Assembly (NCBI GenBank): GCA_029778235.1
Contig: JAKOQS010000066.1
Coordinates: 18,286-82,285 of the forward strand
Length of the DNA stretch: 64,000 nucleotides
Source: Chloroflexota bacterium
GTDB taxonomy: Bacteria > Chloroflexota > Limnocylindria > Limnocylindrales > CSP1-4
Reading direction: 5' to 3'
Position 1 is the stretch's first letter; every line of letters begins with the position of its first letter. Made by a program: the position numbers and the translations under genes. Shown here piece after piece: positions 1-64,000 of this stretch. The notes below the pieces were generated by a model that saw nothing but the letters and a program-made list of their open reading frames with translations, did not search any database and was not told the origin of the DNA.

Positions 1-917
1 AGCCCCTCCGCCGCTCCCTGCGCCGCCAGCGCCGCGGCGACCCGGTCCGCCATCGCAGGATCGTCCACGAACGCGAGGATCGTGCTGCCGGCGCCCGACA
101 TGCACGCGCCGAGCGCGCCCGCCTCGCGGGCAGCCGCCACCAGGCGGGGGAGCTGCGGGAACACGGCAGCGCGGTACGGCTCGTGGATGCGGTCGACCGT
201 GAGCGCCGCGAGGAGGTCGCACCGACCGGCCGCGATCCCCGCCACGCCCAGGCCGACCGCGGCGATGTTGTGCACCGCGTCGCCGTGCGGGACCGCAGGC
301 GGCAGCGCCGCGCGCATCGCGGACGTGGCGAGCGGAAGCTCCGGGATGTACAGGACCGCGCGCAGCCGCGGCGGCACGTCGAGCCGGACGGCCTCGAGGC
401 GGGGCGCGCCATCCGCCCCGACCACCCACCCGGCGATCGTGAACCCGCCGAGCAGGGCCGGCGCCGCGTTGTCCGGGTGACCCTCGATCGAGGTCGCCAC
501 CTCGAGCATCTCCCGCGCCGGCATCGCGCTCCCGGCGAGCGTGTCGGCCGCCACGACCCCGGCGACGGTCGCCGCGGCGGATGACCCCAGGCCGCGCGAG
601 AGGGGGATGTCGTTCGTCATCCGGATCCGCCAGCCGATCGACGCGGCATCGGCGGAGCCCGCGCGTGCGAACGCGGCATCCAGGGCGCGCACGACCCGGT
701 TGGACCGGTCGGCCGGCAGCTCGCCCGCCCCCTCGCCCTCCACGAGCAGCTCGATGGCCGCTCCGGGCCGCGCGACCGCCTCGATCTCCACCCGGTTCGC
801 CAGGTCGAGGGCGAGGCCGAGGCAGTCGTACCCCGCACCCAGGTTCGCCGCCGTGGCCGGGACCTCCACGACGACCCGGCGGCCGTCGAGGTCCGCGGGG
901 CGGATCGGAACGCTCAC
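1..917 (-). CDS. thrB: Homoserine kinase (C-terminus cut by window edge)
   Basis: GHMP-family kinase that phosphorylates L-homoserine to O-phosphohomoserine, the step before threonine synthase. The frame reads in from a GTG at 917 whose GTGA overlaps the thrC stop. The N-terminus carries [16 protein letters not shown], the usual homoserine kinase opening, and further on [12 protein letters not shown], the ATP-binding GHMP loop. About 305 codons are inside the window with no stop, so the gene runs off the left edge close to its expected end (family about 300-310 residues). It is the last visible gene of hom-thrC-thrB and is probably translationally coupled to thrC. The ORF track misses it because it is open at the edge. 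Confidence 0.93.
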
Positions 918-1987
918 CAGCCGAGTGCGGACATGACGGCCTCGGTCCGCGGGGCCGCATGGATGATCTCGGGGACGATCGTGCCCGCGGTGTCGGGGTC
1001 CTTGAGGCCGTGCCCGGTGAGCACGCACACGACCGCCGCGTCACGCTCCAGCCGGCCCTCGGCCACGAGCTTCCGCACCCCCGCGATGCTCGCCGCGGAC
1101 GACGGCTCGCAGAAGATCCCCTCCAGCCGGACCACGTCCCGGTACGCGGCGAGGATCTCCTCGTCGGTCACCGCCTCGATGAGACCGCCGGACTCGTCGC
1201 GGGCCGCCACCGCACGGTCCCACGACGCGGGGTTCCCGATCCGGATCGCCGTCGCGACCGTCTCCGGATGCTCCACGGGGTGGCCGAGGACGATCGGGGC
1301 CGCCCCGGCGGCCTGGAAGCCCATCATCCGCGGCAGCGAGCCGGCCAGCCCCGCCTCGCGGTACGCGCGGAAGCCCGCCCAGTAGGCGGTGATGTTGCCG
1401 GCGTTGCCGACCGGGATCGCGAGGACGTCCGGGGCATGCCCCAGGTCGTCGACGACCTCGAAGGCGGCGGTCTTCTGGCCCTCGATGCGGTACGGGTTGA
1501 CCGAGTTGACGAGCGTGACGGGGTGGAGGTCCTGCTCGGCGAGCTCGCGGACCACGCGGAGCGCCTCGTCGAAGTTCCCCTCGACCGCGACCACCCGGGC
1601 GCCGGCGACGAGCGCCTGCAGCAGCTTGCCCAGTGCGATCTTGCCCGCGGGCAGGAGGACGACGACCTCGAGGCCGGCCGCCGCCCCGTACGCCGCCGCC
1701 GATGCCGACGTGTTGCCGGTCGAGGCGCAGACGATCGACCGGGCGCCCTCCTCGAGCGCCTTCGCCACGGCGACCACCATCCCGCGATCCTTGAACGAGC
1801 CCGTCGGGTTCATCCCCTCGAACTTGAGGTAGAGCTCGTCGAGCCCGACCGACTCGGCGAGGCGGCACGTGCGAACGAGCGGCGTCGCGCCCTCGCCGAG
1901 CGAGATCCGGGGGGTCCGCTCGGTCAGCGGCAGGAACGAGGCGTACCGGTCGAGCAGCCGCGGCCGGCCGGGCCCGGCCCAGCTCAC
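914..1987 (-). CDS. thrC: Threonine synthase
   Basis: PLP enzyme converting O-phosphohomoserine to threonine. The 357-residue protein has the PLP-lysine motif GSFKDRGM near residue 60, the [15 protein letters not shown] phosphate/substrate loop and [11 protein letters not shown], all typical of the shorter ThrC class. The real start is the GTG at 1987, which overlaps the hom stop as GTGA; the 856-aa frame in the ORF track runs on antisense to hom and is not real upstream of this. The C-terminal region has [11 protein letters not shown] and [10 protein letters not shown], as in other ThrC proteins. Middle gene of the threonine operon. Confidence 0.96.
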
Positions 1988-3255
1988 GCGAGGCCCTCGA
2001 CCGGGTAGAGGGCCGGGTCCGCGTCGTCGGGCAGGATCGCGGTGAGCTCGGAGCGGAACGCGTGCGCGGAGAGGGGCTCGCGGGAGACGATCGCCGGTCC
2101 GCCGGGGACGACCGCGAGCCAGCGACGGTCGGCGGCGAGCCAGGCGGCCTCGGCCGCGGCGGGGTCGGAGCGGACCGCCTCGGCCTCGGGGAGGCCCGCC
2201 CAGGTGCTGCCGGCGCCGCGGGCGATCGCGACGAGGTCCCCGAGGACGGCGGAGCTGGTGGCGTCGCCGCCGGCTCCCGGCCCGGCGAACGCGACGGTGC
2301 CGACCGGCGCGCCGTCCACCTCGATCCGGTTCAGGACGCCACGGGTCCGCCCGAGGGGCGAGTCGACCGGCACCGCGGTGGGCACCACGGCCGCCGCGAC
2401 CCGGCCATCGGCTCCCGGCCGCGCCGACGCGACGAGGCGGAGGACCAGGCCGTGCTCGGCGGCGCCGGCGACGTCGGAGCCGGTGACGCCGGTGATCCCC
2501 GGCCGGCCGGGCCCGCGGAGGCGCGGCGCCGTGCGGACCACGGCCTGCGGCGCGAGCCACCCGCCGAAGGCCAGTCGGGCCAGGATCACGACCTTGGACG
2601 CGGCATCGCCGCCCTCGACGTCTGCCGTGGGGTCGGCCTCCGCGTACCCGGCCGCCTGGGCGGTCCGCAGCACGTCGGCGTAGTCGCTCCCGTCCTCGGC
2701 CATCGCGGTGAGGATGAAGTTCGTGGTGCCGTTGACGATCCCGCGGACCTCCGTCACCCGGTTGGCGGCGAGGTCCGCCGCCAGCGGCCCGAGCACGGGG
2801 ATGCCGCCGCCGACCGCCGCCTCGAACCGCAGCGGGACGCCCTGACGCCGCGCGAGCGCCTCGAGCTCCGGGCCGTGCGCAGCGAGGAGCGCCTTGTTGG
2901 CGGTCACGACCGGCTTGCCGTTCTCGAGTGCAGCCCGGACGAGGCTCCGCGCCGGCTCCTGGCCCCCGATCAGCTCGACCACGACGTCCACGTCGGGCGC
3001 GGTCGCGAGGTGCTCCGCGGCGTCCGTCAGGAGGTCGCCCGGCACCCCGAGCGCGACCGCGCGCTCGGGATCCACGGTCGCCACGCCGGCGAGCGCCAGG
3101 TGCGGACCATGGGAGACGGCGAGCCGCTCCGCGCGCTCGAGGAACCCGCGGACCACGGCGGAGCCGACGGTACCGGCACCGAGCACGGCCACGCGAAGGA
3201 CGGAGCGGGCAGCGGCGCCGCCGAGCGCCGAGGCGGGGTCGAAGGGGGGCGTCAT
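1984..3255 (-). CDS. hom: Homoserine dehydrogenase
   Basis: NAD(P)-dependent reduction of aspartate semialdehyde to homoserine, the branch point to threonine and methionine. The 423-residue protein begins with the dinucleotide loop [12 protein letters not shown], then VTANKALL, the substrate motif [10 protein letters not shown] and the family signature [20 protein letters not shown], whose lysine is catalytic. After the catalytic domain there are only about 75 residues without an obvious ACT fold, so allosteric threonine inhibition cannot be assumed. First gene of hom-thrC-thrB. A TACCAT box lies 8 nt before the ATG and no Shine-Dalgarno is visible, so the mRNA may be leaderless. Confidence 0.96.
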
Positions 3256-3263
3256 GGTCCCGC

Positions 3264-3269
3264 ATGGTA
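3264..3269 (-). promoter_or_regulatory. Candidate -10 box of hom operon
   Basis: TACCAT on the minus strand, 8 nt before the hom ATG. This spacing would place the transcript start 1-2 nt before the start codon. No good -35 is visible. Confidence 0.45.
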
Positions 3270-3344
3270 GCCGAGCGCCGGAGGCTCACGCGTCGCCATG
3301 TGGGCGCCCCGCACACGGGACCGCCTCCGGCATGGGGCCTCCGG

Positions 3345-3350
3345 TAGACT
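3345..3350 (+). promoter_or_regulatory. Candidate -10 box of trpS
   Basis: TAGACT 9 nt before the trpS ATG, in the 104-bp divergent hom/trpS gap. No T-box leader fits in the space, so trpS is not controlled that way here. It has the same box-to-ATG geometry as hom and dnaJ. Confidence 0.45.
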
Positions 3351-3359
3351 CCGTGGGCC

Positions 3360-4379
3360 ATGACCAGCCCCGCCCCCGCCTCCGCGACCGCCGGCACGAC
3401 GATCCCGTCCGCCCCTCGGATCTTCAGCGGGATCCAGCCGTCGGGCGCTCCGCACATCGGCAACGACCTGGGCGCGATCCGCAACTACGTGGCGCTCCAG
3501 GACCGGTACGAGGCGATCTACTGCATCGTCGACTACCACGCCCTCACGAGCACCCACGACCCGGACGTCCTCCGCCAGCGGACGCGGGAGATGTCGGCGG
3601 CCCTCCTGGCGCTCGGCCTGGACCCCGACCGGTGCACGCTGTTCGTCCAGTCGCACCGGCCCGAGGTCACCGAGCTCGCCTGGCTGTTCACGACCGTGAC
3701 GCCCGTCGCCTGGCTCCAGCGGACCCCGACGTACAAGGAGAAGCGGCAGAACCAGCCGGAGGACGTGAACCACGGCCTGCTCACGTACCCGGTCCTCCAG
3801 GCGGCCGACATCGTCCTCTACAAGGCCTCGCTCGTCCCGGTGGGCAAGGACCAGGCCGCCCACCTGGAGCTCAGCCGGGAGATCGTGCGCGCGTTCAACG
3901 CCCGCTACGGCGAGACGTTCCCCGAGCCGCAGGCCGTGCACACGGAGGCGCCGGTCGTCCTGGGCACCGACGGCGCCCGGAAGATGAGCAAGTCCCTGGG
4001 GAACACCATCGAGATCTTCGCCGAGCCGGACGTCGTCCGGCGCCAGGTCATGAGCATGGTCACGGACACCCAGCGGATCCTGCGGAGCGATCCGGGCCGT
4101 CCGGAGGTCTGCAACGTCTGCCGCCTCCACCGGTTCTTCGGCGACGACTACGAGGAGATCTGGGACGGCGAACGCACGGCACGCACCGGTTGCGTGGACA
4201 CCAAGAAGCTGCTGGCCGAGCGGATCATCGCCCGGTACGCCGAGCCCCGCGAGCGCTACCTCGAGCTCATGGCCGACCCGGGACGGGTCGAGAGGATCCT
4301 GGAGGAGGGGGCGGAGCGGATCCGCCCGATCGCCCGGGCGACCATCGACGAGGTCCATGCGCGCATGGGCCTCCGCTGA
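3360..4379 (+). CDS. trpS: Tryptophanyl-tRNA synthetase
   Basis: Class I aminoacyl-tRNA synthetase charging tRNA-Trp in the cytoplasm. The 339-residue protein has [13 protein letters not shown] (HIGH-like motif near residue 35) and KMSKSLGN (KMSKS loop near residue 205), with the family's [15 protein letters not shown] between them. A CNVC...H stretch near residue 245 could be a small metal site, as seen in some TrpRS. Start is ATG 3360 with no Shine-Dalgarno, just after a TAGACT box, consistent with a leaderless message. Followed after about 80 bp by the permease gene. Confidence 0.97.
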
Positions 4380-4457
4380 CGCGCCGGACGGTGTGCGCCG
4401 GCGGGTAGGATGTCGGCGGAGGCCGGCGCCGCGCCGGCCGAGGGAGGAGGCTCCCGC

Positions 4458-5717
4458 GTGAACGAGGACGGCCCTGCGCCCGCCGACGGCGGGGTGATGG
4501 CGCGCCACCCGCGCCTGGTCTACACGATCCTCGTCCTCGCGGTCGTCGCGCTCGCCCTCTACGTCTCGACCTACGCCGCCGCGTTCTTCTTCGGCTTCGG
4601 CGACGTCATCCTCATCTTCTTCCTCGCGTGGCTGATCGCGTTCATGGTGACGCCGATCGCGAACATCCTCGCCCGGTACGTCCCGCTGGTGAACCGGGCG
4701 ATCGCGGTCGTCGTCGTCTACGTCGTGCTCGTGGGGGTCGTCGCGTTCACCGTGGTCTACCTCGCGGCCGTCCTCGCGTCGTCCGTCTCGTCGTTCCTGG
4801 ACAACCTGCCCCAGTACCAGCAAGACCTGCCGGCCATCCTCGCCCCGCTGCAGGAGCGGCTCGCGTCGGTCGGCCTGAACGTGGACCTCGTCGCGCTGGC
4901 GAACGGCGTCGTGGACTGGTTCCGCCAGAACGCGACCGAGATCCTCAACGTGATCCAGTCGGTGGCCGTCGCGAGCATCGGCATCGCGGGCAACGCGATC
5001 ATCGTGTTCTTCCTCTCGATCTACATCGCGGTGGACCGCGACCGGATCGTCTCCTTCCTCTACCGCCTGGTCCCTCCGCGCTTCGGCGAGGAGGCGCGCC
5101 TCTTCCAGACGAGCGTCGGCAAGTCGTTCGGCGGGTTCATCCGGAGCCAGGTGACGCAGGGCGTGATCTTCGCCGTCCTGGCGGCGGCGACCAGCCTCCT
5201 GCTCGGCCTCCCGTTCACCGCGCTGACGGCGAGCCTCTCCGGCCTCCTTCAGGCGATCCCGTTCTTCGGTCCGTTCATCTCGTGGGCACCGCCGGTCATC
5301 GTCGCCGTCTTCACCAAGCCCGAAGCGATCCTGCCCGCGCTGGTGATCATGGGCGTCGGCTGGTTCCTGACGATGAACGTGATCCAGCCGCGCCTGATGG
5401 CGGGAGCGCTCTCGATCCACCCGATCGTGGTCCTCGGCTCCGTGATCGTCGGGAGCAAGGTCGCCGGCATCGCCGGGGCGGTCTTCGCGATCCCGATCGC
5501 CGCGGTTGCGAGCGCCTTCTTCTTCTTCTACCTGCAGCGGACCGAGCGCGGCCGCAGCGTGAGCGAGCGTGCAGCGGCGCGGGTCTCGGCGCGCGAGGGG
5601 CGCCGCGTGCGCGCACCCAGGCCGCCCGACGCGCACGAGCCCTCCCCGAGTGCCGAGGACGCCGAGGGTCCGGATGGCGCGGATGCCGCTGCCGACGGCC
5701 TGCCGGAGCGCGCGTGA
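4458..5717 (+). CDS. AI-2E/PerM family membrane permease
   Basis: Polytopic membrane protein of the AI-2E transporter (PerM/TqsA-like) family; substrate unknown. Hydrophobic segments start near LVYTILVLAVVALAL and continue through the protein, with the family-typical VGKSFGGFIRSQVTQG and the P-rich QAIPFFGPFISWAPP segment. The C-terminal 60 residues are charged and low-complexity. I chose GTG 4458 because GGGAGGAGG lies 7 nt upstream. The ATG at 4410 overlaps a TAGGAT promoter-like box (4406-4411) that could drive this gene separately from trpS. Its stop overlaps the surE start as GTGA. Confidence 0.85.
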   Translation: MNEDGPAPADGGVMARHPRLVYTILVLAVVALALYVSTYAAAFFFGFGDVILIFFLAWLIAFMVTPIANILARYVPLVNRAIAVVVVYVVLVGVVAFTVVYLAAVLASSVSSFLDNLPQYQQDLPAILAPLQERLASVGLNVDLVALANGVVDWFRQNATEILNVIQSVAVASIGIAGNAIIVFFLSIYIAVDRDRIVSFLYRLVPPRFGEEARLFQTSVGKSFGGFIRSQVTQGVIFAVLAAATSLLLGLPFTALTASLSGLLQAIPFFGPFISWAPPVIVAVFTKPEAILPALVIMGVGWFLTMNVIQPRLMAGALSIHPIVVLGSVIVGSKVAGIAGAVFAIPIAAVASAFFFFYLQRTERGRSVSERAAARVSAREGRRVRAPRPPDAHEPSPSAEDAEGPDGADAAADGLPERA

Positions 5718-6694
5718 CGAGCCGCCCTGCCCCCGGTCCCGAGGATCCGACCGTCCTCGCGGTCCGCGCCGAGGGCGCATCCGCCGAGGGCGGCCGGCCG
5801 GAGGCGCCGACGCTGCGCTCGGCTGCGCGCGCCCGGTCCGAGCGCCCGCGGCCGGTGGACGCCTCGCGCGCCCGGCGCGGCGTGGCGCGGCCGCTCGCCG
5901 AGTGGGCGACGCCGCCGCGCATCCTCGTGACCAACGACGACGGCATCGACTCGCGGGGCCTCGCGGCGCTCGCGCGTGCGCTCGACGCCCTCGGCGACGT
6001 CTACGTCATCGCACCGGAGACGAACCAGAGCACGGTGGGCCACCTCAAGACGATGCTGCGGCCGCTGCGCATCCGCGAGCGCCGCCTCGCAGACGGGCGC
6101 CGCGGCTGGGCGATCGACGGGTCGCCGACGGACGCCGTGAGCGCGGCCTTCCTCGGCTACTTCGGCCACGGCTTCGACCTCGTGGCGTCCGGCGTGAACT
6201 ACGGCAACAACCTCGGCGACGACATGACCTACTCCGGGACGGTGAGCGCCGCGATGGAGGCCGTCATCAACGGGTGCCCGGCGTTCGCCATCAGCCAGGC
6301 GCTCAATGGGGACGTCGACTTCGACCTCGCCGAGCGCGCCGCCGTGGTCGTCGCGCGGGGGATCCTCGAGCGCGGCCTGGACGACGGCGAGCTGCTCAAC
6401 GTGAACGTCCCGTCGGTCCCCGTCGAGGCGTGCGGCGGGATCGAGATCACCCGGCTGGGCCAGCGTGTCTACCAGGACGAGCTCGTCGAGCGGATCGACC
6501 CCCGCGGGCTCCCCTACTACTGGATCGGCGGCCAGCCGCCGACCGGCGTCGCGGCGCGCGGGACCGACTTCAGCGCCGTGGAGGCCGGCCGGATCAGCGT
6601 GACGCCGATCCACCTCGACCTGACGGCTCGCGGCCTGCTGCGGCGCCTGCGGGAGTGGGACCTGGACCTCGCGGGCGGCCGCGCCGACGGCTGA
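5714..6694 (+). CDS. surE: 5'/3'-nucleotidase SurE with N-terminal extension
   Basis: Metal-dependent nucleoside monophosphatase. The catalytic domain starts around residue 70 with RILVTNDDGIDSRGL, where the two aspartates bind metal, followed by VIAPETNQS, the SGVNYGNNLGDDMTYSGTV loop and LNVNVPS. The GTG start at 5714 overlaps the permease stop (GTGA), giving 326 residues with about 65 extra, low-complexity N-terminal residues rich in Ala, Arg and Pro. Without those it has the usual SurE length of about 260. A later start is possible but none has a clear Shine-Dalgarno. Convergent with the oxidoreductase genes downstream; the 90-bp GC-rich gap has only a weak hairpin. Confidence 0.93.
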   Translation: MTSRPAPGPEDPTVLAVRAEGASAEGGRPEAPTLRSAARARSERPRPVDASRARRGVARPLAEWATPPRILVTNDDGIDSRGLAALARALDALGDVYVIAPETNQSTVGHLKTMLRPLRIRERRLADGRRGWAIDGSPTDAVSAAFLGYFGHGFDLVASGVNYGNNLGDDMTYSGTVSAAMEAVINGCPAFAISQALNGDVDFDLAERAAVVVARGILERGLDDGELLNVNVPSVPVEACGGIEITRLGQRVYQDELVERIDPRGLPYYWIGGQPPTGVAARGTDFSAVEAGRISVTPIHLDLTARGLLRRLREWDLDLAGGRADG

Positions 6695-6784
6695 GGCGGC
6701 GGCCGGCCCCAGGGCAGCGCCCGCCCGAGGCGCCCGGCCCCTGGGCGGTGGCGCCGACGGCCAGGCGCCCGGCCCCGGGCGGCC

Positions 6785-8401
6785 TCAGCGACGCTTCTTC
6801 CGGTCCGCGACGATCTCGCGTGCGGCGTTGCGGCCCGGGACGCCCGTCACGCCGCCGCCCGGATGGGCGCCGGCGCCGCACAGGTAGAGTCCCGCGACCG
6901 GGTACCGATACCGCGCAAGCCCGAGCATGGGACGCCACGCGAACCACTGGTCCAGCCCCGGCTCGCCGTGGTACGGGTGCCCGCCGGCGACGCCGAGCTC
7001 CCGCTCGATGTCACCCGGGGTGAGCACCTGCCGCGCGGTGACGAGGCCGGAGATCCCCGGCGCCACCGACTCCAGCCTCGCCACGACGGCATCGCCCACG
7101 GCCTTCCGCGCCGCGTCGTCCCAGCGCCCTGCGCGGAGCGTGTACGGCGTCCACTGGGCGATCACGCTCATCACGTGTCGTCCCTGCGGCGCGAGGGACC
7201 GGTCCACGAGGGATGGGATCGTCGCCTCGAGCACGAGCTCGTCGGAGACGCGGCCGTACTTGCTCGCGTCGAAGGCGCGCTCGACTGCGTCGATGCCCTC
7301 GGCGAGCACGATCCTGCCGCGGAGGCGCTTGGCGCCGTCCTCTCCGGAGCCGGCGGCAGGAAAGACGGGGAGGGCGGTGAGGGCCAGGTTGACCTTGGTG
7401 ACGGATCCGGGTGTCCGGATGTTGCCGGCGCGCCAGCGGAGGGTCGGGCCGGCGGTCATGGGATCGAGAAGCGAGAGGACGGTGGTCTTCGGGTCGATCG
7501 CGCTGGCGACAACGGGTGCGTCGATCTCCTCGCCCGAGGCGAGCGCGACCCCCGTGGCACGGTCGCCGACCGTCCGGATCGCCACGACCTCCGCGTTCGT
7601 GCGCACCTCCGCACCGGCAGCGCGCGCGGCCGCGACGAGCGCCTCTGCGAGCGCACCCGGGCCACCGCGCGCGATGACGGTCTCGCCCGCCGCGCCGCCG
7701 TCGTTGCCCGCCGAGTCGGCGAGCAGCACCTGGGTCGTGCCGCCGGACCATGGGCCCATCGTCGTGAAGCGGACACCGCGCCAGGCGACGACCGCCCGCA
7801 GGGCGTCGGTCTCGAACGCCTCGGCGACGAAGTCGGCGACCGCCATCGGCAGGTACCGGAGCAGCGCCTGGGCATCCTTGCGGTCGAGGCCGCGGAACGC
7901 GCGACCCAGCAGGAGCCCGCGGAGGGCATCCGAGACCGTGGGGCTCGACGGATCGGGCGGCGTCGTGTCGCCGATCTCGCCGAGGAAGCGGGCCAGTGCC
8001 CGCACGCGCCGGTCGAAGTCAACGTAGGCGTCGGCGTCCGCGGGGGACCACGCCCGGAGCTCGTTCGCGGTCCGCGCGGGATCGGACCAGAGGGTGATCG
8101 CCCGGCCGTCGGGGCGCGGGGCGAAGACCCGCACCTCGGGCGCGACGAGGCCGAGGCCGGCGTCGTAGAGGCCGAGGTCCCTGGCCACGGTGGGCCGGAG
8201 CCTGCCGACAGTGTGGAAGAAGGAGGGGGCGTAGGTCCCGTCGGCGATCTCCACCGTCCCGACGAGGCCCCCGGCGCGGTCCCGCCGCTCGAGGACCAGG
8301 GTCCGGACGCCCGCCTTCGCGAGGTACGCCGCGGTGACGAGTCCGTTGTGCCCGGCGCCGATGACGATCGCGTCCCAGCCTTCACGCACAGCCATCGTCA
8401 C
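6785..8401 (-). CDS. CrtI/PYROXD2-like FAD oxidoreductase (paralog 2)
   Basis: Flavin-dependent amine-oxidase/phytoene-desaturase-like enzyme of 538 residues. The N-terminal Rossmann motif VIGAGHNGLVTAAYLAKAG binds FAD, and the C-terminal LYLCGAGAHPGGGVTGVPG is the second FAD-contact region typical of CrtI-like proteins. No carotenoid synthesis gene (crtB, crtE) is nearby, so a role in carotenoid formation is not supported; PYROXD2-like proteins have no settled substrate. The GTG start (8401) overlaps the stop of the paralog upstream as GTGA, so the two are co-translated. Confidence 0.85.
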   Translation of the reverse strand: MTMAVREGWDAIVIGAGHNGLVTAAYLAKAGVRTLVLERRDRAGGLVGTVEIADGTYAPSFFHTVGRLRPTVARDLGLYDAGLGLVAPEVRVFAPRPDGRAITLWSDPARTANELRAWSPADADAYVDFDRRVRALARFLGEIGDTTPPDPSSPTVSDALRGLLLGRAFRGLDRKDAQALLRYLPMAVADFVAEAFETDALRAVVAWRGVRFTTMGPWSGGTTQVLLADSAGNDGGAAGETVIARGGPGALAEALVAAARAAGAEVRTNAEVVAIRTVGDRATGVALASGEEIDAPVVASAIDPKTTVLSLLDPMTAGPTLRWRAGNIRTPGSVTKVNLALTALPVFPAAGSGEDGAKRLRGRIVLAEGIDAVERAFDASKYGRVSDELVLEATIPSLVDRSLAPQGRHVMSVIAQWTPYTLRAGRWDDAARKAVGDAVVARLESVAPGISGLVTARQVLTPGDIERELGVAGGHPYHGEPGLDQWFAWRPMLGLARYRYPVAGLYLCGAGAHPGGGVTGVPGRNAAREIVADRKKRR

Positions 8402-9987
8402 GCCGCCTTCTGCTTGCGGGAGCGGAGGATCTCCAGGGCGGCGAGTCGCCCGTTGGCCGCCATGATCCCGCCGCCGGGATGGGTGGACGAGCCGGCCATC
8501 CAGTAGTCGCGGATCGGGGTCCGGTAGCGCGCCCAGCCGGGGACGGGGCGGCTGAAGAAGAGCTGCTCGAGACTCAGCTCGCCGTGGAAGATGTTGCCCT
8601 CGGTGAGGCCGTAGGTCCGCTCCATGTCGAGCGGCGTCACGACCTGGCGGCCCACGATGATGTCGCGGATGTTCGGCGCGACGGTGGCGATCGCGTCGAT
8701 CACCGCGTCGCCGAAGGCCTCGCGCTGGTCGTCCCAGGTGCCCTCCGCCAGGTGGTACGGCGCGTACTGGACGAAGCAGCTCATGACGTGCTTGCCGGGC
8801 GGCGCCATCTGGGGGTCCACCAGGGTCGGGATGATCATGTCGATGTAGGGCTTCCCGCTGAAGCGTCCGTACTTCGCGTCGTCGTACGCCTGCTCCATGT
8901 AGTCGATCGACGGCGACATGCTGATCGCGCCGCGGAGGTGCTCGCCGTACCCCGGCAGCGCGGAGAAGTCGGGCAGCGCGTCGAGCGCGAGGTTCACCTT
9001 GCCCGAGCTGCCGCGGAACTTGAACGACTTCACCTCGGCGACCAGGTCGGACGGGAGCTGGCGTTCATCGAGCAGCTGCAGGAACGTGCGCCGGACGTCC
9101 ACCGCCGAGACCACCGTCCCGGCCGCGATCTCCTCGCCGGACTCCAGGACCACGCCCGTCGCCCGGTCGCCGGTGGTCAGCACCTGCGCGACCGGCGCAT
9201 CGGTCCGGATCTCCACCCCGTAGGACAGTGCGGCGCTCGCGATCGCGTCGGCGACGCCGCCGGTCCCGCCCTTGGGGATGCCCCATGCGCGGAACGCCCC
9301 GTCGATCTCGCCCATGTAGTGGTGGAGGAGGACGTAGGCCGTGCCGGGCGACTTCACGCCCAGGAAGGTCCCGATGATGCCCGAGGCGGACATCGTCGCC
9401 TTGAGCGGCTGCGTCTCGAACCACTGGTCCAGGAAGTCCGACGCGCTCATCGTCATGAGGCCGACGAACGCCTGCTGCTGCGCGCGCGGCAGCCGGCCGA
9501 AGTCGCGCAGGAGGGACGCCACGGGCGGCCAGCCGCGCGGGTCGAGGGAGGTCGGGTCCGGCGGGACGATCCCCAGGATCGGCTTGATGAACCGGGCCAT
9601 CTCGGCCATCAGCCGGCCGTACTCCTCGTACGCGTCGGCGTCGTTCTTCGACCAGCGGCGGATCTCGCGCATGGTCCAAGCGTGGTCGTCGCGCCGCCAG
9701 AGGTAGTCGTCGGGGAGGGGCGTGAAGGTCCCGTCCAGCGGGAGGATCTCCAGGCCGTGCCTCGGGAGCTCGAGCTCGCGGATGATCTCCGGGCGAAGCA
9801 GGCTGACCACGTACGACAGGACGCTGAAGCGGAACCCGGGGACGATCTCCTCCGTGGTGGTGGCGCCGCCGGTCTTGTGGCGCCGCTCCAGGACGAGGAC
9901 CGACCACCCGGCCCGGGCGAGGTACGCGGCGGTCGTGAGGCCGTTGTGGCCCCCGCCGATGATGACGGCGTCGTAGCGCTTGGCCAC
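8398..9987 (-). CDS. CrtI/PYROXD2-like FAD oxidoreductase (paralog 1)
   Basis: 529-residue paralog of the following gene. It opens with AVIIGGGHNGLTTAAYLARAG (FAD loop) and ends with YWMAGSSTHPGGGIMAANG, the matching C-terminal flavin region. The start is GTG 9987, supported by GGAGG 5 nt upstream; the ORF-track start at 10908 is an antisense run-on and the ATG at 10026 has its GAGG too close. The tandem pair may form a heterodimer or act in sequence on one substrate; this is inference. It is divergent from a GcvT-like gene across a 177-bp gap, suggesting shared control with one-carbon or amine metabolism. Confidence 0.85.
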   Translation of the reverse strand: MAKRYDAVIIGGGHNGLTTAAYLARAGWSVLVLERRHKTGGATTTEEIVPGFRFSVLSYVVSLLRPEIIRELELPRHGLEILPLDGTFTPLPDDYLWRRDDHAWTMREIRRWSKNDADAYEEYGRLMAEMARFIKPILGIVPPDPTSLDPRGWPPVASLLRDFGRLPRAQQQAFVGLMTMSASDFLDQWFETQPLKATMSASGIIGTFLGVKSPGTAYVLLHHYMGEIDGAFRAWGIPKGGTGGVADAIASAALSYGVEIRTDAPVAQVLTTGDRATGVVLESGEEIAAGTVVSAVDVRRTFLQLLDERQLPSDLVAEVKSFKFRGSSGKVNLALDALPDFSALPGYGEHLRGAISMSPSIDYMEQAYDDAKYGRFSGKPYIDMIIPTLVDPQMAPPGKHVMSCFVQYAPYHLAEGTWDDQREAFGDAVIDAIATVAPNIRDIIVGRQVVTPLDMERTYGLTEGNIFHGELSLEQLFFSRPVPGWARYRTPIRDYWMAGSSTHPGGGIMAANGRLAALEILRSRKQKAA

Positions 9988-10068
9988 GGGTGCCTCCGGT
10001 GCGCGATGGGGGGTCGGGTCGGGCATCCTCGTCGCGGGGACGCGGACACGCTGCAGGCCGGCATCCGG

Positions 10069-10093
10069 CCTGCATACGATTCCTGCATACTCT
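10069..10093. promoter_or_regulatory. Direct repeats with TACGAT/TACTCT boxes in divergent promoter
   Basis: CCTGCATAC occurs at 10069-10077 and 10082-10090, 13 nt apart, and overlaps two possible -10 boxes (TACGAT, TACTCT) facing the GcvT-like gene. This is the only AT-containing stretch in the gap between the divergent FAD enzyme and GcvT-like genes, so it is the likely promoter and possibly an operator. Confidence 0.4.
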
Positions 10094-10164
10094 AGCGGCT
10101 GGCCGGCCCGACGGGGTCCCGGCGATGCGCCCCCTCGATCCCACCCGCACCCGGAGGTCCACCC

Positions 10165-11355
10165 GTGAGCGTCGGCACCGCGTTCCATCCCCGCACGGCC
10201 GACCTCAACGTCAAGCAGCAGTGGCGCGAATGGTCCGGGTACTTCGCGGCGAGCGTCTATCACGACGGCCACCAGATCGAGTACAACGCGATCCGTGAGA
10301 GCGCCGCCCTGATCGACGTCTCCCCGCTCTTCAAGTACCGGATCGCGGGGCCCGGCGCGCTCGCCCTCGTCGACCGGCTGATCACCCGCGACGCCACGAA
10401 GCTCGTCCCCGGCCGCGTCTACTACACCGCCTGGTGCGACGAGGCGGGCAAGGTCATCGACGACGGCACCGTCCACCGCCTCGACGACGGCTCCTTCCGC
10501 TGGACCGCGGCGGATCCGCAGTACCGCTGGCTCGCGATGAACACCGCCGGGCTGGACGTGGAGATCACCGAGGAGAGCGAGGCGGTCGCCGCCCTGGCGC
10601 TCCAGGGGCCGCGCTCGCGGGACGTCCTCGAAGCCGCCACGGGCGAGTCGTTCGCGGACCTGCGCTACTTCCGTCGCCGGGCCTCCACGCTGGCCGGGAT
10701 CCCCGTGGACGTCTCGCGGACCGGCTACACCGGGGACCTCGGCTACGAGGTGTGGATCCCGGCCGACCGGGCCGCGGATGCCTGGGACGCCCTGATGGAG
10801 GCCGGGCGCCTCGTCTCGGCGCGTCCGGCGGGCATGCTCGCGCTGGACGTCGCGCGGGTGGAGGCCGGCCTGATCCTCCTCGAGGTGGACTACACGAGCA
10901 GCCGCCACGCCCTGATCCCCGAGCAGGCGTACTCGCCGTTCGAGATCGGCCTGGGCCGCCTGGTGGACTTCGAGAAGGCCGACTTCGTCGGCAGGCGCGC
11001 GCTCCTGGCGGAGCAGGCCCGCGGCGGGCCCGCGCGCCGGCTGGTGGGCCTCCAGCTCGACTGGGGCGAGCTCGCGGCCCTCTGCGAGGCGCAGGGGCTT
11101 CCGCCGTCGGTGCCGGGGACGGCGTCGCGGACGCCGGTCCCGCTCTACGACGGCGGCCGCTGGGTGGGCAAGGCGACCAGCACGACCTGGAGCCCGATCC
11201 TCAAGCAGCTCGTGGCATTGGCATCGGTGCCCGCCCGCTACGAGCGTCCCGGCACGGTGCTGCGGATGGAGTGGACGGTGGAGGCCGTGCGCGGGACCGT
11301 CGCGGCGACCGTGGTGGACCTGCCCTTCTTCGACCCGCCGCGCAAGCGGGCGTGA
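10165..11355 (+). CDS. GcvT-family aminomethyltransferase-like protein
   Basis: Folate-binding T-protein family member of 396 residues. The N-terminus (AAL-IDVSPLFKYRIAGPGA) and the middle SRTGYTGDLGYEVWIPA match the GcvT/DMSP-demethylase/sarcosine-oxidase fold. It is probably not the glycine cleavage T protein: no gcvH or gcvP is nearby, and Asp-Leu replaces the Glu-Asp usual in GYTGEDGFE. A tetrahydrofolate-linked demethylation, perhaps of a product handled by the divergent FAD enzymes, is an inference. GTG start at 10165 has GGAGG 7 nt before it. Confidence 0.8.
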   Translation: MSVGTAFHPRTADLNVKQQWREWSGYFAASVYHDGHQIEYNAIRESAALIDVSPLFKYRIAGPGALALVDRLITRDATKLVPGRVYYTAWCDEAGKVIDDGTVHRLDDGSFRWTAADPQYRWLAMNTAGLDVEITEESEAVAALALQGPRSRDVLEAATGESFADLRYFRRRASTLAGIPVDVSRTGYTGDLGYEVWIPADRAADAWDALMEAGRLVSARPAGMLALDVARVEAGLILLEVDYTSSRHALIPEQAYSPFEIGLGRLVDFEKADFVGRRALLAEQARGGPARRLVGLQLDWGELAALCEAQGLPPSVPGTASRTPVPLYDGGRWVGKATSTTWSPILKQLVALASVPARYERPGTVLRMEWTVEAVRGTVAATVVDLPFFDPPRKRA

Positions 11356-11436
11356 GACCGTCGGATCGCCCGCGGCGGCGCGGGTGGCTCTCGACCGGGT
11401 GTCGTGGGCCCCGGCGCACGCGCTGACGGACTCGGT

Positions 11437-12201
11437 CTACTCGCTGACCCGGTGGAGCGCCGCGGCGATGGCCGCGAGACCCGTCGCGTCCATGCCCGTG
11501 CCGGTGAGCGCCCAGGCCGGGGCGTCGCCGGCATTCACGTAGACGGCGAAGCCATCGGCATCGCTGCCACCGAGCGCCACGAGCAGCCCTGAGCGGTCGC
11601 CGAAGGCGGCCGGCCCGATCTCGCGCGCCCGCGGGGCGCACGCCGCGGCATCATCGGCGCAGTACGCGCCCTGCCGCAGCTCGAGCCGCTCGCCGGCCGG
11701 CCCACGGTACGTGATGTCCAGCCGGCCTCCGTCCGCGAGCCGGTACGCGCCGGTCTCGACGAACCAGCCGTCCGCAAGGACCGGGCAGTAGACGTCCCAC
11801 GACATCGCCTCCGCGGCCGCCGCGAAGAAGTCGCGGTTCTCGGCCGAGCCGGTGCACGCATCCGCGCCGGGCGGGAGGCCGGCGGTCGAGCCCGACGCTG
11901 TCGGGACGGCGGTCGCCGCCGCCGTCCCGGACGGCTCGGGCTCCGCGGACCGCCCGGGCGTGACGACGGGGTCCGTGGGGCGGGGCGACGCGGGCCCCGG
12001 CGTCCGGTCGACGTCGGGCGGCAGGCTCGCAGCGGCGTCGGGCGTGGGCCGCGCCGTGCTGGCGCTCGCGGCGGGCACGTCCGCGGGGGATGAGCCGCAC
12101 GCCGCGACCGACGCCGCGAGGCGCAGCATGGTGGCGGCCGCGACCGCGCGGGAGCGAGCGGCGGGTGGGACGTGGGTCCCCGCCGGGTTCCGACGGCTCA
12201 T
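11437..12201 (-). CDS. Putative lipoprotein of unknown function
   Basis: 254-residue exported protein. After an Arg-rich N-terminus there is a short hydrophobic stretch ending in LAASVAACGSS, a plausible lipobox with Cys near residue 35, followed by about 60 residues of Ala/Pro/Thr-rich linker and a C-terminal domain with three or four cysteines (ADACTG, YCPV, YCADDAAACAP). I do not recognise the domain. A TAGGCT box lies 8 nt before the ATG and no Shine-Dalgarno is seen. It stands alone between the GcvT-like gene (convergent) and btuD. Confidence 0.7.
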   Translation of the reverse strand: MSRRNPAGTHVPPAARSRAVAAATMLRLAASVAACGSSPADVPAASASTARPTPDAAASLPPDVDRTPGPASPRPTDPVVTPGRSAEPEPSGTAAATAVPTASGSTAGLPPGADACTGSAENRDFFAAAAEAMSWDVYCPVLADGWFVETGAYRLADGGRLDITYRGPAGERLELRQGAYCADDAAACAPRAREIGPAAFGDRSGLLVALGGSDADGFAVYVNAGDAPAWALTGTGMDATGLAAIAAALHRVSE

Positions 12202-12209
12202 CGGGAAAG

Positions 12210-12215
12210 AGCCTA
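12210..12215 (-). promoter_or_regulatory. Candidate -10 box of lipoprotein gene
   Basis: TAGGCT on the minus strand, 8 nt before the ATG at 12201; leaderless-type spacing. Confidence 0.35.
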
Positions 12216-12261
12216 CACCCCGCCCCGCGACGGTCCATGCCGCGGGATGGACGATGCCGCG

Positions 12262-13008
12262 TCAGCCGCGCAGGGCGTGCACCGGGTCGACGCCGAAGAC
12301 CGACCGCACCATCGCGTCGGTGAGCACATCCGCCGGCGGGCCGTCGGCGACCAGCCTCCCGCCGTCGACGACGAGGAGACGCGGGAAGAAGTGGGCCGCG
12401 AGGCCCAGATCGTGGAGCACCGCGACGACGGTCGTCCCGTCGCGCTCGTTGAGGTCCACGAGCATCTCCATCGCCTCCACACGGTGGCGAAGGTCGAGGT
12501 GCACCGTCGGCTCGTCGAGCAGGAGGATCGGCGCGCCCTGGGCGACGGCCAGCGCGAGCAGGACCAGCTGGCGCTCCCCGAGGGAGAGCTCGCGCGCGTC
12601 CCGGCCCACGAGGTGCGCCAGGCCGACCCGGTCGATCGCCGCGGCGACGGCCGTCACGTCCGCGGGCCCCGGCCCCCGGAGCGCGTTCTCGTGGGGAAGC
12701 CGGCCGAGCGCGACCACCTCCTCGACCGTCATCGCGAACGGCAGCGACGCCTGGGACGGGACCGCCGCGACGCGGCGCGCGACCGCGACGCGGTCCAGCC
12801 GGTCCACCAGGTCCCCGCCGAGCAGGACCCGGCCGGTCCGTGCCCGGAGCGTTCCCGCGATCAGTCGCAGCAGCGTGGACTTGCCTGCGCCGTTGGGCCC
12901 GATGATGGCGACCCGCTCGCCCGCCTCCACGCGGACGTCGAGGTCCCGCATCACCTCGCGCCGCCGGTAGCCGGCCGAGACGCCCTGGAGCGCGACCGCG
13001 GCCGTCAC
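12262..13008 (-). CDS. btuD: Cobalamin-type ABC transporter, ATP-binding protein
   Basis: 248-residue ATPase of the FecCD/BtuCD importer class. It has Walker A GPNGAGKST near residue 38, the signature ELSLGERQ (variant of LSGGQ), Walker B LLLDEPT and the switch histidine in VLHDLGLAA. GTG 13008 overlaps the btuC stop (GTGA). It energises uptake through BtuC of a substrate delivered by BtuF. Assignment to B12 rather than iron-siderophore or heme comes from the cobalamin riboswitch in front of the operon, not from the protein alone. Confidence 0.9.
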   Translation of the reverse strand: MTAAVALQGVSAGYRRREVMRDLDVRVEAGERVAIIGPNGAGKSTLLRLIAGTLRARTGRVLLGGDLVDRLDRVAVARRVAAVPSQASLPFAMTVEEVVALGRLPHENALRGPGPADVTAVAAAIDRVGLAHLVGRDARELSLGERQLVLLALAVAQGAPILLLDEPTVHLDLRHRVEAMEMLVDLNERDGTTVVAVLHDLGLAAHFFPRLLVVDGGRLVADGPPADVLTDAMVRSVFGVDPVHALRG

Positions 13009-14075
13009 AGCTCGTACCCCGTGCGCGTGCGGCGCAGGAGCAGGACGAAGACAGGTGCCCCGATCAGCGCGGTGACGACGCCGACCGGGATGTCGCCGAC
13101 GAGCCGCGCGACCAGGTCCGCCCCACCGAGCAGGACGGCGCCGGCGGCCGCCGAGACCGGCAGGACGCGGCGGGCATCGGGCCCGGTGACCATCCGGACG
13201 AGATGCGGCACCAGCAGCCCGACGAACCCGATGAGCCCGCTGATCGCCACCCCGGCGGCGGTCACGAGCGAGGCGAGGGCGAGCAGGATGGCCCGCTCGC
13301 GGCGGACGTCCACGCCCAGGTGGGCGGCCGCCTCGTCGCCGAGCAACAGCCCGTTGAGCGCGCGTGACCGGGCGACGATGGCGATCGAGCCCGCCAGCAC
13401 GATGGGCAGGGCGGTCGCCAGCCGGAGCCAGGACGCTCCGTCGAAACCGCCGAGGAGGAACGAGAAGATCTGCCGCAGGTTGGAGCCGGAGAGGTACATC
13501 GCCATCGCCAGACCCGCGGCGAGCAGCGATCCCACCGCGTAGCCGGTCAGCAGGAGGCCGGTCAGGCCGCCGGACCGGCCGACGCGGTAGACGACCGCGA
13601 CGGTCAGGAGCGCACCCGCGAACGCGAGGAGGTTGAGCAGCCCGATCTCGAGGAACAGCAGCCGGACGGGGATGAGCACGGCGATCGCCGCGCCGAGCGC
13701 GGCGCCGGACGCCGTCCCGAGGACGTAGGGGTCCGCGAGGGGATTGCGCAGGACGCCCTGGAACGTGGCACCGGCGATCGCGAGTCCGGCACCCACGAGC
13801 ATCGCCGAGAGCACCCGCGGGAGTCGCAGGTCCATCACGATCGTCTCGGCCGTCGCGGGCCAGGTCGCCTCGACCGGCAGGCCCAGGAGCCGGTGCGCGA
13901 GGATCGCGACCGTCTGGTCCGGGGCGATCGACACGGACCCGAGGCCGACGCCGAGGACGAGGACCGCGGCGAGGCCCACGACCGACGCCATCACGACGAC
14001 GGCCGGCCGCCACGTGCGCCGCGACAGCCGGATCTCCGGCAGCGCGGTCGCGACGGCGCGGGTCTCGGTGGTCAT
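13005..14075 (-). CDS. btuC: Cobalamin-type ABC transporter, permease
   Basis: 356-residue FecCD-family permease with about ten hydrophobic segments. It carries the family motifs RLPRVLSAMLVGAGLAIAGATFQG and LGTASGAALGA in the N-terminal half and GLIGFVGLLVPHLVRM, the cytoplasmic loop that contacts the ATPase, in the C-terminal half. It lies between btuF (9-bp gap) and btuD (4-nt overlap) in the riboswitch-led operon. The protein family is shared by iron and B12 importers; the riboswitch decides for B12. Confidence 0.9.
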   Translation of the reverse strand: MTTETRAVATALPEIRLSRRTWRPAVVVMASVVGLAAVLVLGVGLGSVSIAPDQTVAILAHRLLGLPVEATWPATAETIVMDLRLPRVLSAMLVGAGLAIAGATFQGVLRNPLADPYVLGTASGAALGAAIAVLIPVRLLFLEIGLLNLLAFAGALLTVAVVYRVGRSGGLTGLLLTGYAVGSLLAAGLAMAMYLSGSNLRQIFSFLLGGFDGASWLRLATALPIVLAGSIAIVARSRALNGLLLGDEAAAHLGVDVRRERAILLALASLVTAAGVAISGLIGFVGLLVPHLVRMVTGPDARRVLPVSAAAGAVLLGGADLVARLVGDIPVGVVTALIGAPVFVLLLRRTRTGYEL

Positions 14076-14084
14076 CTCGCTCCC

Positions 14085-15179
14085 CTACGGCGCCGGCGCG
14101 GGCGGCGGGCTCCCGACGTCCGGGAGCGCGAGCGTGGGGTCGATCGCGAGCGCCAGGGCGCGGAGCCCGTCCACGATGCGCGGCCCGGGACGCGTCACGA
14201 CCGTGTCGTCCACCGGCCGGATGGCCCCGGCCTTCACGGCCGTCATCGCGGACCAACCGGGACGCTGGGTCACGGCCTCGGGGGTGGTGCCGTACGCGGC
14301 ATCGCCGAGGACGATGACCTGGGGATCGGCGGCGACGAGCTTCTCGAGCGGGATCGCGAACACGGCCGGGTCGCCGGTGGTGATCGGCTCGCCGCCTGCG
14401 AGCGCGATCATCGCCGCGATGAAGGAGCCGGGGGCGGGTCCGTAGATCTCGTTCGTTGCGTCGAGCTCGTAGAAGACCCGGGGTGCTGCCGTCCCCGCGG
14501 CGGCGACGGCGGCCGAGATGGCCGCGATCCGCTCGCGCATCCACGCCGTGAGCCCACCCGCCGCGTCGGGGGCGCCCACGGCGGACCCGACGAGCTCGAT
14601 GTCGTGCAGGATCCCCTCGACGGTGTCCGCGTAGACGACGAGGACCGGGATCCCGACCGACCGGAGCTTCGCGATCTCCTCGGGCGGATTGAAGCCGTTG
14701 CCGCCCGCGATGACCAGGTCGGGCTCCATGCCCACGACCTTCTCGACGTCCACGCCGGTGAACGAGGCGACGTGCGGGAGGTCCTTCACCTGTGGCGGGA
14801 AGTCGTCGAAGTCCGTGTTCGCCACCAGCCGGTCCCCGACGCCGAGCGCGAAGAGCGTCTCGGTCACCGCCGGCGTGAGCGACACGATCCGCTCCGGCCG
14901 CGCCGGGATCGTGACGGCCGTGCCCTCGTCGTCGGCGAGGGTGAGGGGGAACGCTGCTGCCGGCGACGGCGTCGCGGCGGGCGATGGAGCGGCCGTGGCC
15001 GGAGGAGCGGTCGCGGGCGGTGCGGTCACGGGCGGGGCCGGCGTGGGCGCGGGCATCGACGGGGATGCCGGGGCCGAGGAGGCGGACGCGGAGCACGCGG
15101 CCAGCGAGGCCGCCAGCGCGAGCGCGACGAGCGGTCGGATGAGGAGCAGGGCGCGGGTGCGCGGAGAGCGGGATGTCAC
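14085..15179 (-). CDS. btuF: Cobalamin-binding lipoprotein (BtuF-like)
   Basis: Class III periplasmic-binding protein of 364 residues, first gene of the importer operon. The signal sequence ends with the lipobox LAASLAACSAS, so the protein is probably membrane-anchored, followed by a Pro/Ala/Thr linker of about 50 residues. The binding fold begins with RPERIVSLTPAVTETLFALG, the hallmark opening of BtuF/FhuD-type proteins, and has MEPDLVIAGG at the hinge. I moved the start from 15278 to GTG 15179, which has GAGG 6 nt upstream; the longer frame would translate through the riboswitch. Confidence 0.88.
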   Translation of the reverse strand: MTSRSPRTRALLLIRPLVALALAASLAACSASASSAPASPSMPAPTPAPPVTAPPATAPPATAAPSPAATPSPAAAFPLTLADDEGTAVTIPARPERIVSLTPAVTETLFALGVGDRLVANTDFDDFPPQVKDLPHVASFTGVDVEKVVGMEPDLVIAGGNGFNPPEEIAKLRSVGIPVLVVYADTVEGILHDIELVGSAVGAPDAAGGLTAWMRERIAAISAAVAAAGTAAPRVFYELDATNEIYGPAPGSFIAAMIALAGGEPITTGDPAVFAIPLEKLVAADPQVIVLGDAAYGTTPEAVTQRPGWSAMTAVKAGAIRPVDDTVVTRPGPRIVDGLRALALAIDPTLALPDVGSPPPAPAP

Positions 15180-15229
15180 GGAGGACCTCGTGCCGGACAG
15201 GGGGAACGAGCGGGTGCCCGCAGGACGGG

Positions 15230-15398
15230 CGCGGCAGGAGGTCAGGAAGTCGTGTGCACGGTCGCCAACACCTTTCACGCGAAGGTTCGGACGTCACCAC
15301 GCGACCGGCGACCGGACTGCGGCCCGAGGGCCTTCACCGTAGCGCGACTGTGCCGGATTCCCACCGGCTTCGCGGCCGTGCGGCGTCGTTCTCTGACC
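15230..15398 (-). ncRNA. Cobalamin riboswitch
   Basis: On the minus strand, upstream of btuF, is GAAGCCGGTGGGAATCCGGC followed by CAGTCGCGCTACGGTGA. This fits the conserved core of the AdoCbl riboswitch (GGAAnnnGGTGnnAATCCnGCnCnGTCnCGCnACnGT). About 80 nt later is a degenerate B12-box-like segment ending CCTCCTGCC (near 15232-15252), then a short hairpin (CCCG-TCCTG-CGGG) before the btuF ribosome-binding site. A TACGCT -10-like box (15404-15409) lies just upstream. B12 binding would be expected to repress btuFCD, probably at translation initiation since no U-run follows the hairpin. Confidence 0.87.
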
Positions 15399-15403
15399 GG
15401 GCG

Positions 15404-15621
15404 AGCGTAGCACAGCGACCCCGGCGCGGAAGGGCCGGACGGCCGGTGCCGGATGGCCCGCCGGATGGTCGCGGCCGAGGGACGGGACGGGGCAGAGGAG
15501 AAGGCCCTGCCGACGGCCGACGGCCGACCGCCGGACGCACGCGGGCCCGCCGCGGCTGCGACGGGCCCGACGGTGGCGACGTGCCGCCGGCGCCGCGACG
15601 GGTCGCGGCGGGCGGGACGGG
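15404..15621. other. Non-coding gap upstream of the riboswitch
   Basis: Apart from the TACGCT box (15404-15409, minus) I see no gene or convincing structure in this GC-rich stretch. The SWIM gene ends at 15622 and reads toward it, so part of it may serve as its terminator region. Confidence 0.4.
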
Positions 15622-15900
15622 TCAGACGGCGACGGAAGAGCGCTCTGCCGGGAGGAGGTCGATCTGCGCGTCCTCGGGCAGCATGGGGCCCAGCATCTTC
15701 TGAAGGGCGAGGAGGTGGACGCAGCTGTGCCAGCTCGCGAAGAAGTGGCACGTGCAGTCCCAGGCGCCGTCCTTGAGGGTCACGCGGTGCGTGTCGTTGT
15801 CACCGCGGAAGGTCAACGCCAGGCTCTCGAAGGTCACGCGATCCGGCTCGCGCGAGTACCGGTTGGCCTTCTCCACCTTGCCGATGAGAGAGCTGTGCAT
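15622..15900 (-). CDS. Small SWIM zinc-finger protein
   Basis: 92-residue protein consisting of little more than a SWIM domain. WDCTCHFFASWHSCVHLLAL gives the CxC...CxH zinc ligands at about residues 49-62, preceded by a beta-rich segment (VTFESLALTFRGDNDTHRVTL). SWIM domains bind DNA or protein, but this one has no helicase or transposase partner nearby, so its role is unknown. ATG 15900 has GGAGG 11 nt upstream and a TATCGT box (minus strand of 15988-15993) farther out. The codon use looks like its neighbours. Confidence 0.82.
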   Translation of the reverse strand: MHSSLIGKVEKANRYSREPDRVTFESLALTFRGDNDTHRVTLKDGAWDCTCHFFASWHSCVHLLALQKMLGPMLPEDAQIDLLPAERSSVAV

Positions 15901-15993
15901 CGTCGATGGACCCTCCGAGATCCGGGGGCTGAGAAGGGACTCCGCCCATCATCCGCCCCGCGCGTGGGGCCGTCGGGCGGCCCGTCAACGATA

Positions 15994-16027
15994 CGACACC
16001 GGACGGGCCGAGACCAGTCCGGTGTCG
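15994..16027. terminator. Hairpin between secreted protein and SWIM gene
   Basis: Perfect 11-bp inverted repeat CGACACCGGAC / GTCCGGTGTCG with a 12-nt loop, 49 bp after the stop of the secreted protein (minus). It has no T-run, so it may be a terminator or an operator for the SWIM gene, whose -10-like box adjoins it. Confidence 0.5.
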
Positions 16028-16075
16028 CAGCGAGCGTCCGGCGGGGGGCGGTCGCACCTGCCGCCGCCCGGGTGG

Positions 16076-16552
16076 TCAGTCGGACATCCTCGCCGACCAG
16101 TGGAAGCCGGGCGAGCCGGGCCCGCTCACGGGCGTGCGGACGGCGATGTAGATGTCCGCGCTGGGCGAGTAGAAGGGGGGTGCGGTGACGATGAACGACG
16201 TCGTCCCCATCGCCCCCGGCGCCACCGATCCGGAGGTCGGCCCGCCCGGGACGTAGCCCCAGACGCGCCCGGACCGCGATGTCACGACGTTGGTCGCCCT
16301 CCACGGCAGCGAGGAGCATGTCCAGTTGTTCCGGATGTAGACGCGGAACGCGATCGACTCGCCGTACGAGAAGTACAGCTGCGTCGAGGTCAGTGGCAGC
16401 ACCCAGATGTTCGGCGCGGCGGTGTCGTCGCACGCGGGTGAGGCCGGACCGGCGGCCGCGACGGGCGACACGGCGGCGGGGACGAGGAGCGTGGCGACGA
16501 GGGCGAGCGCCGCCGCGCTGCGCCGGTGGCGCGGGCCGATGGGGGATCTCAT
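16076..16552 (-). CDS. Secreted protein of unknown function
   Basis: 158-residue protein with a clear Sec signal (SAAALALVATLLVPAAVSPVAAA, likely cleaved after AAA near residue 34). The mature part is beta-rich, with two cysteines that could form a disulfide and segments such as FRVYIRNNWTC and APGAMGTTSFIVTAP that recall immunoglobulin-like or CARDB-type extracellular domains; this is a guess from composition. I chose ATG 16552 over the longer frame because GGAGG sits 9 nt upstream and the signal peptide then starts at the N-terminus. Confidence 0.72.
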   Translation of the reverse strand: MRSPIGPRHRRSAAALALVATLLVPAAVSPVAAAGPASPACDDTAAPNIWVLPLTSTQLYFSYGESIAFRVYIRNNWTCSSLPWRATNVVTSRSGRVWGYVPGGPTSGSVAPGAMGTTSFIVTAPPFYSPSADIYIAVRTPVSGPGSPGFHWSARMSD

Positions 16553-16726
16553 CGATGGGGTCCTCCGAAGATCGCCTCGGCCGGGATGGGACGTGATGGC
16601 CGAGGAAGGCCGAGTGTGCGGCCTCCCGGCACGCGCGTCCATAGCCGGACACCCCACCGGGGGATGGCACTTTCGACCCCCGTCCGACGCGTGCGTCCCC
16701 GAACGGATCGCCCGCGACCTCGTCCG

Positions 16727-18208
16727 TCAGACGGCGCGGACCAGCGCCTCCCCGACCGCGATCGCGGCGTCCGCGAGGTCCTGGGACGTGGATTCCGTGT
16801 ACACGCGGACGAGCGGCTCGGTGCCGCTCCATCGGATGAGCAGCCACGACCCGTCCGCGATGCTCCACTTCACCCCGTCGGCGGTGGAGAGCGGCTGCGT
16901 CCGGACGATCGGCATCCCGCCGAACCCGTCCGGCGCGTGCTCATCGAGCGCCACCTTCAGTCGGTCCTTGAAGGCCGCATAGCCCGACCTCTCGATGTGG
17001 AGGTCCACGCGCTGGTAGAAGCTGCCGCCGGCGATCTCGTGGAGGTGCGCGATCGACCGGCTGGCCGGCCATCGCCCTGCCGCCTTCTCGCGGAGGAACA
17101 GGTCGAGCAGCATGAGGTCGGCGTAGATGCCGTCACGCTCCGGCAGGTGCATCCCGAAGCCGTACCCGCCCGATTCCTCCCCGCCCATCATCGCGTCGGT
17201 CTCGATCATCTTCGGGCCGACGTACTTGAAGCCGACCGGGGTCTCGTGGACCCCGACGCCATAGCGCTCGCCGAGGCGCTCGGCCATCGAGGTCGTGTTC
17301 ACGCTCTTCACCACGTCCTGGCGCATCCCCCGGTGCTCCAGGAGGTAGTACATGAGCAGGCCGTACACCTGAAGCTGGTGGATGAAGACGCCCCGCTCGT
17401 CGGCCGCGCCGGCCCGGTCCGCGTCGCCGTCGAGCAGCAGGCCCAGGTCGTAGCCGCCGCCCGCGATGATCCCCAGCGCCTCGTCGATGTTCGGCCGGAT
17501 GGGCTCCGGGTTCACCCCGCCGAAGTACGGGTTGCGCTCCTGGTGGATCTCCGTGACGCGGATCCGGCCGCCGGCGAGCAGCCGGCTGATCCAGCCTGCG
17601 CCGGATCCCCACATCGGATCGACGAGGACGGAGACGTCGGCAGCCTTCAGGGCATCGAGGTCGAGGGAACGCCGGACGAAGCGCTCGTACCCCACGAAGG
17701 GGTCATAGCGCTCGACGAGTCCCGCCTCCTCGGCCTCGGCGAACGGCCTCCGGGGGATGCCCGTCCCGCCGTTCTCGGCGATCGTGGCCTCCAGCGCGGC
17801 CAGGATCTCCGGCCCCGCGGCCGAGCCGGACGGCGACTTCACCTTGAACCCGTTGTCCGTCCACGGGTTGTGACTGGCCGTGATCACGACCCCGGCCGCC
17901 GCGCCGCGCTCGACGACCTCGTACGACGACATCTGCGTCGGCACGGCCGACGCGGCGTATGCCACCGGGATGTCGTGCGCCAGCAGCACCTCGGCCGCCG
18001 CGATCGCGAAGTGCTCGCTGGCGAACCGTCGGTCGTACGCGACGACGACGCCCTTCGCGGTCTCGCCACGGTCGACGACGTAGCGGGCGACGCCGTGGGC
18101 ACAGCGACGGACGTTCTCGTACGTGTAGTCGTCGGCGACCCTGGCGCGCCAGCCGTCGGTCCCGAAGACGATGCGGGTGGGGGTGGGGACCTCGGCGATG
18201 ATCGTCAC
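16727..18208 (-). CDS. Phosphomannomutase/phosphoglucomutase
   Basis: Alpha-D-phosphohexomutase of 493 residues. The phosphoserine loop is VITASHNPW (Ser near 112), the metal loop LLDGDADRAG lies near residue 265, the sugar-binding GGEESGGYGF follows, and the C-terminal phosphate-binding RWSGTEPLVRVY is intact. The 4-nt GTGA overlap with manC suggests it makes mannose-1-phosphate for GDP-mannose, though family members often accept glucose too. Last gene of metK-manC-pmm. Confidence 0.9.
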   Translation of the reverse strand: MTIIAEVPTPTRIVFGTDGWRARVADDYTYENVRRCAHGVARYVVDRGETAKGVVVAYDRRFASEHFAIAAAEVLLAHDIPVAYAASAVPTQMSSYEVVERGAAAGVVITASHNPWTDNGFKVKSPSGSAAGPEILAALEATIAENGGTGIPRRPFAEAEEAGLVERYDPFVGYERFVRRSLDLDALKAADVSVLVDPMWGSGAGWISRLLAGGRIRVTEIHQERNPYFGGVNPEPIRPNIDEALGIIAGGGYDLGLLLDGDADRAGAADERGVFIHQLQVYGLLMYYLLEHRGMRQDVVKSVNTTSMAERLGERYGVGVHETPVGFKYVGPKMIETDAMMGGEESGGYGFGMHLPERDGIYADLMLLDLFLREKAAGRWPASRSIAHLHEIAGGSFYQRVDLHIERSGYAAFKDRLKVALDEHAPDGFGGMPIVRTQPLSTADGVKWSIADGSWLLIRWSGTEPLVRVYTESTSQDLADAAIAVGEALVRAV

Positions 18209-19344
18209 GTTCCCTCCTCGACGGCGCGACGCGCGAGCTCCTCGGCGATCGAACGCACCTCCTGCGACCGATCGGCGGCGCAGACGAGGAGTGCGTCAGG
18301 CGTGTCGATGACGATGGTATCGCGCAGCCCGATCGTCACGACGAGCCTCCCGTCGGCCAGGACCAGCGTGCCCTCGGACCCGACGTCGCGCCGCGGGCCT
18401 GCACCCACCGTCCCGGGAGGCCCGCCTGCAGCATCCTCCGCACGGGCCCGAGCGACGAGCGCGTCGCGGATCGCGGACCAGCTGCCAAGATCGCTCCAGC
18501 CGACGTCGGCCGGGACCACGAGCACTTCGCCGAGCGCGGCGGCGGGCTCCATCACGGCGTAGTCGATCGAGGTCCGGCGGACGGTGGCGTAGGCGGCCGC
18601 GAGGGCGCCGGCGTGACCCGCCGCCTCCCTGCCCCTCGCGCGCGCGATCTCGTCCACGATGTCGGCGGCATGGCGGCCGAGCGCCTCGCGGATCGCTCGC
18701 CGGCGCCAGACGAAGATCCCGGCGTTCCACGCCGCGGGCGGGTCGCCGGCCAGCAGGGCCGCCGCGGCCTCCGGGTCCGGCTTCTCCACGAAGCGGAGGA
18801 CCGGCCGGGCCGCGGCCGCCGCCGGCCACGTTCCCGGGTCGGGGGTACCGGGAGCGAGGCCCGGGACGATGTAGCCGTAGCCGGTCTCCGGCCCTGTCGG
18901 GCGGATCCCCAGGGTGACGAGCGGGTCGGCGACCCCCGCACCGCCCGCGGCCGCGGCCGCGGCCGCGGCCAGGACGGACCGGAAGCCCTGCTCGTCGAGG
19001 ACGAGATGGTCGGCGGGCAGCACGAGCATGACGTCGTCGTCCGGGCGGTCGATCGCGACGGCGGCGAGGGCGATCGCCGCGGCCGTGTTGCGGCCTTCCG
19101 GCTCCGCCACGAGGTTGCCCGCCGGCATCTCGGGAAGCTGCTCGCGGACCAGGTCCGCGTGGCGCGTGTCGGTGAGCACGAAGACGTCCATGGGAAGAAC
19201 GAGCGGCGCGAGCCGGTCCACCGTGCGTCGAAGCAACGTCGCGCCGCCGAGCGGGGCGAGGAACGGCTTGGGCCGGTCCGGCCGGGAGAGGGGCCAGAGG
19301 CGCGTCCCGCTGCCGCCGGCGAGGACGACGGCGTAGATCGCCAC
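18205..19344 (-). CDS. manC: Mannose-1-phosphate guanylyltransferase
   Basis: Makes GDP-mannose from mannose-1-phosphate and GTP. The nucleotidyltransferase signature LAGGSGTRLWPLSRPDRPKPF opens the protein, LPADHLVLD holds the catalytic metal aspartate, and EKPDPEAAAALL and WNAGIFVWR follow as in the family. At 379 residues it is the single-domain type without the isomerase domain of bifunctional ManC. It begins 3 nt after metK and overlaps pmm by 4 nt. A (GCGGCC)4 tract at 18947-18970 encodes a run of alanines and is probably prone to slippage. Confidence 0.92.
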   Translation of the reverse strand: MAIYAVVLAGGSGTRLWPLSRPDRPKPFLAPLGGATLLRRTVDRLAPLVLPMDVFVLTDTRHADLVREQLPEMPAGNLVAEPEGRNTAAAIALAAVAIDRPDDDVMLVLPADHLVLDEQGFRSVLAAAAAAAAGGAGVADPLVTLGIRPTGPETGYGYIVPGLAPGTPDPGTWPAAAAARPVLRFVEKPDPEAAAALLAGDPPAAWNAGIFVWRRRAIREALGRHAADIVDEIARARGREAAGHAGALAAAYATVRRTSIDYAVMEPAAALGEVLVVPADVGWSDLGSWSAIRDALVARARAEDAAGGPPGTVGAGPRRDVGSEGTLVLADGRLVVTIGLRDTIVIDTPDALLVCAADRSQEVRSIAEELARRAVEEGT

Positions 19345-19347
19345 GCG

Positions 19348-20550
19348 TCAGCCCCGGCCGGCGGGGCCGGTCGGCTCGGTCGCGGGAGCCAGGATGCCGG
19401 CGTCGTCGGCCAGCACCTGGGCCTTGTCCGTCCGCTCCCAGGGAAGGTCGAGATCAGTGCGGCCGAAGTGCCCGTACGCCGCGGTCGGGCGGTAGAGGGG
19501 CGCCCGCAGGCCGAGCGACGCGATGATCGCGGACGGCCGCAGGTCGAAGTGGCGGTCCACCAGGGCCAGGATCTCATCGTCGGTGATCCGGCCGGTCCCG
19601 AACGTCTCGACCGCGACCGAGACCGGGCGCGCGACCCCGATCGCGTAGGCGACCTCGATCTCGACCCGGTCCGCGATGCCTGCGGCCACGAGGTTCTTGG
19701 CCACATGCCGCGCGGCGTACGCCGCGGACCGGTCCACCTTGGTCGGGTCCTTGCCCGAGAAGCAGCCGCCGCCGTGGCGCGCCATCCCGCCGTACGTGTC
19801 CACGATGATCTTCCGACCGGTCAGCCCCGCGTCGCCCATCGGGCCGCCGATGACGAACCGCCCCGTGGGGTTCACGTGCATGACCGGGTCGGTCGCGCGG
19901 AGCTCCGGGGGGATCGACGGCAGGATCACGGCCTCCGCGATGTCGGACCGGATCCGCTCGGTGGCCGCGTCCGGGTCGTGCTGGGCGGCCACGACGACGG
20001 TGGGGACGCCGACCGGGACGCCGTCCTCGTACGCGACGGTCACCTGCGTCTTGCCGTCGGGCCGCAGGTACGGCAGCTGGCCCGACTTGCGCACCTCCGC
20101 CAGCCGTCGCGCCATCCGGTGCGCGAGCGCGATGGGCAGCGGCATCAGCTCGGGGGTCTCGCGGCAGGCGAACCCGAACATCATCCCCTGGTCGCCGGCG
20201 CCCTCGTGGTCCACGCCCTGGGCGATGTCGGGGGATTGCTCCTTGACGGAGACGAGCGTCCCACACGTCTCATAGTCGAACCCGTAGTCGCTGTTGGTGT
20301 AGCCGATCTCTCGGACCGTGCTCCGCACGACCTCCTGGAAGTCCACGTAGGTGGACGTGGTGATCTCGCCGAGGACGAGCACCAGGCCGGTCGTCGTCGC
20401 GGTCTCGCACGCGACGCGCGCGTCCGGGTCCTCGCGCACGATCGCGTCGAGGATGGCGTCGCTGATCTGGTCGCACATCTTGTCCGGGTGGCCTTCGGTG
20501 ACCGACTCGGAGGTGAAGAGGGAGCGCTGGAACGGGCGCACGGTCGTCAT
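19348..20550 (-). CDS. metK: S-adenosylmethionine synthetase
   Basis: Makes SAM from methionine and ATP. The 400-residue protein carries [19 protein letters not shown] at the N-terminus (ATP/Mg site), [12 protein letters not shown] (the family hexapeptide GAGDQG) and [19 protein letters not shown] (P-loop-like). ATG 20550 has GAGG 5 nt upstream. It leads metK-manC-pmm; ahcY, which removes the SAH product of SAM reactions, ends 175 bp upstream on the same strand. I looked in that gap for SAM-I, SAM-II and SAH riboswitch motifs and found none. Confidence 0.97.
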
Positions 20551-20725
20551 ATGGACCTCAGGGTCGCGCGTGAGGGGCGCCGAAGGAGGGTAGCACGGGC
20601 GACAGGCCGGACGGCCCGGGTCAGCGGGTGGTGACCGGTGCTCGCGCCGCGTGGCGACCCGCAGGGCCAGTGGCGTCGCGCCGGGAGGTGAGGCACCGCT
20701 CGACGGGACCCGCCCGGCCGCCGGC

Positions 20726-21988
20726 TCAGGTCCCCGCGCGCCAGGAGTGCATGTAGGCGACCTGCTCGTCGGTCAGCGGCTCGAGCTCGATCCCGAGCGC
20801 CGCGAGCTTCAGGCGCGCCACCTCGCGGTCGATCGCCTCCGGCACCGCGTAGACGCGCGGCTCCAGCTCGGCATGGTGGCGGGCGACGTACTCGGCGGCG
20901 AGGGCCTGGTTCGCGAAGCTCATGTCCATCACGGCCGCCGGGTGCCCCTCGGCGGCTCCGAGGTTCACGAGCCGTCCATCGGCCAGCAGGCGGATCTTCT
21001 TCGGGCCGAGGTCGAACTCGGCGACGTTCTCACGCACCTCGGCGACGTGCCCCTCCGCGAGTGCGTGAAGCGCCTTCAGGTCGATCTCGGCGTCGAAGTG
21101 GCCGGAGTTCGCGAGGATCGCCCCGTCGCGCATCGCGAGGAAGTGCTCGCGGCGGAACACGTTCACGTTGCCGGTCGCCGTGATGAAGACCTCGCCCCAC
21201 GGCGCCGACTCCGTGTGCGTCATGACCAGGAAGCCGTCCATCCGGGCCTCGAGGGCGCGGATGGGATCCACCTCGACCACGGCGACCTGCGCGCCCATCC
21301 CCTTCAGGCGCATCGCGATCCCCTTGCCCACCCAGCCGTAGCCGGCGACGACGACGTTGCGGCCGGCGAGCAGGAGGTTGGTCGCGCGCAGGATGCCGTC
21401 CACCGTGGACTGGCCGGTCCCATAGCGGTTGTCGAAGAGGTGCTTCGTGTCCGCCTCATTGACCGCGACCACTGGGTAGCGGAGTGCGCCGTCGGCGGCC
21501 ATGGCGCGGAGGCGGATGACGCCCGTCGTCGTCTCCTCGGTCCCCGCCCAGACCTCGGGCACCTGGCCCGGCCGCGTGTCGTGCAGGAGCGAGACCAGGT
21601 CGCAGCCGTCGTCCATCGTCATGTGCGGGATCGTGTCCGCGACGGCGTTGAGGTGCGCGTAGTAGGTCTGGCGGTCCTCGCCCCTGCGGGCGAAGACGGG
21701 GATCCCGTGCCGGGCGACGAGCGCCGCGGCGACGTCGTCCTTGGTCGAGAGCGGGTTGCTCGCGGCGAGCGCCACCTGCGCGCCGCCCGCCTGCAGGGTC
21801 CGGACCAGGTTGGCGGTCTCGGTGGTCACGTGGAGGCAGGCGGCGATCCGCACACCGTCGAGCGGACGCTCCGCCGCGAACCGCTCGCGGATGAGCCGGA
21901 GGACGGGCATCTCTCGCTCCGCCCAGTCGATGCGCCGGCCGCCCTCGGCAGCGAGCGCGAGATCCGTCACGTCGTGCGGGACGATCAC
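20726..21988 (-). CDS. ahcY: Adenosylhomocysteinase
   Basis: Hydrolyses S-adenosylhomocysteine to homocysteine and adenosine. The 420-residue protein has [49 protein letters not shown] (substrate lysine and aspartate) and the NAD loop [21 protein letters not shown] moved the start to GTG 21988, with AAGGAGG 7 nt upstream and a GTGA overlap with the GNAT gene, rather than the ORF-track start at 22051. Final gene of the apt/MtnA-like/GNAT/ahcY operon, which fits methyl-cycle and adenine recycling. Confidence 0.96.
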
Positions 21989-22854
21989 GAGAGGTCCTCC
22001 TTCCCGGGCGGGCCGAAGAGGCCGCGGATCCGGGCGAGCACGCCCGGCCACGCCGGGGCGGTCCGATGGATGAGGCGCTCCTCGAAATGCACGTGCTCAA
22101 CGTACCCGAGGGCGCGGTAGGCGGCGAGGGCGGGCGGGTTGTCCGCCCGCACATTGAGGACGACCAGGTCGCACGAGCGGAGGAGCTCGGCGGTGACGGC
22201 CGCGGTCGTCGCCTTCGCGTAGCCCCGGCCGCGATACTCCGACGCCGTCATCACGTTGCCGACGACGCCGATCCCGGCGGTCCGGCTGATGACGTGCGTC
22301 CCGGCGGCCGCCACCAGCCGACCGCCGACGTGGATCCCGTAGTAGACGCCCTCTGCCACCGAGGAGGACGGGAGCCACGAGGTGAAGCCCAGCTGGTAGA
22401 GGCGGTTGAGGTCGCCGACGTCGCCCGGGTAGAGCCGCCGCGCGTCGGACGGGTACGGGCGGAACGCGGCGCGGTCGACCCACATGCGCACCATCGGCGG
22501 TCCCGGGTCCACGCGGTAGACCTCGGCGACGGCGCTCAACGCCTCCGTGCGCGCCGCCACGTAGGCCACGCGCGGCCGGATGACGCGCCGGAGCACCTCG
22601 GCGATCCCGTCGCGGTCGCCGAGGACGAAGACGGGCTGCGGCGAGAGCCCGGCGTACTCGAGGACCACCGCGACCGGCGTGCCCTCGTGCGTCGCGAGCC
22701 CCCAGCGAGTGCGGGCGAACTCACGGTCGTCGAGGTCGCAAAGGGCGTAGGCGGAGAAGAGCCGGTCCTGCTCCAGGAACGCGCGGATGAGCGCACGATC
22801 CGTGCACTCCGCGACCGACAGGGTCCGGCGGAAGGGGTGGAGGACGGCCGTCAC
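21985..22854 (-). CDS. GNAT family N-acetyltransferase
   Basis: 289-residue protein with a divergent N-terminal half ([24 protein letters not shown]) and a clear GNAT domain in the C-terminal half. [17 protein letters not shown] is the acetyl-CoA pyrophosphate loop and [18 protein letters not shown] the C-terminal motif. Substrate is unknown. GTG 22854 overlaps the stop of the MtnA-like gene and its own stop overlaps ahcY, so it is tightly coupled to SAM-cycle genes. That suggests an unrecognised step or toxicity control there (inference). Confidence 0.85.
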
Positions 22855-24374
22855 GGCTCGGGCCCATCGCGTCCGGCCGGGCCCGAGAGCGCGTCCCTGC
22901 CGGAGGGGCCGGGCCGCGGGCCGCGCGCGGAGACCGCCTCGGCGAGCCCCCCGAGCGCGGGAGCGAACGGCCGGCGGATGATCCCGGCCTCCGTGACGAA
23001 GGCGTCCACCACCTCCGGCGGCGTGGCGTCCACGAGCGGGTCGAGCCACGGCGTGCCGGGCGCGGAGACGTCCACTCCGCGTACGCGCATCAGCTCGATG
23101 GGAGGGCGCGTCTCGTCGGGGAGATCGGCGAGGTCCCGGGCCTCCGGGTCGATCGCGGTCCCGGGGGCGCAGACGAGGACCGGGACGTGCGCCGACGCCC
23201 CCGCCAGCGCCACCTGCAGCGTGCCGAGCGGCGCGAGGACGGAGCCGTCGAGGGCGACGCGGTCCGCGCCGAGGAGGATGACGTCGATGCCGCCGCGGGA
23301 GAGGAGCCAGCCCACCGCTGCATCCGCGACGACGGTGTGAGGCACGCCGGACTGCGCGAGCTCCCAGGCCGCCAGCCGGGCGCCCTCGAGACCGGGACGG
23401 GATTCGAGCACGTGGACGTGGATCGGCCGGCCGGTCGCGTGGTAGGCGGCCGCCACGCCCAGGGCGGTCCCGATCTGCCCGCCCGAGAGCGCACCGGTCG
23501 AACCCAGCGTGAGCACCCCCAGCGGCCGCTCCGCGGCCGTGGGCGGCTCGCCCGCGAGGGGCTCGCCGGCGACGGCCTGTTCCGCCCGGGCCACGAGCGC
23601 CTCGAGCTCCGACCGCCCGGCATCGACCAGCCGGGCGTGGTCCGTCAGGGCCTCCATCGCGATCGCGTCGGCCTCGGCGCGCAGCGCGTCCGCGACGGGG
23701 CCTCCGTCCTCGATCAGCTCGCCGACCGCGGTCATCCGGGCGAGCATCCGGTCCACCGCCCCGCGCAGCGCTCGCGGCGCGATCCGGGCGCCGGAGAGGG
23801 AGTTCGCCGTCCCACGGATGGTCGCGAGGCGGACGTACGGCTTCGCGTCGCGGGTCCGGTCCGCCGTCAGCGCCAGCGCGTACGCCGCCACCTGGGCGAT
23901 CGCCGGGGCGCCGCGGACGTTCATCTCGCGGATCGCGCGCGACGCCTCGGCACCCGACTGGCATTCGATCTCGACGCTCTCGAACGGGAACCGGCCCTGG
24001 TCGAGCACGTAGAGGGCCGTGGCCTCCATCCGGAAGGGGCTCCGATGGGCGGCGACGGGCGTCGCAGCAACCGGCGCCGTGGCGCCCGTGGTCGTCCCGT
24101 CCTCGAGGAGCGCTGCGGCCGCCTCGGCGGAGGTCCGCTGGAGCGCGGCCGCCACGCCGACGACCTGCGCGGCCGTCTGGATGGCGTCCGCGGCGAGGAG
24201 GCGGAAGAACCGGCGCCGGCCGACGTCGGGGACGCCGGGCGTCGACTCGCCCGGCTCGGCGCCCGCGGGCGCAGGCGCGGGGGCCGGCGCCGTGGACGGA
24301 GACGACGTCTCAGCCGCGGGGCCGGGCGTCGCGGGATCGGGAGCGGGCGGCGACGGCCGGCCTGCGTCGGTCAC
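22851..24374 (-). CDS. MtnA/eIF2B-alpha-like protein lacking the catalytic Cys
   Basis: 507-residue member of the methylthioribose-1-phosphate isomerase/eIF2B family. Residues from about 115 on align with MtnA: NVRGAPAIAQ (154-159), ESRPGLEGARLAAWEL, GADRVALDG and a C-terminal VTEAGIIRRPF. At the catalytic position, MtnA's LTHCNAG is LTLGSTG here, so Cys becomes Gly291 while the partner Asp371 remains; NKIGT is also APLGT. The first ~110 residues are an extension with a Pro/Ala stretch and RRRFFRLLAADAIQTAAQ. GTG 24374 has GAGGGG 6 nt upstream, supporting the extension. Between apt and ahcY it may act in purine or methylthio salvage, but normal isomerase chemistry is doubtful. Confidence 0.85.
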   Translation of the reverse strand: MTDAGRPSPPAPDPATPGPAAETSSPSTAPAPAPAPAGAEPGESTPGVPDVGRRRFFRLLAADAIQTAAQVVGVAAALQRTSAEAAAALLEDGTTTGATAPVAATPVAAHRSPFRMEATALYVLDQGRFPFESVEIECQSGAEASRAIREMNVRGAPAIAQVAAYALALTADRTRDAKPYVRLATIRGTANSLSGARIAPRALRGAVDRMLARMTAVGELIEDGGPVADALRAEADAIAMEALTDHARLVDAGRSELEALVARAEQAVAGEPLAGEPPTAAERPLGVLTLGSTGALSGGQIGTALGVAAAYHATGRPIHVHVLESRPGLEGARLAAWELAQSGVPHTVVADAAVGWLLSRGGIDVILLGADRVALDGSVLAPLGTLQVALAGASAHVPVLVCAPGTAIDPEARDLADLPDETRPPIELMRVRGVDVSAPGTPWLDPLVDATPPEVVDAFVTEAGIIRRPFAPALGGLAEAVSARGPRPGPSGRDALSGPAGRDGPEP

Positions 24375-24390
24375 GCGCGCCCCTCGTGCG

Positions 24391-24912
24391 TCAGTACTCG
24401 ATGACGCTCGAGACCGCGAGGCCGTCGAGCCGCTCGCGACCCTTGAGGAAGGCGAGCTCGACCAGGAACGAGAGCCCGACGATCTCCGCGCCGAGGCGCT
24501 GCACCAGGTCGACGGTCCCGCGGACCGTCCCGCCCGTCGCGAGGAGGTCGTCGACGATCAGCACGCGCTGGCCCGGGGCGATGGCGTCCTTGTGGATCTC
24601 GAGCGTGTTGGACCCGTACTCGAGCGCGTACTCGACGCTGAGCGTCTCGTGCGGCAGCTTGCCGAGCTTGCGCACGGGCACCAGGCCGACGCCCAGCTCG
24701 TACGCCATCGGGGCGCTGAAGATGAAGCCGCGCGACTCCATCCCCACGACCAGGTCGATCCGCTCCCCGCGGTACGGGTCGAGCATCAGCGAGACCGCCT
24801 CGCGGAACGCGGGGCCATCCTTGAGCAGCGTCGTGATGTCGTAGAAGAGGATGCCGGGCTTCGGGAAGTCCGGGACCTCCCGGATCCGCGCGCGGAGATC
24901 CTCGGCAGGCAT
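24391..24912 (-). CDS. apt: Adenine phosphoribosyltransferase
   Basis: Salvages adenine to AMP with PRPP. With the ATG at 24912 the protein is 173 residues, the usual Apt length. It begins DLRARIREVPDFPKPGILFYDITTLL, the typical Apt N-terminus, and has GMESRGFIF and the PRPP loop VLIVDDLLATGGT. Start at 24912 is preferred to the longer frame; GGAGG lies 11 nt upstream. Adenine from SAH or methylthioadenosine breakdown would be its substrate, matching the downstream ahcY and MtnA-like genes. Follows mfd after 129 bp. Confidence 0.95.
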   Translation of the reverse strand: MPAEDLRARIREVPDFPKPGILFYDITTLLKDGPAFREAVSLMLDPYRGERIDLVVGMESRGFIFSAPMAYELGVGLVPVRKLGKLPHETLSVEYALEYGSNTLEIHKDAIAPGQRVLIVDDLLATGGTVRGTVDLVQRLGAEIVGLSFLVELAFLKGRERLDGLAVSSVIEY

Positions 24913-25041
24913 GTCCGTCAGGTCCTCCAGGGGAAGCGGCGCACGCTCACGCCGCCGTCGAAGTCTACCGCAGCGGGGGGTCGGCACCAGCCCCCCGCCG
25001 CCACCGTGCGGCTCGCATCGGACAGGCTGGTCACCCGCGCA

Positions 25042-28000
25042 TCAGTCGTTCGCGGCACCTGCGGACGCCGGCCCAGCCCTGCCGCCTCCGCCGGGCCCCG
25101 CTGGCGGCGGCAAGGCCGCCGCGACCCGTGTGACGACCGCACCCGCGAGCACCCAGGCGCGCTCCGCGTCGCGCGGGAGCCGCAGGCGGGCCTGGTTCGA
25201 GAAGATCCGCAGTGTCGGCGAGATGCCGGCCAGCGCCCGGGTCGCCGTGGCCCGGTCGAGCGTCCCGAACCGGACGACGAGCTCGCCCTCCTCCCGCGAG
25301 ATGCCCGAGATCCCCGCGGCCTCGGCGGCGAGGCGCAGCTCCACCACCTCGGTCAGCCGGACGACGGGCGCGGGCATGGGCCCGAACCGGTCCACGATCT
25401 CCTGCCGCAGCGCAGCCAGCCCGCCCGCGGAGGCCACCCTGGCCAGGCGGCGGTAGACCTCCAGCTTCTGCGCCTCGTCGGGGACGTACGCGTCCGGCAG
25501 ATGGGCGTCCACCGGCAGGTCCACCGTCGCCCCCGGGCGCTCCACGACCGGCGGGCGCGACTCGCGACGGGCACGCGCATGCTCGACCGCCTCCGCGAGC
25601 ATCCGCGTGTACAGGTCGAACCCGACGGCCGCCATGTGGCCGTGCTGCTCCGCGCCGAGGATGTTCCCGGCGCCGCGGATCTCGAGGTCCGCAAGGGCGA
25701 TCTGGAAACCGGCCCCGAGCTCGCTCGCGTTGAAGATCGCCTGGAGGCGCTTCCGCGCGTCGTCGGAGAGGCGCTCGCGGCGGCGGTAGAGGAGGTAGGC
25801 GTAGGCCCGGCGGCTGCTGCGCCCCACGCGACCGCGCAGCTGGTAGAGCTGGGCCAGACCGAGCGCGTCCGCCCGGTCGATGACGATCGTGTTCGCGTTC
25901 GGGATGTCGAGGCCCGACTCGATGATCGTCGTGCAGACGAGGACGTCCGCCTCGCCGGTCGAGAACCGCGTCATCACCGACTCGAGGAGGCCCTCCGGCA
26001 TCTGGCCGTGGCCCACGACGATGCGGATCCCCGGCAGCAGCGCGCGGAGCTGCTCCGCTTGTGCCTCGATCGTCTCGACGCGGTTGTGGACGAAGAAGAC
26101 CTGGCCGCCGCGATCGAGCTCCCGGAGGATCGCGTCGCGGACCAGCCCGGCGGTCGCCTCCGCCACGCGCGTCTGGATCGGGAGACGGTCCTCCGGCGGC
26201 GTCTCGATGACGCTCATGTCCCGGATGCCCGCGAGCGCCAGGTTCAGCGTCCGCGGGATCGGCGTCGCCGAGAGCGTCAGGACGTCCACGGACGTGCGGA
26301 GCCGCTTGAGCCGCTCCTTGGCCGCCACGCCGAACCGCTGCTCCTCGTCCACGACCACGAGGCCCAGGTCGTGGAAGGCGACGTCCTTCGAGAGCAGCCG
26401 ATGGGTCCCCACCACCACGTCCACCGACCCGTCGCGCAGCCCGGCGAGGGCCGCCTCCTGCTCCCTCGGCGGGACGGAGCGGGAGAGGTGGCGGACGATG
26501 ATGGGGAACGGCGCGAACCTTCGCCGGAAGGTCTCGTAGTGCTGAGCCGCGAGGACCGTCGTGGGGACGAGGATCGCGACCTGGCGCTCGTCCTGCACCG
26601 CCTTGAACACCGCGCGCAGCGCGACCTCGGTCTTGCCGTAGCCCACGTCGCCGACGACCAGGCGGTCCATCGGGCGCCGCGCCTCCATGTCCAGCTTCAC
26701 CTCGGCCGTCGCGCGGAGCTGGTCGTCGGTCTCCTCGTAGGGGAACGACGCCTCGAGCTCGGACTGCCATGGCGTGTCGGGCGCGAACGCGAACCCCTCG
26801 GCGGTCTCGCGCGCGGCGTACAGCGCGAGGAGCTCGTCCGCCAGGTCCGCGACGGCCTTGCGCACGCGGGCCTTCGTCCGCGCCCACTCCCCGCCGCCCA
26901 GCCGGGAGAGGGCCGGACGCTCACCGCCGGCGTACCGGGTGATCCGGGCGATCTGCTCGACGGGGACGAAGATCCGCCCGTCGCCGGCGAACGCGAGCTC
27001 CAGGTAGTCGCGCTCCTCGCCGGGCTCGCCCCGGCGGAGCATCCGCTCGTAACGCGCCACCCCGTGGTCCACGTGCACGACGAGGTCGCCCGGGTTGAGC
27101 CGGTCGAGGATGTCGCGCGGGACGACCCGGCGAAGGGCCTTGGGGCGGCGGACGCGGACGGTCCCGAACAGCTCGCGATCGGTCAGGAGCACCAGGCCGT
27201 CCGGGCCGCCGGCGAACCCCGCGTTGAGGCTCCGCTCCACGAGGACGATCGCGCCGGGCGGCGGAGGCTCGGTCACCCGGCTCACCACCGCGGCGGTGTG
27301 CCCGGCCTCGGCGAGGATCTCGGCGAGCCGGGGCGCCTGGTCGGAGGTCACGACCACCCGGCGGCCGTCGGCCGCCCAGCCGGCCACTGCCCGGCCGAGC
27401 GCCTCGGTGCGGCCCGGAGGCAGCTCCGGGACGCGCCAGCCGAACGGATCGTCCTCGGCGGGACGCGCCGTGAGGGTCGCCGGCAGCGCCGACTCCCACG
27501 TGATCTCGACGGTCCGGCTCCGCACGAGTGCGGACTTCCACGCCCGACGGTCCGGGAACGCCTCGGGCCACCGGTCGGGCAGCTCGCCGGAGGCCACGAG
27601 CTCCGCGCGCCGCTCGTCGGCCTGGCGCCAGAGGAACTCGGCCGCGTCGGCGACCTCGGCGGGCTCGTCGAGGAAGAGGACCGTCCCGGTGCCCACGTGG
27701 TCCAGGCCCGTCGCCGGCGCGAGGATCGGCGCCCAGACCTCGGCCGCGTCTCCCACGGCGAGCGCCCGGCCGTCGTCGCCGTCGGCCAGGCGCGCGAGGT
27801 CGCCGGCCAGGCGCTCGGGCAGCCGGTCCGCGAGCCTGCCGAGGCGGCCCGCGATCGCGTCACCCCCGCCGGTCGGCCGGAGGAACTCGGACGCCGGGAG
27901 CAGGACGATCTCGCCGGCCGGGCCCACGGAGCGCTGGTCGGTCGGGTCGAACGAGCGCAGGGACTCGATCTCGTCGCCGAACCACTCGATGCGGACGGGG

Positions 28001-28734
28001 AGCGCGCTCCCGGCCGGGAAGACGTCCACGATGCCGCCGCGCCGCGCCGTCTCGCCCCGGCCGGCCACCTCGGTCACGACCTCGTACCCGAGCCCCACGA
28101 GCTCCCGCACAAGTGCGTCGGGACGGACCCGGGCGCCGACGGCGAGCCGGCGCGGCGCCTCGGGGAGCGCGTCGGGGTCGATGGTGCGCTGGAGCAGCGC
28201 CTGGACGGATGCCACGAGGACGCGCGCGGTGCCCTCGCGCCAGCGCGAGAGCGCCGCCACGCGCGCCGAGCTCTCGTCGCGGACGAGCTCGCTTCGCTCA
28301 TAGGCCAGCGCCGTGCGCGGCTCGAGCACGACGACCGCGCCCGGGTCCCCCAGCCAGGCCACGAGCTCCTCCGCGACGCGGTCGCCGATCTCGGCGTCAC
28401 GGGCCACCCAGCAGATCCGCTCGCCGGCGGGCCCCAGCGCCAGCGCCGCCGCGAGGTAGGTCTTGGCGCCGTGCGGGATCCCGGCGAGCGCGGCGTGCCG
28501 GCCGGCGGCGGGCACGGGCGCGTCGGATGGACCCAGCCGCGTGCGAAGGCGGCCGAACGCCTCGCTCCCGTCGAGGAGGCCGACCAGGGCGGCGAGATCG
28601 GGCGGCCTCCGCCGCGACGGGCCTTCGCCCGGCGCCGGCGGCGACGCGGGGCGGGCCGCGTGAGCGGCCGCGACCGCGCGGTCGCCCGCGCGACGCTCGC
28701 GGGTCCGTTTGCCGCGGAGCCGGAGGTCGCTCAT
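25042..28734 (-). CDS. mfd: Transcription-repair coupling factor
   Basis: 1230-residue SF2 translocase that removes stalled RNA polymerase and recruits UvrA. In order: a UvrB-like N-terminal module (IPHGAKTYLAAALAL, a degenerate ATP site; LEPRTALAYERSE), the RNA-polymerase interaction region with LNPGDLVVHVDHGVARYERM, helicase motifs I (VGDVGYGKTEVALRA) and II (VVVDEEQRFGV), motif VI-like QLRGRVGRSSRRAYAYLLY, and the C-terminal TRCF domain (PDEAQKLEVYRRLA). ATG 28734 overlaps the pth stop as ATGA; the ORF-track extension to 28911 is pth antisense. Slightly longer than usual (about 1150) because of an Arg/Ala-rich N-terminus. Confidence 0.96.
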   Translation of the reverse strand: MSDLRLRGKRTRERRAGDRAVAAAHAARPASPPAPGEGPSRRRPPDLAALVGLLDGSEAFGRLRTRLGPSDAPVPAAGRHAALAGIPHGAKTYLAAALALGPAGERICWVARDAEIGDRVAEELVAWLGDPGAVVVLEPRTALAYERSELVRDESSARVAALSRWREGTARVLVASVQALLQRTIDPDALPEAPRRLAVGARVRPDALVRELVGLGYEVVTEVAGRGETARRGGIVDVFPAGSALPVRIEWFGDEIESLRSFDPTDQRSVGPAGEIVLLPASEFLRPTGGGDAIAGRLGRLADRLPERLAGDLARLADGDDGRALAVGDAAEVWAPILAPATGLDHVGTGTVLFLDEPAEVADAAEFLWRQADERRAELVASGELPDRWPEAFPDRRAWKSALVRSRTVEITWESALPATLTARPAEDDPFGWRVPELPPGRTEALGRAVAGWAADGRRVVVTSDQAPRLAEILAEAGHTAAVVSRVTEPPPPGAIVLVERSLNAGFAGGPDGLVLLTDRELFGTVRVRRPKALRRVVPRDILDRLNPGDLVVHVDHGVARYERMLRRGEPGEERDYLELAFAGDGRIFVPVEQIARITRYAGGERPALSRLGGGEWARTKARVRKAVADLADELLALYAARETAEGFAFAPDTPWQSELEASFPYEETDDQLRATAEVKLDMEARRPMDRLVVGDVGYGKTEVALRAVFKAVQDERQVAILVPTTVLAAQHYETFRRRFAPFPIIVRHLSRSVPPREQEAALAGLRDGSVDVVVGTHRLLSKDVAFHDLGLVVVDEEQRFGVAAKERLKRLRTSVDVLTLSATPIPRTLNLALAGIRDMSVIETPPEDRLPIQTRVAEATAGLVRDAILRELDRGGQVFFVHNRVETIEAQAEQLRALLPGIRIVVGHGQMPEGLLESVMTRFSTGEADVLVCTTIIESGLDIPNANTIVIDRADALGLAQLYQLRGRVGRSSRRAYAYLLYRRRERLSDDARKRLQAIFNASELGAGFQIALADLEIRGAGNILGAEQHGHMAAVGFDLYTRMLAEAVEHARARRESRPPVVERPGATVDLPVDAHLPDAYVPDEAQKLEVYRRLARVASAGGLAALRQEIVDRFGPMPAPVVRLTEVVELRLAAEAAGISGISREEGELVVRFGTLDRATATRALAGISPTLRIFSNQARLRLPRDAERAWVLAGAVVTRVAAALPPPAGPGGGGRAGPASAGAAND

Positions 28735-29420
28735 CGCTCGTCGCGCTTCGGCGGGAGGACGCGCCGCCACCCGGTGCGCGTCCGGCGGATCCCGTCCGGG
28801 CCGGGCGGCCCGTCGACCTCGCCGGGCGGTGCCAGGCGCGTCTCGTCCGCGGGGCGCAGCGTGAACGCATTGAACCTGTTGGCCGCCTTCGAGACGCCGT
28901 CGCGCGCCCACAGCTCCACCGCGTCGGCGGCGGCGTCGAGCAGCTCGTCGAGGCGCTCGCGCTCGTCCGGCTCGAAGCGGCCGAGGACGTGGTCCACCGC
29001 GCCGCGAGCGGGATCGCCGATCCCGATCCGGAGCCGGTTGAACTTCTCGGTCCCCATCTCCTCGATGATCGAGGAGAGGCCGTTGTGCCCCCCGGCGCTC
29101 CCGGACTCGCGGAACCGCATCTTCCCGAACGGCAGCGAGAAGTCGTCCGTCACCACGAGGAGGTCCGCCAGCGGAGCGCGCTCGCGGGCGAGGACTTTGC
29201 GGACGGCGACCCCTGAGACGTTCATGTAGGTCAGCGGCTTCACGAGCGTGACGTCGAGCCCGCGGTACCGGCCCCCGACCACGGCGGACGCGTCACGGGT
29301 ACGACCGCGCCCGGCCCACCCGGCACGGTCGGCGAGGCGGTCGACGACCATCCAGCCGACGTTGTGCCGCGTCCGCGCGTACTGTTCCCCCGGGTTGCCC
29401 AGCCCGACGACGATCTTCAC
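28731..29420 (-). CDS. pth: Peptidyl-tRNA hydrolase
   Basis: Releases peptide from drop-off peptidyl-tRNA. The 229-residue protein starts IVVGLGNPGEQYARTRHNVGW (catalytic His in RHNVGW), with PLTYMNVSG, VTDDFSLPFGKMRFRESGSAGGHNGLSS and FNRLRIGIG following, all diagnostic. GTG 29420 has GGAGG 5 nt upstream. The C-terminal 35 residues are charged and absent from most Pth proteins. It leads the pth-mfd pair (ATGA overlap), an arrangement common in many bacteria. Confidence 0.96.
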   Translation of the reverse strand: MKIVVGLGNPGEQYARTRHNVGWMVVDRLADRAGWAGRGRTRDASAVVGGRYRGLDVTLVKPLTYMNVSGVAVRKVLARERAPLADLLVVTDDFSLPFGKMRFRESGSAGGHNGLSSIIEEMGTEKFNRLRIGIGDPARGAVDHVLGRFEPDERERLDELLDAAADAVELWARDGVSKAANRFNAFTLRPADETRLAPPGEVDGPPGPDGIRRTRTGWRRVLPPKRDER

Positions 29421-29492
29421 GGGGTCCTCCGGCAGCCGGTCGTGCCCGGTCCTCGGCCGCTGGCGCGCGGCATCCGGGCGACGCCGACAGGA

Positions 29493-29528
29493 CCCGCGTC
29501 GTCCGACGCGGGCCGCGGCCCGATGGTA
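29493..29528 (-). promoter_or_regulatory. pth promoter box and leader hairpin
   Basis: A TACCAT box (minus strand, 29523-29528) is followed about 10 nt downstream by a perfect 9-bp hairpin CCCGCGTCG-TC-CGACGCGGG (29493-29512), which would lie at the 5' end of the pth leader. It could stabilise the mRNA or terminate upstream transcription. Confidence 0.4.
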
Positions 29529-29628
29529 GCCCACCCGGTGCAGCGGCGGAGGTTCGGCGCCCGGGCGTCGAGCCGGGTCGGCCGGCGCCCGGGGCGTGTC
29601 TGCCGGCGCCTGGCCGGCCCTTGTCGCC

Positions 29629-31236
29629 CTACGGGAGGGGGCCCTTGACCGTCAGCGTCTCGATGATGTGGTCCGCCGCGGTGAAGTCGCGATCCGCGAG
29701 CGCGACCAGCTGCATGAAGACCAGGTACGACCCGTCGGCCGACTTGACGGCCAGCTCGACGAAGGCGTTCCCGGTCCCGGCGCAGTCGGTGTACAGGTCG
29801 AACATCCCGACGTAGCCGGCCGCGTCGAAGTCCTTCCGCGAGTCGTATGTGCAGTCCTTGGAGAACGTGCCCTTGTCGCCGTCGAGGATCGTCTCGATGT
29901 CCTTGTCGGCGAGCGTCGCGGAGACCGCGAGGAACGCGCCGGACACGGTGTATCCGTCGATCCAGGTGGGGTAGTCCGTGGACGCGCCGATGCGGATCCC
30001 GACCGTCTCGTCATTCCGCGACCAGTCGCCGGTCCGGACGTCCTTCCAGTCGGCCGGCATCTCGGTGGAGATCTCGCCGCCGTCCGTGGAGACCGTGGCA
30101 TACGCGTAGTCGGCGGCCGTGGATCCGCCCTGGTCGCCGCCGCCGGTCTCGATCGTGCTCACCACCTGCAGCGGCGTGCCGTTGAGCCGGCCCTCCAGCG
30201 TGTCGCCGGTGGACGGCCGGAACACCTCGACCGCCAGGACGTCGCCCGCCTTGTGCGACCGCAGGACGTCGCAGTAGTCGGCCATCGTGCCGTCGGTGGC
30301 GACCACGAGGCCCTCGAGCTTCGTGATCAGGTCGCCGCCCTTGATGCCCACCTTGTCCGCGGGCGAGCCCGAGGCGACCGAGGAGACGAAGATGCCGGAG
30401 GACCCGTCGTCGAAACGCATCGCCTCGCCGTTCACGCCGATCGAGTTGACGGCCGAGCCTGCCAGCAGCTGCGGGAGGACCTTGTCCACCTCCGCCCGGC
30501 CGATGGCGAACGACTGGCGGACGTCGTTGCCCGCGTAGTTGAGCCCGACGACCGCGCCGTCCTTCGTGACGAGCGGGCCGCCAGAGTTGCCGGGGTTGAT
30601 CGCCGCGTCGTGCTCGATGACCGAATCGACCGATGCCCAGGAGGTCTCGCCGTCCGCCTTCGCCTTCGAGATGATCCCGCGTGTCAGCGTGTACTCGGGG
30701 TCGCCGAGCGGGAACCCCGCGGCGTAGACGTCCACGCCCGGGTTGGGGGTGACATCGGCCCAGGCGAGCACGGGGAACCCGGACCCGTCGATCTTGATCA
30801 CCGCCAGGTCGGAGCACTCGGACGCGGCCACGACCCGAGCGTTGTACGTCTTCGATCGATCGCCACCCACCCAGACCTTCAGCAGCGCCGCGCCGGTCAC
30901 CACGTGGTTGTTGGTGAGCGCCGTCCCGTCGGGCGAGAGGATGAACCCTGAGCCGCGGCCGGCCGTGTTGAGCAGCTGGCCCTGGGACGGGTCGACGAAG
31001 CTGCCATCCGCCTCGATCTGGATCGTCGCGGACTTGACCGCGTCGAGCGTCCCCACGGTCGCGCTGGTCGGCGAGGGGACCGCCGTCGGGGTCGGGCGGA
31101 GCGACCGGGTGGGTACCGGGGTCGCGCTCGCGGTCGGCGCCGGCGTCGAGGACGTGCCGCCGCACGCGGCCACGATGACCACGGCGACGGCGAGTGCGGC
31201 GACCGGCCGCAGGGCGGTGCGGAATCGGCGAGACAT
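29629..31236 (-). CDS. HtrA-like serine protease lipoprotein with PDZ domain
   Basis: 535-residue surface-anchored S1C protease. Lipobox VAAC puts the lipid Cys at residue 25, then a Thr/Pro linker. The protease domain shows the triad His111 (LTNNHVV), Asp143 (SDLAVIKID) and Ser218 (NPGNSGGPLV). A PDZ domain follows (SGIFVSSVASGSPADKVGIKGGDLI), then about 180 residues of a C-terminal domain I do not recognise, with a cysteine pair (DCTYD, TDCAG) that may form a disulfide. ATG 31236 has GAGGAGG 6 nt upstream. Probably envelope protein quality control. Confidence 0.92.
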   Translation of the reverse strand: MSRRFRTALRPVAALAVAVVIVAACGGTSSTPAPTASATPVPTRSLRPTPTAVPSPTSATVGTLDAVKSATIQIEADGSFVDPSQGQLLNTAGRGSGFILSPDGTALTNNHVVTGAALLKVWVGGDRSKTYNARVVAASECSDLAVIKIDGSGFPVLAWADVTPNPGVDVYAAGFPLGDPEYTLTRGIISKAKADGETSWASVDSVIEHDAAINPGNSGGPLVTKDGAVVGLNYAGNDVRQSFAIGRAEVDKVLPQLLAGSAVNSIGVNGEAMRFDDGSSGIFVSSVASGSPADKVGIKGGDLITKLEGLVVATDGTMADYCDVLRSHKAGDVLAVEVFRPSTGDTLEGRLNGTPLQVVSTIETGGGDQGGSTAADYAYATVSTDGGEISTEMPADWKDVRTGDWSRNDETVGIRIGASTDYPTWIDGYTVSGAFLAVSATLADKDIETILDGDKGTFSKDCTYDSRKDFDAAGYVGMFDLYTDCAGTGNAFVELAVKSADGSYLVFMQLVALADRDFTAADHIIETLTVKGPLP

Positions 31237-31370
31237 CCCTTCCCTCCTCGGCGCGCCTTGCGGCCGCTGCGGTCCCTCTTGCGCCTCCGCCTCCCCCGGG
31301 CCTCGTCCCGGCCTCCGCGGTGACGCGCGGGCGTGCCGAGACGAGACTATACGGCCTCGACCTGCCCGGG

Positions 31371-31964
31371 TCAGGGCGTCGAAGGTACCGGGCGGCCGGC
31401 GTCGCCGAGCAGCTCCGCCTCGAGTGCGCGCATGGCTGCGCCCTCCACCGGGTCCGCGTGGTCCCACCCGCACAGGTGGAGCACGCCGTGCGTCGCGAGG
31501 AGGAGCAGCTCGTCCGCGGGCGCCCACGCCGTCCCGCCCGTCCAGCCGCCCCGGCCCTCCCGCGCCTGGGCGACCGCGCGCTCCACCGAGACGACGATCT
31601 CGCCTAGTTGCGGGCGCGCGCGCGGCGGCAGGATGAACGCCGGGCCCGCGCCGTCGGGCGGTGGGCCGCCCGGATGCGGCGGGAAGGAGCCGGGGGGCAG
31701 GAGGGGGAACGAGAGGACGTCCGTCGCGCCCTCGTGGCCCATGTGCGCGGTGTTCAGCTCGGCGAGCGTCGCGTCGTCGGCGAGGACCAGCCCGGCGGCG
31801 GCGCCCGCCGGGGCCCCGGCGGCCTCGAGCGCGCGCCCGACGGCCGCAGCGAGGTCCGTCCGCGTGAGGCGGCGCCCGAGGATGCGTGCGCGGAGGAGCG
31901 GCAGGGCGGCCGGCAGCACCTCGATGTCGAGGACGCGGCCCCCGACCAGGCGATGACGCGCCAC
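31371..31964 (-). CDS. ybeY: Endoribonuclease YbeY
   Basis: Zinc-dependent RNase in 16S rRNA 3'-end maturation and ribosome quality control. The 197-residue protein contains HGVLHLCGWDHADPVE, the HxxxHxxxxxH zinc site, and upstream ELNTAHMGHEGATDVLSF, the second YbeY hallmark. An insertion of about 40 Pro/Gly-rich residues lies between these two motifs, making it longer than the usual 150-170. GTG 31964 begins 10 bp after the 7TM-HD gene, the ybeY neighbour in many Gram-positive-type genomes. Confidence 0.93.
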   Translation of the reverse strand: MARHRLVGGRVLDIEVLPAALPLLRARILGRRLTRTDLAAAVGRALEAAGAPAGAAAGLVLADDATLAELNTAHMGHEGATDVLSFPLLPPGSFPPHPGGPPPDGAGPAFILPPRARPQLGEIVVSVERAVAQAREGRGGWTGGTAWAPADELLLLATHGVLHLCGWDHADPVEGAAMRALEAELLGDAGRPVPSTP

Positions 31965-31974
31965 GGCCGCCCGC

Positions 31975-34137
31975 TCAGGCCCCCGCGCCCGTCCCGGCGC
32001 CGCGCCGCGCCTCGAGCTCGACGACCTTGTTCTGCGGGTACGCGATCCGCTGGTGATAGGCGCCGAGGAGCTGGCCCACGAACGCCTCGCGGATGCGCTC
32101 AACGTCCCGGAGGGTCAGGTCGCACTCGTCGAACTGGGCGTCCTCGAGGCGCTCCGTGACGATCCGTCCGACCATCGCCCGGATCGCCGGCTCGTCGTGG
32201 GTCGAGAGGCTGCGGACCGACGCCTCGACGGAGTCGGCGAGCATGAGCACGGCGGCCTCGCGGGTCTGAGGCTTGGGCCCCTGGTGGCGGAACGCGGCTT
32301 CCGGCACCGCTGCCGCCGCGGCGGCCCCGGCGGGGGTCGCGCGACCGCCATACGGGGCAGCCGCCTCGTCGCGCGCCTTCTCGAGGAAGTAGCTCATCTT
32401 GGCCGTCCCGTGGTGCTGCGGGATGAACGCGATGAGCGCCTTGGGGAGCTTGGCCTTGTAGGCGAGGTCGATCCCGTCGGCGACGTGCGCGCGCAGGATC
32501 CTCGCCGAGGTCTCGGGGTCCAGGTCGTCGTGGAGGTTTCCGCCACCGGCCTGGTTCTCGATGAAGGCGGCCGGATTCGCCAGCTTGCCCACGTCGTGGT
32601 AATACGCGGCGACCCGCGCGAGGATCGGGTCGGCGCCGATCGCCTCGGCGGCCCGCTCCGCGAGGTTCCCCACCATCAGCGAGTGGTGATAGGTCCCGGG
32701 CGCTTCGGTCAGGAGGCGGCGGAGCAGCGGGCGCGTGGGGCTCGAGAGCTCCTGGAGCTGGAAGACCGTCGGGATCCCGAAGATGTCGCCCAGGACGGCG
32801 AACGCCCCGGCGGCGGCGATCGCGGAGCCGGCGGCCGACGCGAGGCCCGCGGCGAACAGCTGGGCGGTGCCCGTGACGTCGCGTTCGCCGAGCAGCGAGA
32901 AGACGGCGATGACCGCAGCGTTGGCCACGGCGACCGCGAGCCCGGCCTGCACGAAGACCTGCAGCCGGTCGCCGCGCCGGATCGCGATGATGCCCGCGAT
33001 CCCGCCGATGAGGAAGTACGTGGTCAGCTCGAGCGAGCTGCCGTTCGCCGCTCCCGCGACGACCGCGATCGCGGCCTGCACGGCCATCGCCGGCCCGGCG
33101 CCCAGCAGGATCGCGAGGACGATCCCCACGGCGGCCAGCGGGACGAAGTACGGGAGGATGGACCTGCCCGCCGAGAGCTTGATCGCCAGCACGGAGACGA
33201 TGAGCAGGAGGCTGATGAGCAGGAGCGCGTTGTCGCGGTGCCACAGCTCACGCCGGAAGCGCCAGATCCACGCCAGCAGGATCAGGACCAGGAGCGCCGC
33301 GAGGACGAACCAGCCGGCCACGCGGAACATGTCGATCCCGCGGTCGTCGAGACCGAGGGCGCGCACGGCCTCCATCGTCTGCGGCGTGACGGTCGCCCCG
33401 GCCTCGACCACCAGCTGGCCCTGCGCGTACGAGACCTCGACAGGCGCCACCGCCTGGCGTGCGTCGGTGCGGGCCGCCTCCGTCAGGCTCTCTGAGTAGG
33501 ACGAGGTGGGGACGATGAACGGCGCGACCAGCTCTGCCGCGAGCTTCTTCTCGGCCGCCGTCCAGTCCACCGGGAACCGCATCGGCAGCGCCGTCCGCTC
33601 CTCGACGACCTCCGTGTCACGGATCTCGGTGCGCTCGCGGGCGGCCAGCACGCTCGCAGCCTCGTCGCGCACCGCGCCCCAGCGGATCGCGTCGAGGGTG
33701 AGCAGCGTGAACTTGGAGTCGCTCGACAGGTCCGGGATCGCAGCCTCGATCACGCCCCGGCGCGCCGCCGGGTCGTCCAGGCCGAAGGCGTCGTTGACCC
33801 GCTGCGTGAGCCGGCGGAACGCCGCGACCTGCGCCTCGGAGATCTGCGCGGCCTCGGCCTCCGTGTAGTCGTACTGCGGCTCGACGGCCCGTGCCGCCTC
33901 TGCGCGCTTCTCCTCGGTGAGCAGCTCGCTCACGTAGGACGCGGCGCGGGGGGCGCGCACCGACGCGGGGGCGACCTGGCCGGGGGCGAGGTCCACGCCG
34001 GGGGTGAGCGACGGCGAGACGAGATCGGCGCCGAGGATGGCCGTGAGGAGCGCGATCAGCGCGCAGGCGAACAGGAAGAGCCGGACCGCGTCGCGTCGCG
34101 TGAAGCGGCCGGCCGCGTCGAGGGTGCGAGCGAGCAC
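31975..34137 (-). CDS. 7TM-HD family phosphodiesterase (PgpH-like)
   Basis: 720-residue membrane protein. One N-terminal TM segment is followed by a ~220-residue extracytoplasmic region (7TMR-HDED type), about seven TM segments (residues 270-450), and a cytoplasmic HD domain with YHHSLMVGNLAERAA, YYHDVGKL and IPQHHGT, the metal-binding set. PgpH proteins hydrolyse c-di-AMP; by homology and the ybeY neighbourhood this protein probably does so too. GTG 34137 follows the yqeY stop by 12 bp; the operon order is rpsU, yqeY, this gene, ybeY. Confidence 0.92.
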   Translation of the reverse strand: MLARTLDAAGRFTRRDAVRLFLFACALIALLTAILGADLVSPSLTPGVDLAPGQVAPASVRAPRAASYVSELLTEEKRAEAARAVEPQYDYTEAEAAQISEAQVAAFRRLTQRVNDAFGLDDPAARRGVIEAAIPDLSSDSKFTLLTLDAIRWGAVRDEAASVLAARERTEIRDTEVVEERTALPMRFPVDWTAAEKKLAAELVAPFIVPTSSYSESLTEAARTDARQAVAPVEVSYAQGQLVVEAGATVTPQTMEAVRALGLDDRGIDMFRVAGWFVLAALLVLILLAWIWRFRRELWHRDNALLLISLLLIVSVLAIKLSAGRSILPYFVPLAAVGIVLAILLGAGPAMAVQAAIAVVAGAANGSSLELTTYFLIGGIAGIIAIRRGDRLQVFVQAGLAVAVANAAVIAVFSLLGERDVTGTAQLFAAGLASAAGSAIAAAGAFAVLGDIFGIPTVFQLQELSSPTRPLLRRLLTEAPGTYHHSLMVGNLAERAAEAIGADPILARVAAYYHDVGKLANPAAFIENQAGGGNLHDDLDPETSARILRAHVADGIDLAYKAKLPKALIAFIPQHHGTAKMSYFLEKARDEAAAPYGGRATPAGAAAAAAVPEAAFRHQGPKPQTREAAVLMLADSVEASVRSLSTHDEPAIRAMVGRIVTERLEDAQFDECDLTLRDVERIREAFVGQLLGAYHQRIAYPQNKVVELEARRGAGTGAGA

Positions 34138-34149
34138 GTCCGGTGGGCC

Positions 34150-34632
34150 TCAGGCTCCGCCGGCGGCATCGTGCGCCGCGAGGTCCCGGGCCGCGAGCGC
34201 CTGGGCGACGAGCTCGCTCACACGCTTCCCGTCCGCGCGGCCGCGCGTCCGGGGCGAAAGCGCGCCCATGACGCGCCCGAGGTCCCGGGCCGAGGAAGCC
34301 CGGGTCTGTGCGATGGCTTCGTCCACGAGCGCGCGGATCTCGTCGTCCGAGAGCGGGGCCGGGAGGAACTCCGACAGGATCGCGATCTCGGCCTCCTCCT
34401 TCGCAGCGAGGTCCTCGCGGCCGCCCGCGCGGAACGCCTCGACCGACTCGCGGCGCGTCTTCACCTCGCGCGTCAGGACGCCGACGACCTCGTCGTCCGA
34501 GAGCTCGCGATGCTCCTTCTTCTCGACGGCGTAGACGGCCGCCTCGGCCATGCGGAGGACGTCACGACGCAGCGCGTCATGCGCGCGCATCGCGTCGGTC
34601 ATCTCCGCATGGAGGCGTTCGCGGAGGGTCAC
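34150..34632 (-). CDS. GatB/YqeY domain protein
   Basis: 160-residue stand-alone YqeY protein, related to the tRNA-binding tail of GatB. It begins with the diagnostic LRERLHAEMTDAMRAHDALRRDVLRM and has AEIAILSEFLPAPLSDDEI and LGRVMGALSPRTRGRADGKRVSELV. Molecular role is not settled, but the gene commonly follows rpsU, as it does here (97 bp downstream). GTG start with AGGTGA just upstream. Confidence 0.92.
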   Translation of the reverse strand: MTLRERLHAEMTDAMRAHDALRRDVLRMAEAAVYAVEKKEHRELSDDEVVGVLTREVKTRRESVEAFRAGGREDLAAKEEAEIAILSEFLPAPLSDDEIRALVDEAIAQTRASSARDLGRVMGALSPRTRGRADGKRVSELVAQALAARDLAAHDAAGGA

Positions 34633-34729
34633 CGGTCACCTGGCCTTCCGACCCGTTCGCACGGGTCGGGTGGGGTCCCAGCGGCCGTGGGACGCGCCAC
34701 TGGGGGCGCCGGCCGGGATGGGAGGCGGA

Positions 34730-34912
34730 TCAGCCGTTCTGGCGAGCGGCCTTCTTGCGCTTGGCTTCCTTGCGCTTCCGCTTCACGGACGGCTTCTCGT
34801 AGTGCTCGCGACGGCGAGCCTCGGCGAGGATGCCGCTCTGCTGGATCTTCTTGTTGAAGCGGCGCAGGGCGCTCTCGAAGGTCTCGTTCTCACCGACTCG
34901 GATCTCTGCCAA
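34730..34912 (-). CDS. rpsU: 30S ribosomal protein S21
   Basis: 60-residue bS21, which binds near the 16S 3' end and helps initiation. Sequence [20 protein letters not shown]...[28 protein letters not shown] is unmistakable. I start it at TTG 34912, giving M-AEIRV as in other S21; the GTG at 34924 (ORF track) is itself inside the Shine-Dalgarno. The ribosome-binding site is a 13-nt match to the anti-SD region, 5 nt from the TTG. It has its own strong promoter and a ~100-nt leader. The rare TTG start combined with a maximal SD suggests translation-level regulation. Confidence 0.95.
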
Positions 34913-34917
34913 TCCCG

Positions 34918-34930
34918 GGATCACCTCCTT
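34918..34930 (-). promoter_or_regulatory. Extended Shine-Dalgarno of rpsU
   Basis: AAGGAGGTGATCC, complementary over 13 nt to the standard bacterial 16S 3' end (GGATCACCTCCTT), spaced 5 nt from TTG. Far stronger than any other RBS in the window and decisive for the start codon. Confidence 0.85.
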
Positions 34931-35020
34931 CGGCCGCGGGTGCGGTGCCGCGTCGCTGCCGTGGCCTGCGGTGCGACGATGCCGGGCACGGTGTCACGAC
35001 CGCGCTCGACGGGCCGCCGG

Positions 35021-35050
35021 AGTGTACGCCGGGCCGACGACGAGGGTCAA
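35021..35050 (-). promoter_or_regulatory. rpsU promoter
   Basis: Minus-strand TTGACC (35045-35050), 18-bp spacer, TACACT (35021-35026). One of the best sigma-70-like matches in the window; gives a leader of about 100 nt before the rpsU start. Confidence 0.75.
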
Positions 35051-35084
35051 ACGGCCCCCCGGAGCGCAGAGCACGCACCTTGAC

Positions 35085-35112
35085 TGATATACGTATACTT
35101 GTGCGTATATCA
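35085..35112. promoter_or_regulatory. AT-rich palindromic operator upstream of EXLDI gene
   Basis: Perfect inverted repeat TGATATACG ... CGTATATCA with a 10-bp centre (TATACTTGTG), 23 bp before the EXLDI gene start. It also contains the small palindrome TATACGTATA, and a TTGACT directly abuts it. In a very GC-rich genome this 28-bp AT-rich block is conspicuous. It probably covers the promoter (TATACT as -10) and binds a regulator, perhaps the EXLDI protein itself. Confidence 0.75.
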
Positions 35113-35135
35113 CCCCGAACCGCGGAGGTTACGAT

Positions 35136-35660
35136 GTGGCCGTGCCGAACAAGACGATCTACGTCTCCGACGGGGACCTTCCGCTCTACCAGCGCGCCCA
35201 GGAGCTCGCCGGGGGCAATCTCTCCGCGGCCATCGCCGCGGCCCTCAAGCGGTACGTCGCCCTCCAGGAGGGCCTCCGCGACGGCTTCGACGACGTCGTC
35301 GTCCGGGTGGGGATCGGTTCCGGACGCAAGGTCCGCTTCACGGGCGTCCTCGTGGGTGAGTGGATCGACAGTCGCCAGAAGTTCCCCGACCACTACCGTG
35401 TCTGGCAGGGCCGCCAGGGCAAGTACGTCGTCCACGTCGAGCGCAGCGAGCAGTTCTGGATGGTCGATGCCGAGGGCAAGCCGGCAGGCTGGCGCGGCTG
35501 GATCGGCGTGGGGGACGTCCGGTACGGCGGCTCGCCGAAGGAGTCCACGCTCGAAGTGGTCGCCACCCTCGACGAGCTCCGCGAGAAGGTGCCGGCCGAG
35601 CTCTTCGACATGGTGGCCCGGTCCGCCAGGAGGCCGACGGTCGAGGACCTCGACATCTGA
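35136..35660 (+). CDS. EXLDI family protein, possible regulator
   Basis: 174-residue protein ending in VEDLDI, the EXLDI C-terminal motif for which the family is named. The N-terminus (PNKTIYVSDGDLPLYQRAQELAGGNLSAAIAAALKRYVALQ) looks like a ribbon-helix-helix-type DNA-binding region; the rest is a beta-rich domain with FWMVDAEGKPAGWRGWIGVGD. GTG 35136 has GGAGG 7 nt upstream. It lies directly between a palindromic operator and a DrrAB-type exporter, so I infer it is the local, probably autoregulatory, control protein. I recall EXLDI genes near such exporters, but cannot verify this here. Confidence 0.8.
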   Translation: MAVPNKTIYVSDGDLPLYQRAQELAGGNLSAAIAAALKRYVALQEGLRDGFDDVVVRVGIGSGRKVRFTGVLVGEWIDSRQKFPDHYRVWQGRQGKYVVHVERSEQFWMVDAEGKPAGWRGWIGVGDVRYGGSPKESTLEVVATLDELREKVPAELFDMVARSARRPTVEDLDI

Positions 35661-35711
35661 CCATCGGCGTGCCGCGGCGCGTCCCGCAGCGCACCCCGCG
35701 GGAGACGCGCG

Positions 35712-36665
35712 ATGACTGCGACGTCCGCTCCCGCCGTCGAGGTCCGCGGGCTACGCAAGTCGTTCGGTCGCCAGCTCGTCCTCGATGACATCGACCTCGC
35801 GGTCGCCGAGGGCACCGTCTTCGCCCTTCTCGGTCCCAACGGGGCCGGCAAGACGACGGCGATCCACATCCTCTCGACGCTCATCCCGGCCGATGCCGGC
35901 GAGGTACGGGTCGCCGGCTTCGACGTCGCCCGCGAGGCCGACGCCGTCAGGCACGTCATCGGTCTCACCGGGCAGGTCTCGGCGGTGGACGGCCAGTTCA
36001 CCGGCGAGGAGAACCTGCGGCTGATGGCCGATCTCGGCCATCTCGGCGCCCGGGGTCGTGGGCGGGTGGCGGAGCTGCTGGAGCGGTTCGAGCTCACGGA
36101 GGAGGCCGCGAAGCCCGCCGCGACCTACTCGGGCGGCATGCGCCGCCGCCTCGACCTTGCGATGACCCTGGTCGGCGAACCGAGGATCATCTTCCTCGAC
36201 GAGCCGACCACCGGCCTCGACCCGCGCAGCCGGCGGGTGATGTGGGGCATCGTGCGCGACCTCGTGGCCGACGGCGTCACGATCTTCCTGACGACGCAGT
36301 ACCTCGAGGAGGCGGATCGGCTCGCGACCCGCATCGCGCTCCTCGACGGCGGCCGGGTGATCGCCGAGGGCACGCCGGCCGAGCTGAAGCGGCTCGTTCC
36401 CGGCGGGAGCGTCCGGCTCGAGTTCGATGACCCCGGGACGCTCGATCGCGCGGCGGCACTGCTGCCGCATGGATCCAGGGATGAGCAGGGACTGGCGCTC
36501 GAGGTGCCCAACGACGGCGGAGTCCACGCGGTCCGGGCGCTGCTCGACCGCCTCGAAGCGGGTTCGATCGAAATCGACTCGCTGTCCGTCCGGCCCACGG
36601 ACCTCGACGACGTCTTCCTGAACCTCACCGGATCGCACGGTGATGCGGAGGTGCCCACGCCATGA
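35712..36665 (+). CDS. DrrA-type ABC transporter ATP-binding protein
   Basis: 317-residue ATPase of the daunorubicin-resistance (DrrA) class. It has Walker A GPNGAGKTT, GLTGQVSAVDGQFTGEENL (the DrrA-typical region after the Q-loop), signature YSGGMRRRLDLAMTLV, Walker B IIFLDEPTTGLDP and the switch region TTQYLEEADRLA. About 100 C-terminal residues form the DrrA-specific tail (SVRPTDLDDVFLNLTG). Its ATGA overlap with the permease shows one export unit. Substrate could be a drug, lipid or self-made metabolite; no biosynthetic genes are near. Confidence 0.9.
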   Translation: MTATSAPAVEVRGLRKSFGRQLVLDDIDLAVAEGTVFALLGPNGAGKTTAIHILSTLIPADAGEVRVAGFDVAREADAVRHVIGLTGQVSAVDGQFTGEENLRLMADLGHLGARGRGRVAELLERFELTEEAAKPAATYSGGMRRRLDLAMTLVGEPRIIFLDEPTTGLDPRSRRVMWGIVRDLVADGVTIFLTTQYLEEADRLATRIALLDGGRVIAEGTPAELKRLVPGGSVRLEFDDPGTLDRAAALLPHGSRDEQGLALEVPNDGGVHAVRALLDRLEAGSIEIDSLSVRPTDLDDVFLNLTGSHGDAEVPTP

Positions 36666-37465
36666 ACGGACACGTGCTGACGGACGCGACGACGATGGTG
36701 CGTCGGAGCCTGCGCCGGATGCGCCGCTACCCGTCGCTCACGGTCTTCATCGCCGCCATCCCGGTGGTCCTGCTGCTGCTCTTCGTGTTCGTCTTCGGGG
36801 GGACGATGGGGGCCGGCCTCGGTGGCCTGGCCGCCGGCTCCGACGACCGGGCAGAGTACGTGGCCTACGTCGTGCCGGGCATCCTCCTGCTGACCGCCGC
36901 CGGCGCCGCCCAGGGGACTGCGATCACCGTCTCCATGGACATGACCCAGGGGATCGTCGCCCGGTTCCGGACGATGGCGATCTCGCGGGGCTCCGTCCTC
37001 GCGGGCCACGTGATCGGCAGTGTCATCCAGACCCTGCTCGCGCTGGCGCTGGTCGTCGTCGTGGCCGTCGTGATCGGGTTCCGTCCGACCACCGGCCCGG
37101 CCTCCTGGGTGCTGGCCGGCGGACTGCTCGTGCTCACCGCGGCGGCCATCGGCTGGCTGTCGGTCGCGCTCGGGCTCGTGACCGACAGCGTCGAGACCGC
37201 GAGCAACCTGCCCATGGTCTTCATGCTGCTGCTGTTCCTGAGCTCGGCCTTCGTGCCGTCAGCGTCGATGCCGGAGCCGCTCCGCTGGTTCGCGGAGCAC
37301 CAGCCGTTCACGCCGATCGTGGAGACGCTGCGCGGCCTGCTCCTCGGCGTCCCGAGCGGCGACAGCGGGCCGGTGGCGGTCGCCTGGTGCGTCCTGATCT
37401 CGGTCGTCGGGTACCTCTGGGCCCGCCGGCTCTACGACCGCGTGCCAGCACGCGTGGGCGGGTGA
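36662..37465 (+). CDS. DrrB-type ABC-2 permease
   Basis: 267-residue ABC-2 membrane subunit with six hydrophobic segments. It starts with a cytoplasmic TMVRRSLRRMRRYPSLTVF and contains VVPGILLLTAAGAAQGTAI and MVFMLLLFLSSAFVPSASMPEPLRWFAEHQPFTP, the conserved late motif of DrrB-like permeases. Partner of the preceding ATPase, probably a 2+2 exporter. It ends 24 bp from the convergent acyl-CoA ligase gene with no obvious hairpin. Confidence 0.9.
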   Translation: MNGHVLTDATTMVRRSLRRMRRYPSLTVFIAAIPVVLLLLFVFVFGGTMGAGLGGLAAGSDDRAEYVAYVVPGILLLTAAGAAQGTAITVSMDMTQGIVARFRTMAISRGSVLAGHVIGSVIQTLLALALVVVVAVVIGFRPTTGPASWVLAGGLLVLTAAAIGWLSVALGLVTDSVETASNLPMVFMLLLFLSSAFVPSASMPEPLRWFAEHQPFTPIVETLRGLLLGVPSGDSGPVAVAWCVLISVVGYLWARRLYDRVPARVGG

Positions 37466-37489
37466 CCCCCCTGCGTGCCGCCGCGGCGG

Positions 37490-39175
37490 TCACGCCCCCT
37501 CCGTGACCGGGAGCGGGGCGTCGGCGACTGCCCAGGCGCGCACCTGGTCGCGCTTCACCTTGAGGGTGTGCGTCCGGGGGAAGTCGTCGTCCGGCCAGAG
37601 CCGCCAGGCGGCGACGCGCTGGCTCATGCCCAGCGTCGCGTTCGCACGCTTGACGGCGGCATCGACCTCGGCGCGGAGCGCGGCCGGGTCCCGCATCCGC
37701 GAGGGCTGGGCCGCCGGGACGTCGCCCGCCTGCGGGATGCGCGCGAGGCCCGGGGCGAGCACCACCGCCTCGATGCGGCCCGGGACCGTCTCCACGACCA
37801 CCGAATCCCGGACGCCCGCGACCCGCAGCGCGTTCTCGATGTCCTCCGGGTACACGTTGAAGCCGTTGGGCAGCACGATGATGTCCTTCGTGCGGCCCAT
37901 GAGGATGAGCCGGCCCTCGTCGTCGAAGCGGCCGATGTCCCCGGTGCGGTACCACCCGTCCTCGGTCATCGCCGCGGCCGTCCCGGTCGGGTCGTCCCAG
38001 TAGCCCTTGAAGAGCTGCGGGCCGCGGAGGAGGATCTCGCCGTCCTCGGCCAGTCGGCACTCACCGGGCGGCTGCGCGCGGCCCACCGTCCCCGGCCGGT
38101 GGTCCTGGCGCGTGTTGCAGGTGCCGAAGCCGGACTCGGTGGAGCCGTAGCCCTGGATCACGACGACCCCGATGTCCTCCCACGCCTGCTGGAGTGCGGG
38201 CGGCAGGAAAGCCGCCGTGCACACGACCAGGCGGAGCTCGCCGCCCAGACCCTCGTGCACGCGACGGAACATCCGGCGGCGGACCGGATACGGCAGGCGC
38301 CGGGCCACGCCGCGCATGCGGTGGAACGTCTCCGCCCGGCCCGACTTCTCGGCCTCGCGCTCGATGGTCTGCCAGATCAGGTCGAGGACCTGGGGCACGA
38401 AGATCATCGCGGTTACCCGCCGCTCGCGGATGGCCTCGAAGATCACCCGGGGGTTGCGGCTGCGCACGTAGAGCACGCTCGCCCCGACGTCGAGCACGTA
38501 GAAGGTGCCGATCGCCTGCTCCAGGAGGTGCGACAGCGGCAGCAGCGAGACCGTCCGGTGCTCCATCTCGGGGAGGATCCGGTGGCAGAGGGCCACCGAC
38601 GCGAGCACGTTGTCGTGGGCGAGCATCACGCCCTTGGGCGTCCCCGTCGTGCCGGAGGTGTAGACCAGCTCCCAGATCTCGTCCGGGCGCGGCTTCTCCC
38701 AGGCGGCGACCTGGGCGTCCACGTCGTGCGGGATCGCCGCGCCGGGCTCGCCGGCGAGGGCCTCGACGGTCGTCGTGGGGAAGTGCTCGAGGCCGGCGTC
38801 GCGCGGGTCGGGGGCGTCGCGGCCGGTGCCGAGGGCGAGGTGCTTCGCGCCCGAGCTGGCGACGATCCGGGCGATGGCGTCGGGCGCCATGCGCAGGTCG
38901 AGCGGCACGAGCACCAGCCGGGCCATCATCGCGCCGAAGTAGACGGCGGGGAGCTCGGGCATGGACGGCGACCAGGTGAGGAGGCGGTCGCCGGGCTGGA
39001 GCCCGAGGGCCCGGAGCCGCCACGCCGCCAGGCGCGAGCGGTGCAGGAGGTCGGCGTACGTCCACTCGACGAGTGTCCCGTCGTCGCGGCGGAGCGCCAG
39101 CGACGGGCGCGCGGCATACCGCGCGCAGGCCTTCTCGATGAGGTCGACGATCGTGGTCGGCGCGCTCGCGGTCAT
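37490..39175 (-). CDS. AMP-dependent acyl-CoA synthetase/ligase
   Basis: 561-residue adenylate-forming enzyme, most like long-chain fatty acid CoA ligases. Motifs in order: YTSGTTGTPKGVML (P-loop), GYGSTESGFGT (substrate/AMP loop), YRTGDIGRFDDEGRLILMGRTKDIIVLPNGFNVYPEDIE (hinge and A8) and a C-terminal lysine in THTLKVKRDQ (A10, catalytic Lys). All catalytic signatures are intact. ATG 39175 is chosen; the ORF-track extension is antisense to the cupin. No fatty-acid neighbours, so chain length and role are open. Confidence 0.9.
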   Translation of the reverse strand: MTASAPTTIVDLIEKACARYAARPSLALRRDDGTLVEWTYADLLHRSRLAAWRLRALGLQPGDRLLTWSPSMPELPAVYFGAMMARLVLVPLDLRMAPDAIARIVASSGAKHLALGTGRDAPDPRDAGLEHFPTTTVEALAGEPGAAIPHDVDAQVAAWEKPRPDEIWELVYTSGTTGTPKGVMLAHDNVLASVALCHRILPEMEHRTVSLLPLSHLLEQAIGTFYVLDVGASVLYVRSRNPRVIFEAIRERRVTAMIFVPQVLDLIWQTIEREAEKSGRAETFHRMRGVARRLPYPVRRRMFRRVHEGLGGELRLVVCTAAFLPPALQQAWEDIGVVVIQGYGSTESGFGTCNTRQDHRPGTVGRAQPPGECRLAEDGEILLRGPQLFKGYWDDPTGTAAAMTEDGWYRTGDIGRFDDEGRLILMGRTKDIIVLPNGFNVYPEDIENALRVAGVRDSVVVETVPGRIEAVVLAPGLARIPQAGDVPAAQPSRMRDPAALRAEVDAAVKRANATLGMSQRVAAWRLWPDDDFPRTHTLKVKRDQVRAWAVADAPLPVTEGA

Positions 39176-39320
39176 CGGCGACTCCCGTGTGACGCCGCGG
39201 CCGCTGCGATGGCGGTCCCGGCCCGGCACCGGCGATGGTACGCACCGCGTGAAGCCCGTCCGACAGGGCCGAACGTCCTGCCGGACGGGCGGGCCTCGAC
39301 GGACGCGACAGAATCGGGCC

Positions 39321-39668
39321 ATGGACGAGCACGCATCCGAGCGCACGGACGACCTCGTCGCCGCCGCGCACGTCCCCGACCGGGGGATCCTCAGCCAGAC
39401 GATCTCGGACGCGGATGGCGTCCGAGTCGTGCTGTTCGGCTTCGCCGCGGGAGAGGAGCTCTCCGAGCACACGTCCGCCCGGGCCGCGATCCTCGAGATC
39501 GTGGCGGGGACGGCCGACCTGGTGGTCGGTGGCGAGCGGTTCGCCGGCCGGCCCGGCACGTGGGTGCGGATGCCGCCGCGGATGCCGCACTCGGTCCACG
39601 CGACCTCGCCGCTGGTGCTCCTGCTCACGCTCCTGCCCGAGCGCGACGAGGGCACGGGCACCGCCTGA
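39321..39668 (+). CDS. Cupin-domain protein
   Basis: 115-residue single cupin. The motif 1 region LFGFAAGEELSEHTSARAAILEIVAG and motif 2 GTWVRMPPRMPHSVHATSP supply two or three His/Glu metal ligands. Small cupins of this type act as metal-dependent dioxygenases, isomerases or sensors; none can be singled out. ATG 39321 has no Shine-Dalgarno and a CAGAAT box 6 nt upstream. Divergent from the acyl-CoA ligase. Confidence 0.85.
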   Translation: MDEHASERTDDLVAAAHVPDRGILSQTISDADGVRVVLFGFAAGEELSEHTSARAAILEIVAGTADLVVGGERFAGRPGTWVRMPPRMPHSVHATSPLVLLLTLLPERDEGTGTA

Positions 39669-39800
39669 GCCGGACTGTCGCGGCCGGGGGCGGCACGCGG
39701 GACGCCGCAGGGAGGAGATCGTGCCCGGGCGCCCGGCCGTCTGCCGCCGGGTGCCGGCCGCCGGGTGCCGCCACCGGGCCCGCCGTGCGGCGGGCCTCGG

Positions 39801-40364
39801 TCAGCTCGGCTGGATCGGGACGGGGATCCCGAACCCGTCGAGGAGGACCATCAGGCGCCGACCGGCCTCGGGGTCGGGCGCCGCCGCCTCGGACCACGAC
39901 GAGAAGACGACCGTGGAGCCGAGGAGCCGCAGGGCGAACCGCGCGTCGGACGGGAACTGGACGCGGCCGGGGCCCGTGGCGAGATAGGCGGCCATCTCCC
40001 GTGCCGCGGCGTATGCCGCCTGCGCGTCGCCGAGGTCGTAGACGACGATCCTTCCCTGTCCCGGGTCGTCCGGCAGGACAGCTCGGAGGACGATCCGCGG
40101 CGCGGCGGCCAGCCCCGCCGTCTCCGCCGGGCGGAACGGGGCCTCCTCGTCCACGAGCGAGATCCCCGCGGCCCGCAGCGTCCCTTCGAGCTGGACCCGC
40201 GTCGCCTGCATGGGCGCGCTCACCGACGGTGCGGGCGTCTCGCCGGTGGGCGCCGGTGGCGGCGCGAGCCCCGCGCCCCAGCAGCCCGCGAGGAGCAGGG
40301 CGGACGCGAGCGCGAGCCCTGCCGCACCGACGGTCCCGCGCGAGGCGCGCCTCCCGCGGCTCAC
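39801..40364 (-). CDS. Putative lipoprotein
   Basis: 187-residue exported protein. ALASALLLAGCWGAG gives a lipobox with Cys near residue 28, followed by a Pro-rich linker. The mature part (about 140 residues) has VYDLGDAQAAYAAAREMAAYLATG and LLGSTVVFSSWSEA, a pattern seen in uncharacterised Chloroflexota lipoproteins; no function is known. GTG 40364 overlaps the HIT stop (GTGA), so it ends the dnaJ-prmA-membrane protein-HIT operon or a sub-operon. Confidence 0.75.
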   Translation of the reverse strand: MSRGRRASRGTVGAAGLALASALLLAGCWGAGLAPPPAPTGETPAPSVSAPMQATRVQLEGTLRAAGISLVDEEAPFRPAETAGLAAAPRIVLRAVLPDDPGQGRIVVYDLGDAQAAYAAAREMAAYLATGPGRVQFPSDARFALRLLGSTVVFSSWSEAAAPDPEAGRRLMVLLDGFGIPVPIQPS

Positions 40365-40708
40365 CCGGGGGGCCAGGCGAGGTCGCGGCCGCCGAGGAGG
40401 TGGAAGTGAAGGTGGTCCACCGACTGGCCGGCGGCGCGGCCGTGGTTGGCGACGATCCGGTAGCCCTCGGCCTCGATCCCTTCGTCGCGGGCGATCTCCG
40501 CGGCGACGGCGAAGATCCGGCCAAGCAGGGCGGCGTCGCCGTCGGTCAGGTCCGCCAGCGACGCGACGTGGCGGCGCGGCATGACCAGCACATGCGTGGG
40601 CGCCTGGGGGGCGATGTCGCGGATCGCGAGGACCTGGTCGTCCTCCCGGACCTTCGTGGAGGGGATCCCGCCGGCCACGATCCGGCAGAAGAGACACGTC
40701 TCGGTCAT
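40361..40708 (-). CDS. HIT family hydrolase (HINT-like)
   Basis: 115-residue histidine-triad protein. CLFCRIVAGGIPSTKV at the N-terminus and DHLHFHLLGGRDLAWPPG at the C-terminus, with the HxHxH triad, are typical of HINT/PKCI-type nucleoside phosphoramidases. I prefer ATG 40708, with GAGG 6 nt upstream, to the ATG at 40714, where the GAGG would touch the codon. Neighbouring genes are dnaJ and prmA upstream. Confidence 0.92.
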   Translation of the reverse strand: MTETCLFCRIVAGGIPSTKVREDDQVLAIRDIAPQAPTHVLVMPRRHVASLADLTDGDAALLGRIFAVAAEIARDEGIEAEGYRIVANHGRAAGQSVDHLHFHLLGGRDLAWPPG

Positions 40709-40817
40709 GGTCATCCTCGACGCTGGGTGAGCCGCGGGGACCGCGTCATCGTGCCGCATCCGCCGCCGGCGCGCAGCGGACCGGGTGCGCTGCTGCCGTC
40801 GCCCGGTCCCGGGCAGC

Positions 40818-40876
40818 GGCGAGCCCGGTCGCTGGCCGCCGCGAGCCCGGTCGCGGGCCGCCGCGAGCCTGTCGGG
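40818..40876. repeat. 22-bp tandem repeat, 2.7 copies
   Basis: Unit GCGAGCCCGGTCGCNGGCCGCC occurs at 40818-40839 and 40840-40861 (one difference), with a partial third copy to 40876, in the 175-bp gap between the HIT gene and the membrane-protein gene. It could fold into hairpins; no function is evident. Confidence 0.7.
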
Positions 40877-40883
40877 GCCCGCG

Positions 40884-41369
40884 TCACCACAGCTGCGGCT
40901 TGGAGCTCATGAGGAACGCGATGAGGCCCACGGCGGCCGCCATCGCGTACGAGACGTACCGCTGCCGGCGCGCGCGATCGCGCCAGCGCCGGTCCGCGGC
41001 CTCCGCCTCCGGCCCGGTCTGGGGCCCGGACCGGTCGATCAGGCGGCGCAGGTTCGGCCGCTGGATGACGTATGCCACGACGAGGACGATCGCGTAGACC
41101 GACAGAGCGGCGAGGAGCCACGGCTGCTCGAGCATCCGCTCCCCGAGCACGACCAGCATCGCGATCCCGGTCGCGGCGAGGCCCGCCCCGATGATCACGG
41201 TCCCGTTGCTCTGCAGCCAGAGGAGGCCGCGGACCGTCCGGCCGTTCGCCTCGGCCCGGCGGCGGCCGCGGAGCGTGAACGGCAGGACGAGGCTGGGGAT
41301 GAGGAGCGAGATGGCGAGCAGGACGTGCGTCGCGAGGATCACGGGGAAGAGCTGCGCGAGGCCGGTCAT
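40884..41369 (-). CDS. Small four-TM membrane protein (DUF2269-like)
   Basis: 161-residue integral membrane protein with four hydrophobic segments (LFPVILATHVLLAISLLIPSLVLPF; TVIIGAGLAATGIAMLVVLG; LLAALSVYAIVLVVAYVI; YAMAAAVGLIAFLMSS). It resembles DUF2269-type proteins by layout only. Its ATG overlaps the prmA stop (ATGA). Function unknown. Confidence 0.75.
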   Translation of the reverse strand: MTGLAQLFPVILATHVLLAISLLIPSLVLPFTLRGRRRAEANGRTVRGLLWLQSNGTVIIGAGLAATGIAMLVVLGERMLEQPWLLAALSVYAIVLVVAYVIQRPNLRRLIDRSGPQTGPEAEAADRRWRDRARRQRYVSYAMAAAVGLIAFLMSSKPQLW

Positions 41370-42412
41370 CGGGCGCTCCGATGCGCCTCCGGCCGCGTGA
41401 TGTCCAGCGCGACCCAGTCGCCCTCGGACGCGCGGTCCACCACCTCGAGCCCGACGTCGGCGAAGGCCGTGCGCACCTCGCCCTCCCGGTCCACGAAGAT
41501 CCCGGAGGCCAGCAGGCGGCCGCCGGGCCGCACGGCGGCGGCGAGGCCCGGTCCGAGCGCCACGAGGACACCGGCGATGAGGTTGGCGAGCACGAGATCG
41601 AACGGCCCACCGGCGGCCGGCAGGCTCCCCTGCCGGGCGCGGACCCGCCGCGCGACGTGGTTGCGACGGGCGTTCGCGACGGTCGCCTCGACGGCGATCG
41701 GGTCCGTGTCGACGCCCACGACGCGTGCCGCGCCCAGCCGGGCGGCCACGATCCCCAGGATCCCGGACCCGCAGCCCACGTCGAGGACCCGCGCCGGGCC
41801 CCCCGCGTCCCCGCCGCCACGGACGAGCCCCGCGTCGGCCCACCGCTCGAGGCCGGCGACGCACAGGCGGGTGGTGGGATGCAGGCCGGTCCCGAACGCC
41901 ATCCCGGGGTCCAGGGCGACGACCGTCTCGCCCGGCCCGGCCCGGTGACGGCGCCACGACGGACGGATCACGATGCCGTGCCCGATCCGCATGACGCCGA
42001 TGTGGCGCTTCCAGGCCTCGGCCCAGTCGGACTCGAGGACGACCCGGACCTCCACGTCGCCGATCGGCCGGAGGCCGAACGCCTGCAGGTGCCCCAGGTC
42101 GTCGCGGACGCGGCGGACGGCGGCCCGAGCGGCGGTCCGATCGCGCGCGGGGAGGTGCGCCCGGACGACAGCCGGCCGCGTGGGGTCCACGCGGGCACCG
42201 AGCCCCTCGTCCACGAGCTCGAACGCAGGCTCCACGCTCGTGCCGGCCGGCGCCACCCGGGAGAGGATCTCGCTGACGGCCTCGACGGCCTCCGGGTCCG
42301 CCACGACCGACAGCTCCAGCCATGCGCCGTCGGCGGAGGTCCCGTCGGCGAGCGCCGCGAAGGGGTCGGGGTCCGGGTCGCGCGCCGCCACCGCGGCGCC
42401 GGGGCGTGGCAT
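41366..42412 (-). CDS. prmA: Ribosomal protein L11 methyltransferase
   Basis: SAM-dependent methyltransferase that modifies L11. The 348-residue protein has VESDWAEAWKRHIGVMRIGHGIVIRPSW, DPGMAFGTGLHPTTRLCV (PrmA hallmark), the SAM loop VLDVGCGSGILGIVAARLG and LVLANLIAGVLVAL (catalytic NLIA). The ATG directly follows the dnaJ stop (TAGATG), the classic dnaJ-prmA arrangement. Confidence 0.94.
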   Translation of the reverse strand: MPRPGAAVAARDPDPDPFAALADGTSADGAWLELSVVADPEAVEAVSEILSRVAPAGTSVEPAFELVDEGLGARVDPTRPAVVRAHLPARDRTAARAAVRRVRDDLGHLQAFGLRPIGDVEVRVVLESDWAEAWKRHIGVMRIGHGIVIRPSWRRHRAGPGETVVALDPGMAFGTGLHPTTRLCVAGLERWADAGLVRGGGDAGGPARVLDVGCGSGILGIVAARLGAARVVGVDTDPIAVEATVANARRNHVARRVRARQGSLPAAGGPFDLVLANLIAGVLVALGPGLAAAVRPGGRLLASGIFVDREGEVRTAFADVGLEVVDRASEGDWVALDITRPEAHRSAR

Positions 42413-43540
42413 CTAGCCCAGGGCGTCCTTCAGCCGGTCGATGATCCCGCCGGCCGCCCCACCCTTGCCCACGGGCTCGCCTGCCTCCGCCGCGAACTCC
42501 TCGAGCAGCTCGCGCTGGCGCGGGGTCATCTTCGTCGGGATCCGGACGTCCACCAGGACGTGAAGGTCGCCGCGCGCCCCGGGTCGCCGCAGGTGGGGCG
42601 CGCCCTTCCCGCGAAGCCGGATGGTGGACCCCGGCTGGGTGCCGGGCTTGACGTCGATCTCCTCCTCGCCGTCCACGGTGGGGATGCGCACCCGCGTCCC
42701 CAGCGCCGCCTGGGCGATCGAGAGCCCGAGCTCGTAGTAGAGCTCGGTCCCCTCGCGTCGCAGGGTCCGGTGCGGCGCAACGTTCACCGCGACGTAGAGG
42801 CTCCCTGCGGGCCCTCCGCGCGGGCCCACTTCGCCTTCGCCCGACAGGCGCACCTGGTGGCCGTCGTCGATGCCCGCCGGGATCGTCACCCGCAGGCGCT
42901 TGTCGCGCTGGGTGCGCCCCTCGCCGCGGCATGCCTCGCACGGGTCCTCCACCACCCGACCTTCGCCGCGGCAGCGTGGGCAGGTCGTGACGTTGATCAT
43001 CTGGCCGAGCATCGTGTCCCGGACGGTCCGCACCTCGCCGCGCCCGCTGCACTGCGGACAGGTGACGGGCGTGGCGCCGGCCTTCGCACCCGAGCCGCCG
43101 CACGTCGCACAGCGGTCGAGCACCGGGAACTCGATCTCCTTCTCCGTGCCCCGGATCGCCTCCTCGAAGGTGATGCGCAGGTCGTATCGGAGGTCCGACC
43201 CGGCCGCAGGGCGCCCGCGCCTGGGTCCTGCGCCAGCGCGCCCGCCGAAGAACGCGTCGAAGATGTCCCCGAAGTCGGCGAACCCGGGGAACCCGCCCGC
43301 GCCCGCCGCGCCGCCCAGCCCGGCCTCGCCGAAGGTGTCGTACGTCCGCCGCCGCTCGGGATCGGAGAGCACCTGGTAGGCCTCGTTGATCTCCTTGAAG
43401 CGCGCGTCCGCGTCCGGGTCGGAGCTGACGTCCGGGTGCCACTGCTGGGCGAGCTTGCGGAAGGCGCGCTTGATCTCGGCGTCCGTCGCCGTGCGCTCGA
43501 CGCCGAGGATCCGGTAGAGGTCCCGCTGCTGCGTGGTCAT
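42413..43540 (-). CDS. dnaJ: Chaperone DnaJ
   Basis: 375-residue type I Hsp40. J domain with WHPDVS (HPD), a Gly/Phe-rich region (GAAGAGGFPGFADF), four CxxCxGxG zinc motifs (CATCGGSG, CPQCSGRG, CPRCRGEG, CEACRGEG) and C-terminal substrate-binding domains. It works with DnaK and GrpE. Unlike the common hrcA-grpE-dnaK-dnaJ order, it is split from dnaK by an opposite-strand deacetylase and has its own promoter (43551-43579). ATG 43540 has no clear Shine-Dalgarno. Confidence 0.97.
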   Translation of the reverse strand: MTTQQRDLYRILGVERTATDAEIKRAFRKLAQQWHPDVSSDPDADARFKEINEAYQVLSDPERRRTYDTFGEAGLGGAAGAGGFPGFADFGDIFDAFFGGRAGAGPRRGRPAAGSDLRYDLRITFEEAIRGTEKEIEFPVLDRCATCGGSGAKAGATPVTCPQCSGRGEVRTVRDTMLGQMINVTTCPRCRGEGRVVEDPCEACRGEGRTQRDKRLRVTIPAGIDDGHQVRLSGEGEVGPRGGPAGSLYVAVNVAPHRTLRREGTELYYELGLSIAQAALGTRVRIPTVDGEEEIDVKPGTQPGSTIRLRGKGAPHLRRPGARGDLHVLVDVRIPTKMTPRQRELLEEFAAEAGEPVGKGGAAGGIIDRLKDALG

Positions 43541-43550
43541 GGGCGGGTGA

Positions 43551-43579
43551 AGTCTACGGGAGCGCGCCCGAGCGGTCAG
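43551..43579 (-). promoter_or_regulatory. dnaJ promoter
   Basis: Minus-strand CTGACC (43574-43579), 17-bp spacer, TAGACT (43551-43556), 10 nt before the dnaJ ATG. Predicts a leader of only a few nucleotides. No CIRCE element is present, so dnaJ may escape HrcA control. Confidence 0.6.
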
Positions 43580-43605
43580 GCGGGCCGTCCGTCCGGGCCG
43601 CGGCG

Positions 43606-44592
43606 ATGGTCTGCCGCGATACGATGGTCGCGTCCTCGGAGGGAACGATCATCGCTCGCACCCGTCGCCACGCAGCAAGCGCGGCCATGGCCGCGGTCCT
43701 CGCCGTGCTCGTCGTCGCCGCGTCGTCCGCGGTCGTGGCGGCCGACGGGACGGCCCGGGTCCTGCGCCACGGCCCGCGCGCCGACAAGGTTGTCGCCCTC
43801 ACGTTCGACGACGGCTGGGGCCGGGCCGCCAACGAGCGGATCCTGCGGATCCTCGTCGCGGAGAAGGTGCCCGCGACGTTCTTCCCGTACGCCCTGGCGG
43901 TCCGGGGGGATCCGTCCTTCTGGCGCCGGGTGGCACGCGCCGGGTTCCCGATCGCGAACCACAGCTACTCGCATCCCGACATGACCCGGCTGTCGCGGCA
44001 CGAGATCGAATGGCAGATCGCCGCGTCGAAGCGACTGGTCGAGTCGATCACGGGCGTCCCGATGGTCCGGGTCTTCCGGCCGCCATACGGCCGGTACGAC
44101 GCCCGGGTGCTCGCCGGCGCGGCCGCACAGGGGTTCGGGACGGTGCTCCTCTGGGACGCGTCCGCCGGGGACTCGGGCGCCGGGCCGAGCGTGGCGGGCG
44201 TGCTCCGCGGCGCGTCTGCCGGGAAGAACGGGTCCGTCGTGCTCCTCCCCGCGGGCCCAGCGGTGACGCCGCGCGCGCTCGAGGCCGTCATCCGCGGCTA
44301 CAGGGCGCGCGGCTTCCGGTTCGTCACCGTCCCGGAGCTGCTCGGCGAGACCGCCGCGCCGTGGCCGACGGCGTCACCTCCACCCTGGCCGACCGCGTCG
44401 GCGACGCCCTGGCCGGCCGGGACTCTGCCGCCGGAGCCGGCGGGCGGCCCCGGGCCGACGGCCACGCCTCCGCCCGCCAAGGGTGGCGCCGCCGGCGCCG
44501 CGGTGATCCTCCACGGGCGCGAGCTCCCGCTCACGTCGCTGCTGCGCCGACCGCACGCTCCATCCCCGCGCACCTCCTCGATCGCCTCCTGA
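43606..44592 (+). CDS. Secreted polysaccharide deacetylase-like protein (NodB fold)
   Basis: 328-residue exported NodB-domain protein. A hydrophobic signal (MAAVLAVLVVAASSAVVAA) is followed by VALTFDDGWG (motif 1, metal Asp), NHSYSHPDMTRL (motif 2, two metal His) and VFRPPYGRYD (motif 3). In motif 5, where family members have LxLxH with a catalytic His, this one has VVLLPAGPAV, so catalysis may be altered. The C-terminal 60 residues are Pro/Ala/Thr-rich. The start is uncertain: ATG 43606 and 43624 lack an SD, while GGAGGG precedes ATC codons at 43648 and 43651. It interrupts the dnaK/dnaJ operon on the opposite strand. Confidence 0.85.
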   Translation: MVCRDTMVASSEGTIIARTRRHAASAAMAAVLAVLVVAASSAVVAADGTARVLRHGPRADKVVALTFDDGWGRAANERILRILVAEKVPATFFPYALAVRGDPSFWRRVARAGFPIANHSYSHPDMTRLSRHEIEWQIAASKRLVESITGVPMVRVFRPPYGRYDARVLAGAAAQGFGTVLLWDASAGDSGAGPSVAGVLRGASAGKNGSVVLLPAGPAVTPRALEAVIRGYRARGFRFVTVPELLGETAAPWPTASPPPWPTASATPWPAGTLPPEPAGGPGPTATPPPAKGGAAGAAVILHGRELPLTSLLRRPHAPSPRTSSIAS

Positions 44593-44644
44593 CCAGCCTG
44601 TCCCGGACGCTCGAGGGCGGGGGTTCAGCCGCCAGCCGCGGACG

Positions 44645-44683
44645 CTCGAGGGCCCGGTGGGCGCCGCCCGCCGGGCCCTCGAG
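44645..44683. terminator. Bidirectional terminator between deacetylase and dnaK
   Basis: Near-perfect hairpin CTCGAGGGCCCGGTGGGC-GCC-GCCCGCCGGGCCCTCGAG (18-bp stem, one T-G pairing) between two convergent genes. A preceding direct repeat CGGACGCTCGAGGGC (about 44605-44655) includes its left arm. No T-run, as is usual in very GC-rich genomes. Confidence 0.75.
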
Positions 44684-44720
44684 CCACGTGCTCGTCGTGC
44701 GGGTACGGACCCGCGCGGAC

Positions 44721-46631
44721 TCAGACCTCCTTGAACTCGCCCTCCACGGTCTCGTCCTCCGCGCCGCCCTGTCCGGGCGTCTCGTCGGACGACGGGCCGG
44801 CGTCGGCGCTGGCCGCGGACGCCGCCTCGTACGCCGCCGTCGAGACCTTCTGCATCAGCTCGGCGAGCTCGGTGCCGCGCGACTTGACGGCCTCGATGTC
44901 GTCGCCCTTGAGGGCCGCGCGGACGTCGGAGACCTTCGACTCCACCGCGTAGCGGTCCTCGGAGCTGACCTTGTCGCCGAGGTCCTTGAGGACCCGCTCG
45001 GCCTGGAACGTGAGCGCCTCGGTCTGGTTGCGGACCTCGACCTCCTCGCGGTGCTTCGCGTCCTCGGCCGCATGCTCCTCGGCCTCGTGCACCATCCGGT
45101 CCACGTCCTTCTTGTCGAGCATCGACGACCCGGTGATCCGGACCTGCTGCTCCTTGCCCGTCGCCCGGTCCTTGGCCTTCACCTCGAGGATCCCGTTGGC
45201 GTCGATGTCGAAGCCGACCTCGATCTGCGGGATGCCGCGCGGAGCGGGCGGGATGCCGTCGAGGATGAACTTCCCGAGGGTCTTGTTGTCCTTCGCGAAG
45301 TCGCGCTCGCCCTGGAGGACGTGGATCTCGACGGACGGCTGGTTGTCCGACGCCGTGGAGAAGACCTGGCTCTTGCTCGTCGGGATCGTGGTGTTGCGCT
45401 CGATGAGGCGCGTCATGACGCCGCCGAGCGTCTCGATGCCCAGCGAGAGCGGGGTGACATCGAGGAGGAGGACGTCCTTGACGTCGCCGGCGAGGACACC
45501 GGCCTGGATCGCGGCCCCGATGGCCACGACCTCGTCCGGGTTGACGCCCTTGCTCGGCTCCTTGCCGCCGAACATCTTCTTGACGGCCTCGACGACCGCC
45601 GGCATGCGGGTCATCCCGCCGACGAGGACGACCTCGTCGATCTGGGAGGCCTTCAGGCCCGCGTCCTTCAGGGCCTGCTCGACCGGGCCGCGCGTCTTTT
45701 CGACGAGATCGCCGACGAGGTCCTCGAGCTTGGCGCGCGAGAGCGAGACCACGAGGTGCTTGGGCCCCGTCTGGTCGGCCGTGATGTACGGCAGGTTGAC
45801 TTCGGTCTGCTGGACGGTCGACAGCTCGATCTTCGCCTTCTCGGCCGCCTCCTTGAGGCGCTGGAGGGCCTGCGCGTCGCTCCGCAGGTCGATCCCCTCC
45901 TGCTTCTTGAACTCCGCCAGCAGCCAGTCGATGACGCGCTGGTCGAAGTCGTCGCCGCCGAGGTGGGTGTCGCCGTTGGTGCTCTTGACCTCGAAGACGC
46001 CGTCGCCCAGCTCCAGGATGCTGATGTCGAAGGTGCCGCCACCGAGGTCGTAGACGGCGATCTTCTCGTCGTGCTTCTTGTCGAGCCCGTAGGCCAGGGA
46101 CGACGCGGTGGGCTCGTTGATGATCCGCTTGACATCCAGGCCGGCGATACGGCCGGCGTCCTTCGTGGCCTGGCGCTGCGTGTCGTCGAAGTAGGCCGGG
46201 ACGGTGATCACCGCCTCGGTCACCTTCTCGCCGAGGTAGGCCTCCGCGTCCGTCCGGAGCTTCTGGAGGATCATCGCGCTGATCTCGGGCGGGGTGTACG
46301 ACCGCCCGTCGTCGAGCACGACCCTCACGCCGTCGCTCTTGTCGTCCTTGGCCACGGTGTAGCCGACGAGCCCCTTGCTCCGCTGGACCTCCGGGTCGTC
46401 CCAGCGGCGGCCCATGAAGCGCTTGATGGAGTAGATGGTGTTCGCGGGGTTCGTGACCGCCTGGCGCTTCGCGAGCTGCCCGACGAGCCGCTCGCCCGAC
46501 TTGGTGAACCCGACGACCGACGGCACGGTCCGCCCGCCCTCTGCCGAGGCGATGACCTTGGGCTCTCCGCCCTCCATCACCGCGACGACCGAGTTCGTCG
46601 TCCCGAGGTCGATCCCGATGACCTTGCCCAT
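44721..46631 (-). CDS. dnaK: Chaperone DnaK
   Basis: 636-residue Hsp70. The N-terminus [51 protein letters not shown] and [17 protein letters not shown] form the ATPase; [27 protein letters not shown] opens the substrate-binding domain; the acidic C-terminus ends EFKEV. GAGAGGA lies just before ATG 46631. Third gene of the HrcA-controlled operon, 113 bp after grpE. Confidence 0.98.
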
Positions 46632-46744
46632 GCGTTCCTCTCTCGTGTTCGAATCTCGAAGTGGTGTGTGTCGGGTGATGTGTCAGGTGGCGCCGCGGCG
46701 GCCCGCCGGGGCGCTTCGTGGACGTCGCCGCGCGGTGCGGAGCA

Positions 46745-47308
46745 TCAGGCGCTCCCCGCCCCGGCCGAGCCGTCGGAGACGCCGACCATCGAGGGCCGCA
46801 GCACGCGGTCGCCGACCAGGTAGCCGCGGCGGATCTCGGCGACGACCTCGCCCTCGGGCCGGCCGGATCCCGGCACGGAGGCGACGGCCTCGTGGAGCGC
46901 CGGGTCGAACGGCCTGCCGAGGGCTTCGATGGCGACCACGCCCTGCGACTCGAGTGCGGCCCGGAGCTTCCGGTCGATCGCCGCGATCCCCTCCACCCAC
47001 GGATCGGCTGCCAGCTCGGCCGGAACGTGCTCGATGGAGCGGTCGAAGTCGTCCGCGAGGTCCACGAACCGCAGCAGGAGCCGGTCGGCGGCCGCGAGCC
47101 GCGCCTGGGCGATCTCCTCGTCGGTCCGGCGCTTGAGGTTCTGGTAGTCGGCGAGCGCCCGCTGGCGGCCGGCGAGGTGGTCGTCCGCCAGCGCCCGAAG
47201 CTCGGCGTTCTCCGCCTTCAGGGCATCGATCTCCGCCAGCAGGTGCGACGGGCTCGTGTCGAGCTCCGCGATGCGCTCCTCGGCGCGCGTCTTCTTCTCG
47301 TGCGTCAT
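46745..47308 (-). CDS. grpE: Nucleotide exchange factor GrpE
   Basis: 187-residue DnaK exchange factor. An N-terminal coiled coil (HLLAEIDALKAENAELRALADDHLAGRQRALADYQNLKRRTDEEIAQAR) leads to the head with GRPFDPALHEAVASVPGSG and VVAEIRRGYLVGDRVLRPSMVGVS, the GrpE signature. Lies between hrcA and dnaK in the standard order. Confidence 0.97.
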   Translation of the reverse strand: MTHEKKTRAEERIAELDTSPSHLLAEIDALKAENAELRALADDHLAGRQRALADYQNLKRRTDEEIAQARLAAADRLLLRFVDLADDFDRSIEHVPAELAADPWVEGIAAIDRKLRAALESQGVVAIEALGRPFDPALHEAVASVPGSGRPEGEVVAEIRRGYLVGDRVLRPSMVGVSDGSAGAGSA

Positions 47309-47354
47309 GGGTGGTCGTCCATCCGGTGGGTGAGGCGGGCAGGTCGCCCGCAGG

Positions 47355-48419
47355 TCATGCGTACAGGGTGTCCACGAGCTCGTTCATCAGGCTGCCCACG
47401 AACCGGACGGTCCCGATCGCGTGGCCGTAGCGCATCCGCGTGGGCCCCAGGACGCCGACGACGCCGACGGCGCGCCCGGCCCGGCCGTAGGGCATGAGCA
47501 CGAGCGCCACGTCGGACATGGCGTCCACCCGGTTCTCGCGCCCGATGAAGACCTGGACGCGCTCGTCGCGGGTGACGGCCTCGAAGAGCTCGGCGAGGTA
47601 GGCCCGGTTCTCCAGCGCCTCGAAGACCCGCCGGAGCTTGTCCGACTGGGCGAACTCCGGGGCGGCCATCACGTTGAGAAGGCCGTCGCTGAAGACCTCG
47701 GCGATCGCCGCGGCATCCGAGTCCCGCAGGAGCCGGACGGCCTGCTCGCCGAAGAGGCGGACCACGTCCTCCTCCGGGTCGCCGGCGGGGAGTCGGGCGA
47801 GGCGTCGCTCCAGCTCCGCGGCGGTCCGGCCCGCCGCGAGGGCGTCGAGCTTCGACGCCGCCGTCGCCAGCCGCTCCTCCCGCACGCCCTCGCCCACGGA
47901 GACGAGCACCTGCCGGATCGTCCCGTCGTGCAGGACGAGGATGAGGCTGGCGAGGTGCTCCGCGATCGAGACCAGGTCGACGCGGCGGATGCGGGCAGTG
48001 CGCGTCTTGGCGGGGGTCGCGAGCCCTGCGGCATGTGTCGCGGACGCGATCGTGGTGGCCGCGAGCCGGAACCACTGCTGGTTGGCATGCTCCAGCTGGC
48101 CGAACTGGTGGCGGATGAGGAGCTGGTCCACCGGCGGCAGCGGGACCGCGTCGATGATCGCCTCGACGTAGTAGCGGTACCCGGCATCGGTGGGGATCCG
48201 ACCGGCGGAGGTGTGCGGGTGCGTCAGGAAGCCGGCCGCCTCGAGCTCGGCGAGGATGTTGCGGACCGTGGCACTGCTGACGCCGAGCGGGTAGCGCTCG
48301 ACGAGCGTCTGCGACCCGACCGGGCTGGCGGTCGCGACGTACTCCTCGATGACCGCACGCAGCAGGCTCTGCTGGCGGGCGTCGAGCGGGCCGATGGTGC
48401 GGTGGATCCTGCGAGCCAC
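47355..48419 (-). CDS. hrcA: Heat-inducible transcription repressor HrcA
   Basis: Repressor that binds CIRCE and releases it on heat shock. The 354-residue protein has a winged-helix N-terminus (RQQSLLRAVIEEYVATASPVGSQTLVERYPLGVSSATVRNIL) and EAAGFLTHPHTSAGRIPTDAGYRYYV, the HrcA hallmark, with GVVGVLGPTRMRYGHAIGTV near the C-terminus. The ATG at 48458 (ORF track) lies inside the CIRCE element, so I use GTG 48419. First gene of hrcA-grpE-dnaK. Confidence 0.95.
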   Translation of the reverse strand: MARRIHRTIGPLDARQQSLLRAVIEEYVATASPVGSQTLVERYPLGVSSATVRNILAELEAAGFLTHPHTSAGRIPTDAGYRYYVEAIIDAVPLPPVDQLLIRHQFGQLEHANQQWFRLAATTIASATHAAGLATPAKTRTARIRRVDLVSIAEHLASLILVLHDGTIRQVLVSVGEGVREERLATAASKLDALAAGRTAAELERRLARLPAGDPEEDVVRLFGEQAVRLLRDSDAAAIAEVFSDGLLNVMAAPEFAQSDKLRRVFEALENRAYLAELFEAVTRDERVQVFIGRENRVDAMSDVALVLMPYGRAGRAVGVVGVLGPTRMRYGHAIGTVRFVGSLMNELVDTLYA

Positions 48420-48445
48420 TCCCTGCGTCAAGCTCCTTCCGGACG

Positions 48446-48472
48446 TTAGCACTCTCATGGTCAGAGTGCTAA
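48446..48472. promoter_or_regulatory. CIRCE element
   Basis: TTAGCACTC-N9-GAGTGCTAA, a perfect match to the consensus HrcA operator, between the hrcA promoter and start codon. It makes the hrcA-grpE-dnaK operon autoregulated by HrcA. No second copy is seen before dnaJ. Confidence 0.97.
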
Positions 48473-48484
48473 CGGTCTGCGGGC

Positions 48485-48514
48485 ATCGTAGCAGTCGATG
48501 ACGGCGAGTGTCAA
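48485..48514 (-). promoter_or_regulatory. hrcA operon promoter
   Basis: Minus-strand TTGACA (48509-48514), 18-bp spacer, TACGAT (48485-48490). The transcript would begin close to the CIRCE element at 48472, the usual arrangement for steric repression. Confidence 0.85.
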
Positions 48515-48566
48515 CGGACCGGAGAGGGCGGCGCGGCCTGCCGTCCTGGGGCCGGCGGAGACCCCC

Positions 48567-48594
48567 TTGACATGGGCCGGACGCGCGGCATCAT
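48567..48594 (+). promoter_or_regulatory. Candidate promoter of collagen-like gene
   Basis: TTGACA (48567-48572), 16-bp spacer, CATCAT (48589-48594), about 50 bp before the collagen-like ATG. Divergent from the hrcA promoter. Confidence 0.45.
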
Positions 48595-48645
48595 CGCGGG
48601 GTCGCGTCCCGCCCCGGGACGCCTGCTGGAGGCCCGGGGGATCCC

Positions 48646-49335
48646 ATGTCCCGTCTGCGTTCCCGTCTCCGCCCGCTCGCTGTCGCCGTCGGTGCATTCG
48701 TGCTCGTCGCGTTCGCGGCGGGCGGCACGTTCGCCGCCAGCAACCCGCCCACGCTGTACGCCTGTTACGACGTGTACGGCAACGTGCGGATGAGCGACGT
48801 CGCCCAATGCAAGCTGCCGGGTGGCGGACGGCTCGTCTCGTTCAACACGGTCGGTCCGACGGGTCCGACCGGGCCTGCCGGGCCGACCGGCGCGACGGGG
48901 CCCACGGGACCCATGGGGCCGAAGGGCGACACCGGGGCCAGCGGCGCGCCTGCCGTCTGGTTCAAGTACGTCGATCGAGCCGACACGCCCCAGAGCAGCT
49001 GGGTGGAGATCGCGTCACTGAGCCTGCCGGCCGGCCGGTACTACGTCAGTGTCAGCGCGACGGCAGCGGACGACATCGGCGGGAACGACGACGTGGCGAT
49101 GTCGTGCACCCTGGAGCAGTCGAGCCCCGCGATGTCGATCGCGTACGGCGACGTCAACACGACGACGGACACGAGCTACATCATCACCACCAAGGCGATG
49201 ATCAGCCTGACGGCGAGCCCGACGCTGGCGTCCGCCGGCACCGTCTCGTTCGGATGCACCGACCACGCCGCGTCCGACCATGTCGAGGACGTGATGCTCA
49301 CGGCGATGCAGGTGGGGACGATCACCCCGCAGTAG
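48646..49335 (+). CDS. Secreted protein with short collagen-like repeat
   Basis: 229-residue exported protein. After a signal peptide (AVAVGAFVLVAFAAGGTFAA) and a small N-terminal region with two cysteines (YACYDVYGNVRMSDVAQC) come about 11 Gly-X-Y triplets (VGPTGPTGPAGPTGATGPTG...), then a ~125-residue C-terminal domain of likely beta-sandwich type with two cysteines. The triplet run is short, perhaps a trimerisation stalk for a surface-displayed head. Function unknown. The nearest SD-like GGAGG is 15 nt from ATG 48646, longer than usual. Confidence 0.85.
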   Translation: MSRLRSRLRPLAVAVGAFVLVAFAAGGTFAASNPPTLYACYDVYGNVRMSDVAQCKLPGGGRLVSFNTVGPTGPTGPAGPTGATGPTGPMGPKGDTGASGAPAVWFKYVDRADTPQSSWVEIASLSLPAGRYYVSVSATAADDIGGNDDVAMSCTLEQSSPAMSIAYGDVNTTTDTSYIITTKAMISLTASPTLASAGTVSFGCTDHAASDHVEDVMLTAMQVGTITPQ

Positions 49336-49406
49336 GGCCGTGGCTCGTCGGGTCGGACGTCCGGCAGGGGCGCCCGACTCGGACCTCGGGCCCCGGGCAT
49401 CGCCCG

Positions 49407-50675
49407 TCACACGATCCGCGCGAAGACCTCGTTGGAGAGGAGGGCGCCGCGCCGGGTGAGCCGGAGGCGGCGGTCGCTCCCGCGCTCCACGAGGCCGTGC
49501 GCCAGCCCCCACGCGAGGGCGCTCGCGGCCGGCTCGCCGGGCTCGGCCGCGGCCGCCGGCACTCCCCGGTCCGTGCGCAGGCCGAGGACGATCTCCTCGG
49601 CCGTCGCGGTGGCATCGTCGAGCTCCTCCATGCCGCCCGGCGGGAGGACCGGCGCGGGGTGACGGCGGGGGCCTGGCCCCGGGCCGCTCGACGGCGTGAG
49701 AGCGGCGAGGTAGCCGGCGAGCGACGCCGCGTTCCAGCGCCGGACCCGGCCGTCGAACGCGTGCGCCCCGGTCCCGACCGCCTCGTACGGACGGCGCTCC
49801 CAGTACGCGAGGTTGTGGCGGCTCTCGTGGCCGGGCCGCGCCCAATTGCTGATCTCGTAGTGGCGGAGGCCGGCGGCCTGGAGGACGTCGCACGCGCGGT
49901 CGTACGCTGCCGCGGCTCGGTCCTCGTCCTGCTCCGCCCTCGCGCGCTCGCGCCACCGGCGTCCCCCCGGCGTGGTCGGCAGGTGGTCGCCGGCCGGCCC
50001 CGTCAGGCCCTCGGCGCCCGGGTCGTCGAGGGTGAGAGCGTAGAGGGAGAGGTGGTCGGGTGCGAGGTCGAGCGCGGCCGCGAGCGTCGCGTCCCAGCTC
50101 GCCGCGGTCTGCCCCGGCACGTCGTAGAGGAGGTCAAGGGAGACCGAGCCGATCCCCGCGGCCCGTGCCTCGGCCACGGTGGCCCCCACGTCCCCGGGCG
50201 CATGGCGGCGCCCGAGCCGGCGGAGCTCGGACGGGACGAGGCTCTGCGCGCCGATCGACAGGCGCGTGACGCCCGCCGCGACGAAGCCCGCGAGGTCCCC
50301 GCGCTCGTCCGGCCCCGGGTTGGCCTCCAGAGTGACCTCCGCGCCGGGCGCCAGGCCGAATCGGGCACGGATGCGGCCGAGGATCGCCGCGACCGCCCCT
50401 GCCGACAGCAGCGAGGGCGTCCCGCCGCCGAGGTAGACCGTGGCGAGCGGCTGGCGACGGCCCTCCGCCGCGCCTTCCGGCGGCCCCCACCGCGCGTCCA
50501 GCGCATCGGCGCGCAGGTCGACCTCGGCGAGCAGCGCGGCCACGTACGCGTCCACGCGCGCCCGCGGCCCACGTGCGGCCGCCCCGGCGTTCACCACGAA
50601 GTCGCAGTACGGACACAGCGAGACGCAGAACGGGATGTGCGCGTACAGCGCGACGGGCGGCGCGGCCCTCTGCAT
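49407..50675 (-). CDS. hemW: Radical SAM protein HemW (CPO-like heme chaperone)
   Basis: 422-residue radical SAM enzyme. YAHIPFCVSLCPYCDF carries the CxxxCxxC cluster site, and YLGGGTPSLL, LEANPGP, RLSIGAQSL, SLDLLYDVPGQT and HYEISNWARPGHESRHNLAYW are diagnostic of HemW-type proteins. HemW is now viewed as a heme chaperone rather than a true coproporphyrinogen oxidase. Its ATG overlaps the upstream CPBP-like stop by one nucleotide (TGATG). A position after lepA is common in other bacteria; here the CPBP-like gene lies between. Confidence 0.93.
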   Translation of the reverse strand: MQRAAPPVALYAHIPFCVSLCPYCDFVVNAGAAARGPRARVDAYVAALLAEVDLRADALDARWGPPEGAAEGRRQPLATVYLGGGTPSLLSAGAVAAILGRIRARFGLAPGAEVTLEANPGPDERGDLAGFVAAGVTRLSIGAQSLVPSELRRLGRRHAPGDVGATVAEARAAGIGSVSLDLLYDVPGQTAASWDATLAAALDLAPDHLSLYALTLDDPGAEGLTGPAGDHLPTTPGGRRWRERARAEQDEDRAAAAYDRACDVLQAAGLRHYEISNWARPGHESRHNLAYWERRPYEAVGTGAHAFDGRVRRWNAASLAGYLAALTPSSGPGPGPRRHPAPVLPPGGMEELDDATATAEEIVLGLRTDRGVPAAAAEPGEPAASALAWGLAHGLVERGSDRRLRLTRRGALLSNEVFARIV

Positions 50676-51658
50676 CACGGCAGCGAGGCGTCGGAGTCGT
50701 CCATCCCCCCGTCGGAGACCAGCTCGTCGAGGCGCGACGTCGCGGGACCGGGAGGTGCCACCGGGCCGGGCGGGACGGACGCGGGCCCCGCCGGCGTCGG
50801 GCCCATCGGGCCCGCGGCGGAGGGCGGCCCCGGCGCGGCGGCGGTCGGCGCGGCGGCTGGCGCGGTCGCGGGAGCGACGCCCGCGACCGACCACGGCCGT
50901 GCCACGAGCCCGGGATCCACCCCGATCTCCTCGGGGATGGCGTCGTCGCCGAACTCCCAGTCCTCCGGCCCCTCGTCGTCGGCGACGACCACGATCGGCG
51001 CTGCGTCCGCCGACCCCGTGGCGAGGACGATCGCCAGCCGCGTCACGGCATCCGCGATGAACGCAGCTGCGATCCCGCCGGTGAGGACCGTGAGCCAGCC
51101 GCCGACGAGGCCGATCGCCAGGTCGACGAGCACCAGGTACCAATCGCCGCCGCCGCGGCCCACGCGCGTGGCGAGGACGTACGCGAGCGCCTGGATGAGC
51201 ACGGCCCAGAGCGGCTCGACGCCCAGCACGAGCAGCAGGCCCAGGACGATGCCGCGGAAGGTCGCCTCGTCCACGAAAGCCGTCCCCAGGGCGTTGACGA
51301 GGCCGTCCGGCACGTCCCTCGGGGCAGGCGGACGCAGCCCGCCGCAGCGGAGATAGGCGATCGCGACGGCCTGGGCGATCCCGATCGCGCCCGCGCCGAA
51401 GCCCAGCAGGAGGGTGGTGGCCCCGTCCGGCGGCAGGAGGCCGAGCGCGTCCCTGTCGCCGGGATAGATCACGTAGACGGCGATGACGAGGACGATCCCC
51501 GCCGCGTACCACGCGAGCCTGACGAGGACCGACGGTTTGTCGCCGTACGCGTCCGGGACGTCGTACTCACCGACGCCGAACCGCCGGGAGTCGAGGCGGA
51601 GCAGGACGAGGATCAGGACGAGCCCGAGCGCGACGAGGACCCTGAGCTGCTCCTCCAT
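50675..51658 (-). CDS. CPBP-like intramembrane protein, degenerate motif, long tail
   Basis: 327-residue protein with about six hydrophobic segments in the first 215 residues. FVDEATFRGIVLGLLLVLG resembles the CPBP/Abi (CAAX protease-like) motif EExxxR, but the first Glu is Asp and the second-motif histidine (FxxxH) is replaced in AYVLATR, so protease activity is doubtful. The last ~100 residues are cytoplasmic and Pro/Ala-rich. ATG 51658 is used; the TTG at 51667 is an alternative. Translationally coupled to hemW. Confidence 0.75.
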   Translation of the reverse strand: MEEQLRVLVALGLVLILVLLRLDSRRFGVGEYDVPDAYGDKPSVLVRLAWYAAGIVLVIAVYVIYPGDRDALGLLPPDGATTLLLGFGAGAIGIAQAVAIAYLRCGGLRPPAPRDVPDGLVNALGTAFVDEATFRGIVLGLLLVLGVEPLWAVLIQALAYVLATRVGRGGGDWYLVLVDLAIGLVGGWLTVLTGGIAAAFIADAVTRLAIVLATGSADAAPIVVVADDEGPEDWEFGDDAIPEEIGVDPGLVARPWSVAGVAPATAPAAAPTAAAPGPPSAAGPMGPTPAGPASVPPGPVAPPGPATSRLDELVSDGGMDDSDASLP

Positions 51659-51855
51659 GCCGCGCAAACTAGCACGCGGCCCTCACCCGGTGATGCCCCT
51701 GCCCGCAGCGGGGACGGCCGCGCCCGGCGCTGGGCGCGGGCGAGCATCCGCGCCAGCGCGGAGCCACGGAGGTCGGGGGTCGCCGGCCGACCGGACCCGC
51801 CCGGCCGCCCGCGCGTCGAGCGCCGGGCCCGCCGACCGCCCGGTTCGGCGCCGCC

Positions 51856-53667
51856 CTACTCCTCCCCCATCGCGAGGACCGCGAGGAAGGCCTCCTGCGG
51901 GATCTCGACCGAGCCGACCCGCTTCATCCGCTGCTTGCCTTCCTTCTGCTTCTCGAGGAGCTTGCGCTTGCGCGTGATGTCGCCGCCGTAGCACTTCGCG
52001 AGGACGTTCTTGCGCATCGCGCGGACCGTCTCGCGCGCCACGACCTGGCTCCCGATCGCCGCCTGGATCGGCACCTCGAACATCTGGCGCGGGATCAGCT
52101 CCTTGAGCTTCGCGGCCAGCCTGCGGCCGATCGCCTGCGCCTCCTCGCGGTGGACGATCATCGACAGCGCGTCCACCGGCTCCCCGTTCACGAGCACGTC
52201 GAGCTTCACGAGGCGCGCCGGCCGGTAGCCGATCTCCTCGTAGTCCATCGAGGCGTACCCCTGCGTCCGGCTCTTCAGCTGGTCGAAGTAGTCCACGATC
52301 AGCTCGGCCAGGGGGATCTCGAACTTCATGAGCACCCGTGTGGGATCCAGGTACTCCATCGACAGGAACGTCCCGCGCCGGATCCGCGTGAGGTCCATGA
52401 CGGTCCCGATGTACGCCGCGGGCGTCACGACCGAGAGCGCGACCCAGGGCTCCTCGATCTCCTCGATCTCCCCGGCCGTCGGGAAGAGCGACGGGTTGTC
52501 CACGACGAGGACGTCGTCGCGGTGCATGAGCTTCACGCGGTACTCGACCGAGGGGGCCGACGCGATGAGGTCGAGCGCGAACTCGCGCTCGAGGCGCTCC
52601 TGCACGATCTCCATGTGGAGCAGCCCGAGGAAGCCGCACCGGAAGCCGAACCCGAGCGCGACGGAGCTCTCGGGCTCGAAGCTGAAGCTCGCGTCGTTGA
52701 GGTGGAGCTTCTCCAGCGCATCGCGCAGAAGCGGGTAGTCCTCGCCGCTGATCGGGTAGATGCCGGCGAACACGAGGCTCTTCGCCGCCTGGTAGCCGGG
52801 GAGCGGGGCGGAAGCGGGATGGGCGGCGCCGGTGACCGTGTCGCCGACCTGCGCGTCGCGGACGCTCTTGAGGCCGGACGCGATGTAGCCGACCTCGCCG
52901 GCGACGAGCTCCTTCACCGGCACGAGCTGCGGCCGGAAGACGCCCATCTCGAGGGGCGTGAACTCGGCGCCCGACGCCATGAGCCGAAGGGCGTCGTGCG
53001 AGCGGAGCCGGCCCTCCTCCAGGCGCACGTACGTGACGACGCCCTTGTACGGGTCGTAGTAGCTGTCGAACACGAGCGCCCGGAGCGGGGCCCGCGGATC
53101 TCCCTTCGGCGGCGGGATCCTCGCGACCACGGCCTCGAGGATCTCCTCGATCCCGATGCCCTCCTTCGCCGACGCGAGGACGACCTCCTCGCGGGGGATC
53201 GCGAGGACGTTCTCCAGCTCCTCGATCACGACGTCCGGCTGCGCGGAGGGCAGGTCGATCTTGTTGACGACCGGGATGATCGTCAGGTCCAGCTTCATCG
53301 CGAGGAAGACGTTGGCGAGCGTCTGCGCCTCGATCCCCTGCGCCGCGTCCACGACGAGGATCGCGTCCTCGCACGCCTGAAGGGATCGGCTGACCTCGTA
53401 GGTGAAGTCGACGTGACCGGGCGTGTCGATGAGGTTCAGGCCGTACGTCAGCCCATCCGAGGCCGTGTACTCCAGGCGGACGGCTCGCGCCTTGATCGTG
53501 ATCCCCTTCTCGCGCTCGAGGTCCATCGAATCGAGGACCTGGCTCGTCATCTGGCGCGGATCGATCGTGTGCGTGACCTCGAGGAGCCGGTCCGCGAGGG
53601 TGGACTTGCCGTGATCGATGTGCGCGATGATCGAGAAGTTGCGCAGGCGCTCCTGGGGGGTCGTCAC
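51856..53667 (-). CDS. lepA: Elongation factor 4 (LepA)
   Basis: 603-residue translational GTPase. G1 [10 protein letters not shown]2/G3 [10 protein letters not shown] and DTPGHVDF, G4 NKIDLP, then the EF4-specific C-terminal domain ([25 protein letters not shown]), which separates it from EF-G. EF4 rescues stalled ribosomes under ionic or cold stress. GTG 53667 is used. It has no SD and lies 119 bp from the divergent glycosidase-like gene. Confidence 0.97.
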
Positions 53668-53771
53668 GATGCCGGAGTGTAGCCCGTCGGCGCCGGCGGG
53701 CACCGGGTCCGAGCCGCGCGGCCGCCGGGTCCGACGCTCTGCCGTCCGCGGCCCGCGGCCGTCTCGAGCGA

Positions 53772-53777
53772 TACCGT
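53772..53777 (+). promoter_or_regulatory. Candidate -10 box of glycosidase-like gene
   Basis: TACCGT, 9 nt before ATG 53787, in the lepA divergent gap. Leaderless-type spacing; no SD is seen. Confidence 0.35.
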
Positions 53778-53786
53778 AGGCGGCGG

Positions 53787-54989
53787 ATGCGACTCTCGGC
53801 CCTCCTCGACCCGGCGATCCTGCCCGCGTACGTCTCGAGCGGCGCGCGCATCGCTCGCCGCGCGTTGCGCGGCCACGTGCGCCACGCCGGCTCCACGGAG
53901 GAGATCGTCGGGGCGGTCCTGGAGCGGTGCTGGGACGGCGACCGGTACGCCGCGTCGGGCGGCCAGTTCCGCCAGTTCTGGGCGCGCGACTTCGGGTTCT
54001 CCGCGCCGGCGCTGATGCGACTCGGCCACGGCGACCGGGTGGACGCGTCGCTCGACTGGGCCCTGTCCGCCTGGGGTCGCGCCGGCCGGATCACCACGAC
54101 GATCTTCCCGGGCCGGCGCCCGGCGGACGTCTGGGACTACGGGGTGGACTCGCTCCCCCTGGTCCTCCGGGCGCTGCGGGCGGCGCCGTCCGGCGAGCGG
54201 CTGGTGTCCGTGCACGCTGCCCTGCTGGCGACGGAGGTGCGTCGGTTCGGGTCGGTCGTCGTGGACCCCGCCTCCGGGCTGGTCGGGACGGGCCGCCGCC
54301 TCTCCACGCACCGCGACACGGTCGCGACCGCCTGCAACGCGTACGCGAACGCGATGGTGGCGTCCCTGGAGCGCGACCTCCGCGAGACCGGCTGGTTCCC
54401 GGCGCCCTTCGCACGGGGGTCCGCGGACCGGCTCGTAGCGGCGTTCTGGCGCGGCGACCACTTCGCCGAGGGCCCGCGCGGCGGCGTCGACGCCGACCTG
54501 GTGACGGGCGACGCGAACGTGGTGCCGTTCTGGCTCGGGGTGGTCCCCGACGATCTGGGCGCGGCGGCCATGCTCGCCGCGATCGAGGCGGCCGGGCTCG
54601 CCGACCCGCTGCCTCTGCGGTACAGCGCCGCTCCGTCGCGGGACGCGGACCGGGTCCAGCGTGTCTTCGTGCCCGACTACCAGGGGACCGCGATCTGGAC
54701 GTCGCTCGGGGCGATGGCGATCGAGATCTCGCTGCGCGTGGACCCGGACCGCGGCGCCCGATGGCTGCGCGGGCACCTCGACGTCGTCGAGCGGGACGGG
54801 ACGGTGTGGGAGGTGCTCGATCGGAGCCTCATGCCGTACCGCGGACGCGTCGGGCTGTGGCGGGCCGACGAGGCCATGCTCTGGGGAGCGCTCCTGCTGG
54901 ACCTCGCGCGGCGCGACCCTGGCCGCGGGCGGGCCGGCCCGCCCGACCCGACGGATGATGGGCCCGCACAGGGACGCCCCATGGCCTGA
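53787..54989 (+). CDS. Six-hairpin glycosidase-like protein
   Basis: 400-residue cytoplasmic protein without a signal peptide. [21 protein letters not shown], followed by helical hairpins with [36 protein letters not shown] and [23 protein letters not shown], fits the (alpha/alpha)6 fold of amylo-alpha-1,6-glucosidases and neutral invertases (GH100-like). Candidate acids are the Asp residues in WARDF and YGVDSLP, but I cannot assign the substrate. It stands alone between lepA and rpsT. Confidence 0.75.
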
Positions 54990-55047
54990 GCAGGGATGGC
55001 CTGTCGCCCGGGCACGGTCCCGCCTGTGACCCGGGCGCGGATCGGTC

Positions 55048-55056
55048 TGATACACT
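55048..55056 (+). promoter_or_regulatory. rpsT promoter, extended -10
   Basis: TGATACACT, an extended -10 (TGnTACACT), 115 bp before the rpsT GTG. Predicts a ~110-nt leader, long enough for S20 feedback control. Confidence 0.5.
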
Positions 55057-55171
55057 CTGCGTTCGCGCCACGCGGCGTCCTCTCCCGCGCAGGCGACCGG
55101 TATCCGCACTCCACGCGCGTCCGCACCTGCGCGGTCGCCCACCGACAGACATCGCACGAGGAACGCACACC

Positions 55172-55894
55172 GTGGCCCATTCGCCCCGAGGCTGGACCGG
55201 CGCCCGGACGCCGTCCGCGCAGAAGCGGGTCCGCACGGCCGAGCGCCGGCGGGACATCAACCAGCCGCGCAAGAGCGCCGCCAAGACGCTCGTCACCAAG
55301 GCCCTGCGGGTCGCCATCGGGCAGGCCGAGGGCGATCCGAACGAGCAGCTCGCCGAGGCCATCAGCGCGCTCGACCGCGCGGCCAAGGCCGGCGCCATCC
55401 ACCCGAACGCGGCCGCGCGTCGAAAGTCGCGGCTCACCCGCAAGGTGAACGCCGCGCTCGGCGGCGTCCACGTCCAGACCGGCAAGGTGCAGAAGGCGAC
55501 CGGCAAGGCCGCCGCCGCCAAGGCCGCCAAGGCCCGGGTGGCCGCGTCCAAGGCCGCCAAGGCCAAGGCGCCGCAGACGGCCGCCGGCAAGGCCCGCGCC
55601 GCCCTCACCAAGGCCGGCCGCACCGAGACGGCGAAGGCCGCGCCGTCCGCGACCGCGGCCGCGGCCCCGACCACGACCGCCGCCAGGACGACCAAGGCCG
55701 CCGCGACGAAGACCACCGCGTCCAAGTCGACGGCAGCCAAGACGACGGCCGCGAAGGCACCCGCGAAGGCGGCCGCCACGAAGACCACCGCGTCCAAGAC
55801 GGCTGCCGCGAAGACGGCCGCCGCCAAGGCGCCCGCCGCGCGCACGGCCAAGGCGCCCGCCAAGCCGAAGAAGCCGGCCGAGCCGGCCTCCTGA
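55172..55894 (+). CDS. rpsT: 30S ribosomal protein S20 with long Ala/Lys-rich C-terminal tail
   Basis: 240-residue protein. Residues 10-100 are S20 (SAQKRVRTAERRRDINQPRKSAAKTLVTKALR...AAKAGAIHPNAAARRKSRLTRKVNAAL). The remaining ~140 residues are almost only Ala, Lys, Thr and Pro (KAAKAKAPQTAAGK, TKTTASKSTAAKTTAAK) and resemble histone H1 or HU tail repeats. S20 is usually about 88 residues, so the tail more than doubles it. The reading frame stays open with GTG 55172 and GAGG upstream, so it is not a frameshift. A GNRA-loop terminator follows at 55957. Confidence 0.95.
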   Translation: MAHSPRGWTGARTPSAQKRVRTAERRRDINQPRKSAAKTLVTKALRVAIGQAEGDPNEQLAEAISALDRAAKAGAIHPNAAARRKSRLTRKVNAALGGVHVQTGKVQKATGKAAAAKAAKARVAASKAAKAKAPQTAAGKARAALTKAGRTETAKAAPSATAAAAPTTTAARTTKAAATKTTASKSTAAKTTAAKAPAKAAATKTTASKTAAAKTAAAKAPAARTAKAPAKPKKPAEPAS

Positions 55895-55956
55895 CGATCC
55901 GGCGCGGCGCATCGCGCCGCAGCCACTCGGCGGGAGCGCCCGCCGCAGCCACGACA

Positions 55957-55986
55957 CGAGGCCCGGGTCGCGAGACCCGGGCCTCG
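55957..55986. terminator. Bidirectional terminator after rpsT
   Basis: Perfect 13-bp stem CGAGGCCCGGGTC/GACCCGGGCCTCG with a GCGA (GNRA) tetraloop, between convergent rpsT and the FAD oxidoreductase gene. A second GC hairpin at about 55902-55919 (GGCGCGGCGCATCGCGCCGC) lies closer to rpsT. Confidence 0.8.
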
Positions 55987-56054
55987 TCGCGTCGTGTCCG
56001 TGCCGCCGCGCCCACGGCCGTCGCCCGCGCCCGGCGGGCCGGCCTCGGCGCGGG

Positions 56055-57419
56055 TCAGTCGATGCGGGCGCCCTGGCGGCGGAGCTCGGCGCGGACCTGG
56101 TCCACGTCGACGTCGGCGAAGTCCCGGCCCGTCCGGAGCGAGACCGCCGCTGCCGCGCCCGCCCCCTGGCCGGAGACCGCGCAGCACATCATGCTGCGGA
56201 CGGCCGCGTGCGAGATCCGGTCGCCACCGATCGAGCGGCCTGCCACGATCAGGTGCCCGACGCGCTTGGGCACGAGCGATCGGTACGGCACGTGGAAGTA
56301 CCGGCCGGTCGTGGGCAGGATGAGGACGCCGTACCCGTCGATGAACTCGGGGAAGATCCCGATGGCGTCGCCGAAGCGCGCCTCTCCCCGGACGTCCGCC
56401 TCGGTGAGGTCGTAGAGGGCCTCGATCTTGCGGGTGTCGCGGATGCCCAGGGTCATCCCGAAGTTGCGAAGCTTGGCGTCCTCGCACCCGGGCATGTAGG
56501 CGCGCAGGGCGTCGATCGCGTGGATCGCCTGGCGCCTGCCCTCGATCTCGCCGCGGGTGAGGTCGTCCGCGTCCGTCCCGTCGATCTCGGCGAGATGGAT
56601 GAGGTTCAGGTACGTGAGGTCGCCCTGGTCGGTGACCGTGCCCCACGTCCCCGCCATCGTGATGAGATTCGGGGGGATGAGCCCGTCGGCCACGGCCTGC
56701 TTGAACGGCTTGCGGAGGAACGGCGAGAAGAGGTCGTCCTCCTTCCCGTCGGTCACGATGTCCCACTCGAAGTTGCCCGCCCAGTCGCGGTACTTCTGCG
56801 GGTCGGCCTTGACGGTCTCGATGAACCGTCGCTTGTTCACCCCGGACATCGAGAACATGACCGACGCGGAGAGCATCGACTCCTTCGGGGTCTTGCGGTA
56901 CGGGGCACCGGCCCGGGCCGCCACGTCCGCGTCACCCGTGGCGTCCACGACGCGGCGCGCGAGGATCGCCTCGCGGCCCGACTTGCTCTCGGTGATCACC
57001 CCGCGGATCACCCCGTCCTCGAGGATCGGCGCCACGCAGAGCCGGTGGAGCATCGGGCGGATGCCCGCCTCCTCCACCAGCACGTCGGCGACGAACTTGA
57101 ACATCTCGGCGTCGAGCGCATAGCTGATCGACTGGGGCTCCGGGCTCGCGGCCCCCATCGCCTTGGCGCGCTCCTCGAGCTCGCGGCCGATCCCCTCGCT
57201 GTCGATGGTGGCCTCGTGGCGGTACCAGGCGAACCCCTCGACACCGACCTGGGTGATGTTCCCGCCGAAGCAGCCGTTCCGCTCGAGGATGGTGGTGTCG
57301 GCGCCGGCGCGGGCTGCGGCGAGCGCGGCGCCGAGGCCGCCGGGCCCGCTGCCGACGACGAGCACGTCGGTCTCCACGATGACATCGACGTCGCGCGCGG
57401 GCTCGGTGATGCGGGTCAT
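56055..57419 (-). CDS. FAD-dependent oxidoreductase (FAD_oxidored type)
   Basis: 454-residue flavoprotein. The N-terminal dinucleotide loop is TDVLVVGSGPGGLGAALAAARAGADTTILERNGCFGGNIT, and ARRVVDATGDADVAARAG is the second FAD motif. The C-terminal HLIVAGRSIGGDRISHAAVRSMMCCAVSGQGAGAAAAVSLR matches the FAD_oxidored (PF12831-like) group, which often works on small organic acids or steroid-like substrates. ATG 57419 has AGGAGA 5 nt upstream. It follows the ABC transporter ATPase by 80 bp, so it may act on the imported solute. Confidence 0.88.
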   Translation of the reverse strand: MTRITEPARDVDVIVETDVLVVGSGPGGLGAALAAARAGADTTILERNGCFGGNITQVGVEGFAWYRHEATIDSEGIGRELEERAKAMGAASPEPQSISYALDAEMFKFVADVLVEEAGIRPMLHRLCVAPILEDGVIRGVITESKSGREAILARRVVDATGDADVAARAGAPYRKTPKESMLSASVMFSMSGVNKRRFIETVKADPQKYRDWAGNFEWDIVTDGKEDDLFSPFLRKPFKQAVADGLIPPNLITMAGTWGTVTDQGDLTYLNLIHLAEIDGTDADDLTRGEIEGRRQAIHAIDALRAYMPGCEDAKLRNFGMTLGIRDTRKIEALYDLTEADVRGEARFGDAIGIFPEFIDGYGVLILPTTGRYFHVPYRSLVPKRVGHLIVAGRSIGGDRISHAAVRSMMCCAVSGQGAGAAAAVSLRTGRDFADVDVDQVRAELRRQGARID

Positions 57420-57499
57420 GGGGTCTCCTGGAACGTGTCGCGGCGGGAGCGGCCGGCGGGAAGCGGACCCGGGGGGCGCCTGCTCCCGGGGTCCGCCGA

Positions 57500-58573
57500 T
57501 CAGGTCGCCGCGGTGGCGAAGACCGGTGCAGGGACGACCGTGACCCGGACGGCCGTGCCGGGCGAGAGCGTCTCGACGTCCGTCGCGGGGACCTGGGCGA
57601 CCGCGATCGCGCCGTCCGGGAGCCCGATCTGGACGCGTCCGAGCGACCCGAGGAAGCTCACCGCGAGCACGTGCGCCTGGGCGCCCTCCTCGGGTGCCAC
57701 CTTGATGGCCTCGGGCCTCACGAGCGCGGTGACCGGGCCGGGCCCGGCGGACCCGGCGAGGAGAGGCACGCGCGTGCCGAGGATCTCGACGACCCCGTCG
57801 CCCGCGACCCCCTGCAGCCGGTTCGTCAACCCGACGAACTCGGCGACGAACGCGGTGGCGGGACGGTCGTAGAGCTCGGCGGGGCTGGCGATCTGCTCGA
57901 GGCGCCCGGCGGACATCACGCCCACCCGGTCGCCCAGCGCCAGCGCCTCCTCCTGGTCGTGCGTGACGAAGAGAGCGGTGGTGCCCACCGCGATCTGGAT
58001 CCGCCGGATCTCCTCCCGGAGCTGCCGGCGGACCTTCGCGTCGAGCGCGGAGAGCGGCTCGTCGAGGAGGAGCACCTGCGGCTGGATGGCGAGGGCCCGG
58101 GCGAGCGCGACGCGCTGCTGCTGGCCGCCGGACATCTGATGGGGGTAGCGATTCGCGTACCCGCCCAGCCCCACGAGGTCGAGCGTCTCGGCCGCGCGCT
58201 TCCGCCGCTCGTCCTTGCCCACGCCGCGAAGCCGGAGCCCGTAAGCGACGTTGTCGCCGGCCGTCATGTTCGGGAACAGGCTGTATGCCTGGAAGACGAT
58301 CCCCATGTTCCGCTTGTTCGACGGGACGTGGGTGACGTCCTTCCCGTCCACGAGGATCCGGCCCGCGTCCACCTCGTCGAGCCCGCCGAGCGCGCGCAGG
58401 GCGGTCGTCTTCCCGCAGCCGGAGGGCCCGAGGAGCGCGACCAGCTCGCCCGGGGCGATGTCGATCGAGAACCCATCGAGGGCGTGCACCGGTCCGTACC
58501 AGCGGTGGAGGTCCTGGAACTGGACGGCGACGCCGTGGCCCGCGGCAGCGGGAGCGGCGGTCGTGGCGGTCAT
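57500..58573 (-). CDS. ABC transporter ATP-binding protein (PotA/UgpC-like)
   Basis: 357-residue importer ATPase. It has Walker A GPSGCGKTT, Q-loop VFQAYSLFPNMTAGDNV, signature MSGGQQQR, Walker B LLLDEPLSALDAKVR, and VTHDQEEAL, followed by a C-terminal TOBE domain (residues ~245-345). The sequence is of the polyamine/Fe3+/phosphonate type; substrate cannot be read from it. ATG 58573 overlaps the permease stop (ATGA). Confidence 0.9.
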   Translation of the reverse strand: MTATTAAPAAAGHGVAVQFQDLHRWYGPVHALDGFSIDIAPGELVALLGPSGCGKTTALRALGGLDEVDAGRILVDGKDVTHVPSNKRNMGIVFQAYSLFPNMTAGDNVAYGLRLRGVGKDERRKRAAETLDLVGLGGYANRYPHQMSGGQQQRVALARALAIQPQVLLLDEPLSALDAKVRRQLREEIRRIQIAVGTTALFVTHDQEEALALGDRVGVMSAGRLEQIASPAELYDRPATAFVAEFVGLTNRLQGVAGDGVVEILGTRVPLLAGSAGPGPVTALVRPEAIKVAPEEGAQAHVLAVSFLGSLGRVQIGLPDGAIAVAQVPATDVETLSPGTAVRVTVVPAPVFATAAT

Positions 58574-59469
58574 GTCGCGGGCTCCTCCTCGACGCCGCGC
58601 CGGGAGCGCTCCCCGGCGCCGGGCGCGAATCGGGCGATGACGTACAGCAGGATGAAGGCGAAGACCAGGGCCGACAGCGAGACCGCGACCGAGACGTATG
58701 GATCGCGCTTGCCCAGCAGGTAGATGACCACCTGGAGCGTGCGGAACGACAGCAGCTGCGAGATCGTGAACTCACCGAGGACGAGCGCGACCGCGAGCAC
58801 CGATGCGGACAGGATCCCGCCGCGGATGTTCGGGACGATCACCTGGAAGATCGTGCGCGGCCACCCGGCACCCAGGCTCCGCGCGGCGTCGGCGAGCGTG
58901 GCGACGTCCACCATCCGGATGCCGGAGTCGATCGCGCGGTAGGCATAGGGCAGCACCAGGATGATGTCGATGAACGCCAGCGTCAGCGGCGATCCGCCGA
59001 AGACGCCCAGGTGCCGCCCCATCCACTGGTACATCGGGGCGATGCCCACGACGATGACGATCGCCGGGATCGCGAGCGGCAGGAGGCACAGGAACTCGAC
59101 GACGCGGCGCATCCGCGGGACCCGGATGACGGTCCAGACCATCGTGGGCACGAGCAGGACGAGCATGCCGACCACGGTGAGGACGGCGATCTCGAGCGAG
59201 GTCACGATCCCGTCGACCAGGTCGGGGTAGTCGAGGATGGCCTGGAAGTTCTGGAGGTTCCTGGCGCCGTAGTCGCCGCGCGACGAGAACTCGAGCATCG
59301 CGAACAGCGGCAGGATCAGGTAGCCGAAGATCAGCACGAGGATCGCGATCCGCGAGCCGAGCTGCAGGCGGGACCGGCGACGGCGACGGCCCTTGGGCGG
59401 TCGCGAGAGGAGCGCTCCGCCGTCGGGCGTGGCGGCGCCCAGGCCCATGCTCGTGCTGGGCCCGCTCAT
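58570..59469 (-). CDS. ABC transporter permease 2
   Basis: 299-residue inner-membrane subunit of the PotC/PhnV type with six hydrophobic segments; ARSLGAGWPRTIFQVIVPNIRGGIL is the EAA-loop that contacts the ATPase. ATG 59469 overlaps the permease 1 stop (ATGA). The ORF-track start at 59790 runs antisense to permease 1 and is not real. Confidence 0.9.
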   Translation of the reverse strand: MSGPSTSMGLGAATPDGGALLSRPPKGRRRRRSRLQLGSRIAILVLIFGYLILPLFAMLEFSSRGDYGARNLQNFQAILDYPDLVDGIVTSLEIAVLTVVGMLVLLVPTMVWTVIRVPRMRRVVEFLCLLPLAIPAIVIVVGIAPMYQWMGRHLGVFGGSPLTLAFIDIILVLPYAYRAIDSGIRMVDVATLADAARSLGAGWPRTIFQVIVPNIRGGILSASVLAVALVLGEFTISQLLSFRTLQVVIYLLGKRDPYVSVAVSLSALVFAFILLYVIARFAPGAGERSRRGVEEEPAT

Positions 59470-60392
59470 CGGACCCACCGGGAGGCGCGCTTCTGGATGA
59501 ACGCGTACGCGGCCATCACCACCGAGACCACGATGATCATGCCGAGCGCGAGCGCCTTGCCGACGTTCTCCTGCCCGAGCACGACCTCGCTCTGGAACTG
59601 GTTCGCGATCTGGAGCGTGATCAGCGGGGCGCCCTGGCTGATGAGCGCAGCCGCCGTCGCATAGGCGGAGAACGCGTTGGTGAAGAGGAGCAGGAGCGCG
59701 CCGAGGAAGCTCGGCGCGAGGATCGGCCCGCCGACGTTCCGCCAGAACGCCCATGCGCCGCCGCCGAGGCTCGCCGACGCGTCGTACCACTCCTGGCGGA
59801 GGCCGTCGAGCGAGGGCAGGAAGACGATGAGCATGAGCGGGATCTGGAAGTACGTGTAGACCACCGCCAGGCCCGTGAGGCTGTACAGCCAGGACGGGTC
59901 GGGCAGGACGTCGAACTGGATGACGTCCTGGAAGAAGAGGGTCACGAGGCCGTTGAACCCGAAGGTGGCGAGGAATGCGAAGGCGAGCATGACGCCGCCG
60001 AACTGGGCGAGGACGCCGGATGCGGCGACGACCACCTGCCTGAGCTGGCCGTTCGGGTCACCGCGGGCCACCGCCCAGGCCAGGAGCGCCCCGAAGATGG
60101 CACCCGCGATCGCGGTCGTGAGCGCGAGCTGGATCGACTTGAGGAACGCGCTGACGAACGTGTCGTCCGTGAACATCCGGATGACGTTGTCGAGCGTGAG
60201 CCCGCCCTCGAGGGTCGTGAACGCGCCGACGGTGACGATGAGCGTCGGCAGGATCAGGAAGACCCCGACGTAGGCGTGGAACGGGATGAGCGCGATGTAG
60301 TTCCGCGCCCCGCGCAGGCGGCGGGAGCCGGCCCCGCGCGAGGCGGGGCCGGCTGCCTGCGTGCCGGGAGCGGACGCCGTGGCCTGTGCCAT
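59466..60392 (-). CDS. ABC transporter permease 1
   Basis: 308-residue PotB-like permease with six hydrophobic segments and the EAA-type loop YDASASLGGGAWAFWRNVGGPILAPSF. Starts at 60392, 28 bp after the binding-protein gene. With permease 2 it forms the channel. Confidence 0.9.
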   Translation of the reverse strand: MAQATASAPGTQAAGPASRGAGSRRLRGARNYIALIPFHAYVGVFLILPTLIVTVGAFTTLEGGLTLDNVIRMFTDDTFVSAFLKSIQLALTTAIAGAIFGALLAWAVARGDPNGQLRQVVVAASGVLAQFGGVMLAFAFLATFGFNGLVTLFFQDVIQFDVLPDPSWLYSLTGLAVVYTYFQIPLMLIVFLPSLDGLRQEWYDASASLGGGAWAFWRNVGGPILAPSFLGALLLLFTNAFSAYATAAALISQGAPLITLQIANQFQSEVVLGQENVGKALALGMIIVVSVVMAAYAFIQKRASRWVR

Positions 60393-60420
60393 GGGTCGCC
60401 CTCCGGTCGGTCGATCGCGT

Positions 60421-61626
60421 CTACTGGATCGCGATGAACTTCCAGTTGTCGGTGAGGTAGGCCTTGGCCGCGTCGGTCTGGTCCAGCGTCAGCTGGACCG
60501 GGGCGGTCGTCGGCGGGTTGATCGCGGCGAGGGCGTCCTTGTCGGCCGTCCCGGCAGCCTGCATCGCCGCAAGCCGGACCGGCAGCGCGCCGCCCTTGAG
60601 CCACTCGTTCTGGCCGGCATCCGAGAAGAGGTACTCGGTCCAGCAGCGCGCGGCCGCCGGGTGCGCGGCGTCCTTGTTGATCGCGGCGTTGTAGAACGCG
60701 GCGACCGGCGGGGCGTCGGACGGGATGACGATCTTCCAGTCGATGCCCTTGGCCTTGAGATTGGCCACGTCGCCGATCTGGTTGTACGTCCAGTCGATGA
60801 CGATCGGCGTCTGGCCGGAGGCGACGGTGGCCGGGGTCGGGTCGACCGGCAGGAGGTTCCCGCTCTCGGCGAGCTTCCGGAAGAAGTCGACGCCGGGGGC
60901 GATGTTGTCCGCCGAGCCCCCGTTGGCGAGCGCGGCGAGGAGCACGCCGTTGAGGCCGGCCGACGCCTTCAGCGGGTCGCCATTGAGGGCGACCTTGCCC
61001 TTGAACTCCGGCTTGGCGAGATCGGCGACGGTGGTGATGTCACCGAGCTTCGCGTCGTACGCGATCGCCGAGAACCCCGCGTAGTTGTTGATCCAGGTGC
61101 CGTTCGGGTCCTTGTTGGCGTCGGGGATGTCGCCCCACGTGACCGGCTGGTACGGCGCGTACAGGTCCGTGTTCGCGAGCATGACCGCGGTCCCGAGGTC
61201 GAGGACGTCGGGCTGGCGGCCGGTGCCGGCGAGGTTCTTGACGGCGTTGATCTCGTCCTGGCTGTTGGCGTCCGGGTTGTCGGAGACGACCTTGATGCCG
61301 TACTTCTTCGCGAACTCGTCGATGAGCACGCCGTAGTTCGCCCACGTGGGCGGCAGGGCGATGACGTTGAGCTGGCCCTCGGCCTGGGCGGCGGCACAGA
61401 CGGCGTCCACGCCGCCCGCACCGGCGGAGGTGGCGGTCGCCCAGTCGACCTGGGCCGGGGCCTGCGACTCGGCCGGAGCCTGGGTCGCGGGGGCCTGCGT
61501 GGCGGGGGCCTGGGTGGCGGGGGCCTGTGACTCGGCCGGCGCCTGGGTCGCAGACGAGCTGCAAGCCGCGGCGACGACGGCGACTGCTGCGATGGCGACG
61601 AGGCCACGAGCTCTCATCCAGTGCAC
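60421..61626 (-). CDS. ABC transporter substrate-binding lipoprotein
   Basis: 401-residue type II extracellular binding protein of the PotD/AfuA group. The lipobox VVAAACSSS gives a lipid Cys near residue 22, followed by a low-complexity TQAPA/ESQAPA linker and then LNVIALPPTWANYGVLIDEFAKKYGIKVVSDNPDANSQDEINAV, the usual mature start. I use GTG 61626, with GAGGAGG 7 nt upstream, rather than ATG 61617 or the ORF-track 61755. First gene of the operon; ligand unknown. Confidence 0.9.
   Translation of the reverse strand: MHWMRARGLVAIAAVAVVAAACSSSATQAPAESQAPATQAPATQAPATQAPAESQAPAQVDWATATSAGAGGVDAVCAAAQAEGQLNVIALPPTWANYGVLIDEFAKKYGIKVVSDNPDANSQDEINAVKNLAGTGRQPDVLDLGTAVMLANTDLYAPYQPVTWGDIPDANKDPNGTWINNYAGFSAIAYDAKLGDITTVADLAKPEFKGKVALNGDPLKASAGLNGVLLAALANGGSADNIAPGVDFFRKLAESGNLLPVDPTPATVASGQTPIVIDWTYNQIGDVANLKAKGIDWKIVIPSDAPPVAAFYNAAINKDAAHPAAARCWTEYLFSDAGQNEWLKGGALPVRLAAMQAAGTADKDALAAINPPTTAPVQLTLDQTDAAKAYLTDNWKFIAIQ
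61459..61550. repeat. 15-bp tandem repeat in the binding-protein linker
   Basis: About six copies of a 15-bp unit (five codons, T/ESQAPA) in the coding region of the lipoprotein linker. It likely varies in copy number by slippage, lengthening or shortening the tether without a frameshift. Confidence 0.7.
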
Positions 61627-62062
61627 TGAGTGTCCTCCTCTGCGGATGTCCGACCGAGCGGCATGCGCCGTCCCGGCCCGATCGCCCGGCCGGCAGGACC
61701 GTCCCCGCGGTCCTCCGCTGTGGAGCCGGCCGGCTCCTCCAAGTGTGCGCTCCACGTCCGCTGGCCCGTGGGCCCTCCGACCCGAGCGGCACAGGCGGTG
61801 GAGTCACATGCGCCCAGTATCCGGGAACGGACGGCGTCGCGCACGGCCCGGACATGCGGCTGGCGGCCGGCGCTGGGACGCGCGTCCCGGGGCCGGCTCG
61901 TCCCCGGGGCCGGCCCGGCCATGCTCCGTGACCGCCGGCAGCGCGAGCCCTCCGCTCTTGCTGCCATGGTGCAACATGTGGTGCATCATCGCGACCCGGC
62001 GAGCCGAAAGGTAGCAGCGCCATCGTGCCGACGCAAGGCCGTTCCGACATCCCCGGACGCCC
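61627..62062. promoter_or_regulatory. Divergent control region between ABC operon and iclR gene
   Basis: 436-bp non-coding region. It holds direct repeats TGGTGCA at 61967-61973 and 61979-61985 (12-nt spacing), a possible binding site for the divergent IclR regulator. I see no other clear structure and no gene. Confidence 0.5.
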
Positions 62063-62905
62063 GTGAGCGACACCGTCCAGGCCGTCGAGCGGGCGCTCCG
62101 CATGCTCGAGGAGATCGCCGCGAGCCCCGCGCCCCCGAGCGCGCCCGAGATCGCCCGTGGAGCCGGCGTCAACCGCGCCACCGCCTGGCGCCTGCTGCGC
62201 ACCCTCGAGTCGTTCGACCTGGTCCGACGCGACCCCCACTCCGGACGGTACGCCGTCTCCTACGGCGTGGTGCGCCTCGCGGCCGCGACGGACGCCGCGA
62301 TGCTCGCGCGGCGGGCACGGCCGGTCCTGGAACGCTTGGCGGCCGAGACCGATGCGAGCGCCTTCCTGGAGGTGCCCACCCATCGCGGGCCGGTCATCAT
62401 CGACGAGGTCCGGCCGTCGACGCCGGTCCTGGTGGACCTCGCGGGCATGGACGTTCCGCTGCACTGCGGCTCGGTGGGCAAGCTGTACCTCGCCTGGCTC
62501 CCGGACGACGAGCTCGAGCGATACCTGGCCTCCGGCCTGGTCCAGGCGACGGAGCACACGCTGACGGATCCGGCCGCGCTCCGGGCCGAGGTGGACACCT
62601 GCCGCCTGACCGGGATCGCGATCAACTACATGGAGCACCGCGAGGAGTGGTGCGGGATCACGGCCGCCGTGCGCGACCGGGCCGGTCGCGATCTCGCGTA
62701 CCTGAACCTGACGCTCCCCACGTTCCGCTGGTCGCGCGACGCGCTGCTCGGGCTGGCGGACCGCCTGCGCGCGGCCGCGGAGGAGGTCGCAGGGCTGGTG
62801 GGCGCGCGGGAGGCCGGCCCAGGCGGCGCCGCACGTGCGGTGGCCGCCACTCCGGCGGAGCGCCGCGGTCGCGCCCGCCACGGCGGGGGTCCGCTCGCTC
62901 GATGA
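62063..62905 (+). CDS. IclR family transcriptional regulator
   Basis: 280-residue regulator. N-terminal winged HTH (AVERALRMLEEIAASPAPPSAPEIARGAGVNRATAWRLLRTLESFDLVRR) and C-terminal effector domain with LHCGSVGKLYLAWLPDDELERYL and GIAINYMEHREEWCGITAAVRD, as in IclR effector pockets. The C-terminal ~50 residues are low-complexity. Divergent from the ABC transporter and overlapping EamA by 4 nt, so it probably controls both in response to the imported or exported solute. Confidence 0.9.
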   Translation: MSDTVQAVERALRMLEEIAASPAPPSAPEIARGAGVNRATAWRLLRTLESFDLVRRDPHSGRYAVSYGVVRLAAATDAAMLARRARPVLERLAAETDASAFLEVPTHRGPVIIDEVRPSTPVLVDLAGMDVPLHCGSVGKLYLAWLPDDELERYLASGLVQATEHTLTDPAALRAEVDTCRLTGIAINYMEHREEWCGITAAVRDRAGRDLAYLNLTLPTFRWSRDALLGLADRLRAAAEEVAGLVGAREAGPGGAARAVAATPAERRGRARHGGGPLAR

Positions 62906-63990
62906 GCCCGCTCGTGATCGGGGTCGTCCTGTTCGCGGCCCTCATGAACGTCACGTGGCACGTCGTCGTGAAGACGTCGGGGGACCCGCTCCTCATGACG
63001 GCGCGCGCGACCGGCGGGTCGATCCTCCTCCTCACGCCGTTCGTCGCCGTCGCGTGGCTCCTCGCCGGCCGGCCGGGCCTGACCCCGACGGGGTGGGTCC
63101 TCGTGGTCGTCTCGGGGGTCGTCGAGCTCGCCTACTTCGTCACCCTCTCCGCGGCGTACCGCCGCGGCGACCTCTCGACGGTCTACCCGATCGCGCGCGG
63201 GACGGCGGCCGTCGGCGCCGTGCTCGCCGGGATCGTCCTCCTCGGGGAACGCCCCGACGCGCTCGCGCTGTGCGGCGTCGCGCTGCTCCTCGCGGGCGGC
63301 TGGTTCGTCCGCAGGCCCGCGATCCACGCGGGCTCGGCCGCGGTGGGGTGGGCCCTCCTGACCGGGCTGACGATCACCACGTACTCCGCGGTCGATGCCG
63401 TCGGATCGCGCCAGGGCCCGCCGTGGCTGTACGGCTGGGCGATGTTCCTCGTCGGGGCAGCGCTGCTCGCCGCGTGGGTCGTGGTCGACGGGCGGACGGG
63501 GTTCACGGCGCGGCTGGCCCGGCGCGCGGTCGCCGCCGGCGGCGTGGCGGCACGGATGGCGGGCGGCACGGACGGGACGGGTCACAGCGCCGGCACGAGC
63601 CGCGCGGGCGCGTGGGCGGGCCGTGACGCGGCTGTCGGCACCGGCGCAGCGACGCACGCCGGACCCGCACGCATCGCGACCGTCGGCGACCCTGTAGAGG
63701 CCGGTCTTCCCGTGACGGACCCGGTGCCAGCCGGCGAGGCGGCGGGCGAGGCGCCCGCGCCGTGGCGCCGCGCCCTCGCGGCCGGGACCCTCATCACGCT
63801 GGCCTACTTCCTCGTCCTGTGGGCCTACTCGGTCGCACCCCTCGCGATCGTCTCCCCCCTGCGCGAGTCCGCGGTCGTGCTCGCGACCGCCTGGGGGATC
63901 CTGGGCCTCGGCGAGCGCGAAGGCGCCGCGGAGCGGATCGGCGGCGCGATCCTCATCGCGCTCGGCGGGGTGCTCGTGGCGGTGGGGTAG
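62902..63990 (+). CDS. EamA/DMT family transporter
   Basis: 362-residue membrane protein with two EamA repeats of about five TM segments each (LSAAYRRGDLSTVYPIARGTAAVGAVLAGIVLLGERP; APLAIVSPLRESAVVLATAWGILGLGEREG). The repeats are separated by a ~90-residue hydrophilic Gly/Ala/Thr-rich insert (about 190-280) that is unusual for the family. EamA proteins are mostly metabolite exporters. ATG 62902 overlaps the iclR stop (ATGA). Confidence 0.88.
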   Translation: MSPLVIGVVLFAALMNVTWHVVVKTSGDPLLMTARATGGSILLLTPFVAVAWLLAGRPGLTPTGWVLVVVSGVVELAYFVTLSAAYRRGDLSTVYPIARGTAAVGAVLAGIVLLGERPDALALCGVALLLAGGWFVRRPAIHAGSAAVGWALLTGLTITTYSAVDAVGSRQGPPWLYGWAMFLVGAALLAAWVVVDGRTGFTARLARRAVAAGGVAARMAGGTDGTGHSAGTSRAGAWAGRDAAVGTGAATHAGPARIATVGDPVEAGLPVTDPVPAGEAAGEAPAPWRRALAAGTLITLAYFLVLWAYSVAPLAIVSPLRESAVVLATAWGILGLGEREGAAERIGGAILIALGGVLVAVG

Positions 63991-64000
63991 GCGGCGCGCC

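Follow-up and report, generated by a model that had tools for sequence, protein, structure and literature searches.

Ribosomal protein bS20 with a conserved C-terminal module and a variable polycationic tail in a lineage of Chloroflexota

The window, a stretch of 64,000 nucleotides from one contig of a Chloroflexota metagenome-assembled genome (MAG), contains the gene for ribosomal protein S20 (rpsT) on its forward strand. The features of the locus, in window coordinates, are as follows.

51856..53703, minus strand: lepA (EF4), TIGR01393, E 3e-285
55158..55162, plus strand: GAGGA, Shine-Dalgarno-like, 9 nt upstream of the GTG, read by eye
55172-55894, plus strand: rpsT frame, 240 codons, GTG start, TGA stop, open throughout
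55172..55174, plus strand: GTG start codon of rpsT
55172..55201, plus strand: N-terminal extension MAHSPRGWTG, 10 residues before the Pfam S20 match
55202..55462, plus strand: S20 core, residues 11-97, from PF01649, TIGR00029, the AlphaFold fold match and an omega of 0.144 (residues 1-97)
55463..55624, plus strand: linker and conserved tail module, residues 98-151 (..TGKAAAAKAAKARVAASKAAKAKAPQTAAGKARAALTKAGR), from omega, alignment, profile and model
55625..55891, plus strand: distal Ala/Thr/Lys/Pro tail, residues 152-240, of variable length and drifting
55892..55894, plus strand: TGA stop codon of rpsT
55956..55987, no strand assigned: 14-bp perfect inverted repeat with a 4-nt loop, terminator-like, no T run, read by eye

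The start of rpsT is supported by the GAGGA and by the alignment, in which relatives begin at the same residue. The groups within the class are referred to here as families f1 to f5, f1 being that of the window. Start codons are never ATG in these relatives: f1 uses TTG in 61 cases and GTG in 11, and f5 uses GTG in all 19. The gene lies close to lepA, which is on the opposite strand, and this proximity is also found in several relatives. Between the two genes runs a frame of 400 amino acids (53787-54986, plus strand) that matched nothing in Pfam at E 0.001 or in NCBIfam at E 1. The inverted repeat at 55956-55987 sits between rpsT and a convergent gene; a scan for consensus terminators does not list it because the T run is missing.

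Residues 11-93 match the entire Pfam S20 model (PF01649, positions 1-83 of 83, E 8.9e-20), and TIGR00029 agrees. The AlphaFold model contains the three-helix fold of S20 and best matches T. thermophilus S20 chains (1fjg_T, E 1.5e-4, 41% identity). Neither Pfam nor NCBIfam has a family other than S20 that matches the 240-residue protein at E up to 1, and the HU domain PF00216 was found neither in the protein nor in its genome. By sequence models and predicted fold, the product of 55172-55894 is thus a bona fide bS20, and it gives the only S20 match in the MAG (3.7 Mb, 366 contigs). The position near lepA and the non-ATG start add to the likeness in core sequence and fold, as the E. coli S20 gene also lacks ATG and begins with UUG (PMC10931766). 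The length differs: 240 residues here compared with 87 in E. coli and 106 in T. thermophilus, and the N-terminal extension, the basic C-terminal module and the polycation all lie outside every S20 model. To our knowledge, the size of bS20 is nearly invariant in the bacteria that have been studied.

The original prediction described an S20 followed by a tail of about 140 residues, longer than S20 itself, in an unbroken frame that is no sequencing error. Both points hold. The tail measures 143 of the 240 residues (98-240; 30 Lys/Arg, 2 Asp/Glu), the frame is open over all 240 codons, and the tail recurs in separately assembled relatives, which rules out misassembly or a frameshift as its origin. 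One relative, on contig CAIYQJ010000467.1, has the same tail and is 91% identical to the protein over residues 1-150. Aligning rpsT from related genomes had been suggested as a check, and all readable S20s of f1 proved to be tailed: in the 71 that end in a stop codon, 98-202 residues follow the core, with a median of 147. Damage is apparent only at the loci L060 (frameshift), L061 and L298 (N gap), L295 and L029. A chance reading frame does not account for the tail, since the G+C content at codon position 3 within it is 0.97-1.0, it recurs in separate assemblies, and its first part is under strong purifying selection. We conclude that the tail is a genuine part of the encoded S20 protein.

The tail consists of two parts, a conserved proximal module and a variable distal Ala/Lys/Thr/Pro part. 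This departs from the earlier description of a tail that is low-complexity throughout, as residues 98-151 form a specific module with 13 Lys/Arg and no Asp/Glu. When 29 diverse proteins from f1 and f5 were aligned, and again with 38, A128, A131, the motif TAAGKA (136-141), A144 and R150 were invariant; this applies to the aligned sets, outside of which one f1 protein has TAVGKA and another a frameshifted TAAEKA. Among four members of the window's genus, simple Nei-Gojobori counting gives an omega of 0.031 for the module, against 0.144 for the S20 core and 0.31 for the distal part, at dS values of 0.42, 0.39 and 0.75, respectively. The proximal tail is therefore more constrained at the protein level than the S20 core.

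A profile of the module strongly recovers the S20s of f1 and f5 (E 1e-9 to 4e-19) from 301 genomes of the phylum, and beyond these it finds nothing below 6e-4 and no other convincing home. It has no relative in the PDB at E up to 1, and none of 59 pattern matches in viral contigs could be confirmed. The possibility that the module is a copy of the first helices of S20 was rejected, as hhalign gives a P of 0.07-0.15, like that of shuffled columns. With an alignment of 38 sequences, AlphaFold predicts S20 followed by helices at 112-131 and 137-155, with a pLDDT of about 80 that falls to about 62; a fold search with this model returned S20 chains, over the core. In the model from the single sequence, the last S20 helix runs to residue 129 and the remainder is unfolded. 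Since the two models differ, the predicted helical hairpin of the module is tentative.

Of the 177 genomes searched in the class, 162 yielded an S20, and tail lengths were read from 111 S20 loci. In f5, 18 S20s have 24-87 residues after the core (median 80; the value of 24 belongs to a damaged frame), and five S20s from f2, whose genomes measure about 1.1 Mb, have 29-51. The S20 of f3 and f4 is ordinary, and the 14 from f4 have no tail. The families also differ in what the tail contains: f1 has the module and the polycation, f5 has the module followed by an acidic end, without the polycation, and f2 has a polycation without a recognisable module. Named relatives in a public collection include Chloroflexi bacterium CSP1-4 (f1), Candidatus Aquidulcis (f2) and a QHBO01 contig (f5), which, going by their GTDB names, we take to belong to the class Limnocylindria. 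Four f2-like S20s (L312, L313, L314, L319) have tails of 69-76 residues, and the sequence SGAKRAAATKA, present in three of these, may be what is left of a decayed module. Two records labelled Proteobacteria and Steroidobacteraceae (L298, L302) carry an S20 of the Limnocylindria type and are probably mislabelled or contaminated MAGs. One genome listed under f1 (G099) has an f5-like 16S rRNA and two S20s, and is probably a mixed MAG.

The opposite end of the protein follows the same division. An N-terminal extension of about 10 residues is common to the S20s of f1, f2 and f5 and absent in f4. It takes the form MAxxxRxWxGARTP in f1 and f5 and MGKTxRxYKGARTP in f2, and R6, W8 and G10, together with R12 and P14, are invariant in the f1 and f5 alignment. 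As the module is accompanied by this conserved, clade-specific extension, the contacts of S20 appear to be altered at both of its ends.

Basic tails on S20 are not restricted to this clade. In other Chloroflexota, S20 tails reach 51-102 residues after an RKSRL motif in f11, up to 89 in f10 and up to 60 in f22, and they also occur in f51, f76, f29 and f18. The TAAGKA module is absent from the S20 tails of all seven families, and Ala/Lys/Arg-rich examples from f11, f10, f22, f51, f76 and f29 are found at L144, L217, L212, L262, L155, L250, L248 and L235. These basic tails are shorter and have separate origins. In a contig labelled Dormibacterota and similar soil bins (L321, L325, L339, L342), the S20 tails share approximately AAGGAKGR near the core, and another tail (L337) has TAAGKT; they may share an origin with the module or have converged on it.

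We propose, with a probability of about 0.5, that the bS20 of this lineage carries a lineage-specific ribosome-docking module plus a disordered polycation. Here, the last helix of S20 would continue into the linker and the conserved, basic two-helix module (about residues 98-151). The module would most likely dock on a fixed partner in the 30S subunit, and the probable one is the 16S rRNA around S20, close to the base of the body; the distal, disordered Ala/Lys/Thr/Pro part would act as a polycationic tether that binds nearby nucleic acid without sequence specificity. bS20 is a primary binder of 16S rRNA. In the ribosome, it bridges the 5' domain of 16S rRNA and helix 44 (PMC10931766). Docking on the 30S subunit is favoured because the module keeps its sequence more strictly than the core and does so only on S20. 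Likewise, low omega at equal dS, together with the invariant residues, argues for a fixed contact rather than for a DNA-binding tail that depends on composition only. We infer ribosome docking, rRNA as the partner and polyanion binding by the distal part from these patterns. More broadly, rRNA or DNA binding, one of the possibilities named in the original prediction, would remain the leading class of function for the tail.

Speaking against docking are the low pLDDT of the second module helix, the lack of a matching rRNA expansion and the absence of HU from the clade, described below. In a comparison of complete or partial 16S genes from tailed and tailless families (L393-L408), the lengths of h6, h8-h11 and h44 hardly differ: between f1, f2 and f5 on one side and f3 and f4 on the other, h6 spans 38-42 nt, and h8, h9, h11 and h44 are equal within 1 nt. 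The loop of h6 is CTTG in f1, f2 and f5 and GCAA in f3 and f4, a single difference between the clades that carries no weight as proof. The 16S region of one f3 genome (L401, G126) is 1769 nt long compared with about 1495 in relatives, suggesting an insertion in that gene.

A second reading, which we consider unlikely, assigns the tail an additional job like that of H1 or HupB, in which it would bind and compact DNA or tie ribosomes to the nucleoid, and which would be useful once HU had been lost. Mycobacterial HupB and Streptomyces HupS are HU proteins with an Ala/Lys/Pro tail; they resemble the present protein in the composition of the distal tail and differ in that its core is S20, not HU, in a genome without an HU domain. 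HU was surveyed because it bears such tails in some bacteria. Among 83 genomes of the class with a completeness of at least 85%, none of the 67 from the tailed clade has PF00216 (f1 53, f2 6, f5 8) and all 16 sister genomes have it (f3 1, f4 15). Actinobacterial IHF (NF041260), a candidate replacement for HU, was absent over the cut-off in 30 genomes, including all those of f1, f2 and f5 that were tested. DNA binding is also on record for some bacterial ribosomal proteins (PMC10931766).

The absence of HU from the entire tailed clade leaves room for a DNA role and is suggestive of one, yet it amounts to one event. In a LepA tree, f1, f2 and f5 form one clade (support 100/100) and f3 and f4 another (100/99), so the pattern in the class is one independent contrast. 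Furthermore, 213 of the 400 genomes surveyed in Chloroflexota (at least 80% completeness), entire families among them, gave no PF00216 match, and many Chloroflexota without HU carry an ordinary S20. In other genomes of the phylum, those with an S20 tail of at least 35 residues comprise 12 without HU, one weak and one HU-positive case, and those without a tail comprise 43, 6 and 31, respectively; these figures are rough, as the S20 sample was partly picked as HU-less or high-scoring. The association of tail and HU absence has a Fisher p of 0.026 by genome and is not significant by family (p 0.24). Substitution of HU by the tailed S20 is possible and weakly supported. A conserved module would also be unusual for an H1-like tail, and f5 has an acidic end in place of the polycation. 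The strongest version, in which S20 of f1, f2 and f5 would have taken over part of chromosome packaging or would tie ribosomes to the nucleoid through module and tail, we regard as very improbable.

The term 'histone-H1-like', used in the original prediction, fits the tail in part. Its composition is Ala/Lys-rich and acid-poor, as in H1-like proteins, and for the distal part this description stands. It does not extend to the proximal 54 residues, which are a specific module with no H1, HU or other relative found, and f5 keeps the module with an acidic end and without the polycation.

Decidedly doubtful is a role in storage or hibernation, where the distal polycation would bind polyphosphate, mRNA or neighbouring ribosomes. 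Its composition would suit such a role, and there is a precedent in AlgP of Pseudomonas, which is Ala/Lys/Pro-rich in its repeats. This H1-like protein has a proposed role at polyphosphate granules (PMC9239181). The likeness lies in the Ala/Lys/Pro-rich polycation; AlgP is not ribosomal. Polyanion binding of this kind would leave the conserved module unexplained, and f5, with its module, lacks the polycation altogether.

The distal part could instead have grown by near-neutral slippage in a G+C-rich genome and be tolerated because the C-terminus of S20 faces the solvent, an origin to which we give similarly little credence. In line with it, 72-bp tandem repeats lie at 55673-55836 along with shorter ones, indels are frequent, omega is relaxed as given above and tail lengths are very different. 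Slippage leaves the strictly kept module unexplained, and the tail has stayed polycationic throughout f1 and f2, with the last 20 or so residues of the tail conserved in the window's genus. Nor does the genome show a general habit of Ala/Lys tails: in 1.02 Mb (28%) of the MAG, in pieces that lack the main ribosomal-protein operons, no second basic Ala/Lys-rich tail was found, and the remaining hits were a secreted Pro/Thr-repeat protein and spurious-looking frames. Across the whole MAG, a search for the tail pattern that allowed up to one mismatch located 23 sites, and outside rpsT none of them falls in an Ala/Lys-rich frame. The sole ribosomal protein caught by the motif in the 1.02 Mb, uS2, has no basic tail, and phmmer with the tail against its own genome returned the self-match only, a weak result given that low complexity is down-weighted. 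Finally, the idea that the tail is an anti-degradation extension found no support.

Basic tails on ribosomal proteins are already known, and what sets the S20 module of f1 and f5 apart is that it matches no Pfam, NCBIfam or PDB entry in our searches. Mosquito RpS6 and RpL23a have histone-H1-like, lysine-rich extensions (Hernandez and Fallon, cited in PMC11764897). As in S20, a ribosomal protein bears a long, Lys/Ala-rich low-complexity tail with several independent origins; these are other proteins, from eukaryotes, and the parts of that source available to us describe no strictly conserved module for them. Our literature search, which left most subscription journals outside its scope, gave no precedent for an H1-like tail on bS20.

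Taken together, S20 has more than doubled in length in this lineage and the added module is kept more strictly than S20 itself, which means that the small subunit probably contains an undescribed component peculiar to the lineage. Basic tails that arose repeatedly and independently on the S20 of Chloroflexota parallel the H1-like tails on insect ribosomal proteins. As the tail and the missing HU coincide, the question whether ribosomal proteins can replace nucleoid proteins becomes directly testable. If the chromosome-packaging reading were true, ribosomal protein S20 would be a main nucleoid-associated protein of these bacteria.
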